Below, in pieces: positions 1 through 28,784 of a stretch of DNA of 28,784 bases (the stretch's first letter is position 1; each line of letters begins with the position of its first letter). Below the pieces are notes generated by a model. That model was given only the letters and a program-made list of their open reading frames with translations. It searched no databases and was not told the origin of the DNA. The DNA lies in IMG/VR virus record IMGVR_UViG_3300041583_000260, positions 1 to 28,784 of that record, one strand, 5' to 3'. The translations under genes were made by a program, and so were the position numbers. The DNA comes from a virus.

Positions 1-3000
1 TTTATAAAATTAGCACCCTGAATCAAAGAGGACTTTACAAAATTAAAACCATCTTTTATGATTCCTGGTCCCAGGGAGATTGCTGCTTTTGCATTAAAAA
101 TTATCGTGTCGTATGCAAACTTTCCTGCTGTTGCTACTCTTTGTGCAGTTCCAGATATTGACGTTGCTAATTTTTTACCTGCCTCCCAAACTCTGTCGGG
201 GGTTAGTGCTTTAACAAAAGTCTTGACATCTTTTGCAAGCAAGGCGTTGTAGGCAGTTATTCCTGTTGCCTTTGCTTGTGAGGCTACCGCTGTAACCCTT
301 TCCTTTGCAGATCCATACATTTCTCCTGCTCTTACTTTTGCTGAACCCAAGGCATTAGCAACCTTGTCTGGTGTTAAAGATCTTAATGCTGTTTTTAAAT
401 CTCTAGCCGCCAAAGCTCTTCCAGCAACATTTACAGAATTTACAAGATTTTTTCCAGCAGCTGTAATTTTTCCTGCCGCTTCATTAAACTTTCTGCTAAC
501 AGTTCCTGCGGCATCAGATATCTTTCCGCCAATAACCTTAGCTCCATCCACCATTTTTCCATAAACAACATTTGCTGCATTTGCAATTGGTTTTACTGCT
601 GCATTAAAAGCTTGTGCAATTTTGTCTGGTGTCATGGCTCTTATGGCACCTCTGGTATCTCCATCTTTCAAAAGAATCTTTGCTAGCTTTGCGCTATTGG
701 CAACATTTTTTCCAGCTTCTGTTAGTTGGGTCTTAACATTTGTTGCTGCTTTTGTTATTTGTTCTGACATTTTTTTTGCACTTGCAGCAGCACTGTCTGG
801 AACGTAAGACCTTGCAGCACTTCTCAAAGAACCTTCTCTTAGGGATTCTGCTGCATATTTATTACTTGCAGATAACCTTTCCCTTACTCCCGCAAATCTT
901 TCCTTAAGCCCTCCCAGAGCTTGCTTTCCCCTACCCAAGGCATCTTGTGCATTATAAAATGCTTTATTCCTTGCCCCCATTATTTTTTGTGGAAGGTCTG
1001 CTCTAAAGTTGTTAAACTTATTTTGCAGTTCTGTTGCTTTTCTTTTCATGGTATCTGGAAGTTTTTTGATTGAATCCAAAGCCATCATTGTTTTTAATGC
1101 AGCAGTTTCATAGGCACTCTTTACTTTTGAGGGTAATGATTTAATTGAGCCCATGGCAACTGATGTTCTAAGTGCCAGCATCTCGTAAGATCCCTTAACT
1201 TTTGCCGTAAACTTGTCAACTGCGCCCTTTAAGATTGTTGGAATTTTTTTTATGTCATTTAAAATAAGACTGGCTGCCATTTTTATATTTCCAACTACCG
1301 TATCTCTTAGAAATTTAAAAGCATTTACAATTGGCTTTGTGTATGGTGCGGCAATCTGGCTAATAATACTTCCGACAATCTTTCCAGACTCTTTAAAGTT
1401 TCTTGCAATTTCATAAGCTGTTTGTGGAACAAGTCTAAACATGCTTCCAACTTCTTTAGATATTCCTCTAACATTTTTAGCAATTTGAGATTTTTCTTTG
1501 ATTGCTACAAATTTTGCATCATTGATTTGTTTTTTAATTTCTTTCGCTTGTTTTGCTGCACCAGATTCTGGCCCTTCTGGAACGTCCCCGTCCACTGCTG
1601 GGGGAACAGTTCCTGGTGGCAATGGAGGTACTGGACCTCCATCTAAAATTGCTCTCTTAACTGCTTGATCATATGTTTCTCCAGTAACAAAACCAGCTTT
1701 TTCAATTTCTGGTTTGTTTTGCTGAACACCCACCTCCAGTCCTTCTGTATACATCTCTACCGCTTTGGCTCCTTCTCTTGCTGGAGAGTTTGCATCTATA
1801 GCTCTTTCAGATCCATCAGAAAACTCTTTATTAGCTACAGTAGTAGTGGACCTTATTGCATCTGAAGTTGTGCCACTTGTCAATGGCGCAAGACCCTTAG
1901 ACCTTCTTTGAGCATCGGTTAAGATTGAGTTTGGCCTGTTCCCCAAAGGACTTGCTGGCTTATTCCCAGTCCTTCCAACCTCTCTTTCAGATGCTGTCAA
2001 TTCAGAATAGCTGCCTGGATTAATACCCTTTTCAGCCATGGCCTCTTGTACTTTTTTATTGTTAGTATTTGGAACGTAGCTTCCTCCTTCTTGAACAAGA
2101 GTTCCATCAGTTAAAGCTTTTTTTACATCTGTTGCTGGAACAAATTGCCTTACCTCCCCAACTTGGTCTGCAGCAGAAGATAAAGCGTTTAGCGATTTCT
2201 GTCTTTGTGCTGCTTCTTGTGCGTTAGACTGAGAAAGAGTAGTGACCTCTTCCTGTCTTTCTGCAACAACTTGTCTTGTTGCTTCTGCTAGATGAGCATC
2301 TGTTATTCTTTCTGATTTAGTAGATGCTGCTACTACGGCTGCCTTATCTCTAGTTCTATCTGCAAGAATCTTTAGCTCATCTACTGATGTTTGACTTTGA
2401 AGAAGTGATGGATCTATTGCTGCCGCTGCTGGCATTAACTGTTCGTTCCCACTGCCCCACTCTCTTGCAAAGTCAGCTGGGAGTGCGCCATCGCCCTTAA
2501 GTAATATATTCAAACCAGAACCTATTCCGGCAGTGAGTTTTGAAGCACCCTTTACGGTACCTGGAAAAAGTTTTTCACCTAATAGCTTACCTGCTCCTCC
2601 GGGAGAGGAATCAATCATCGATCTTACTCTTGAATCATCAAAGGGGATGGGGTCGGTGAGATGCGCGGCGGATAAGGATGTAACTTCAGCCCTTGGCCTA
2701 TCCCCGTCTTTCAATCCAAACTCTTTTCCCTCTGGAAGGTTTTTAACTATATCTTTCATTGATAGGGCTGCTTGTTTTCCCGTTGCTGTAATTTTTTTAG
2801 ATGCTGCCTCAACTGCCGCTGCAAAGTCTGTTGCGGCTCCCCCTGCCTGAACATATCTTTCCCCCATCGCCCGTACTGAAGCCCGCCCCGTCTCTCCACG
2901 ATATACATTCTTACTTGGAGCATGGTCTACGGGTGGTGCTAGATCTAATCCACTATTAAATCCTGGAATTGTTCCGGCATTCATCCCTGCAATAATTGCG

Positions 3001-5138
3001 CCATATTTTTGTGTTGCCTCTTTTGTTACTACCGATTCTCCTGGAGTTAAGAGGGCAGGAATAGTATCTTTATTTCCTGTTCCTGGAACAGATGTAACTC
3101 CCTTTGCGTAACCCCTAGTAACAATGCTTTTTGACGCTGTACCAGAAACAATTGACTTTGCACCAGCTGCTCTTCCAACACCCATCATCATTGGAGCAGC
3201 CATTGCTGTTGCCCCTAAAGCTTTTGAGTAAGTTCCAAGCATACCAACGAGACCATCTAAAGCTTTTCTTTGTCCAAGGAATTTTCCTGTTAATCTTTCT
3301 GTGGCTCCACTTAAAGCATCGGCAGCTCCTCTTGCCTCTTGCTCTTCAGCAGTGAGATATTGAAAGGCGCTGGTATCTCCTTTTAGCCTAGCAAAAAATT
3401 TTCTCATTGTTTGCATAAGTTTTGCAACGTTAGCAATACCGTTAGCAATTAAACCAACAGTCATTAGGACAATTGGCCCTATCCCTGCAATAGCTCCAAT
3501 TGAAATTGCTATAGCACTTTTTATTCCAGGGGATAGGTCATTGAAGGCGTTGGCAATCTTTGCAACAAAGTCAATAATTGGCATAAGTGCCTTCATAAAG
3601 ATTTCCCCAACTGGAGCTATAGAGACCTTTAACCTTTCCATCGATGCTGCAAACTTAGTGCTAGTGGCCTCTTCAATCTTTGAAAGCTCTCTATCAGATA
3701 TTTTTGCCAAGTCTTCTACAGACATGGCTGTCAAATCTATAGTTCTTTGTGCCTGACTTCCATCTTTTACAATATTTTTAAATAATGCCCCCAACCTTGC
3801 ATACTGGTACTTTCCAAAAACCTTTTCTAAAGACTGCTGTTGTTCAAAATCATCAAGAGTGGCAAGAGCCTGTCCAAAGTCTTGAATGGTTCCCATAAGG
3901 TCTCCCCTATTTTTTTGAATTATTGCATCTATGCTAATCCCAAATTTTTCCATCTGTTCTCTTGCAGCCTTAGTTGGGTTAATCAGCCTAGCCAAACCAG
4001 ATTTTATTGCGTTTGCCCCTTGCTCTGCGGTAACACCACCCTCCCTCATTGCCGTCATCATTACAGCAAGATCTTTTATGTCTCCACCCAAACCCTTAAC
4101 AACAGGTGCTACACGGGGAATAGCAGCAGCCATATCCTGCATGGTCAAAATTGTTTCGTTCTCTGCTACGTTCAGGAAGTCAATTGTTGATGCCAGATCT
4201 TCATTAGAAACCCCAAAAGCAGTCTGAAGAGCAATTGTTGCTCCTAAAGCTTCGTCATATTCCATAAGCCCAAGTGTTGCTAATCTAATTGTCTGTTCTG
4301 TAGCGGCAGTTAGGCTTTCCCCCTGTGCTCCAGTTGCTGCTACCTTTGCTGCAAGCTCTATTGTCTCAGAAAGACTTTTCCCATACTTTGTATATTCCAT
4401 GCCAAGATCTTTAACTGCTTTAAGATTTCTTTCCATTTCAGCAGTTGTTGTTGATAGGTCTCCATAAACTCTTTTAAAGGATATCTCGCTTTGATCAATC
4501 TGTTTAAAGGTTTTTGCTGCTACCGTTCCCATCATTGCTAGAGGTAATGAAAAACCAACCATAAGCTGGCGGCCAGCCCACTGAGTGTTCTTACCCCAGT
4601 TCAACAATTTTGTTGAACCTAAGTCAATCATTCGGTTCATAAGAACCTGTCGCTGTGTTGCCATTGCTGTTGCAGCATTCATCTTGTTTAGGTGTGTTGG
4701 AGTGAGAGCCATAGCCTGAGCAGCACCAGATGCTGATGTTCCCAAAGAAACATACTGTGTTTGCATCCTTCTGACATTTTGCTGTGCAACACGACTCATC
4801 ATGTCAAATTCTCGTTTGAATACCCTGCTCATTCCGGGGAGTTGGGACGCGGCATATCTTGAATATTGACCTAAAGATAGCTTACCCTTGTCAATAGACT
4901 GAGAAAATCTTTCAGTGGCGGTTGTCATTGGAACTATTCGAGCATTCCACATTCTGCTTGCGTTAGCACTATCCATAAATGCTTTATTTAAGGAAGCTTG
5001 TTGAGCAACGGCTGCGCCGCTTGAAGCGGCTAGTCCTTTATTTGTAGCAGCAACCTGTGCTTGCAAAGATCTTAATTGGGCAACAGCCTGTGACGTATTA
5101 ACAATTACATTAATATTAGCGTTTACTGGAGTTGACAT
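1..5138 (-). CDS. Tail tape measure protein (TP901-type), C-terminus off the window
   Basis: The open frame runs from ATG at 5138 to the window edge, giving at least 1712 residues without a stop. Tape measure proteins set tail length and help deliver DNA. Seen here: an N-terminal part typical of the TP901 tape-measure core, a hydrophobic glycine/isoleucine-rich stretch near residues 535-575 that could form membrane-crossing helices, the motif VPGTGNKDTIPALLTPGESV near residue 683 (a Gly/Pro signature common in phage tape measures), then a long Ala/Lys-rich helical C-terminal part with repeated TPDK motifs. The start is supported by AAGGTGAG at 5154-5147, 8 nt upstream, and a TGG-TATAAT box further up. 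It directly follows the frameshifted chaperone genes, the classic siphovirus order. The family call is secure; the C-terminal end is unknown. Confidence 0.95.
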   Translation of the reverse strand, partial: MSTPVNANINVIVNTSQAVAQLRSLQAQVAATNKGLAASSGAAVAQQASLNKAFMDSANASRMWNARIVPMTTATERFSQSIDKGKLSLGQYSRYAASQLPGMSRVFKREFDMMSRVAQQNVRRMQTQYVSLGTSASGAAQAMALTPTHLNKMNAATAMATQRQVLMNRMIDLGSTKLLNWGKNTQWAGRQLMVGFSLPLAMMGTVAAKTFKQIDQSEISFKRVYGDLSTTTAEMERNLKAVKDLGMEYTKYGKSLSETIELAAKVAATGAQGESLTAATEQTIRLATLGLMEYDEALGATIALQTAFGVSNEDLASTIDFLNVAENETILTMQDMAAAIPRVAPVVKGLGGDIKDLAVMMTAMREGGVTAEQGANAIKSGLARLINPTKAAREQMEKFGISIDAIIQKNRGDLMGTIQDFGQALATLDDFEQQQSLEKVFGKYQYARLGALFKNIVKDGSQAQRTIDLTAMSVEDLAKISDRELSKIEEATSTKFAASMERLKVSIAPVGEIFMKALMPIIDFVAKIANAFNDLSPGIKSAIAISIGAIAGIGPIVLMTVGLIANGIANVAKLMQTMRKFFARLKGDTSAFQYLTAEEQEARGAADALSGATERLTGKFLGQRKALDGLVGMLGTYSKALGATAMAAPMMMGVGRAAGAKSIVSGTASKSIVTRGYAKGVTSVPGTGNKDTIPALLTPGESVVTKEATQKYGAIIAGMNAGTIPGFNSGLDLAPPVDHAPSKNVYRGETGRASVRAMGERYVQAGGAATDFAAAVEAASKKITATGKQAALSMKDIVKNLPEGKEFGLKDGDRPRAEVTSLSAAHLTDPIPFDDSRVRSMIDSSPGGAGKLLGEKLFPGTVKGASKLTAGIGSGLNILLKGDGALPADFAREWGSGNEQLMPAAAAIDPSLLQSQTSVDELKILADRTRDKAAVVAASTKSERITDAHLAEATRQVVAERQEEVTTLSQSNAQEAAQRQKSLNALSSAADQVGEVRQFVPATDVKKALTDGTLVQEGGSYVPNTNNKKVQEAMAEKGINPGSYSELTASEREVGRTGNKPASPLGNRPNSILTDAQRRSKGLAPLTSGTTSDAIRSTTTVANKEFSDGSERAIDANSPAREGAKAVEMYTEGLEVGVQQNKPEIEKAGFVTGETYDQAVKRAILDGGPVPPLPPGTVPPAVDGDVPEGPESGAAKQAKEIKKQINDAKFVAIKEKSQIAKNVRGISKEVGSMFRLVPQTAYEIARNFKESGKIVGSIISQIAAPYTKPIVNAFKFLRDTVVGNIKMAASLILNDIKKIPTILKGAVDKFTAKVKGSYEMLALRTSVAMGSIKSLPSKVKSAYETAALKTMMALDSIKKLPDTMKRKATELQNKFNNFRADLPQKIMGARNKAFYNAQDALGRGKQALGGLKERFAGVRERLSASNKYAAESLREGSLRSAARSYVPDSAAASAKKMSEQITKAATNVKTQLTEAGKNVANSAKLAKILLKDGDTRGAIRAMTPDKIAQAFNAAVKPIANAANVVYGKMVDGAKVIGGKISDAAGTVSRKFNEAAGKITAAGKNLVNSVNVAGRALAARDLKTALRSLTPDKVANALGSAKVRAGEMYGSAKERVTAVASQAKATGITAYNALLAKDVKTFVKALTPDRVWEAGKKLATSISGTAQRVATAGKFAYDTIIFNAKAAISLGPGIIKDGFNFVKSSLIQGANFI

Positions 5139-5159
5139 TTTAAATACTCACCTTATTAA

Positions 5160-5165
5160 ATTATA
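5160..5165 (-). promoter_or_regulatory. Extended -10 box upstream of the tape measure gene
   Basis: The minus strand reads TGG TATAAT, 21 nt before the ATG at 5138, with a Shine-Dalgarno sequence in between. It belongs to the recurring TGN-TATAAT family of this window. Confidence 0.55.
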
Positions 5166-5196
5166 CCATTAGAGGAAGATTTTTCTATGTAGGATA

Positions 5197-5906
5197 TTAC
5201 GAAAATGGATTTTTGGGATTACCATTTTCACCCTTTACTGATGCATACTCTAAGCCATTGTTTATTCCAAATCCTGCTCTTTGTGCATTTATTCCTTGTA
5301 GAGATGTAATGTCATTAGAGTCTTTTGCAGATCCACCACTAAAGACTCTAGACTTCATATCTTCCCACTCTTTTTGTCCACGATCTTTTCCATTTTTTCC
5401 ATCAAGGTCTATTCCTTGAATTGCAGCAAAAAACTTTTTTTCTTCATAATCACTTTCTCTTTTTGCTAACAGTATAGATGTAATTTCAGGCATGGAAAGA
5501 CTATCTTCTAATTGTTCATAGTCTTTCCATATCCCTAACAAAAAAATTTCAGATTCTATCTTGGCGAGATCTAGATCGCTCCAGGAGTCCCCGCCGTCAG
5601 AACGTTTCCCTCTGCATCCAGCTTGATTCCTGCTGCTGCTTCAATTACCTTATAGACGCTGGGAAGATCAATATTGTCTTCTAGTTCTGCACGATCTTCA
5701 GCATACTTATCGTCATACTGCTTCATGGCAATTTGAACGCAGTCCATAAGAAGATCCATGGACTTGTCATTACTGTCTGCAACTTCTGTGATTCCCTCAA
5801 ACTTCTTCATAAACTCTCTTAGAAGCGAGATCTTTAGTGGGCGCATCTTTACTTTTGTCCCATCCATCATTTCAATTTCCATTGATTCGTAAACACTAGT
5901 AGCCAT
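5197..5906 (-). CDS. Tail assembly chaperone, long form made by -1 frameshift (G-T type)
   Basis: Below the upstream chaperone a second frame is open to a stop at 5197. Its first possible start (TTG at 5541) has no convincing ribosome site. The frame is open, without a stop, back through the end of the upstream gene to the heptamer G GGA AAC at 5610-5604, which sits in the right phase for a -1 slip. Slipping there joins 101 residues of the first frame to 135 of the second (RSDGGDSWSDLDLAKIESE and onward), giving about 236 residues. This matches lambda gpG/gpGT and the universal arrangement just upstream of a tape measure gene. The product is expected to bind the tape measure protein during tail assembly and to be absent from the virion. 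The join is inferred from the site and the context. Confidence 0.82.
5571..5906 (-). CDS. Tail assembly chaperone, short form (G type)
   Basis: This 111-aa protein begins with a VYESMEIEMMDGTKVKMRP-like segment and continues as a mixed alpha/beta, acidic protein, as is usual for gpG-type tail chaperones. It lies between the major tail protein and the tape measure gene and ends in a frameshift site, and these two contexts carry most of the assignment. The start at 5906 has AAGGAAC upstream and follows a TGC-TATACT box and a hairpin that separates it from the more abundant major tail protein. It is the normal-termination product; the longer frameshifted form shares its first 101 residues. It presumably coats the tape measure protein before tube polymerisation. 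Confidence 0.85.
   Translation of the reverse strand: MATSVYESMEIEMMDGTKVKMRPLKISLLREFMKKFEGITEVADSNDKSMDLLMDCVQIAMKQYDDKYAEDRAELEDNIDLPSVYKVIEAAAGIKLDAEGNVLTAGTPGAI
5604..5610 (-). promoter_or_regulatory. -1 ribosomal frameshift slippery heptamer GGGAAAC
   Basis: The minus strand reads G GGA AAC in the zero frame of the 5571-5906 gene (GGA is codon 100). It fits X XXY YYZ exactly and differs from the lambda G/T site (GGGAAAG) only in the last base. The -1 frame after it is open to the stop at 5197. Confidence 0.85.
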
Positions 5907-5942
5907 TTATAGTTCCTTTCTATGTAACTATTTAATGGATAT

Positions 5943-5948
5943 AGTATA
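5943..5948 (-). promoter_or_regulatory. Extended -10 box upstream of the tail chaperones
   Basis: The minus strand reads TGC TATACT, located just after the hairpin that ends the major tail protein unit and 36 nt before the ATG at 5906. Confidence 0.45.
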
Positions 5949-5962
5949 GCATAAAACACGAA

Positions 5963-5986
5963 TGCCCCCACATTTCTGTGAGGGCA
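5963..5986 (-). terminator. Hairpin terminator or attenuator after the major tail gene
   Basis: The minus strand reads TGCCCTCACA, loop GAAA, TGTGGGGGCA: a 10-bp stem with one G-T pair and a GNRA-type tetraloop, 17 nt after the stop of the major tail gene. The following tract (TTCGTGTTTT) is only moderately T-rich, so partial termination is more likely than full. Confidence 0.65.
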
Positions 5987-6003
5987 TCCATATATACCTT
6001 TTA

Positions 6004-6684
6004 TTAGGAAGTGCTGTTAACTGTTCTGTCAACAATTTTTCCATAAGAACCAGTATTTGCTGGAAGCAAACGGAACGAAACTTCAAACATTGAAGCCTCA
6101 TCACGCTTTGCCGATACTGTAACGCTGTCAATAGACAGAGCACGGTAAGCAACATAAATTCTTTCAATGTATGAGCCTGGATCACAGTCACCTGTTCCTG
6201 GACCTACTGCGACCAAACCTCTTTCTACTGGACATTCTCCAATAGCACCTGAAGTCAATTCAAGTACGGATGCTGTTGATGCGGTACCAATTTCCATTGG
6301 ATTGTCCAATGAGGTTCCGGCATCATAGTCAGAAGTTGGTGCTGCGATAGCAACAAGAAGGTTTTCCAGTGTAGCTTCAGCAAATGCTGTTGATAGGTTT
6401 ACCTGCATACCTTGCTTGTATAGCTTTGCAACGTCAAGGAGCTGATCTACCTGAACCTCACCAAAATCTGGCTGGAACTGTAGCTCAAGACCATTTGTTG
6501 TGTATCCAATATTTCTAACGAGTGCTTGTCCTTCTGAAGAATCTGTCAAAGTCTCAATGTATTGAGTATCTTCAACGAAGTCTGGGAAGACTACTGTTTC
6601 TGGATCAAAGTCTGATCCTGTTGAAACGAACATAGCGGCTGCACCAACAATGATGTTTTTTGAATCTCCGCGTGTATATGCCAT
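6004..6684 (-). CDS. Major tail (tube) protein
   Basis: This 226-aa protein begins MAYTRGDSKNIIVGAAAMFV and is followed by a beta-rich body. The N-terminal 'ggakkivvGAAxlfvs' style, the size and the position directly upstream of the tail chaperones are those of siphovirus major tail proteins, which polymerise as hexameric rings around the tape measure. The start at 6684 has a strong AGAGGTGA site. The gene has its own TATAAT box about 59 nt upstream, a small hairpin in the leader, and a GC-rich hairpin behind it, so it looks like a separately controlled, highly expressed unit. No Ig-like C-terminal decoration domain is evident. Confidence 0.88.
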   Translation of the reverse strand: MAYTRGDSKNIIVGAAAMFVSTGSDFDPETVVFPDFVEDTQYIETLTDSSEGQALVRNIGYTTNGLELQFQPDFGEVQVDQLLDVAKLYKQGMQVNLSTAFAEATLENLLVAIAAPTSDYDAGTSLDNPMEIGTASTASVLELTSGAIGECPVERGLVAVGPGTGDCDPGSYIERIYVAYRALSIDSVTVSAKRDEASMFEVSFRLLPANTGSYGKIVDRTVNSTS

Positions 6685-6702
6685 ATTAATTCACCTCTTT
6701 TT

Positions 6703-6724
6703 CCATAGTTTTATTTTTCTATGG
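6703..6724 (-). promoter_or_regulatory. Small stem-loop in the major tail protein leader
   Basis: The minus strand reads CCATAG, a 10-nt A-rich loop, CTATGG: a 6-bp perfect stem between the TATAAT box and the AGAGGTGA ribosome site. It could protect the 5' end of the mRNA; this role is inferred only. Confidence 0.35.
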
Positions 6725-6743
6725 GGTTGTTTCCTCATTCTCT

Positions 6744-6749
6744 ATTATA
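6744..6749 (-). promoter_or_regulatory. -10 box upstream of the major tail gene
   Basis: TATAAT on the minus strand, 59 nt before the ATG at 6684. It lacks the TGN triplet at the usual spacing (it reads CTG TATAAT). It lies between the stop of the gene ending at 6758 and the major tail gene. Confidence 0.45.
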
Positions 6750-6757
6750 CAGGAGTT

Positions 6758-7291
6758 TTATAGGTAATCTTCAATTGACTTAGTGTAATGATATTTTACG
6801 TCTACGATAAATTCTGTTATATAAAAGGGCCTGGCAGAAAAGTCTCTTAAGTTTTCTGCATCAGTTGCCAAAGATGAGGATGTCTGAAACATCCTAGAAC
6901 TATGAAAATATATAGGATATTCTTCTGATCCGCCATTTTCTCTAATCCAAGCATTAATATCTTTTGCAGAATCATCCTGTCGGTCTAATATTGCCTGAAC
7001 AACAGATCCCCAATACATGCTGTCGGCTTCTTTTGCCTTTAAGTGATATCTTATTTCTTCACATTTTGTTGGATAAAATGGATCTTTCATTACCTTAAAC
7101 ATTCTGTCATATATGAAATATGGCTTATTTTCCCAAGACTTCTTTCCAGAAGCTGAGTCTCCTAATGGAAAGATTGGGATGGTCTGCCCATAGTTTTTTG
7201 ATTGAGAAAGTGATGGGTCTATCTTTTTCATAGTGTCCCATAGGTATTTATTTACAACTATTGCTGCCACTCCAAAATTAGAAAAGCTCAT
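6758..7291 (-). CDS. Tail terminator/completion-like protein
   Basis: This 177-aa protein contains a PYFIYDRMFKVMKDPFYPTK segment, a RYHLKAKEAD strand and a conserved DRQDDSAKDINAW segment. In many actinophages a protein of this kind sits directly between the gp10-like protein and the major tail protein, the position of the tail terminator (gpU-like). It starts at 7291 with a 1-nt TAATG overlap with the preceding gene, so translation is probably coupled; AAAGGAC lies 10 nt upstream. The placement is well supported, while the exact role (terminator or completion) is inferred from position and general resemblance. Confidence 0.55.
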   Translation of the reverse strand: MSFSNFGVAAIVVNKYLWDTMKKIDPSLSQSKNYGQTIPIFPLGDSASGKKSWENKPYFIYDRMFKVMKDPFYPTKCEEIRYHLKAKEADSMYWGSVVQAILDRQDDSAKDINAWIRENGGSEEYPIYFHSSRMFQTSSSLATDAENLRDFSARPFYITEFIVDVKYHYTKSIEDYL

Positions 7292-7962
7292 TATAGATCA
7301 AGTCCTTTTACTGTAAAATATCTTCTTCCTGCCACAACCCCTGCAGATCTTCCAGACTTGGTACCTTGGGAAAAGTACTGAGAAAACTCTTTTGGATTTT
7401 TTAATTGATTTAGTATTTTTTTTAAAACTGACACATCAAAGTATTGGTTAAAAAATTCATCTACTACAGATTCAAAACTACCTGAAACAAAGTTTCCACC
7501 TGGGTTATCTACTCTAATAGACTTTGTTGTAAAAACTGTTTCTGATCCATCTTCAAACACTAAAACACTAGAATTTTTAGGTTCAATAATGATGGATATT
7601 TTATTTTCCATTACGTTTGCTTTATCGACAAAAGGGGTATTTGATCCTTCGGAAAGAGAGGTAGAGGGTAAAAATTTTCCAGAAATTGCAATAAAGCTTT
7701 TTCGTGCATCAACATTAAAAGAAAACAGTCTTGAATCTTTTTGTCCTACAGAGTTCCACTCATAAACATGATGCAAAGATTCTGGACTCATTCTTGCTTT
7801 TGAATCTATATATACCCCCAATGATTCTGCGGCAATACCTCCTAGGATTCTGTTAAACTGGAGTCTTTCCATCTCTATCCCTTCAAGGAAACCATTAGAA
7901 TACTTTACAGTATTATTTAGTTTTCTATCAAGGTCCAAGTTATTCATTCTTACACTAATCAT
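7291..7962 (-). CDS. HK97-gp10-like neck/minor tail protein
   Basis: This 223-aa protein has an N-terminal helical part (about residues 1-60), a HHVYEW motif near residue 64-69, then beta strands (KISIIIEPKNSSVLVFEDGS) and a basic C-terminal tail. Position between the head closure and tail terminator genes, and the pattern of an alpha N-terminus plus a beta middle, suggest the HK97-gp10-like neck family, which in other phages joins the tail to the head connector. The ATG at 7962 overlaps the previous stop by 8 nt and has AAGGA 7 nt or so upstream. A second in-frame ATG at residue 6 is possible. The family call is moderate. Confidence 0.5.
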   Translation of the reverse strand: MISVRMNNLDLDRKLNNTVKYSNGFLEGIEMERLQFNRILGGIAAESLGVYIDSKARMSPESLHHVYEWNSVGQKDSRLFSFNVDARKSFIAISGKFLPSTSLSEGSNTPFVDKANVMENKISIIIEPKNSSVLVFEDGSETVFTTKSIRVDNPGGNFVSGSFESVVDEFFNQYFDVSVLKKILNQLKNPKEFSQYFSQGTKSGRSAGVVAGRRYFTVKGLDL

Positions 7963-8389
7963 TGCTAAGTCCTTGAGTGTCTGACCTATTTAACAATACC
8001 TTATAGTATTCTATTTGATTCCATGGATTTACATATGGTTCTACCGCAAGAACTTCATACGTTGTGGGATCTCCTGAGTATTCATTATAAAAAGGGTGTC
8101 CTGTTTTTGAATCATAGATATTGCGAACAATAACATCTGTAACTGGATGCCTTATTCCATCTAAAGATTCTCTTAAGTCTTTTAGTGATCTTCCAATTAA
8201 TTTATCTTCATAAGAAAAAAACTCTCCAGATTTTACCGAATCTTTCTCTACTGCCCCCAATACTTCAAAGTATCCAGAAAGTGTTTGATCTAGACTCCAC
8301 GTTTTATTTTCTATCCCCAACTCACTTTGTTTTTGAGTAGAATAATAAACATCGAAACTCATTGACATTAACATATCTGAGCATATCAA
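7955..8389 (-). CDS. Head closure-like protein
   Basis: This 144-aa protein includes HPVTDVIVRNIYDSKTGHPF and a C-terminal segment ending IEYYKVLLNRSD, typical of small beta-barrel connector proteins that close the head after packaging. It follows the adaptor gene directly. The start is uncertain: the frame opens with TTG at 8389 preceded by GGGGTG at a workable distance, and in-frame ATGs follow at 8374, 8368 and 8362 without a clear ribosome site. All are coupled to the upstream stop at 8390-8392. The role is inferred mainly from gene order. Confidence 0.55.
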   Translation of the reverse strand: MICSDMLMSMSFDVYYSTQKQSELGIENKTWSLDQTLSGYFEVLGAVEKDSVKSGEFFSYEDKLIGRSLKDLRESLDGIRHPVTDVIVRNIYDSKTGHPFYNEYSGDPTTYEVLAVEPYVNPWNQIEYYKVLLNRSDTQGLSND

Positions 8390-9343
8390 TTAAAGCACCC
8401 CAATTCGATAAATTGGAATAGAGTAACTTTGTAGTATCTTATCTACAATAAGGTTTCCAGATCCCCTTAATGATAAATCACTATACTTTACTTTAAATTG
8501 ATCTGTTTCATATTCTGTAACGTACTTCCCAATATGAGAAAGCCTTCCACATCTTAGATCTTCTATAAGAATTTCTGTTGCTTCTTTTATATTTTGAGGA
8601 ACTACCGACCATCCCCACTCTCCTACAACTATATAGTCATAGTCTTTTGGAAAAACAGCACTGCCTTTTATTTCTGTAAGTGCTACAACTTGATCATAGT
8701 CGTCCCCATATAGCATAAGAGAGTCTGAGGCTGCCAGAGGTAGCTGAACTTGCCTGGACTGCTTTCTGTTATAGCTTCCTGTTTCAGCCACGGTAAGGGC
8801 TGTTTTATCTTGTGAAAGAGTATATGTTCTTTGACCAATGAGCGGGGATTCTCTGTCATAAATAAGTGAGTTATTTTCATAAACCTTATTTATTCTATTT
8901 GATCTTTTTGTTAGTGGTAAGAAGTCTGCTCCTAATCCAACCAGCTCTAAGGAATCAATCGTGTAATAAAATCCTCCAACAAGTGTATCAATTATCTGTC
9001 TTGCTGTTCTCTCTAGTCTTATGTATTCTTCTACCTCACACTCTTGATCAGAAAGTAGATATGGATTAACATATGGCCTATAAATGTATAGACTATCAAT
9101 AACTACCGTTTCATCTGGCTCATCATCTAAAATTGTATAAACGCACAGTGAGTATGATCCATCATACTTTTGAAAAGATGCTGGTAGCTCAAATGATATA
9201 ACTCCATTTAAGTCAGAGTCTATTTCTTCCGATAAGATTGTTTCTGTCTTCTTTGTATATATTTCCAATATGTAACTGGTTGACTCTTCTAGTCCGTCAT
9301 ATGTGACAGAAAAGGGAAAAGGTGTTTGTCTTAGTATATTCAT
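8390..9343 (-). CDS. Head-tail adaptor (connector) with N-terminal Ig-like segment
   Basis: In this 317-aa protein, residues 1-90 look like a beta-sandwich (FPFSVTYDGLEESTSYILEI, then SFELPASFQKYDGSYSLCVY). The rest resembles actinophage head-to-tail connector proteins, with DYIVVGEWGWSVVPQNIKEA followed by a helical ILIEDLRCG segment and a LSLRGSGNLIVDKIL end. That WG-VP-IKEA-helix pattern is the recognisable adaptor core, which docks under the portal. The ATG at 9343 comes 3 nt after the previous stop with no ribosome site of its own, suggesting coupling. The added N-terminal Ig-like part is unusual for a plain adaptor and may reach out of the neck. Confidence 0.65.
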   Translation of the reverse strand: MNILRQTPFPFSVTYDGLEESTSYILEIYTKKTETILSEEIDSDLNGVISFELPASFQKYDGSYSLCVYTILDDEPDETVVIDSLYIYRPYVNPYLLSDQECEVEEYIRLERTARQIIDTLVGGFYYTIDSLELVGLGADFLPLTKRSNRINKVYENNSLIYDRESPLIGQRTYTLSQDKTALTVAETGSYNRKQSRQVQLPLAASDSLMLYGDDYDQVVALTEIKGSAVFPKDYDYIVVGEWGWSVVPQNIKEATEILIEDLRCGRLSHIGKYVTEYETDQFKVKYSDLSLRGSGNLIVDKILQSYSIPIYRIGVL

Positions 9344-9346
9344 TTA

Positions 9347-9787
9347 TTATAGGCCATAATGAGATGCTACTTCACTAGGACTTGCTTCACGAATACCCTT
9401 GCGAGTGAGCCACATCTTGGCTGCCTCCTTCGTAACGATATTATATCCTTTTGAAATTCTTCCCACAGAAGACCAAGCAACATTCTTTTCAGAAAATATT
9501 GCAAGTTTGTTACCTTTTGGCTCTTCTTTTTTAAATTCTTTATTTGTAAAGTTATCTGCGGTAGCCGTTGTGACTACTCCTTCACTATTTGATTTTGTTG
9601 CAGACTTAGGTTCATGCCCTTTATCTTTTACTGTTGTTGATAGCACCAGGTTATTTTCTGATAACTCTTCTTTACCTGAAAGACTGGAAACGATCTCTGA
9701 CTTTGTTTTTAGTTTTCCTAGATCAATATTGTTTTCTGCAGCATATTCTTTTAGCTGTGCAATGGTCATACTCTTAAAATTTGACAT
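9347..9787 (-). CDS. Small head-region protein with SAP/HeH-like N-terminus
   Basis: From the ATG at 9787 this is a 146-aa protein; a TTG two codons earlier is possible but lies too close to the ribosome site. The N-terminus SMTIAQLKEYAAENNIDLGK with a following KTKSEIVSSL matches the helix-extended-helix pattern of SAP/HeH/Rho-N domains. A disordered Ser/Thr/Lys-rich linker (about residues 40-95) leads to a conserved-looking C-terminal domain (VAWSSVGRISKGYNIVTKE and a MWLTRKGIREASP segment). Between capsid and adaptor, lambda has gpFI, which also carries an HeH-like motif and aids packaging. A comparable role is a guess. The start is supported by AGGAAAGG 10 nt upstream. Confidence 0.7.
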   Translation of the reverse strand: MSNFKSMTIAQLKEYAAENNIDLGKLKTKSEIVSSLSGKEELSENNLVLSTTVKDKGHEPKSATKSNSEGVVTTATADNFTNKEFKKEEPKGNKLAIFSEKNVAWSSVGRISKGYNIVTKEAAKMWLTRKGIREASPSEVASHYGL

Positions 9788-9812
9788 ATTCAATGTACCT
9801 TTCCTCAGCTTA

Positions 9813-9818
9813 ATTATA
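9813..9818 (-). promoter_or_regulatory. Extended -10 box upstream of the SAP/HeH protein
   Basis: The minus strand reads TGA TATAAT, 25 nt before the ATG at 9787, immediately after the hairpin that follows the capsid gene. Confidence 0.5.
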
Positions 9819-9831
9819 TCAGAATATGCTT

Positions 9832-9860
9832 AGAGGGGCAGGTTTTTGGCCTACCCCTCT
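9832..9860 (-). terminator. Hairpin terminator or attenuator after the major capsid gene
   Basis: The minus strand reads AGAGGGGTAGG, loop CCAAAAA, CCTGCCCCTCT: an 11-bp stem with one G-T pair, 24 nt after the capsid stop. It is not followed by a long T tract, so it may act as an attenuator or 3' stabiliser. It shares its AGAGGGG core with the hairpin after the RNR. Confidence 0.65.
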
Positions 9861-9884
9861 TGGGCTATTCAATTTTTATTTAAT

Positions 9885-11015
9885 TTAGGATGGGTCGGCT
9901 GCTGCATCTGCAAAAGCAACTGCGTCAAGCTCTTCCCATGCAAGGCCCAGACGAACGAACACTGTGTACTCAATCGTATCCTTCTTTGCCTTGTACTCAC
10001 GGTTTACTGTGATATCTCTTTGGAATCCCCATACACGGTTCTGTGGGAATGTCAAATCAACATAGCCAGCAGGGTAGTAAGGAACTTCAAGAACGTCAAT
10101 TCCCAGAACACGGGTAACATTAGCGTTACCAACAGTCTGTCCAGCACCGCTCAAGTAGTCTTCACGGCGAGCAGGAGTTCCTGCAACGCGAGGATCAAAA
10201 GCTGCTGCAATTGCATCAGCAAGTGTTCCGTTGTTCTTGACGATACCTGCAAAGGCATCTGTTCCAGCATAGAACTTAAGGTTACCCTTAACGGCTCTGT
10301 ACTTACGAGGAAGAGCATAGATAATGTTTTGCATTACCTCTGGTGTCCAGTTATTATCTGCGACTGTTACAACTGACTCATGAGCGTCTCCACTTGTTTG
10401 TACTTGGTTTGTGAATCCGTTCATAATTCCTAGGAATGGATCAGATCCACCGTCTCCGTTGATCGCCAAGTCTTCGATGTCATTTGCAAAAGCATTTGTC
10501 ATCAAACGAACAAGATGATCTTCAAGAACTCCACCTTCGATATTATCTTCCAGTGATTCCGTTGAAACTTCCCAGTCTAGACGAATCTTCTTCGTTGTAA
10601 GTTCAACCTTTGTAAAGGTAGCCCCAGCGTTTGTATATTCACCAAGTGCTTGGGCTGCTGCACGAATAACGCGCTCTCCAACGTTGACCTTTTCGATCTC
10701 CATTGTGTTTGCTCGCATTGTTACTCTGCGTCCATCATTAGCGAGAACGGTTGCGTCCCAGACGTAATCAATAAATCTACGGGCTTGTTCAGGATTAAGT
10801 AGTCCTGACGCGACACCCGTTGGGTTCACTGCGTTTGGGCCAGTTGTATCTCCATAGTTGGCGTTAGGAATATTACCTAGAACGCCAGCACCTGGATCTG
10901 TTACTCCGCCAATATCTCCAGCAGCTACAGCACCTTGTCCCTGATAGAGACCTGGGGCTGTACCACCAAATTCACCAGACTCTCCTGGTTGGTTTTTTAA
11001 AATTTCTTGTGACAT
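9885..11015 (-). CDS. Major capsid protein, HK97 fold
   Basis: In this 376-aa protein the first 70 or so residues are Gly/Pro/Ala-rich and probably disordered. From about residue 72 (LLNPEQARRFIDYVWDATVL) it follows the pattern of HK97-fold capsid proteins: an E-loop region, the KKIRLDWEVSTESLEDNIEG motif, the long spine helix (LVRLMTNAFANDIEDLAING), an A-domain, and a C-terminal strand with RDITVNREYKAKKDTIEYTV. It follows the protease/scaffold gene. It has the best ribosome site seen in the region (GGAGGTGA, 6 nt before the ATG) and a hairpin behind it, in keeping with very high expression. There is no N-terminal delta domain, consistent with a separate scaffold. Confidence 0.93.
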   Translation of the reverse strand: MSQEILKNQPGESGEFGGTAPGLYQGQGAVAAGDIGGVTDPGAGVLGNIPNANYGDTTGPNAVNPTGVASGLLNPEQARRFIDYVWDATVLANDGRRVTMRANTMEIEKVNVGERVIRAAAQALGEYTNAGATFTKVELTTKKIRLDWEVSTESLEDNIEGGVLEDHLVRLMTNAFANDIEDLAINGDGGSDPFLGIMNGFTNQVQTSGDAHESVVTVADNNWTPEVMQNIIYALPRKYRAVKGNLKFYAGTDAFAGIVKNNGTLADAIAAAFDPRVAGTPARREDYLSGAGQTVGNANVTRVLGIDVLEVPYYPAGYVDLTFPQNRVWGFQRDITVNREYKAKKDTIEYTVFVRLGLAWEELDAVAFADAAADPS

Positions 11016-11021
11016 TATGTT

Positions 11022-11029
11022 TCACCTCC
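11022..11029 (-). promoter_or_regulatory. Strong ribosome binding site of the major capsid gene
   Basis: GGAGGTGA on the minus strand, 6 nt upstream of the ATG at 11015. No TATAAT box precedes this gene, so it depends on read-through from the protease unit. Confidence 0.75.
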
Positions 11030-11046
11030 ATTTGTTATTTGTTTTT

Positions 11047-11592
11047 TTAAAATAGGTCGGACTTTTTGAGGAAACGTCCACCCCATAGGGATTTTTGAGC
11101 CTTTTCGAAAATTGGCTCCTGTACAATCTCACCGAGATCGCCAGACTTACGGAAAGCTGTATCTTTTTCCACTGCGTCCACACGCTTTCCAAAATCATTT
11201 TTTACTGAATCAACATCCTGCTTGACACTTGCAACTGTTTTATTGAGACCTTCAACCTTCTCATCAATAGTTTTAACGGTGTCAGCAAGCATACTGAACA
11301 TAGATTGGACTTGATCTCCAAGTGCCTTGGTCGCTTTCAGCTCTTCGCTATCTTCCTTCGGCATATCGACTGCTTTTTCATCTGTAGAATCTTTACTTCC
11401 CATAGACTTCATTTCATCCATATCGTCTTCGTCATCCATATCGTCTTCATCCTCTTCCATTCCTGGAACAGCTTTTTCAACATCTTCGGATGACTTTTCA
11501 ACTTCTTCTTCTACAGCCTTTTCAACTTCTTTTTCTGCCTCAACAGCTTTTGTAGTTTCTTCTTCTGTAGTTTCAGTTACTTCTTTATCCAT
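11047..11592 (-). CDS. Nested scaffolding protein from an internal start in the protease gene
   Basis: The in-frame ATG at 11592 (Met246 of the protease) is preceded by AAAGGAGG with an 8-nt spacer, a near-perfect ribosome site that would have no reason to exist inside a gene unless used. The product would be 181 residues, starting MDKEVTETTEEETTK: acidic, low in hydrophobic residues at first, then a coiled-coil part (VKTIDEKVEGLNKTVASVKQ) and a basic/aromatic C-terminal tail (SLWGGRFLKK) that could bind the capsid protein. Lambda C/Nu3 and several other phages make scaffold this way from the 3' part of the protease gene. The reading is an inference, but the site is plainly visible. Confidence 0.72.
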   Translation of the reverse strand: MDKEVTETTEEETTKAVEAEKEVEKAVEEEVEKSSEDVEKAVPGMEEDEDDMDDEDDMDEMKSMGSKDSTDEKAVDMPKEDSEELKATKALGDQVQSMFSMLADTVKTIDEKVEGLNKTVASVKQDVDSVKNDFGKRVDAVEKDTAFRKSGDLGEIVQEPIFEKAQKSLWGGRFLKKSDLF

Positions 11593-12327
11593 TTTGCTTA
11601 CCTCCTTTACCTCATTTTTTACAGTAGAGAGTATAGACTTAACTACCTCCGCTTTCTGCGTATCGTTAGTTTCAACAAAACCAATATTATTCATTCCCTT
11701 ATCGCATCTAGGGCAATCTGATGTATTGTTGGAAGCCAGTTGTACTATATTATCCTCACTACACCAAAATACGTTTTCTATCAGGGCTTTAGATAGAAAG
11801 CCCCCAGCTTGTCCTTTTTCAATACTAATAACATTTGCGTATTGGTTAGCAGGATTGTCTACCAAAGATAATTCAAAAAGATCATACTCTTTGATAATTC
11901 TTATTGATTTTTCCATGCCCTCGTCATATACGTCTTCATAGTCCTTTACGTTCCCACCAATAGAAAATCCTGTAAGAGTCTTATCAAGAACCTTTTCCCA
12001 TGTGTCTTGTGCCCCCTTACTTACATATGCTGAAACAAAAATTCCCTTATACATTTTTTCAGATTCTTCATCATAAAAAGAATCTTCCTTAAAGGATACA
12101 AGCTTTCCCACAGCTTTTTTGTCATCATGCATCTCTCTTATATTCCCTCTAAATTCTTCAAAGGCTTTTATGCTTGCTTCAGAGGGAACAATGTCTCCTT
12201 GACGATCAATATTGTCTAGCGTTGCAAATCCAGAAACGACCCTTCTCTCAATATCAATCTTGGCAATAGGCATAGATAGCTTGAGGCTGTTTCCTTCAGA
12301 AGACCAGCTTGCTTTAGAAATTTCCAT
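11047..12327 (-). CDS. HK97-type prohead protease with C-terminal scaffold domain
   Basis: This is a 426-aa protein. Residues 20-165 have the prohead protease fold: a VVSGFATLDNIDRQGDIV strand, the catalytic-type His67 in REMHDDKKAVGK, Ser122 in LTGFSIGG, and the family signature FELSLVDNPAN at 151-161. Residues 186-218 hold a Cys-rich segment (Cys189 and CPRC at 205-208) that may bind metal. From residue 246 the sequence is very acidic and helical (Glu/Asp/Lys runs, then coiled-coil heptads at about 335-395), as expected for a scaffold. A strong internal ribosome site sits before Met246. The ATG at 12327 lies 9 nt after TGG-TATAAT with no Shine-Dalgarno, so the mRNA may be leaderless or nearly so. 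Confidence 0.88.
   Translation of the reverse strand: MEISKASWSSEGNSLKLSMPIAKIDIERRVVSGFATLDNIDRQGDIVPSEASIKAFEEFRGNIREMHDDKKAVGKLVSFKEDSFYDEESEKMYKGIFVSAYVSKGAQDTWEKVLDKTLTGFSIGGNVKDYEDVYDEGMEKSIRIIKEYDLFELSLVDNPANQYANVISIEKGQAGGFLSKALIENVFWCSEDNIVQLASNNTSDCPRCDKGMNNIGFVETNDTQKAEVVKSILSTVKNEVKEVSKMDKEVTETTEEETTKAVEAEKEVEKAVEEEVEKSSEDVEKAVPGMEEDEDDMDDEDDMDEMKSMGSKDSTDEKAVDMPKEDSEELKATKALGDQVQSMFSMLADTVKTIDEKVEGLNKTVASVKQDVDSVKNDFGKRVDAVEKDTAFRKSGDLGEIVQEPIFEKAQKSLWGGRFLKKSDLF
11601..11608 (-). promoter_or_regulatory. Internal ribosome binding site for the nested scaffold
   Basis: The minus strand reads AAAGGAGG, then TAAGCAAA, then ATG at 11592. This is stronger than the sites of most annotated genes in the window. 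Confidence 0.75.
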
Positions 12328-12336
12328 ATTAGATAT

Positions 12337-12342
12337 ATTATA
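12337..12342 (-). promoter_or_regulatory. Extended -10 box upstream of the protease gene
   Basis: The minus strand reads TGG TATAAT followed by 9 nt and the ATG at 12327; the gap contains no Shine-Dalgarno sequence. Confidence 0.55.
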
Positions 12343-12344
12343 CC

Positions 12345-12365
12345 AACAATTTTTATCAAATTGTT
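12345..12365 (-). terminator. AT-rich inverted repeat between portal and protease
   Basis: The minus strand reads AACAATTT, loop GATAA, AAATTGTT: an 8-bp perfect stem overlapping the portal stop codon and ending 2 nt before TGG-TATAAT. It is weak as a terminator; it might separate the portal unit from the next promoter. Confidence 0.35.
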
Positions 12366-14001
12366 ATGATACTCTTCTTCCTTGTCCTTGAGCATTTCTT
12401 CCAGTCGTAGTTGCAACGCTATCTGAACTTCCGCTAGCCCTTTCAGAGTCTCTTTCTCTTGTTCCTTCAGAGTTTGCTTTTGCATCAGATTCTTGATTTT
12501 TCATTACGAAGGGCTCTGTTCCTCCACCGTCTGGTCTAGCTGGCATATTTATTTTTTCTCTGGCTTCGTCTGGAAGGAGAATCTGAGTCTTTACAAATCT
12601 TTCAAGGATCTGCGATTGAGCAACCTCGTCTGTAAGAGTTAGCTCATTAAACTTTAATTCAACAAGGTCGGTTACAGTTCTAACTATCTTAGCTACTACC
12701 TTTTCAATATACCGCTGTCTTGGTCTGGCTACCTGCTCCTTAAATGTTCTATCTTGTGAAAGAGCTGCTGCAAGACCGCCAGAATCTGATCCTCCAAGCT
12801 TTGATAGTGGCACTTGATGAGCCATCAGGATATCGTCTCTATTTGTTTTATGATACTTATCAAAAGAAGCTTCTTGAATATTAGCTTCAATTGGCTTCAT
12901 TTCAAATTCAATCTTATTGCCATCTTGATCTGCAGGAAGTGGTACATATAGGGTTCTATGATTTTGTCCTTTTAGTCCTGTTTGCAAGAATCTAAATAAT
13001 CTATCTTCTGATTCAGAGTCTAGTCTGGCTCCCTTAACTACAACAACATATCTAGGTACCGCCTTATTTTCAAAATAATCAATGTTAAATTGAGCAGCAA
13101 GCTGATCGCCCTTCAAAGATAGGTAGGCAGAGATGATATCTGGAACCCCATAAAAGGTATTTAGTGGTGAGTATGACTTAAAGTGAACAACCTCATTTGG
13201 TCTAGGGTCTTCTGTTATTGGGTTTGGGTTTGTTCCTTCAAAATTTCTAAAGTAAATTACCTTACCGCCAACAATTTGAACAAAGCCATCTCTAACTCTT
13301 CGCACTCTCATTGTGGTTGAGGGAATGTGGCCCACATATCCAATATTTCCGGCTACCGTCCTACCAACCTCAAGGTATCCATTTCCTGTAGATTCAAGAT
13401 CAAGAACAACACGCTCCATACTAGTAATAAAGCTGTCATCATCATTAAGGCTTTCGATCCATTCAGTTGCCTGTCCTTTAAGTCTTTCAATTCTTTTCTT
13501 TGCTTTTATCATAGCTGTTTCATTTTCCATATTTTCCATTCTAAGAACAGAATCTCTGGTTGTATCAAATCTGTATCCAAGTCCAACCATGTTTGAAACC
13601 TTGGCATCTATTGCCGCATGGTTTGCAAAATTTGTGTCATAAAAGTTAGCCAATTCATATAGGTTATATGGTGGAGTAATTACATCAAAAAGACCATATC
13701 CATTTCTATATACTTCTCCTGGGTTGATCTGTCTAGATTCTGTTCCATCTATGCCGCGAGATCTAACGCCAGCCTCTTCAGCATATCTACCAGTTACCCT
13801 TCCCTCTCTATCGATAGGAATATTTATGTTTGCTTTTTCTATTTTACTTTCCGCCCTGCTGGTTTTTCTTTTAAAGTTTATGTTTATTCCGTTAAGATCT
13901 TTAAGATCTTCCCAAGACTTGACAAAACTATCTTGGTCTTTAAATGGATCTACTCTTTCTATCTCATCTGAATATCTTACGGCTATGTCTTGTCTTTCCA
14001 T
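12364..14001 (-). CDS. Portal protein
   Basis: This 545-aa protein has a typical portal layout: a charged disordered N-terminus (1-85), a helical wing region (ANFYDTNFANHAAIDAKVSN and on), the clip/stem region with HIPSTTMRVRR, VVHFKSYSPLNTFYGVPDII, a helix starting AAQFNIDYFENKAVPRYVVV, and KLGGSDSGGLAAALSQDRTFKE, which matches HK97/PBSX-type portals. The C-terminal 60 residues are polar and low-complexity. The dodecameric portal forms the packaging channel at the head vertex. The ATG at 14001 overlaps the previous stop (TAATG), so it is translationally coupled to the 122-aa gene. No terminase gene is near it, which is unusual. Confidence 0.93.
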   Translation of the reverse strand: MERQDIAVRYSDEIERVDPFKDQDSFVKSWEDLKDLNGININFKRKTSRAESKIEKANINIPIDREGRVTGRYAEEAGVRSRGIDGTESRQINPGEVYRNGYGLFDVITPPYNLYELANFYDTNFANHAAIDAKVSNMVGLGYRFDTTRDSVLRMENMENETAMIKAKKRIERLKGQATEWIESLNDDDSFITSMERVVLDLESTGNGYLEVGRTVAGNIGYVGHIPSTTMRVRRVRDGFVQIVGGKVIYFRNFEGTNPNPITEDPRPNEVVHFKSYSPLNTFYGVPDIISAYLSLKGDQLAAQFNIDYFENKAVPRYVVVVKGARLDSESEDRLFRFLQTGLKGQNHRTLYVPLPADQDGNKIEFEMKPIEANIQEASFDKYHKTNRDDILMAHQVPLSKLGGSDSGGLAAALSQDRTFKEQVARPRQRYIEKVVAKIVRTVTDLVELKFNELTLTDEVAQSQILERFVKTQILLPDEAREKINMPARPDGGGTEPFVMKNQESDAKANSEGTRERDSERASGSSDSVATTTGRNAQGQGRRVS

Positions 14002-14369
14002 TATGAGTCATCCCCGTATTTCTTTAGTGTTTGCTGAGCATCATAAACGGCCCCCATATCGTTTATGTTAGGAATTAGGCCACTACTCATCCTTTCCATT
14101 TGTACTGAGTGCTCTTCATCTGTTGCTCTTTTAATCCCTGCATAAAACCAGGGGTCTCCGTCTGGTTGACCAAAGTGTGCGGCGGCTGATCTTATCTCTG
14201 ACATCTTTAATAGGTCATTTCTCATAGAGGGTATATTTAGCATGTTTCCTTCTCCATCATGAAACAGGTGTCCATCTGGCAATCTCCAAAAATAGAGACC
14301 CCAGTCGTATGCTTTTGGTATTACTGTGGCCTTAGATTTGCCAAGTTTGTTGTTTTTTGGTTTGCTCAT
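14001..14369 (-). CDS. Small conserved protein upstream of the portal, function unknown
   Basis: This 122-aa protein has a basic N-terminus (KPKNNKLGKSK), then YDWGLYFWRLPDGHLFHDGE, GNMLNIPSMRNDLLKMSEI and a C-terminal SGLIPNINDMGAVYDAQQTL. I recall proteins of this type next to the portal in large actinophages, where they are listed without function; this is memory, not a search. The first 20 or so basic residues could bind DNA or an acidic partner. It is coupled to the portal through TAATG. Its ATG stands exactly 6 nt after TGC-TATAAT with no room for a ribosome site, so it is a strong leaderless candidate. It may be a portal or packaging accessory. Confidence 0.75.
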   Translation of the reverse strand: MSKPKNNKLGKSKATVIPKAYDWGLYFWRLPDGHLFHDGEGNMLNIPSMRNDLLKMSEIRSAAAHFGQPDGDPWFYAGIKRATDEEHSVQMERMSSGLIPNINDMGAVYDAQQTLKKYGDDS

Positions 14370-14375
14370 GGTTAA

Positions 14376-14391
14376 ATTATAGCAGATTATA
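14376..14391 (-). promoter_or_regulatory. Tandem TATAAT boxes; the second is an extended -10 six nt before an ATG
   Basis: TATAAT occurs twice on the minus strand (14391-14386 and 14381-14376). The first contains the TAA stop of the LamG gene. The second is preceded by TGC and followed by TTAACC and the ATG at 14369. Confidence 0.6.
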
Positions 14392-17300
14392 CTGGTTTGT
14401 TGATAATTCCCAACCAGGTTTGGTCTGCAAATAAATAAAAATCGTCATCTATTAAGGACATTCCTAGATCATCATCAATAACAGATATGTTTGTTCCTAC
14501 ATATGACTGATAAATATCTCTTGGGGTTGTTGAATATTCTTTTATTTCTTCTAAAACATAAACATCTTTCCATTTATTTGGCTCCAGAAGCAATCCATTT
14601 TCATCGTACCAGTATTGCCAATCTACAATGTTTCCTATTGTTGGATCTTGCTGTCCATATAGCACCTCGCTCCAGTTTTTAGTTACTATGCTAGAAAACT
14701 CATTTAACCCGGTAGACCTAAAGAATGAAAGATTATTATATGTGGCTCCAGAGAATATATTTAAAGACCCTGTATAGCTGTCAAGGATGATTGCGGTATT
14801 AAAGGATACAGATATGGAGTTCCACTCATCTTTAATGAGATAGGGATTTTTTACTTCTAATCCATTTTGATAAAAAACTAAGTCATTAAGTTCTATTTTT
14901 GTTACTTTGTCTCTGGCGTATAGTTTAAATCTTTTACTTGTTTCGTCTAAAACAACTACAAACTCCGTGGCTCCTTGTTCATATAAAAGTTCAAACATTA
15001 CTTGAGAAACTGGTGACACCTGAAACTGATCATATTTCATAAATAGCTGAAAAGCTCCAAGGGAGTAGGAGGACTCTGAGTTGTTTATTGGGACAGCTAT
15101 CCCATACTCAATGTCTTGGTCTTGACTGAGTAGCCTAATTCCACTATTTTCTGTTAGGTATAGGTATGGGAGGTTGTCTTTATTTATCATTACTGGGTTT
15201 TTTGATTTTCCACTATAGTATATTCCAGTCTTAACATATGGATAGATATCTTTTCCAGTTTTAGTTCCTATTGGTGTAAGTCCATTTTCATTCAAAGATT
15301 TTGAAGAAATTTCAAGATTTTTAATTTTTAGCGGCTGACTAACAATTCCATCTTGTTGAATTTTAAAATGAACAACCATTGCAACATTTTTAAAATTTAT
15401 GGACTTTGGGGGATAAATGACTACTCCATCAATTACCCCAAATTTTGTTTTATATGCCTTGTATGGTTCTTGATTGGTATTCTCTTTTTCTGCATATACC
15501 GTGTAGGAGTCAGTCAGCTGCTTTGTCTCTATAAAGCTTGATAGTGGTTCATCTGCTCCTTCTGCTAGCAACTGAAATGTTATATATGCATCTAGAGAAG
15601 AGTCCTCTGTGCTTATTAGATATTCAGTAATTATGTTATTTTTTAAATCTAAGTAATTTACATACCCAGATAGGAGGCTATTATCTAAAACCTCATAGCT
15701 TTTCTGTATTGGGCTATTAAAATTATTAAAAAGTTGCTGATAGCTCCAGTCTGGATTATCAACTTCATTTTCTATGATGCTAATTAGAGATGGATATCCA
15801 AAATTTAATTGAAGGTAGTCAAGATCATAAAAAATACTTCCATCTCTTTTTGTTACATATGATGCAAAATAAGAAAGAGGAAAATATTCTTCCCATTCAG
15901 AATATACGGAAATATCCAAGAAGTAGGACTCATATCGAAAGAATGGTGAAAGTGTGTATGAGGCATAGTGTTCTTCTAAAAGATCTTCACTTAAATTCTT
16001 TGCTATGCCGTTGTCATGAAAATAACTGGATATTTGATTAAAGTTCGACTGATCTGAAAACCCAACTCTATAAATTTTTCCTTCAAAGGTTGTCGAGCCA
16101 TCTCCACCAACATATACTTCTAGATTTTCAGGTGAGCCAAAGAAGGATGATATTTCATAATTAAAGTTTTCAGATATTTGCTGTATATTAAATCCTACAA
16201 CAAAGTTACTATTAAGAACACTAAATCCAGTATCAGGTAGTTCTTGGCTATCAAACTCATACTTTACGTTATACCCTGTTAGACTTATTTCAAATTTTTT
16301 ACCATTTGTTTTATTTAGTATTTGGATCAGTGGTCTTTTTGATGCAACTTCTTCTTCTACCTCAAATATTCCGTACAGGGTGGTTATGGGGCTTATCAAA
16401 AAAGATAGGTTTGTAAAATTTAAGTATCCCTGCTCCGTCCAGTTTGTTCCAGAATCTGAAACCCACTCTCCATCTACTATGTTGGGCCTAAAAGAAAAAA
16501 ACATGGAATGACCCCCTGATGGATAGATAAGATTGTTTAAATCTTTATTATCTTTATACCACTCTTGAACATCTCTTCCCCCTAGATATATTTCTGGCAA
16601 CTGATAATCTGGAACAGATATTGAGTCTCTTGTTGCTACTAGGTTGTTGTAATATCCTGCATCCCACCTTTCTACGTCTGGATAAATCTTATTAGAGGTA
16701 TATCTAGAACTAGAAAAATCTATAACGGCCTCTTCTCCATCGAATGAATTATTTATCGTTTGAACCGAGTCTGTACCCTGACCCCAAACAAATCTTTTCT
16801 TTGCTACTTGATTTGATATTGAATATGGCATGATAGATATACAATCAATTTCCATTAAGTCTATATCCTCGTAGCTATAAAATCCAAACCAATCACTTTC
16901 TGAAAAATCTACCGTATCTTTATTTATCTGTATTTGACCGACTTGCTCTCCATTTATTAAAAGAGATACTGCATCATTCTTTATAACAATGTGAACGATC
17001 ATTGGCCTATACCATGTTGAAATATTATGAGATATGAATTTTTTATCTACTACCAGAGTTAAAAATCCTTCTTTTACATAAAGTCCATCATTTGTATCTA
17101 TAGTCCCTAGTATTTTTCTTGATTCTTTTGTAGAAGGTCTTACCCTAAGCCAAAACTCTAAGGTGTAGTTTTTATACCTACCATTTTTTGTAAGCATGTT
17201 TTTATTTGGAAAAATAAGTGATGGAGATCCATTTGATGATGGATAAATTTTTGTTATATTCTCAGATCCAAATATCATAGGTATTCCTGTATTTTTTGCT

Positions 17301-18046
17301 AAAAGCTGTCCATCCTGGATAACATAATATGCATTATCAGAAAGTAAGCCATACTGATCTCCCGAAATCACATACCCTGACAGACCAGAGGATACTGGAG
17401 CTACTTCTTTAACTCCTCCCAGCGAGTGTGAAGAAAAATTCTCTGACCACTGCCCAACGGTAATTCCATTAAGTATAAAATCATAGTCTCCAGAAGATCC
17501 TCCAGTTTTCAACTTTGCTCTAAAAAACACTTTACATGAGTCAGAGTCGAATTCCTGGATTATAAAAGAATCTTCAATTTTTATCCAACCTTCTCGCTCT
17601 AATGCTGGAAATATAGAGAAGACTTCTATGGTTGAAGATGTTGCATTGTCGTAATACTCATAGCCAATCTCATACTCTGAAACATAAATAGAGTCTTGAT
17701 AAACATACATAGAGATAGAAAAAGTTTTTAATGTTTCACTACATTCATTAAAATCAAAAAGCTCTGGACTTCTTGCTTCAAGGGTGTCTCCATCTAAGGC
17801 TGGTACATCTCCTTCTACCCCCGAATAAATATTACTGTCAAAGGGGGATCTTTGATTTGGCAAAGACAGATCATCATTAGCCGTTCCACCAGAAATACTC
17901 CAGCCGGGGTAGGGGGAGGATGGTTCAAATTTTCTTTGAACATTACTTATTAAAGAAATATAGGATGCGTCGTCATCTAACGGCCAAATGGCTATTGGGT
18001 GTTCAGAATACACCTTTGCGGCATAAAGATTAGAAACAGCAGTCAT
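14387..18046 (-). CDS. Large LamG-like minor tail/adhesion protein
   Basis: This is a 1219-aa, beta-rich, acidic and aromatic-rich protein. The N-terminal YSEHPIAIWPLDDDASY is the opening seen in many actinophage LamG/concanavalin-like tail proteins. A laminin-G-like jelly roll is visible at about residues 285-420 (YTLEFWLRVRPSTKESRKIL, later SLLINGEQVGQIQI). A second similar region lies near 985-1100 (SLGAFQLFMKYDQF, KDEWNSISVSFNTAIIL). LamG domains bind sugars, so a role in attachment to the cell surface is likely. It starts 17 nt after TGC-TATAAT with TAGGAGAA as ribosome site. It is bounded by the RNR hairpin upstream and the tandem TATAAT downstream, so it is probably its own transcription unit. 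Confidence 0.75.
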   Translation of the reverse strand: MTAVSNLYAAKVYSEHPIAIWPLDDDASYISLISNVQRKFEPSSPYPGWSISGGTANDDLSLPNQRSPFDSNIYSGVEGDVPALDGDTLEARSPELFDFNECSETLKTFSISMYVYQDSIYVSEYEIGYEYYDNATSSTIEVFSIFPALEREGWIKIEDSFIIQEFDSDSCKVFFRAKLKTGGSSGDYDFILNGITVGQWSENFSSHSLGGVKEVAPVSSGLSGYVISGDQYGLLSDNAYYVIQDGQLLAKNTGIPMIFGSENITKIYPSSNGSPSLIFPNKNMLTKNGRYKNYTLEFWLRVRPSTKESRKILGTIDTNDGLYVKEGFLTLVVDKKFISHNISTWYRPMIVHIVIKNDAVSLLINGEQVGQIQINKDTVDFSESDWFGFYSYEDIDLMEIDCISIMPYSISNQVAKKRFVWGQGTDSVQTINNSFDGEEAVIDFSSSRYTSNKIYPDVERWDAGYYNNLVATRDSISVPDYQLPEIYLGGRDVQEWYKDNKDLNNLIYPSGGHSMFFSFRPNIVDGEWVSDSGTNWTEQGYLNFTNLSFLISPITTLYGIFEVEEEVASKRPLIQILNKTNGKKFEISLTGYNVKYEFDSQELPDTGFSVLNSNFVVGFNIQQISENFNYEISSFFGSPENLEVYVGGDGSTTFEGKIYRVGFSDQSNFNQISSYFHDNGIAKNLSEDLLEEHYASYTLSPFFRYESYFLDISVYSEWEEYFPLSYFASYVTKRDGSIFYDLDYLQLNFGYPSLISIIENEVDNPDWSYQQLFNNFNSPIQKSYEVLDNSLLSGYVNYLDLKNNIITEYLISTEDSSLDAYITFQLLAEGADEPLSSFIETKQLTDSYTVYAEKENTNQEPYKAYKTKFGVIDGVVIYPPKSINFKNVAMVVHFKIQQDGIVSQPLKIKNLEISSKSLNENGLTPIGTKTGKDIYPYVKTGIYYSGKSKNPVMINKDNLPYLYLTENSGIRLLSQDQDIEYGIAVPINNSESSYSLGAFQLFMKYDQFQVSPVSQVMFELLYEQGATEFVVVLDETSKRFKLYARDKVTKIELNDLVFYQNGLEVKNPYLIKDEWNSISVSFNTAIILDSYTGSLNIFSGATYNNLSFFRSTGLNEFSSIVTKNWSEVLYGQQDPTIGNIVDWQYWYDENGLLLEPNKWKDVYVLEEIKEYSTTPRDIYQSYVGTNISVIDDDLGMSLIDDDFYLFADQTWLGIINKPV

Positions 18047-18063
18047 GTAAGTTCTCCTATCTT

Positions 18064-18069
18064 ATTATA
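18064..18069 (-). promoter_or_regulatory. Extended -10 box upstream of the LamG gene
   Basis: The minus strand reads TGC TATAAT directly after the RNR hairpin and 17 nt before the ATG at 18046; TAGGAGAA lies between as ribosome site. Confidence 0.6.
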
Positions 18070-18073
18070 GCAA

Positions 18074-18103
18074 AGAGGGGCAGTCTAAATTGACCACCCC
18101 TCT
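18074..18103 (-). terminator. Hairpin terminator after the ribonucleotide reductase gene
   Basis: The minus strand reads AGAGGGGTGGTC, loop AATTTA, GACTGCCCCTCT: a 12-bp stem with two G-T pairs, followed by TTTGCTATAAT. It shares its core with the hairpin after the capsid gene. Confidence 0.7.
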
Positions 18104-18118
18104 CTACGCCCAACCTAT

Positions 18119-20068
18119 TTATGCTGAAACGAGATCTACCACATCACATGAACCTGCTCCAGCTACACATGCAAGTTCCTGAGATCCAGTAGTTGTATCT
18201 TCCATCTCATACAAAGGAAGAGACTTCCATGGGATTTGCTTTGGCATGGAACTTAAAAGTTTTTCATACTCATCTTTAGTTATTTCTTGATATGGTGCCT
18301 GTCTATAGCTATGCTCCGAAGCTGGTAGGAATGATACCCCTCCGATTGAATCAAAGTTTTTAAATACCCAGGCTCCTACGTCAAGCCATTCCTCTTCCTT
18401 GATATTAATGGTTACGGATGGATTGTGTTCTGTCCAATGTGTTCTATAAACTTTCCAGACTTCAAGGTGGTCTATAGCTGAAATGTCTGCTGTGACTACC
18501 GCATTTTTAGGAGCCTTGATTGGAAAAGAAAATACAGTTGTCATATCTGGTTTCATCACATCTGGCTCATTTGGAACATTAAAGTCTTTAAGAAATGCTG
18601 TAAGAGGGTCCTTGTTATCTGCACGAACAGTTCTAATGTAGTACTCTGAATACCACGGATGGATTCCACTAGAAACTCCGGCCAACTGAGAGACAGTCCC
18701 CGATGGCTTAACTGTTGTAATTGCAACGGAATGATTAATTCCAAGAACGTCTGCCTCTTTCTTGTTTACTTCAATAGCTGATTCTCTAAGTCTATCAAGC
18801 ATTCCTGCAAGATCTTTATGGACTTTTCCTGTTAGGGAATTTCCAAAAATTCCAGTAAGGGACACTCCAAGAAGTCTTTCTTCTTCACAGTTATCTTTCC
18901 AAGACTTTCTAATATATTTAAAATTTGTCAAAGAGGATTGCCACGTTCCAAGAATTGTTGCCACTTCAATCTTATCTCTAAGGGTTTCTTCTGTATCATT
19001 TGCATCAATAACTACCTCTGTGAGATTACAAAACTCATTGGCACGAAGAAGAATTTCACCACAAGGATTTGTTCCAACTACCTTGCTAGAATCTCTACGG
19101 TCAAATTTATCAATATGTTTACGAACAGAATCCATGTTATAGATACCTCGTTCCCCTGATTTTGACTCATAAAGGTTACGCCATTCCCGAAGGAACTGAG
19201 CAGTATTTGGCTTGCTATTGTATACTGCTGAGTTATTTGCCAATGCTCTTTGTCCTTCTGTTTCCCACCATTGACCTGATTTAGCTTTAGCCATTTCAAA
19301 GTCATCAAGGTTAGAAAGGGAAATTAAAGCACTTCTGCGTACCCCGCCGACAACTACCACCTCTCCTACCTTGCACATCAAATCATGGGCCTCAATAGGC
19401 TTTAATCTTCTTCCTGATGCAATCTTAAATTGTTCAACGGTAAACTTAAACAGTTCATCTAGTGGTTCTGGTCCAGATGCTCTACCTCCAAAAGTTTTTA
19501 ACCTTGCCCCTGCTGGGCGTACCTTTGACATGTTCCATTCAGGAATCTGACCTGTAACAAGAAGACCAATTAGCTCCTTGTATGCTTTTGCCCATCCAAG
19601 TTTAGAGTCCTCTACAATGATTGTTGTATTTGTTAAAAATAGTTCTTCGGCAATTACGGGTAAAAGGTTTGTATATTTTTGTTCAACAGAAAACCCAACT
19701 CCTGTTCCATTCATCAGCACATACATAGCTTCATCAAAGGCTCTTAGACTGTCTACCGCAATAAAGCTACAGTTATACGCTGCAATATTATCTCGTTCTA
19801 AGGCAGGTCCTGCAGTCATTAAAGATCTCATAGATGGCATAACTTTATGATTTAAAATAGAATCCTTTACTTTGACAAATTTAACATCATTTTGATCATA
19901 GTCATAGTTTTTTACAAGATGATTTTTCATAAAGTCTATATATCTATCTACTGTCTCAGACCACGTTTCCCTTCTACCTTTTTCTTCTATCCATCTGCTA
20001 TATCTTGATACTGCAATAAAATTGCGGTAGGGGTCTAAAATTGATCCATCTTCGTCAATAAATGACAT
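18119..20068 (-). CDS. nrdJ: Class II (adenosylcobalamin-dependent) ribonucleotide reductase
   Basis: This 649-aa enzyme reduces ribonucleotides (probably triphosphates) to deoxyribonucleotides for phage DNA synthesis, using a B12-derived radical. Seen: NCSF with Cys100 and EFCNL with Cys347 as the redox pair; NPCGEI at 334-339 with the thiyl Cys336, Asn334 and Glu338; the C336-to-C347 spacing of 11 equals 408-to-419 in the Lactobacillus leichmannii enzyme; TTVKPSGTVSQLAG near 451-464; and a C-terminal swinging-arm pair, Cys634 and Cys641, in ACVAGAGSCD. At 649 residues it is shorter than the 739-residue Lactobacillus enzyme. No NrdB/NrdD partner is present. It sits alone between tail genes, with its own ribosome site (GGAGAGTG) and a hairpin after it. 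The L. leichmannii numbering is from memory. Confidence 0.93.
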   Translation of the reverse strand: MSFIDEDGSILDPYRNFIAVSRYSRWIEEKGRRETWSETVDRYIDFMKNHLVKNYDYDQNDVKFVKVKDSILNHKVMPSMRSLMTAGPALERDNIAAYNCSFIAVDSLRAFDEAMYVLMNGTGVGFSVEQKYTNLLPVIAEELFLTNTTIIVEDSKLGWAKAYKELIGLLVTGQIPEWNMSKVRPAGARLKTFGGRASGPEPLDELFKFTVEQFKIASGRRLKPIEAHDLMCKVGEVVVVGGVRRSALISLSNLDDFEMAKAKSGQWWETEGQRALANNSAVYNSKPNTAQFLREWRNLYESKSGERGIYNMDSVRKHIDKFDRRDSSKVVGTNPCGEILLRANEFCNLTEVVIDANDTEETLRDKIEVATILGTWQSSLTNFKYIRKSWKDNCEEERLLGVSLTGIFGNSLTGKVHKDLAGMLDRLRESAIEVNKKEADVLGINHSVAITTVKPSGTVSQLAGVSSGIHPWYSEYYIRTVRADNKDPLTAFLKDFNVPNEPDVMKPDMTTVFSFPIKAPKNAVVTADISAIDHLEVWKVYRTHWTEHNPSVTINIKEEEWLDVGAWVFKNFDSIGGVSFLPASEHSYRQAPYQEITKDEYEKLLSSMPKQIPWKSLPLYEMEDTTTGSQELACVAGAGSCDVVDLVSA

Positions 20069-20104
20069 ATAAACACTCTCCTAATAAGTAATTTTGTAAT
20101 AATA

Positions 20105-20110
20105 ATTGTA
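20105..20110 (-). promoter_or_regulatory. Extended -10-like box upstream of the RNR gene
   Basis: The minus strand reads TGC TACAAT, 36 nt before the ATG at 20068, a one-base variant of the family. The surrounding gap (20069-20183, the largest in the window) is AT-rich, with A and T runs on either side, and holds no gene. Confidence 0.4.
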
Positions 20111-20183
20111 GCACTAAAAAGGTAAAAAACAAAACAGCTATATATTTTTTTTAGATATAATTCTGTCTATTATGAAATCCTCA

Positions 20184-21305
20184 TTACATCCCTGCAAACA
20201 TTAAAACTGCTTCTAGCCCTGATCCTCCGCCTGCTGCAGTAGGAATGTCAAAATATGTAGTTCCATCGTTCGTAAATTGCCAAGCATCTCCAACTTCATT
20301 CCACCTTATCTCTACGTCTGCTTCTGATCCTCTTTCTACAACAAGGGATACGCTTTCTCCTACAGATGCATCTGCATTCATCTTAAATACTGTTCCATTT
20401 AGCGAAACATTTCCTGTAAATATAGGTGAGTTTAGTGGTGCTCTTGTAATATCTGTCCCATGCACATGATCTTGCCTGGAGTATCTAAGGCTAGTTCCAA
20501 CTCCTGCTGTTCCGTTTACAATTGGATCTAGGGAACCCGCTTGACCTATAATATAGGCCGTTGTTGCTATTTGAGTAGTATTAGTATCTGTTGCTGCCGT
20601 AGTAGATAGGGGGATTCCAGTGAGGGTTGGGGAACTAGAAAGAACTACACTTGTACTTCCTGTTGATAGTGTTACGCCTGTACCACCATTTGCGACTGTC
20701 AAAGTTCCTGAAACATGTGTTGTTAGCCCAATCTTTCCCCATGATGGTGCTACACCAACTCCACCTGATATAAGAGAGTTTCCTGTTGCGACATCAGATA
20801 ATTTTTCTAATGTTGTTTCTCCAGAAGAAAAAAGGATATCTCCTGTAGCATAAGAGGTTAATCCTGTACCTCCTGTATTAACAGCAATTGTTGTTGCATT
20901 CCAGGTACCCGTAGTGACGGTTCCTAAAGAAGTTAAGCTTGATCCAACTATGGAAGATCCAAGTGTGGTTGATGTTAGCACAGAAACATTATTTATTTCA
21001 TAACTTCTACCCGTTGCAATATTAACATCTCCTCGAAAATCAACTTGTCCAGATGTAGCTCCAATATTTACTATTGTTGCTGCCCCACCAATATTTAAGG
21101 TAGTAGAGTTTGTATCAAAAATATTTGCAGATAAATTTGTAGTTGATAGCGTTGCATTATTTATGCTTATTCCGTTAATAAATGCGGGATTTAATAAAAA
21201 ATTGTCTAAAACGCTAGAAAGATCTTGTATGTCTGATGCTACATTTACTGGGTCTGTAGAAAGTGGATATGGTAAAGAGTAATTGGTAGTTAATCCAGTA
21301 GACAT
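20184..21305 (-). CDS. Tail fibre protein (T4/cyanophage-like fibre repeats)
   Basis: In this 373-aa protein the N-terminus TTNYSLPYPLSTDPVNVASD is a common phage fibre opening. Two GTGLTS/GTGVTL-type repeats follow (near 145-220), of the kind that form beta-helical shafts. ATTAYIIGQ and SLRYSRQDHVHGTDITRAPL with SPIFTGNV are the familiar 'HVHPTD...SPTFTG' fibre module, and residues 325-354 repeat the NEVGDAWQFTNDG module also found in the 402-aa fibre protein at 26967-28175. It ends in a Gly-rich, hydrophobic tail (AVLMFAGM). The ATG is exactly 6 nt after TGA-TATAAT with no ribosome site. Confidence 0.85.
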   Translation of the reverse strand: MSTGLTTNYSLPYPLSTDPVNVASDIQDLSSVLDNFLLNPAFINGISINNATLSTTNLSANIFDTNSTTLNIGGAATIVNIGATSGQVDFRGDVNIATGRSYEINNVSVLTSTTLGSSIVGSSLTSLGTVTTGTWNATTIAVNTGGTGLTSYATGDILFSSGETTLEKLSDVATGNSLISGGVGVAPSWGKIGLTTHVSGTLTVANGGTGVTLSTGSTSVVLSSSPTLTGIPLSTTAATDTNTTQIATTAYIIGQAGSLDPIVNGTAGVGTSLRYSRQDHVHGTDITRAPLNSPIFTGNVSLNGTVFKMNADASVGESVSLVVERGSEADVEIRWNEVGDAWQFTNDGTTYFDIPTAAGGGSGLEAVLMFAGM

Positions 21306-21311
21306 GTTTCA

Positions 21312-21317
21312 ATTATA
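21312..21317 (-). promoter_or_regulatory. Extended -10 box six nt before the tail fibre ATG
   Basis: The minus strand reads TGA TATAAT, TGAAAC, ATG (21305). The spacing predicts a transcript that starts at the ATG. Confidence 0.6.
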
Positions 21318-21321
21318 TCAT

Positions 21322-22239
21322 CTAGCTAGATTCTATATACCTAACATAGACAACTCCTGCACATCCATGACCTCCATGGGTGCAAGAACCTCCTCCACCA
21401 CCGCCGCCGTAACAAGATCCTCCGTGCCCATGCCCATCAGAGGCTCCTTGCTTAGTTCCTCCCGCCCCACCAAAACCAGTTGTTGATCCAGTAACTATAG
21501 TAGTAGACCCAGTTTGCCCTCCTCCTGTAGAAGAATTTCCTCCACCACGACCGCCGCCGGAAGATATAAGTGTCCCTAGACTTGAAGTCCCGCCAGTCCC
21601 ACCTCCGCAATCGCCACACCCGCAGCTTCCACGTCCTCCTCCACCACCGACGGCCACAGCAATGTTTCCACTAGAAACTGTGTGGGTATTTTGATTAAAG
21701 TATCCACCCCCACCTCCACCAGCGGGTCCGTGAGCATGATGGATGTTTGATCCTCCTCCACCACCGCCTTTTACAGCTCCAGTTATTGAACCCCCGTTTG
21801 TAACGCCTAAAGTGGAGGTTCCTGTAAACGCATGAACCTTATAGGCAGTCCCCCCTGTTGAGTGTGATGTAGTGGTTCCCCCAGTTGCGACCACCCCAAG
21901 AATAGTTCCATCTGCAGTACTTGTTGCTGGTCCATATCCTGCTGGCCCAAGTGCTGCCATATTAAAAGAGTAGGAGGTTCCTTTTGATCCTGAATTAAAA
22001 TTAAAAGAGCTCTCTGATGAACTTACTACATTGTCAGATCCATTTATTTTTAAATTATAATTTTCTATAGGTACTCCAATATCTAAGGGTGGAACCCATG
22101 AAACTTGAGCCCGGCCGACACCGTCGAAGTTTACTGAAAAGTTTGTAGGCAGTAGAGGAAGTCCGATTGCCCTAAGCAAGCTATTTGTTCTTATGCTTGG
22201 GGTTTTTAGGCTATTGGCACTTATTCTAAAGAGAGACAT
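21322..22239 (-). CDS. FN3 plus poly-glycine adhesin-like tail protein
   Basis: In this 305-aa protein, residues 29-112 form a fibronectin type III-like domain (GVGRAQVSWVPPLDIGVPIE, ENYNLKING, TSYSFNMAALGPAGYGPAT). Residues about 130-305 are a glycine-rich domain with GGGGGG tracts separated by short strands, ending GVVYVRYIESS, the same end as in the 281-aa protein at 24901. Such poly-glycine domains form stacked polyglycine-II helices in gp38-type phage adhesins. This one is also rich in Cys and His (GSCGCGDCGGG; DGHGHGGSCYGGG; CTHGGHGC), which could bind metal or crosslink. The ATG lies 3 nt after the previous stop, so it is co-translated with the 113-aa gene. A receptor-binding role is likely but inferred. 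Confidence 0.75.
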   Translation of the reverse strand: MSLFRISANSLKTPSIRTNSLLRAIGLPLLPTNFSVNFDGVGRAQVSWVPPLDIGVPIENYNLKINGSDNVVSSSESSFNFNSGSKGTSYSFNMAALGPAGYGPATSTADGTILGVVATGGTTTSHSTGGTAYKVHAFTGTSTLGVTNGGSITGAVKGGGGGGSNIHHAHGPAGGGGGGYFNQNTHTVSSGNIAVAVGGGGGRGSCGCGDCGGGTGGTSSLGTLISSGGGRGGGNSSTGGGQTGSTTIVTGSTTGFGGAGGTKQGASDGHGHGGSCYGGGGGGGSCTHGGHGCAGVVYVRYIESS

Positions 22240-22242
22240 TTT

Positions 22243-22584
22243 TTATGAAATCTCCGAAACAAACGACGTAACCGAAACAGTTGTAGCTGAACAGGAAAAC
22301 TTTAAGTTTCTAGAGTTAGCTAGAGTTGCGCCAACAGTAATAAATATTGTATCATTTGGTGCTACGGAGGCATCATAAACTAAAAATTCTTCTGGGGTGG
22401 GGGCAGTGGTTCCACCAGTTGAGCTTATTGCAATTCTGAACGTTGCTGTTGCTGCTCCTTGATTACATACGGCTATTGTAGAAATTACTGCCGTTGTTGA
22501 TCCAGACGTACTGTACAGGGTATTATAACTTGTAACACCTGCAGCAGCGGGGACCCCTGAAACATTTTTGTATACTGTTGCCAT
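22243..22584 (-). CDS. Small beta-rich virion protein, paralogue of the 115-aa gene
   Basis: This 113-aa protein begins MATVYKNVSGVPAAAGVTSY and contains alternating strands (AVISTIAVCNQGAATATFRI, NDTIFITVGATLANSRNLKF, SVTSFVSEIS). It has the look of a small Ig/jelly-roll decoration or fibre-capping protein and resembles the 115-aa protein at 24222-24569 in start, length, central CNQG/CQNT motif and the xTVSVTSF/NVISIHGY end. No function is recognised. It starts with AAGGAGAT upstream and a TGA-TATAAT box, so it has a normal leader, unlike its paralogue. It is followed after 3 nt by the FN3/poly-glycine gene, suggesting the two work together at the tail tip. Confidence 0.6.
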   Translation of the reverse strand: MATVYKNVSGVPAAAGVTSYNTLYSTSGSTTAVISTIAVCNQGAATATFRIAISSTGGTTAPTPEEFLVYDASVAPNDTIFITVGATLANSRNLKFSCSATTVSVTSFVSEIS

Positions 22585-22610
22585 ATCAATCTCCTTAAAT
22601 TTATAAATTA

Positions 22611-22616
22611 ATTATA
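22611..22616 (-). promoter_or_regulatory. Extended -10 box upstream of the 113-aa gene
   Basis: The minus strand reads TGA TATAAT, 26 nt before the ATG at 22584; AAGGAGAT lies between. Confidence 0.5.
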
Positions 22617-22624
22617 TCATAAAT

Positions 22625-23251
22625 TTATGCCCCCATAAGAAAAAATCCACCTGGTCCTCCGGAAACTTCGTCTCCATCATAGTAAATCCTTCCATCATTA
22701 TCTATCCATGAAACTACATTTCCGCTTGAGTCTTGCCACTCTTGCATATTTGCAGATTGAAGTGGTTGAGCCTTTACAACTATTCCTTTATGATTAGGGT
22801 TTCCAATAACAACACTTATTCCTATGCTTGTTGCTTGGGATGTTGAACCTACCGTTATATATCCAGCTAAATTTATGTTCCCCCCCGCACCAACAGATCC
22901 TACAGAGACAGAAGAAGAGTTTTGCCACTGTTGAAGAGGGGAAGTTTGAGAAGGTATAGCCCTAATTGTTATTGGAACCGTAGATGTTGATTGAGCTGTT
23001 ATAGTATTAGCAGAAGATGTTAAAGAAACTTGCTCTATGTATGTTCCTGGTAATCCCGAAATAATTGAATTAATTGTTGCAATATTGGAATGAAGTACTC
23101 TAAAGTTTCCCTCAATGCTGTCGTCTGGTATTGGCTCTGTTGTCCAATCATCTACCCCATAATGATAAACCCTTATAGCTTCAACAATAGATGCTTCATC
23201 TGATAATGATGGAATACGACTTTTATACTGATACCCTACTAATTGAGACAT
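22625..23251 (-). CDS. Tail fibre-like protein with internal repeat
   Basis: In this 208-aa protein the N-terminus (VGYQYKSRIPSLSDEASIVE, AIRVYHYGVDDWTTEP) is a usual phage fibre head domain. Two copies of a 'xxA-x-Q...-xxQWQxSSxxV...GxI' unit follow at about residues 93-126 and 157-189 (PLQQWQNSSSVSVGSV; NMQEWQDSSGNVVSWI). Such repeats occur in phage fibres that form trimeric shafts. The C-terminus is GGPGGFFLMGA, the Gly-hydrophobic ending also seen in the 373-aa fibre. It starts after TAGGTGAT and a TGG-TATAAT that overlaps the preceding gene's stop. The role as a fibre or adhesin is from composition and neighbours; no receptor can be named. Confidence 0.7.
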   Translation of the reverse strand: MSQLVGYQYKSRIPSLSDEASIVEAIRVYHYGVDDWTTEPIPDDSIEGNFRVLHSNIATINSIISGLPGTYIEQVSLTSSANTITAQSTSTVPITIRAIPSQTSPLQQWQNSSSVSVGSVGAGGNINLAGYITVGSTSQATSIGISVVIGNPNHKGIVVKAQPLQSANMQEWQDSSGNVVSWIDNDGRIYYDGDEVSGGPGGFFLMGA

Positions 23252-23267
23252 AAAATCACCTAATAAA

Positions 23268-23273
23268 ATTATA
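23268..23273 (-). promoter_or_regulatory. Extended -10 box containing the stop codon of the upstream gene
   Basis: The minus strand reads TGG TATAAT; the central TAA is the stop of the gene at 23269-23856. It lies 16 nt before the ATG at 23251, with TAGGTGAT as ribosome site. Confidence 0.55.
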
Positions 23274-23856
23274 CCACTGCAATGGTAGTTGCAATATCAA
23301 CAGTTTCTGAATTTAGGTTTATCCAACTACCCCCAGAGTATTTTATTCCACTTACTGTTATGTTTAGATTTGCCCCTGATATTGTTTGAGATGCTATTGT
23401 TAAAACCGTTATATTGGTATTTATAGGTGTAAGATTAACTATATATCCATAGGGATCAGTAACGACAAATCCAGGTGGGATTATTTCAGAAACAGGAACA
23501 CTTATAACACATGATCCAGAAGTAAATGTTTTTTCAATAGATCTGCTATATTTTGGTGGATTTAGTCTCAGCACTGAATCCCAGTCATCTCCAATTACTT
23601 TTGGATTATAAATAAAAAGCCATCCATAATTTTCTCCAGCAGCGGTATTTATATATAAGTCTCCATCTATGGGAGTTATTACATCTCCAAATACATTTTG
23701 AGATACAGAAGAACTATTTGGGTTTCCTGAACCCGCGTAAAATGTAGATCCTCTTTGTCCTTGTGGACCAAAATCAACTCCAACGTCAATTGTTGACGGG
23801 GAAGCTAAAACAACTAAATCATCTGTATTAACCACAACATCAAATATGGCGGTCAT
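23269..23856 (-). CDS. Tail fibre-like protein with collagen-like turn (module copy B, second gene)
   Basis: In this 195-aa protein, after a beta N-terminus (FDVVVNTDDLVVLASPSTID) comes GPQGQRG, then GSGNPNSSS, a GDLYINTAAGENYGWLFIYN module, and a C-terminal beta region (VVTDPYGYIVNLTPINTNIT). The order GPQGxRG, 'GNxNP', 'GDxYINT' is the same as in the 141-aa protein at 28194-28619, so the two are paralogues. It overlaps the previous gene by ATGA, so the pair is translationally coupled, exactly as in the other copy. Collagen-like turns in phage fibres help trimerisation. The role in the tail is inferred. Confidence 0.7.
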   Translation of the reverse strand: MTAIFDVVVNTDDLVVLASPSTIDVGVDFGPQGQRGSTFYAGSGNPNSSSVSQNVFGDVITPIDGDLYINTAAGENYGWLFIYNPKVIGDDWDSVLRLNPPKYSRSIEKTFTSGSCVISVPVSEIIPPGFVVTDPYGYIVNLTPINTNITVLTIASQTISGANLNITVSGIKYSGGSWINLNSETVDIATTIAVV

Positions 23857-24206
23857 GGTGTTGTTATGTCTCCAGTAACAGAAAGGTTTCCAGTTAGTAA
23901 TGTATATACGATGTTTGCGTCTGATTGATCTTGAATAGATATGTCATAAAAGTAACTTATTCCTGGAGTCAAGCTATTTCCAACACTTGGTCTAATCTCA
24001 CACGTTACAGCATTATCTGAAATAGATGTATTTGCTATTTTAGTGTCTCCTGATAATCCATTTCTGGAGGTAGATATTCTAAAATAAGATTCATAGGTAG
24101 AACTATCAATTGGATAAATATTTCCTGCCGACGTTTTTGGGCGAATTACAAATTGATAAAGATCACCTTTGTAATAAGATATATTATAATTTGCTGGAAA
24201 GGACAT
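23853..24206 (-). CDS. Small Ig-like tail appendage protein (module copy B, first gene)
   Basis: In this 117-aa protein the opening YYKGDLYQFVIRPKTSAGNI followed by strands and SYFYDISIQDQSDANIVYTL...GNLSVTGDITTP is the beta-sandwich pattern of small phage baseplate/tail appendage proteins that often sit just upstream of collagen-like fibre genes. The C-terminal half matches the partial protein at the right edge (28619-28784; YVYDLELIIGTDVYRIIEGK...). The ATG is exactly 6 nt after TGA-TATAAT, and the stop overlaps the next start (ATGA). It is probably leaderless. Function is inferred as an assembly or linker unit for the next fibre. Confidence 0.65.
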   Translation of the reverse strand: MSFPANYNISYYKGDLYQFVIRPKTSAGNIYPIDSSTYESYFRISTSRNGLSGDTKIANTSISDNAVTCEIRPSVGNSLTPGISYFYDISIQDQSDANIVYTLLTGNLSVTGDITTP

Positions 24207-24212
24207 ACGTTT

Positions 24213-24218
24213 ATTATA
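24213..24218 (-). promoter_or_regulatory. Extended -10 box six nt before an ATG
   Basis: The minus strand reads TAA (upstream stop), TGA TATAAT, AAACGT, ATG (24206). Confidence 0.6.
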
Positions 24219-24221
24219 TCA

Positions 24222-24569
24222 TTAAGATACTCTATTTATATAGCCATGAATTGATATAACATTTGCAGTTGCTGCAAATGCTCCCACTACTTGAGAGTTA
24301 TTGAGGAATAGTCCTGGGACTACTAAAACTAATCCCGATTCCCCTGGAATTGTTATTTCAACTAAGTCTGCCGTTGCTGTTCCACCGTATTCAATATCCA
24401 ATGCCACTGAAGAAGTTGATGTGTTTTGGCAGTATAGCCAAACTTCATCAAAACTTGATGTTCCGCTTATTGCTGTGTGAATTAGCGTTCCTGGAGTTGC
24501 TGTTTCGGCAACAAGAATTCCCTTTCCGTTTGTTGATCCTGACAGGGGGATCTTAGAAAAAGTCGCCAT
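24222..24569 (-). CDS. Small beta-rich virion protein, paralogue of the 113-aa gene
   Basis: This 115-aa protein contains EVWLYCQNTSTSSVALDIEY, ITIPGESGLVLVVPGLFLNN and a NVISIHGYINRVS end, a compact all-beta protein with the look of phage decoration or fibre-associated proteins. It resembles the 113-aa protein at 22243-22584. It is preceded by TGA-TATAAT whose TGA is also the stop of the upstream gene, and the ATG follows after 6 nt, so it is a leaderless candidate. No specific function is recognised; a virion surface role is inferred from fold pattern and neighbours. Confidence 0.65.
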   Translation of the reverse strand: MATFSKIPLSGSTNGKGILVAETATPGTLIHTAISGTSSFDEVWLYCQNTSTSSVALDIEYGGTATADLVEITIPGESGLVLVVPGLFLNNSQVVGAFAATANVISIHGYINRVS

Positions 24570-24575
24570 ATATAA

Positions 24576-24581
24576 ATTATA
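24576..24581 (-). promoter_or_regulatory. Extended -10 box six nt before an ATG, fused to the upstream stop
   Basis: The minus strand reads TGA TATAAT, TTATAT, ATG (24569). The TGA is the stop codon of the 24582-24908 gene and serves as the TGN of the box. Confidence 0.6.
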
Positions 24582-24908
24582 TCATTTCTTTGGATATGGT
24601 ATTTGTAGTTCATCACAACGAGTACCCGCTGGGTCATCACTACCCTTGCCATAATAGGTAGAGTCAATATTTCTACGGCTTACAATCATATAAAACTCTG
24701 CATATGGCAACCATGCTGCGTATAGTCCTGTTGGACCTGACATTTCTGTTATTACTTCCCAGATATCAATGTCTTCTATGTTGAGTTCCCTCGAATAATC
24801 CCAGGAGTCTGAGCTGGGTAACTGTAAGAATGGAGAATCCATCCAATTCTCATCAAAGTACTCTTCTGTACCTTTAAGAATCATTTCTGTTGTTTTAAAT
24901 CTAGGCAT
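24582..24908 (-). CDS. Conserved-looking phage protein of unknown function
   Basis: In this 108-aa acidic protein an N-terminal charged part (FKTTEMILKGTEEYFDENWM) is followed by an IWEVITEMSGPTGLYAAWLP segment, YAEFYMIVSR, and a C-terminal part rich in Asp/Gly with a CDELQIPYPKK end. I do not recognise the family. It differs from its neighbours: it is globular and helical-looking with many aromatic residues instead of a repetitive beta fibre, so it may be a chaperone or adaptor for the preceding poly-glycine adhesin, with which it overlaps by 8 nt. In T4-like phages adhesins with poly-glycine domains are encoded beside assembly helpers; the parallel is only suggestive. Confidence 0.7.
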   Translation of the reverse strand: MPRFKTTEMILKGTEEYFDENWMDSPFLQLPSSDSWDYSRELNIEDIDIWEVITEMSGPTGLYAAWLPYAEFYMIVSRRNIDSTYYGKGSDDPAGTRCDELQIPYPKK

Positions 24909-25746
24909 ATGGGTATCTTATCACAACTATACCAGACCCACCGGACCCGCCTCCAAAATCAGTTGGGGTGTACGCTCCACCTCCTCCACCCCCACCAGTA
25001 TTAATAATTCCTGATGCGCCGACGGAGCTTCCACTTCCCGCGCCGCCGCCGCCGAGCCCCCCTGAGTAACTGGTACATACACCATTAGCTCCACCACCAC
25101 CACCGCCTGAGTAATATTGTGATGTTCCAGAAATTGAATTTTGCAAACCAACACCACCCAGGTATCCACTTACGGGCAAACCACCTGCACCCCCACCACC
25201 GCCGCCAATGCGGTAAGACCCGCAGGTTGTTGATGAAGATACAGAACCATTAAATCCTTGTCCAGCAGTTCCAGATCCTGCTGAATTTGCGGCGTTTGTT
25301 GTAGCTCCACCGCCAGAACCCCCAGACGAACCATTTGTCGCCCATCCTCCTCCTCCGCCTCCTCCAGTTGGGGATATTCCAGAAAAAGATGATGATAATC
25401 CAACAGATCCAGTCAATCTTGGTGAGTTTGGCGCTCCTGCGCCTCCATTTCCAACAACAACGCTATATGATGTTCCTATTACTGAAGTAGATCCTCCAAG
25501 AAGACCTCCTGCTCCGCCTCCGCCGCCCATGGTAGTTCCACCGCCTCCGCCGCCCGAAACCACTAAATACTCTAAAAGAACATTTGGAGGTGCATATAAG
25601 ATATTAACTTGCCCAGAAGTTGTAAAAATATGAGTTTTATATCCTCCACTAACACTTACTAATCCACCGATGGCATCAATAAATGTTTTTAAACCTTCGT
25701 CAGGATTACTTATTCTTTTACTAACAAAATATCTTTGAACACTCAT
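24901..25746 (-). CDS. Poly-glycine domain adhesin-like tail protein
   Basis: In this 281-aa protein an N-terminal 50-residue part (VQRYFVSKRISNPDEGLKTF) is followed by YKTHIFTTSGQVNI and LLEYLVVSGGGGGG, the entry of the glycine-rich domain found in many phage tip proteins. About ten GGGGG-type tracts alternate with short variable segments (residues about 65-275). It ends GSGGSGIVVIRYPYA. In S16-type gp38 adhesins similar tracts pack as polyglycine-II helices and the loops between them bind the receptor. It overlaps the next and previous genes by 8 nt and 4 nt, so it is part of a tightly coupled set (26299 to 24582). The receptor is unknown. Confidence 0.78.
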   Translation of the reverse strand: MSVQRYFVSKRISNPDEGLKTFIDAIGGLVSVSGGYKTHIFTTSGQVNILYAPPNVLLEYLVVSGGGGGGTTMGGGGGAGGLLGGSTSVIGTSYSVVVGNGGAGAPNSPRLTGSVGLSSSFSGISPTGGGGGGGWATNGSSGGSGGGATTNAANSAGSGTAGQGFNGSVSSSTTCGSYRIGGGGGGAGGLPVSGYLGGVGLQNSISGTSQYYSGGGGGGANGVCTSYSGGLGGGGAGSGSSVGASGIINTGGGGGGGAYTPTDFGGGSGGSGIVVIRYPYA

Positions 25747-26087
25747 GACATAAACATCCTTTGCGAAATCACTATTTGATCAGAATCTACTTCAACGGAA
25801 CCGGAACTACCCGCAATAATCCAAGCAGTTCCATTATATACCTTAAGTATGGGGTTATTCGCAACAGTGCTATCAATCCAAAGATCGCTAGAGATTGGAG
25901 AAACTGGTTCAGATGCTGAATAAGAAATATTTCTTTGATATGAAGATAATGTTGCCGATAGCTGTGCGGAAGTTACGATATTTACATCTATATAAAGGTT
26001 CCAAGCATCACCGTCCCAAATCCAAGATGTACCTTCAAATGAAAATTGTTGGTCTACTGTTGGGCTATCTGGAAAGTTTATAGCCAT
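25743..26087 (-). CDS. Small tail fibre-like protein with 'SPxxxQxFxxxGxxWxWDG' module
   Basis: In this 114-aa protein the start MAINFPDSPTVDQQFSFEGT with SWIWDGDAWNLY is a module found at the N-terminus of many phage fibre proteins. A short helical linker (TSAQLSATLSSYQRN) leads to a second module, ASEPVSPISSDLWIDSTVAN with ILKVYNGTAWI, again a common fibre unit. It is coupled at both ends: 1-nt TAATG overlap with the upstream Mtd-N-like gene and 4-nt ATGA overlap with the poly-glycine gene. It probably links the adhesin to the tail. Function is inferred from the modules and the coupling. Confidence 0.7.
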   Translation of the reverse strand: MAINFPDSPTVDQQFSFEGTSWIWDGDAWNLYIDVNIVTSAQLSATLSSYQRNISYSASEPVSPISSDLWIDSTVANNPILKVYNGTAWIIAGSSGSVEVDSDQIVISQRMFMS

Positions 26088-26299
26088 TAGGACCTGCCAA
26101 ACAAGAAAAATGGATCAAAATCTGATGCATTTGGACCAATAATTCCACCATACTGTAAGCTTGACCATGAGGAAGATCCATTTCCTAACTTAAACTTTCC
26201 TGTATCTGTTTCTACTCCTAGCTCCCCTGAAGCTATAATTGGGTTATTTTCAGACCAGTTTGAAGCAGTATCTCTTCTTAGTTGAATAACAATTGCCAT
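26087..26299 (-). CDS. Mtd-N-like small tail protein (copy 1)
   Basis: This 70-aa protein begins MAIVIQLRRDTASNWSENNP followed by IIASGELGVETDTGKFKLGN. This 'RRxTxxxWxxxNPIxxxGExgxetDTxxxKxGdG' pattern is that of the N-terminal domain of the major tropism determinant (Mtd) family and of many phage fibres, where it attaches and trimerises. Here the protein is almost nothing but this domain. It is about half identical by eye to the 65-aa protein at 26318-26515, so a tandem duplication is likely. The ATG is exactly 6 nt after TATAAT (AGG context). The short C-terminus ends FDPFFLFGRS. Confidence 0.75.
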   Translation of the reverse strand: MAIVIQLRRDTASNWSENNPIIASGELGVETDTGKFKLGNGSSSWSSLQYGGIIGPNASDFDPFFLFGRS

Positions 26300-26305
26300 A
26301 ATTTA

Positions 26306-26311
26306 ATTATA
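26306..26311 (-). promoter_or_regulatory. -10 box six nt before an ATG
   Basis: The minus strand reads AGG TATAAT, TAAATT, ATG (26299). It lacks the TGN triplet but has the same spacing as the other leaderless candidates. Confidence 0.5.
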
Positions 26312-26317
26312 CCTCAT

Positions 26318-26515
26318 CTAAAAAAATCCAACAAAGGAGCTTGTTTGGTCTCCTTGTGTAAATGCATAGGGTAAAGAGTTATAGTTTGATGCACCATCAC
26401 CTATTTTTACTTGATTTGTATCTGTTTCTATAACCATTTCTCCAGAATATATAATTGGGTTTTCAGAAGACCACTCAGATTTGGTTGCTCTTCTAAATTG
26501 TATTAAGATTGCCAC
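26318..26515 (-). CDS. Mtd-N-like small tail protein (copy 2), GTG start
   Basis: This 65-aa protein begins MAILIQFRRATKSEWSSENP and IIYSGEMVIETDTNQVKIGD, the same domain as copy 1. The start codon is GTG at 26515 and overlaps the preceding TAG stop (TAGTG), so translation depends on coupling to the 127-aa gene. The end SSFVGFF parallels the FFLFGRS end of copy 1. As a free-standing 65-residue domain it may serve as a capping or joining unit between fibre proteins instead of carrying a receptor domain itself. Identity to copy 1 is clear by eye; the role is inferred. Confidence 0.72.
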   Translation of the reverse strand: MAILIQFRRATKSEWSSENPIIYSGEMVIETDTNQVKIGDGASNYNSLPYAFTQGDQTSSFVGFF

Positions 26516-26898
26516 TACGTTGCCCCCCCTCCATCAATACCAGTAACTCCTCCATAAATACTATTAGACATACCCCCATCATAATTTCCTGTTGGACTAA
26601 TAGTTGCAGACCCGATTTCTATCCATTGATTTGATGATCCATCTTCGTAGTATACATAAGTTCTAGCATTTGATGATCTATACCAAAGTTGTCCACTTGT
26701 TGGTGATTCTGGTGCACTATCGCTTACAATAAGGGCTCCACCACCTCCACCACCTCCAGCAAGTGGTGACCAGGATGATCCATCATAAACCTTTAATTCG
26801 GAATCAACAGTATTAAAGTAAATTTCACCAGAGGTTCCTGACGCAGGATCTGATGAAAGGTTTACAACTCTCTGTGTACTAAGAAGTCTTGTGGTCAT
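26515..26898 (-). CDS. Small tail fibre-like protein with Gly tract
   Basis: This 127-aa protein opens with VVNLSSDPASGTSGEIYFNT followed by LKVYDGSSW, the same module as the start of the 402-aa fibre protein (LSSDPSTGNFEGRIYYNT, LKVYHGSVW). A poly-glycine hinge (GGGGGGG near residue 74) leads to a second module, SAPESPTSGQLWYRSSNART, and a Gly-rich end. The ATG at 26898 stands exactly 6 nt after TATAAT, just behind the hairpin that closes the 402-aa gene. It appears to be a short derivative of a fibre N-terminal domain, likely part of the tail tip complex. Confidence 0.72.
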   Translation of the reverse strand: MTTRLLSTQRVVNLSSDPASGTSGEIYFNTVDSELKVYDGSSWSPLAGGGGGGGALIVSDSAPESPTSGQLWYRSSNARTYVYYEDGSSNQWIEIGSATISPTGNYDGGMSNSIYGGVTGIDGGGAT

Positions 26899-26904
26899 AT
26901 TTAC

Positions 26905-26910
26905 ATTATA
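26905..26910 (-). promoter_or_regulatory. -10 box six nt before an ATG
   Basis: The minus strand reads AGG TATAAT, GTAAAT, ATG (26898), immediately downstream of a hairpin. It may restart transcription for the four-to-five gene adhesin set down to 24582. Confidence 0.5.
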
Positions 26911-26925
26911 CCTTTCTTGATTAGT

Positions 26926-26955
26926 GGGGGTAGGTAATTTTACAGCCCTACCCCC
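26926..26955 (-). terminator. Hairpin terminator or attenuator after the 402-aa fibre gene
   Basis: The minus strand reads GGGGGTAGG, a 12-nt loop, CCTACCCCC: a 9-bp perfect GC-rich stem 11 nt after the gene's stop, with T-rich sequence before it but no clear T tract after it. Confidence 0.6.
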
Positions 26956-26966
26956 AAAAAATCAAA

Positions 26967-28175
26967 TTATCCTATTACTACTACTCTGTATGCATTGCTG
27001 CTTGGAGCAACGGTAAATGAAACTGTCACAGTGTTTGTATCTGTTCTGACAACATCTGTCTCAACAGTATCGTAAGAAGCATTATCATAAATATTTACAA
27101 TAACATCTTTTGTTCCTAAATTGTGAGAAACTGCAAACGATGTATTTGCTCCATTTCCAACATCTGCAGAAAACTTATCTGTTTTATCTGATTGAAGATT
27201 AGATATATCACTTTCATTTGTAGAAACTCTATCGCTTAAAGCAGAAATATCACTAGCGTTTGCTGCACCATCACTAGCATTTGTCAATACATCTGACTGA
27301 AGTGTTGAAATATCTCCTTCATTTGCAGATACACGATCAGCGAGCGCGTTGACGTCTCCAGAATTACCAATGACAGCATATGTTGATCCATCATTGCTCA
27401 GTTCCCAAACATCTGTAGTTTCATTGTATCTAATTGCTACAGTTGGGTCGGATCCTCTGTTAATTTCAATACCAGCATTTTCTGTAGCAGAACCTGTAGC
27501 ATTTGAGTTTAAGGTAATAATATTGTCAGCAAGAAGAATCTGTTCGGTATTTACCGTTGTTGTTGTTCCTGAAATAGTAAGGTCTCCATCAACAATAAGG
27601 TCTCCACTAACCGTAAGGTCATTTGGAGTAACCATATTTGATGGAAGACTCAAAGTTACAGAAGCACCTTCTCCAGTTCCACTAACATCGATTTCATTTG
27701 CTGTTCCAGAGACTGATTCAACATAGTTTCCAGTTGTGTCTGTTCCAAGTTCCACGCTATTAGCAGCAACTGTTGTTGTTATATTAATAGCAGATGAGCC
27801 ATCAAAGTTTGCCGTACCAGTTACATCACCACTAAGCTCAATTTCTCTTGTTGTTGCGAGCTTTGTTGCCGTATCAGCTTTTCCTGTAACATCACCTACA
27901 AGGTTTGCATGAATTTCATCTGGTAGTCCGACTGTTGCAACTCCAGATGCATCTACTGAGACAGTTACCTCATTTGTTGTTCCTTGGACATCTGTTACAG
28001 CACCTACATAGGTCCATACAGAGCCATGATAAACCTTAAGAAGTCCATCTGCTGTATTGTAATAAATTCGTCCTTCAAAATTACCAGTAGACGGGTCACT
28101 GGAAAGTTTTTCAAAGGTACCATTTAAAATTTGATTACCCGCTAAATCAATATGAGTAAGAATTTTTTTTGCCAT
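26967..28175 (-). CDS. Tail fibre protein (402 aa) with coiled-coil and fibre C-terminal domain
   Basis: Domains in order: N-terminal LSSDPSTGNFEGRIYYNT module (residues 24-60); beta repeats with LSGDVTG and FDGSSAINITTTVAANSVEL (about 85-145); SGDLIVDGDLTISGTTTTVN and DNIITLNSNATGSATENAGI (190-236), with RGSDPTVAIRYNETTDVWEL at 240-259, a module known from T4-like cyanophage fibres; two 17-residue copies of a coiled-coil unit (279-295 and 314-330, period 35); and a C-terminal domain with SFAVSHNLGTKDVIVNIYDN. It is preceded by a strong AAAGGAGATGAG site and followed by a hairpin. It is probably a trimeric fibre that contacts the host. Confidence 0.85.
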   Translation of the reverse strand: MAKKILTHIDLAGNQILNGTFEKLSSDPSTGNFEGRIYYNTADGLLKVYHGSVWTYVGAVTDVQGTTNEVTVSVDASGVATVGLPDEIHANLVGDVTGKADTATKLATTREIELSGDVTGTANFDGSSAINITTTVAANSVELGTDTTGNYVESVSGTANEIDVSGTGEGASVTLSLPSNMVTPNDLTVSGDLIVDGDLTISGTTTTVNTEQILLADNIITLNSNATGSATENAGIEINRGSDPTVAIRYNETTDVWELSNDGSTYAVIGNSGDVNALADRVSANEGDISTLQSDVLTNASDGAANASDISALSDRVSTNESDISNLQSDKTDKFSADVGNGANTSFAVSHNLGTKDVIVNIYDNASYDTVETDVVRTDTNTVTVSFTVAPSSNAYRVVVIG

Positions 28176-28193
28176 ATAAAACTCATCTCCTTT

Positions 28194-28619
28194 CTAAGAT
28201 AAGTAAGCCGATCCTGATATTGGAATTGAAAATGTTGCTTCTATATGGCTAATGTTAATATAAACATAGCTTCCTTCAACAACATTTCCTTCATTATCGA
28301 CTACAGTTATGTTTGGAATAAAACTCAAACTATGAGCAATATCCCAGATAGCGGAAGGAGTGTCTTGATTATATATCTGACCAAGATTTTCTGGATCAGA
28401 TGCTACTAAGGTAACTCCTTCTCCCCAACCACTATCTGTTTTTGGACCAAAGAGTTTAGCAGTACTTGTATTTATATACTGATCTCCAATTAGTCCTATT
28501 ACCGAAGAAGGATTTGAATTCCCCGATAAAACTTGTATCCCCCTTGAACCTTGAGGACCAGAATCAGAAAGAAGTATTGATACGTTCGAGTCTTCTACTA
28601 TTATTTCTGATCTTGACAT
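28194..28619 (-). CDS. Small tail fibre-like protein with collagen-like turn (module copy A, second gene)
   Basis: In this 141-aa protein, after a beta strand N-terminus come GPQGSRG, SGNSNPSS, and GDQYINTSTAKLFG, the same order as in the 195-aa protein at 23269-23856. The C-terminal half (AIWDIAHSLSFIPNITVVDN, EGNVVEGSYVYINISHIEAT, GSAYLS) is the 'HxLxxxPxVTVVDxxGxxVxG' domain found at the end of many cyanophage and actinophage fibres. It overlaps the upstream gene by 1 nt (TAATG) and has AGAGGTGA 7 nt before the ATG. With the gene cut by the window edge it forms copy A of a duplicated two-gene module. Confidence 0.75.
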   Translation of the reverse strand: MSRSEIIVEDSNVSILLSDSGPQGSRGIQVLSGNSNPSSVIGLIGDQYINTSTAKLFGPKTDSGWGEGVTLVASDPENLGQIYNQDTPSAIWDIAHSLSFIPNITVVDNEGNVVEGSYVYINISHIEATFSIPISGSAYLS

Positions 28620-28784
28620 TATTTTGTCACCTCTGGGGTAACAATAAATTTTCCTTCAATAATTCTATAAACATCTGTTCCTATTATAAGCTCTAAGTCA
28701 TATACATAATCTTTTGCATAAAAGTTAGCAGTATTTAATGCAGAAATGTTTAAATCTATATTTCCATCACTATCTAAAGAAATA
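28619..28784 (-). CDS. Partial small tail appendage protein (module copy A, first gene)
   Basis: Only the last 54 or so residues are in the window, ending at the TAA at 28621-28619. The visible part (FYAKDYVYDLELIIGTDVYR, then IIEGKFIVTPEVTK) matches the C-terminal half of the 117-aa protein at 23853-24206 (SYFYDISIQDQSDANIVYTL, GNLSVTGDITTP) in strand order and spacing. Its start is beyond the right edge. It is coupled to the next gene through TAATG. Read as an Ig-like baseplate or fibre-linker protein by similarity to its paralogue. Confidence 0.7.
   Translation of the reverse strand, partial: ISLDSDGNIDLNISALNTANFYAKDYVYDLELIIGTDVYRIIEGKFIVTPEVTK

Follow-up and report, generated by a model that had tools for sequence, protein, structure and literature searches.

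A conserved internal start points to a scaffold protein nested within the S78-type head maturation protease gene of a phage lineage

Organization of the head genes

The DNA analysed here, the window, is a 28,784-nt fragment (IMG/VR record IMGVR_UViG_3300041583_000260), and all coordinates are window positions. Its minus strand carries a head module in the order portal (14001-12364), head maturation protease (12327-11047), and major capsid protein (11015-9885). The portal protein was assigned by Pfam Phage_portal (5.7e-26), and the 376-aa capsid protein by Pfam Phage_capsid and phrog_1623; the capsid gene has its own Shine-Dalgarno (SD) sequence, GGAGGTG (dG -10.6). Upstream of the portal lies a 1219-aa open reading frame (14387-18046, minus strand) for which Pfam gave no match and PHROG a single weak one (phrog_31355), and a ribonucleotide reductase of the B12-dependent type is encoded near the head genes (18119-20068, minus strand).

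The protease gene (11047-12327, minus strand) encodes 426 aa. Its product, hereafter the long form, matches Pfam Peptidase_S78 (PF04586, 1.9e-07, 31.8 bits, cut-off 21), Peptidase_S78_2/XkdF (PF14550, 8.1e-06, 26.3 bits, cut-off 24), and the head maturation protease family phrog_9427 (3.6e-118); Bacillus subtilis gives a PF14550 match. A predicted model of low overall confidence (mean pLDDT 59) places a beta barrel at aa 7-157 (11857-12309), a Cys-rich beta segment at aa 182-220 (11668-11784), and a helix at aa 225-243 (11599-11655). Within the barrel, H67 and S122, which we take to be the catalytic pair, are invariant in 29/29 aligned sequences. The barrel superimposes on T4 gp21 (5jbl_B; VIA-align Z 11.8, rmsd 3.4, 133 aligned). 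It scores Z 5.4-5.7 against the HCMV and HSV-2 proteases, with the next unrelated rows at 3.8, and a Z below 8 is by itself no proof of kinship. A plain Foldseek search of the PDB with the predicted model returned no match at E <= 0.001, and a search of viral predicted structures matched XkdF and prohead proteases. By sequence and model, the N-terminal part of the long form is an S78-type prohead protease with a procapsid-protease fold, and is predicted to be proteolytic.

All three cysteines of the long form (C189, C205, and C208) lie within aa 187-245. Together with D192 they make the Cys-rich segment (11668-11784, minus strand), which is confined to the long form, look like a zinc ribbon in which an Asp serves as a ligand. 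Two homologs (L043 and L045) have lost the Cys pair, and a strict motif matches only 37/75 dereplicated homologs in a set that includes the best 80 of 578 relatives.

The C-terminal half differs in composition, with Asp and Glu making up 41% of aa 246-340 (pI 4.05) versus 18% of aa 1-186. The model, at low confidence, gives a disordered acidic stretch from about 244 to 326 (aa 246-326 by composition and model, 11350-11592), a long helix at aa 327-395 (11143-11349; pLDDT about 55-73 over most of it), and a disordered tail. An earlier note on this DNA, made from the sequence alone, had claimed a switch to an acidic coiled coil at this junction; the acidic region does begin there, but it is better described as an acidic disordered linker, followed by the long helix and a conserved tail. 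The tail (11050-11142), WGGRFLKKSDLF in the window, follows the pattern WGGRFLxKSDLF in the close clade and takes variant forms in distant relatives; we propose that it is the capsid-binding end. Profile comparison with the sequences of solved structures matched only coiled-coil-type chains, over about 274-413, naming no family. No known scaffold family was matched when the C-terminal half was compared with solved structures by profile, Foldseek, and VIA-align, which is not evidence against such families.

An internal start conserved across relatives

The same note had proposed a separate start inside the protease gene, and its anatomy is exact to the base: the SD sequence AAAGGAGG (11608-11601, duplex dG -13.0), kept in homologs, is followed by the 8-nt spacer TAAGCAAA (11600-11593) and an in-frame ATG at 11592. 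This ATG is codon 246 of the 426-codon frame and falls directly after the predicted helix 225-243, leaving the predicted product of 181 aa (11047-11592, minus strand), hereafter the short form.

Scored by anti-SD duplex dG, the site is the strongest among 195 in-frame internal ATG, GTG, and TTG codons in 29 window genes. The second strongest, GAAGGAGG ahead of ATG 9415 (minus strand, dG -12.2), lies inside the open reading frame 9347-9793, which has a weak match to endonuclease VII (phrog_3281). The pattern AAGGAGG-N4-10-RTG occurs three times in the window against 1.22 expected, a count reached by 14/100 shuffles, and AAAGGAGG-N8-ATG once against 0.07 expected, reached by 7/100 shuffles; an equally strong site arises in 37/1000 synonymous shuffles of the window gene. 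Within the window alone, the internal motif is thus only modestly unusual, and the proposal would be weak from the window by itself.

We therefore rest the case on relatives. The homolog set comprised 54 loci and the best 80 of 578 relatives from two scans of viral contigs, together with nine stretches from Streptomyces and Rhodococcus phage isolates at 34-45% protein identity to the window protein; two loci, L001 and L065, are the window itself. Each in-frame internal start codon of each homolog was scored against the anti-SD, with dG <= -10 at codons 235-285 as the criterion. Left out of the full-length counts were L037 (frame broken, N present) and the partial loci L041, L042, and L050-L055, and three loci with open frames below 380 codons (L038, L039, and L086) also fall outside the resulting 132; the few repeats of one contig among these, fetched by both scans, were removed by clustering.

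Of the 132 full-length homologs in this set, which includes the best 80 of 578 relatives, 129 have their top internal start at codons 235-285 with a dG of -10 or below, and the clustered counts are 72/75 at 90%, 32/33 at 70%, and 9/10 at 50% identity. The three exceptions are L035, an N-terminally truncated piece with the site at its codon 212, and L046 and L048, in both of which the site is weak (AAGGAAGAAGGTG before ATG 256, dG -6.7). The decayed site of the latter two offers a natural test of the need for a strong SD. Among control open reading frames of at least 250 aa from the same loci, 17/158 hold any internal start of that strength; strong starts number 17/2038 in control frames versus 75/980 in protease genes, 72 of the 75 at the junction (again with the best 80 of 578 included). 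The best internal starts of twelve portal and capsid genes, drawn from six phages, have dG values of -5.6 to -9.3. A scan of cellular genome contigs with short patterns from one sequence gave 19 stretches that matched a pattern, with no relative confirmed among them; given patterns of this kind, cellular relatives may still exist.

Conservation in relatives rules out a chance origin of the site, which the window statistics alone could not firmly reject. The claim of a separate internal start accordingly gains strong support, of a comparative kind and at the level of sequence, from divergent relatives.

Synonymous conservation was examined in a close clade of 16 representatives at 68-95% nucleotide identity (L028, L029, and L035 left out), in which AAG GAG GTA AGC AAR ATG is invariant. 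Codons 240-244 show synonymous identity in 545/545 pairs versus 347.5 expected, ranking second of 382 five-codon windows, with comparable constraint at codons 344-348, 377-381, and 420-424. When windows of 17 codons are compared, the top rank among 394 goes to codons 228-244, which cover both the SD and a TATACT or TATTCT box.

That box bears on a reading in which the short form comes from a transcript of its own, an internal promoter giving an SD-led mRNA, as for herpesvirus UL26.5, which is made from its own transcript. The candidate box, seen by eye, lies 37 nt upstream of the internal start codon and reads TATACT in the window and TATTCT in close relatives, and the gene's most synonymously conserved 17-codon stretch spans it together with the SD; by eye, however, there is no recognizable -35 element or extended -10. 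Unlike in UL26.5, the evident signal in the window gene is the internal SD. We regard a separate transcript as unlikely, and it would leave the protein outcome unchanged with respect to our preferred explanation, an internal start used on the protease message.

Evidence for a scaffold role

The half of the gene that encodes the short form adjoins the capsid gene, lying directly upstream of it. In the nine isolate stretches from Streptomyces and Rhodococcus phages, only one protease product is annotated, and no separate scaffold gene is annotated there. The capsid protein of the window has only about 70 residues ahead of its Pfam capsid domain, with no delta-type scaffold domain evident. Position, composition, and the lack of any other annotated scaffold gene together support well the assignment of the short product as a scaffold.

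It is conceivable that the internal start is used and that its product instead restrains the protease, or is a minor capsid or internal protein. The scaffold role is drawn from position, composition, and helix prediction, and the C-terminal half has no identifying structural match, which leaves some room for such functions; against them, none of the nine isolate records has another scaffold gene annotated beside the capsid gene, and the short N-terminus of the window capsid protein shows no delta-type domain. We consider a non-scaffold product very unlikely, and favor the scaffold assignment.

Selection on the nucleotides of the motif

Across the wider set, the motif persists while its coding context changes. 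Among 75 dereplicated homologs (set including the best 80 of 578), GGAGG stands 8 nt ahead of the start in 65; another 8 have it at 5, 7, 10, or 13 nt, and the remaining 2 (L046 and L048) lack it. It is read in one codon phase in 66 of the 75, as AAG GAG GTA and similar codons encoding KEV with KEE, KED, KEA, KEG, and QEE variants, and in a second phase in 7, as GAA GGA GGT or AAG GGA GGT and the like, encoding EGG or KGG (best 80 of 578 included in both counts). The internal start codon is ATG in 66/72 and GTG in 6/72 dereplicated homologs of the same set, with the same best 80 of 578; among cultured Streptomyces phages, it is ATG at codon 253 in Bmoc and GTG at codon 258 in StarPlatinum. The motif stays while the encoded residues, the codon phase, the position, and the start codon vary, so that at the level of sequence selection is on the nucleotides and not on the residues. 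Synonymous shuffles of individual homologs reached the observed strength in 1 (L043), 7 (L049), 0 (L056), 7 (L057), and 1 (L059) per 1000; the sites are less rare in L058 (100) and L062 (78), and those of L046 (890) and L048 (924) are wholly ordinary.

These patterns weigh against the view that the SD-like sequence is no initiation site at all, and either slows elongating ribosomes at a domain boundary as a folding pause or results from conservation of the peptide KEVSK. In its favor, the peptide EVSKM is invariant in the close clade, and synonymous shuffling of the window gene recreates a strong site at the frequency given above. Other lineages, however, encode KEE, EGG, or KGG, in another phase and at another position, and an in-frame ATG or GTG nonetheless follows; a conserved peptide would keep its codon phase, and a start codon 8 nt after GGAGG in 65/75 homologs (best 80 of 578 included) would be superfluous for pausing. 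We judge this reading highly improbable. Release of the scaffold only by self-cleavage of the full-length protein, with the internal start minor or unused, draws on the general occurrence of autocleavage among prohead proteases and on phage P2 gpO, which joins protease and scaffold in one chain, but it gives no account of why the SD and in-frame start are conserved and sits poorly with two loci that keep the site although their protease part is broken (L037, a frame break with N, and L086, an in-frame stop), and we find it hardly probable at all.

The second of these loci (L086:2001-3308) has a stop at protease codon 146 with the internal SD, start, and scaffold frame intact, and represents either a sequencing error or a scaffold-only variant.

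The outer start

The outer ATG at 12327 had been described as lacking any ribosome site. It indeed has no SD (duplex dG -2.8), but it is not without a signal: a TATAAT box (12337-12342) lies 9 nt upstream, a probable promoter -10 element. Such a box stands 8-10 nt ahead of the outer start in 58 of the 72 dereplicated homologs with enough upstream sequence (at 9 nt in 42, 10 nt in 12, and 8 nt in 4; set including the best 80 of 578). The other 14 comprise 3 with TATAAT at 0, 4, or 18 nt and 11 with no exact TATAAT, several of which show TATAAA, TATACT, GATAAT, or GATATT (the best 80 of 578 again included). One clade (L019-L027 and L030) has no TATAAT box and a different sequence upstream of the outer start, with the internal SD unchanged.

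Leaderless genes, as described for a type frequent in Actinobacteria, have a TA-type, -10-like TANNNT whose first T lies about 12 nt upstream of the start codon (PMC3160421). The first T of the window's box is at -15 versus this value of about 12 nt, a spacing that implies a leader of a few nucleotides. Given the TATAAT 9 nt upstream, we read the outer start as probably near-leaderless rather than leaderless, with the promoter abutting the start codon. With this box present, the missing SD is by itself no ground for concluding that little of the long product is made.

The arrangement recurs in the window. TATAAT-N6-ATG starts six other genes, at 14369, 21305, 24206, 24569, 26299, and 26898 (minus strand), several of them without an SD; the six occurrences compare with 0.62 expected, and none of 100 shuffles reached that number. 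Several relatives show the pattern with a strand bias (at most 10:0 and 10:1), and others have few or no copies. Leaderless starts thus appear common in the window phage, and the pattern suggests an actinobacterial host.

Discussion

We propose that one gene yields two co-terminal proteins, a protease-scaffold fusion of 426 aa and, from an internal start, a scaffold alone of 181 aa, and on the comparative sequence evidence we consider this very likely. The internal start is probably used by ribosomes, with the short product in excess. The long form would begin at ATG 12327, which lacks an SD and is preceded at 9 nt by a TATAAT box, and the short form at ATG 11592, behind a near-consensus SD within the protease reading frame. 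The scaffold would copolymerize with the capsid protein, a contact probably made by its long helix and conserved tail. The long form, the less abundant of the two, would enter the procapsid by way of the common scaffold part and digest the scaffold inside it.

We further suggest, tentatively and as something rather short of probable, that two modes of initiation operate on one message. The protease-scaffold would be made near-leaderless and without an SD from an abutting promoter, and the scaffold from an SD-led internal start on every transcript that covers it, so that protease dose would follow one promoter and scaffold dose total late transcription. The gene would then be an S78 counterpart of UL26/UL26.5 across a large actinophage-related lineage.

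A nested protease/scaffold arrangement is already known in kind from lambda and herpesviruses. In lambda C/Nu3, the scaffold lies in frame within the 3' part of the protease gene and has its own internal start; C is an S49 (ClpP-like) protease, and the pair is thought to work likewise, the shared scaffold part bringing the protease in. The window gene resembles this pair in its in-frame internal start with its own SD and its common C-terminus, known here from sequence alone. It differs in its protease, which belongs to S78 by Pfam (only S78 families match at E <= 0.01) and has a T4 gp21-like fold, and in an outer start that looks near-leaderless; because the protease is S78 and not S49, the gene would work like C/Nu3 without being a member of that family. 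The roles of Nu3 as scaffold and C as protease are those given in PMC3224144.

Herpesvirus UL26/UL26.5 (UL80/UL80.5 in HCMV) is described as a protease-scaffold fusion accompanied by a more abundant scaffold that equals its C-terminal part, the fusion carrying the protease into the procapsid (PMC7920273). One published account treats the prohead proteases of phages as related to those of herpesviruses (PMC5957328). The window gene would be analogous in pairing a protease-scaffold fusion with a proposed scaffold-only C-terminal product.

Among the closest known systems, Stanwilliamsviridae (Streptomyces phages) and Rhodococcus phage Grayson have capsid maturation proteases that are full-length homologs at 34-45% identity. 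They share with the window the order portal-protease-capsid and the internal SD-plus-start, with GTG as the internal codon in several, and their records annotate a single protease product; unlike the window, the Streptomyces phages have an extra small gene between portal and protease. The relation of the window to Stanwilliamsviridae consists of a homologous head protease and gene order, with one protein compared and the window a fragment. Matches to T5-like phages (Vibrio Thalassa and JSF12, and Klebsiella Roth39) have an S78-type protease beside the capsid gene and align by tblastn over the protease part; unlike the window gene, they have a protease of about 200 aa, a capsid precursor of about 460 aa, and no fused scaffold, and they were rejected as fused-scaffold relatives. 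In T5 and HK97, the scaffold is described as the N-terminal part of the capsid precursor (PMC5155283, PMC9024508). Set against the T5-like sizes, a protease of 426 aa and a capsid protein of 376 aa look as if the scaffold had moved onto the protease.

As far as our literature search shows, what is apparently new is a nested start in a deeply conserved S78 lineage together with an apparently near-leaderless outer start; in the open-licence literature we found no report that an S78 protease-scaffold gene contains an internal start, which is not proof of absence. If our proposal is correct, an unannotated scaffold is concealed within the capsid maturation proteases of this lineage, and its nesting would account for the lack of an annotated scaffold next to the capsid gene in the isolate records. 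Phages would then have their own parallel to the herpesvirus protease/scaffold gene, built around a protease whose fold is probably related. The gene would further provide a clean test case for how the protease-to-scaffold ratio is set, one that cultured Streptomyces phages open to direct testing. It also serves as a warning that nested in-frame starts are missed by standard gene calling.

One of the homologs (H22, MindFlayer, MW291014.1) comes from a phage that acts as helper to the satellite MiniFlayer. The satellite itself is described as carrying capsid and scaffolding genes (PMC10690885).
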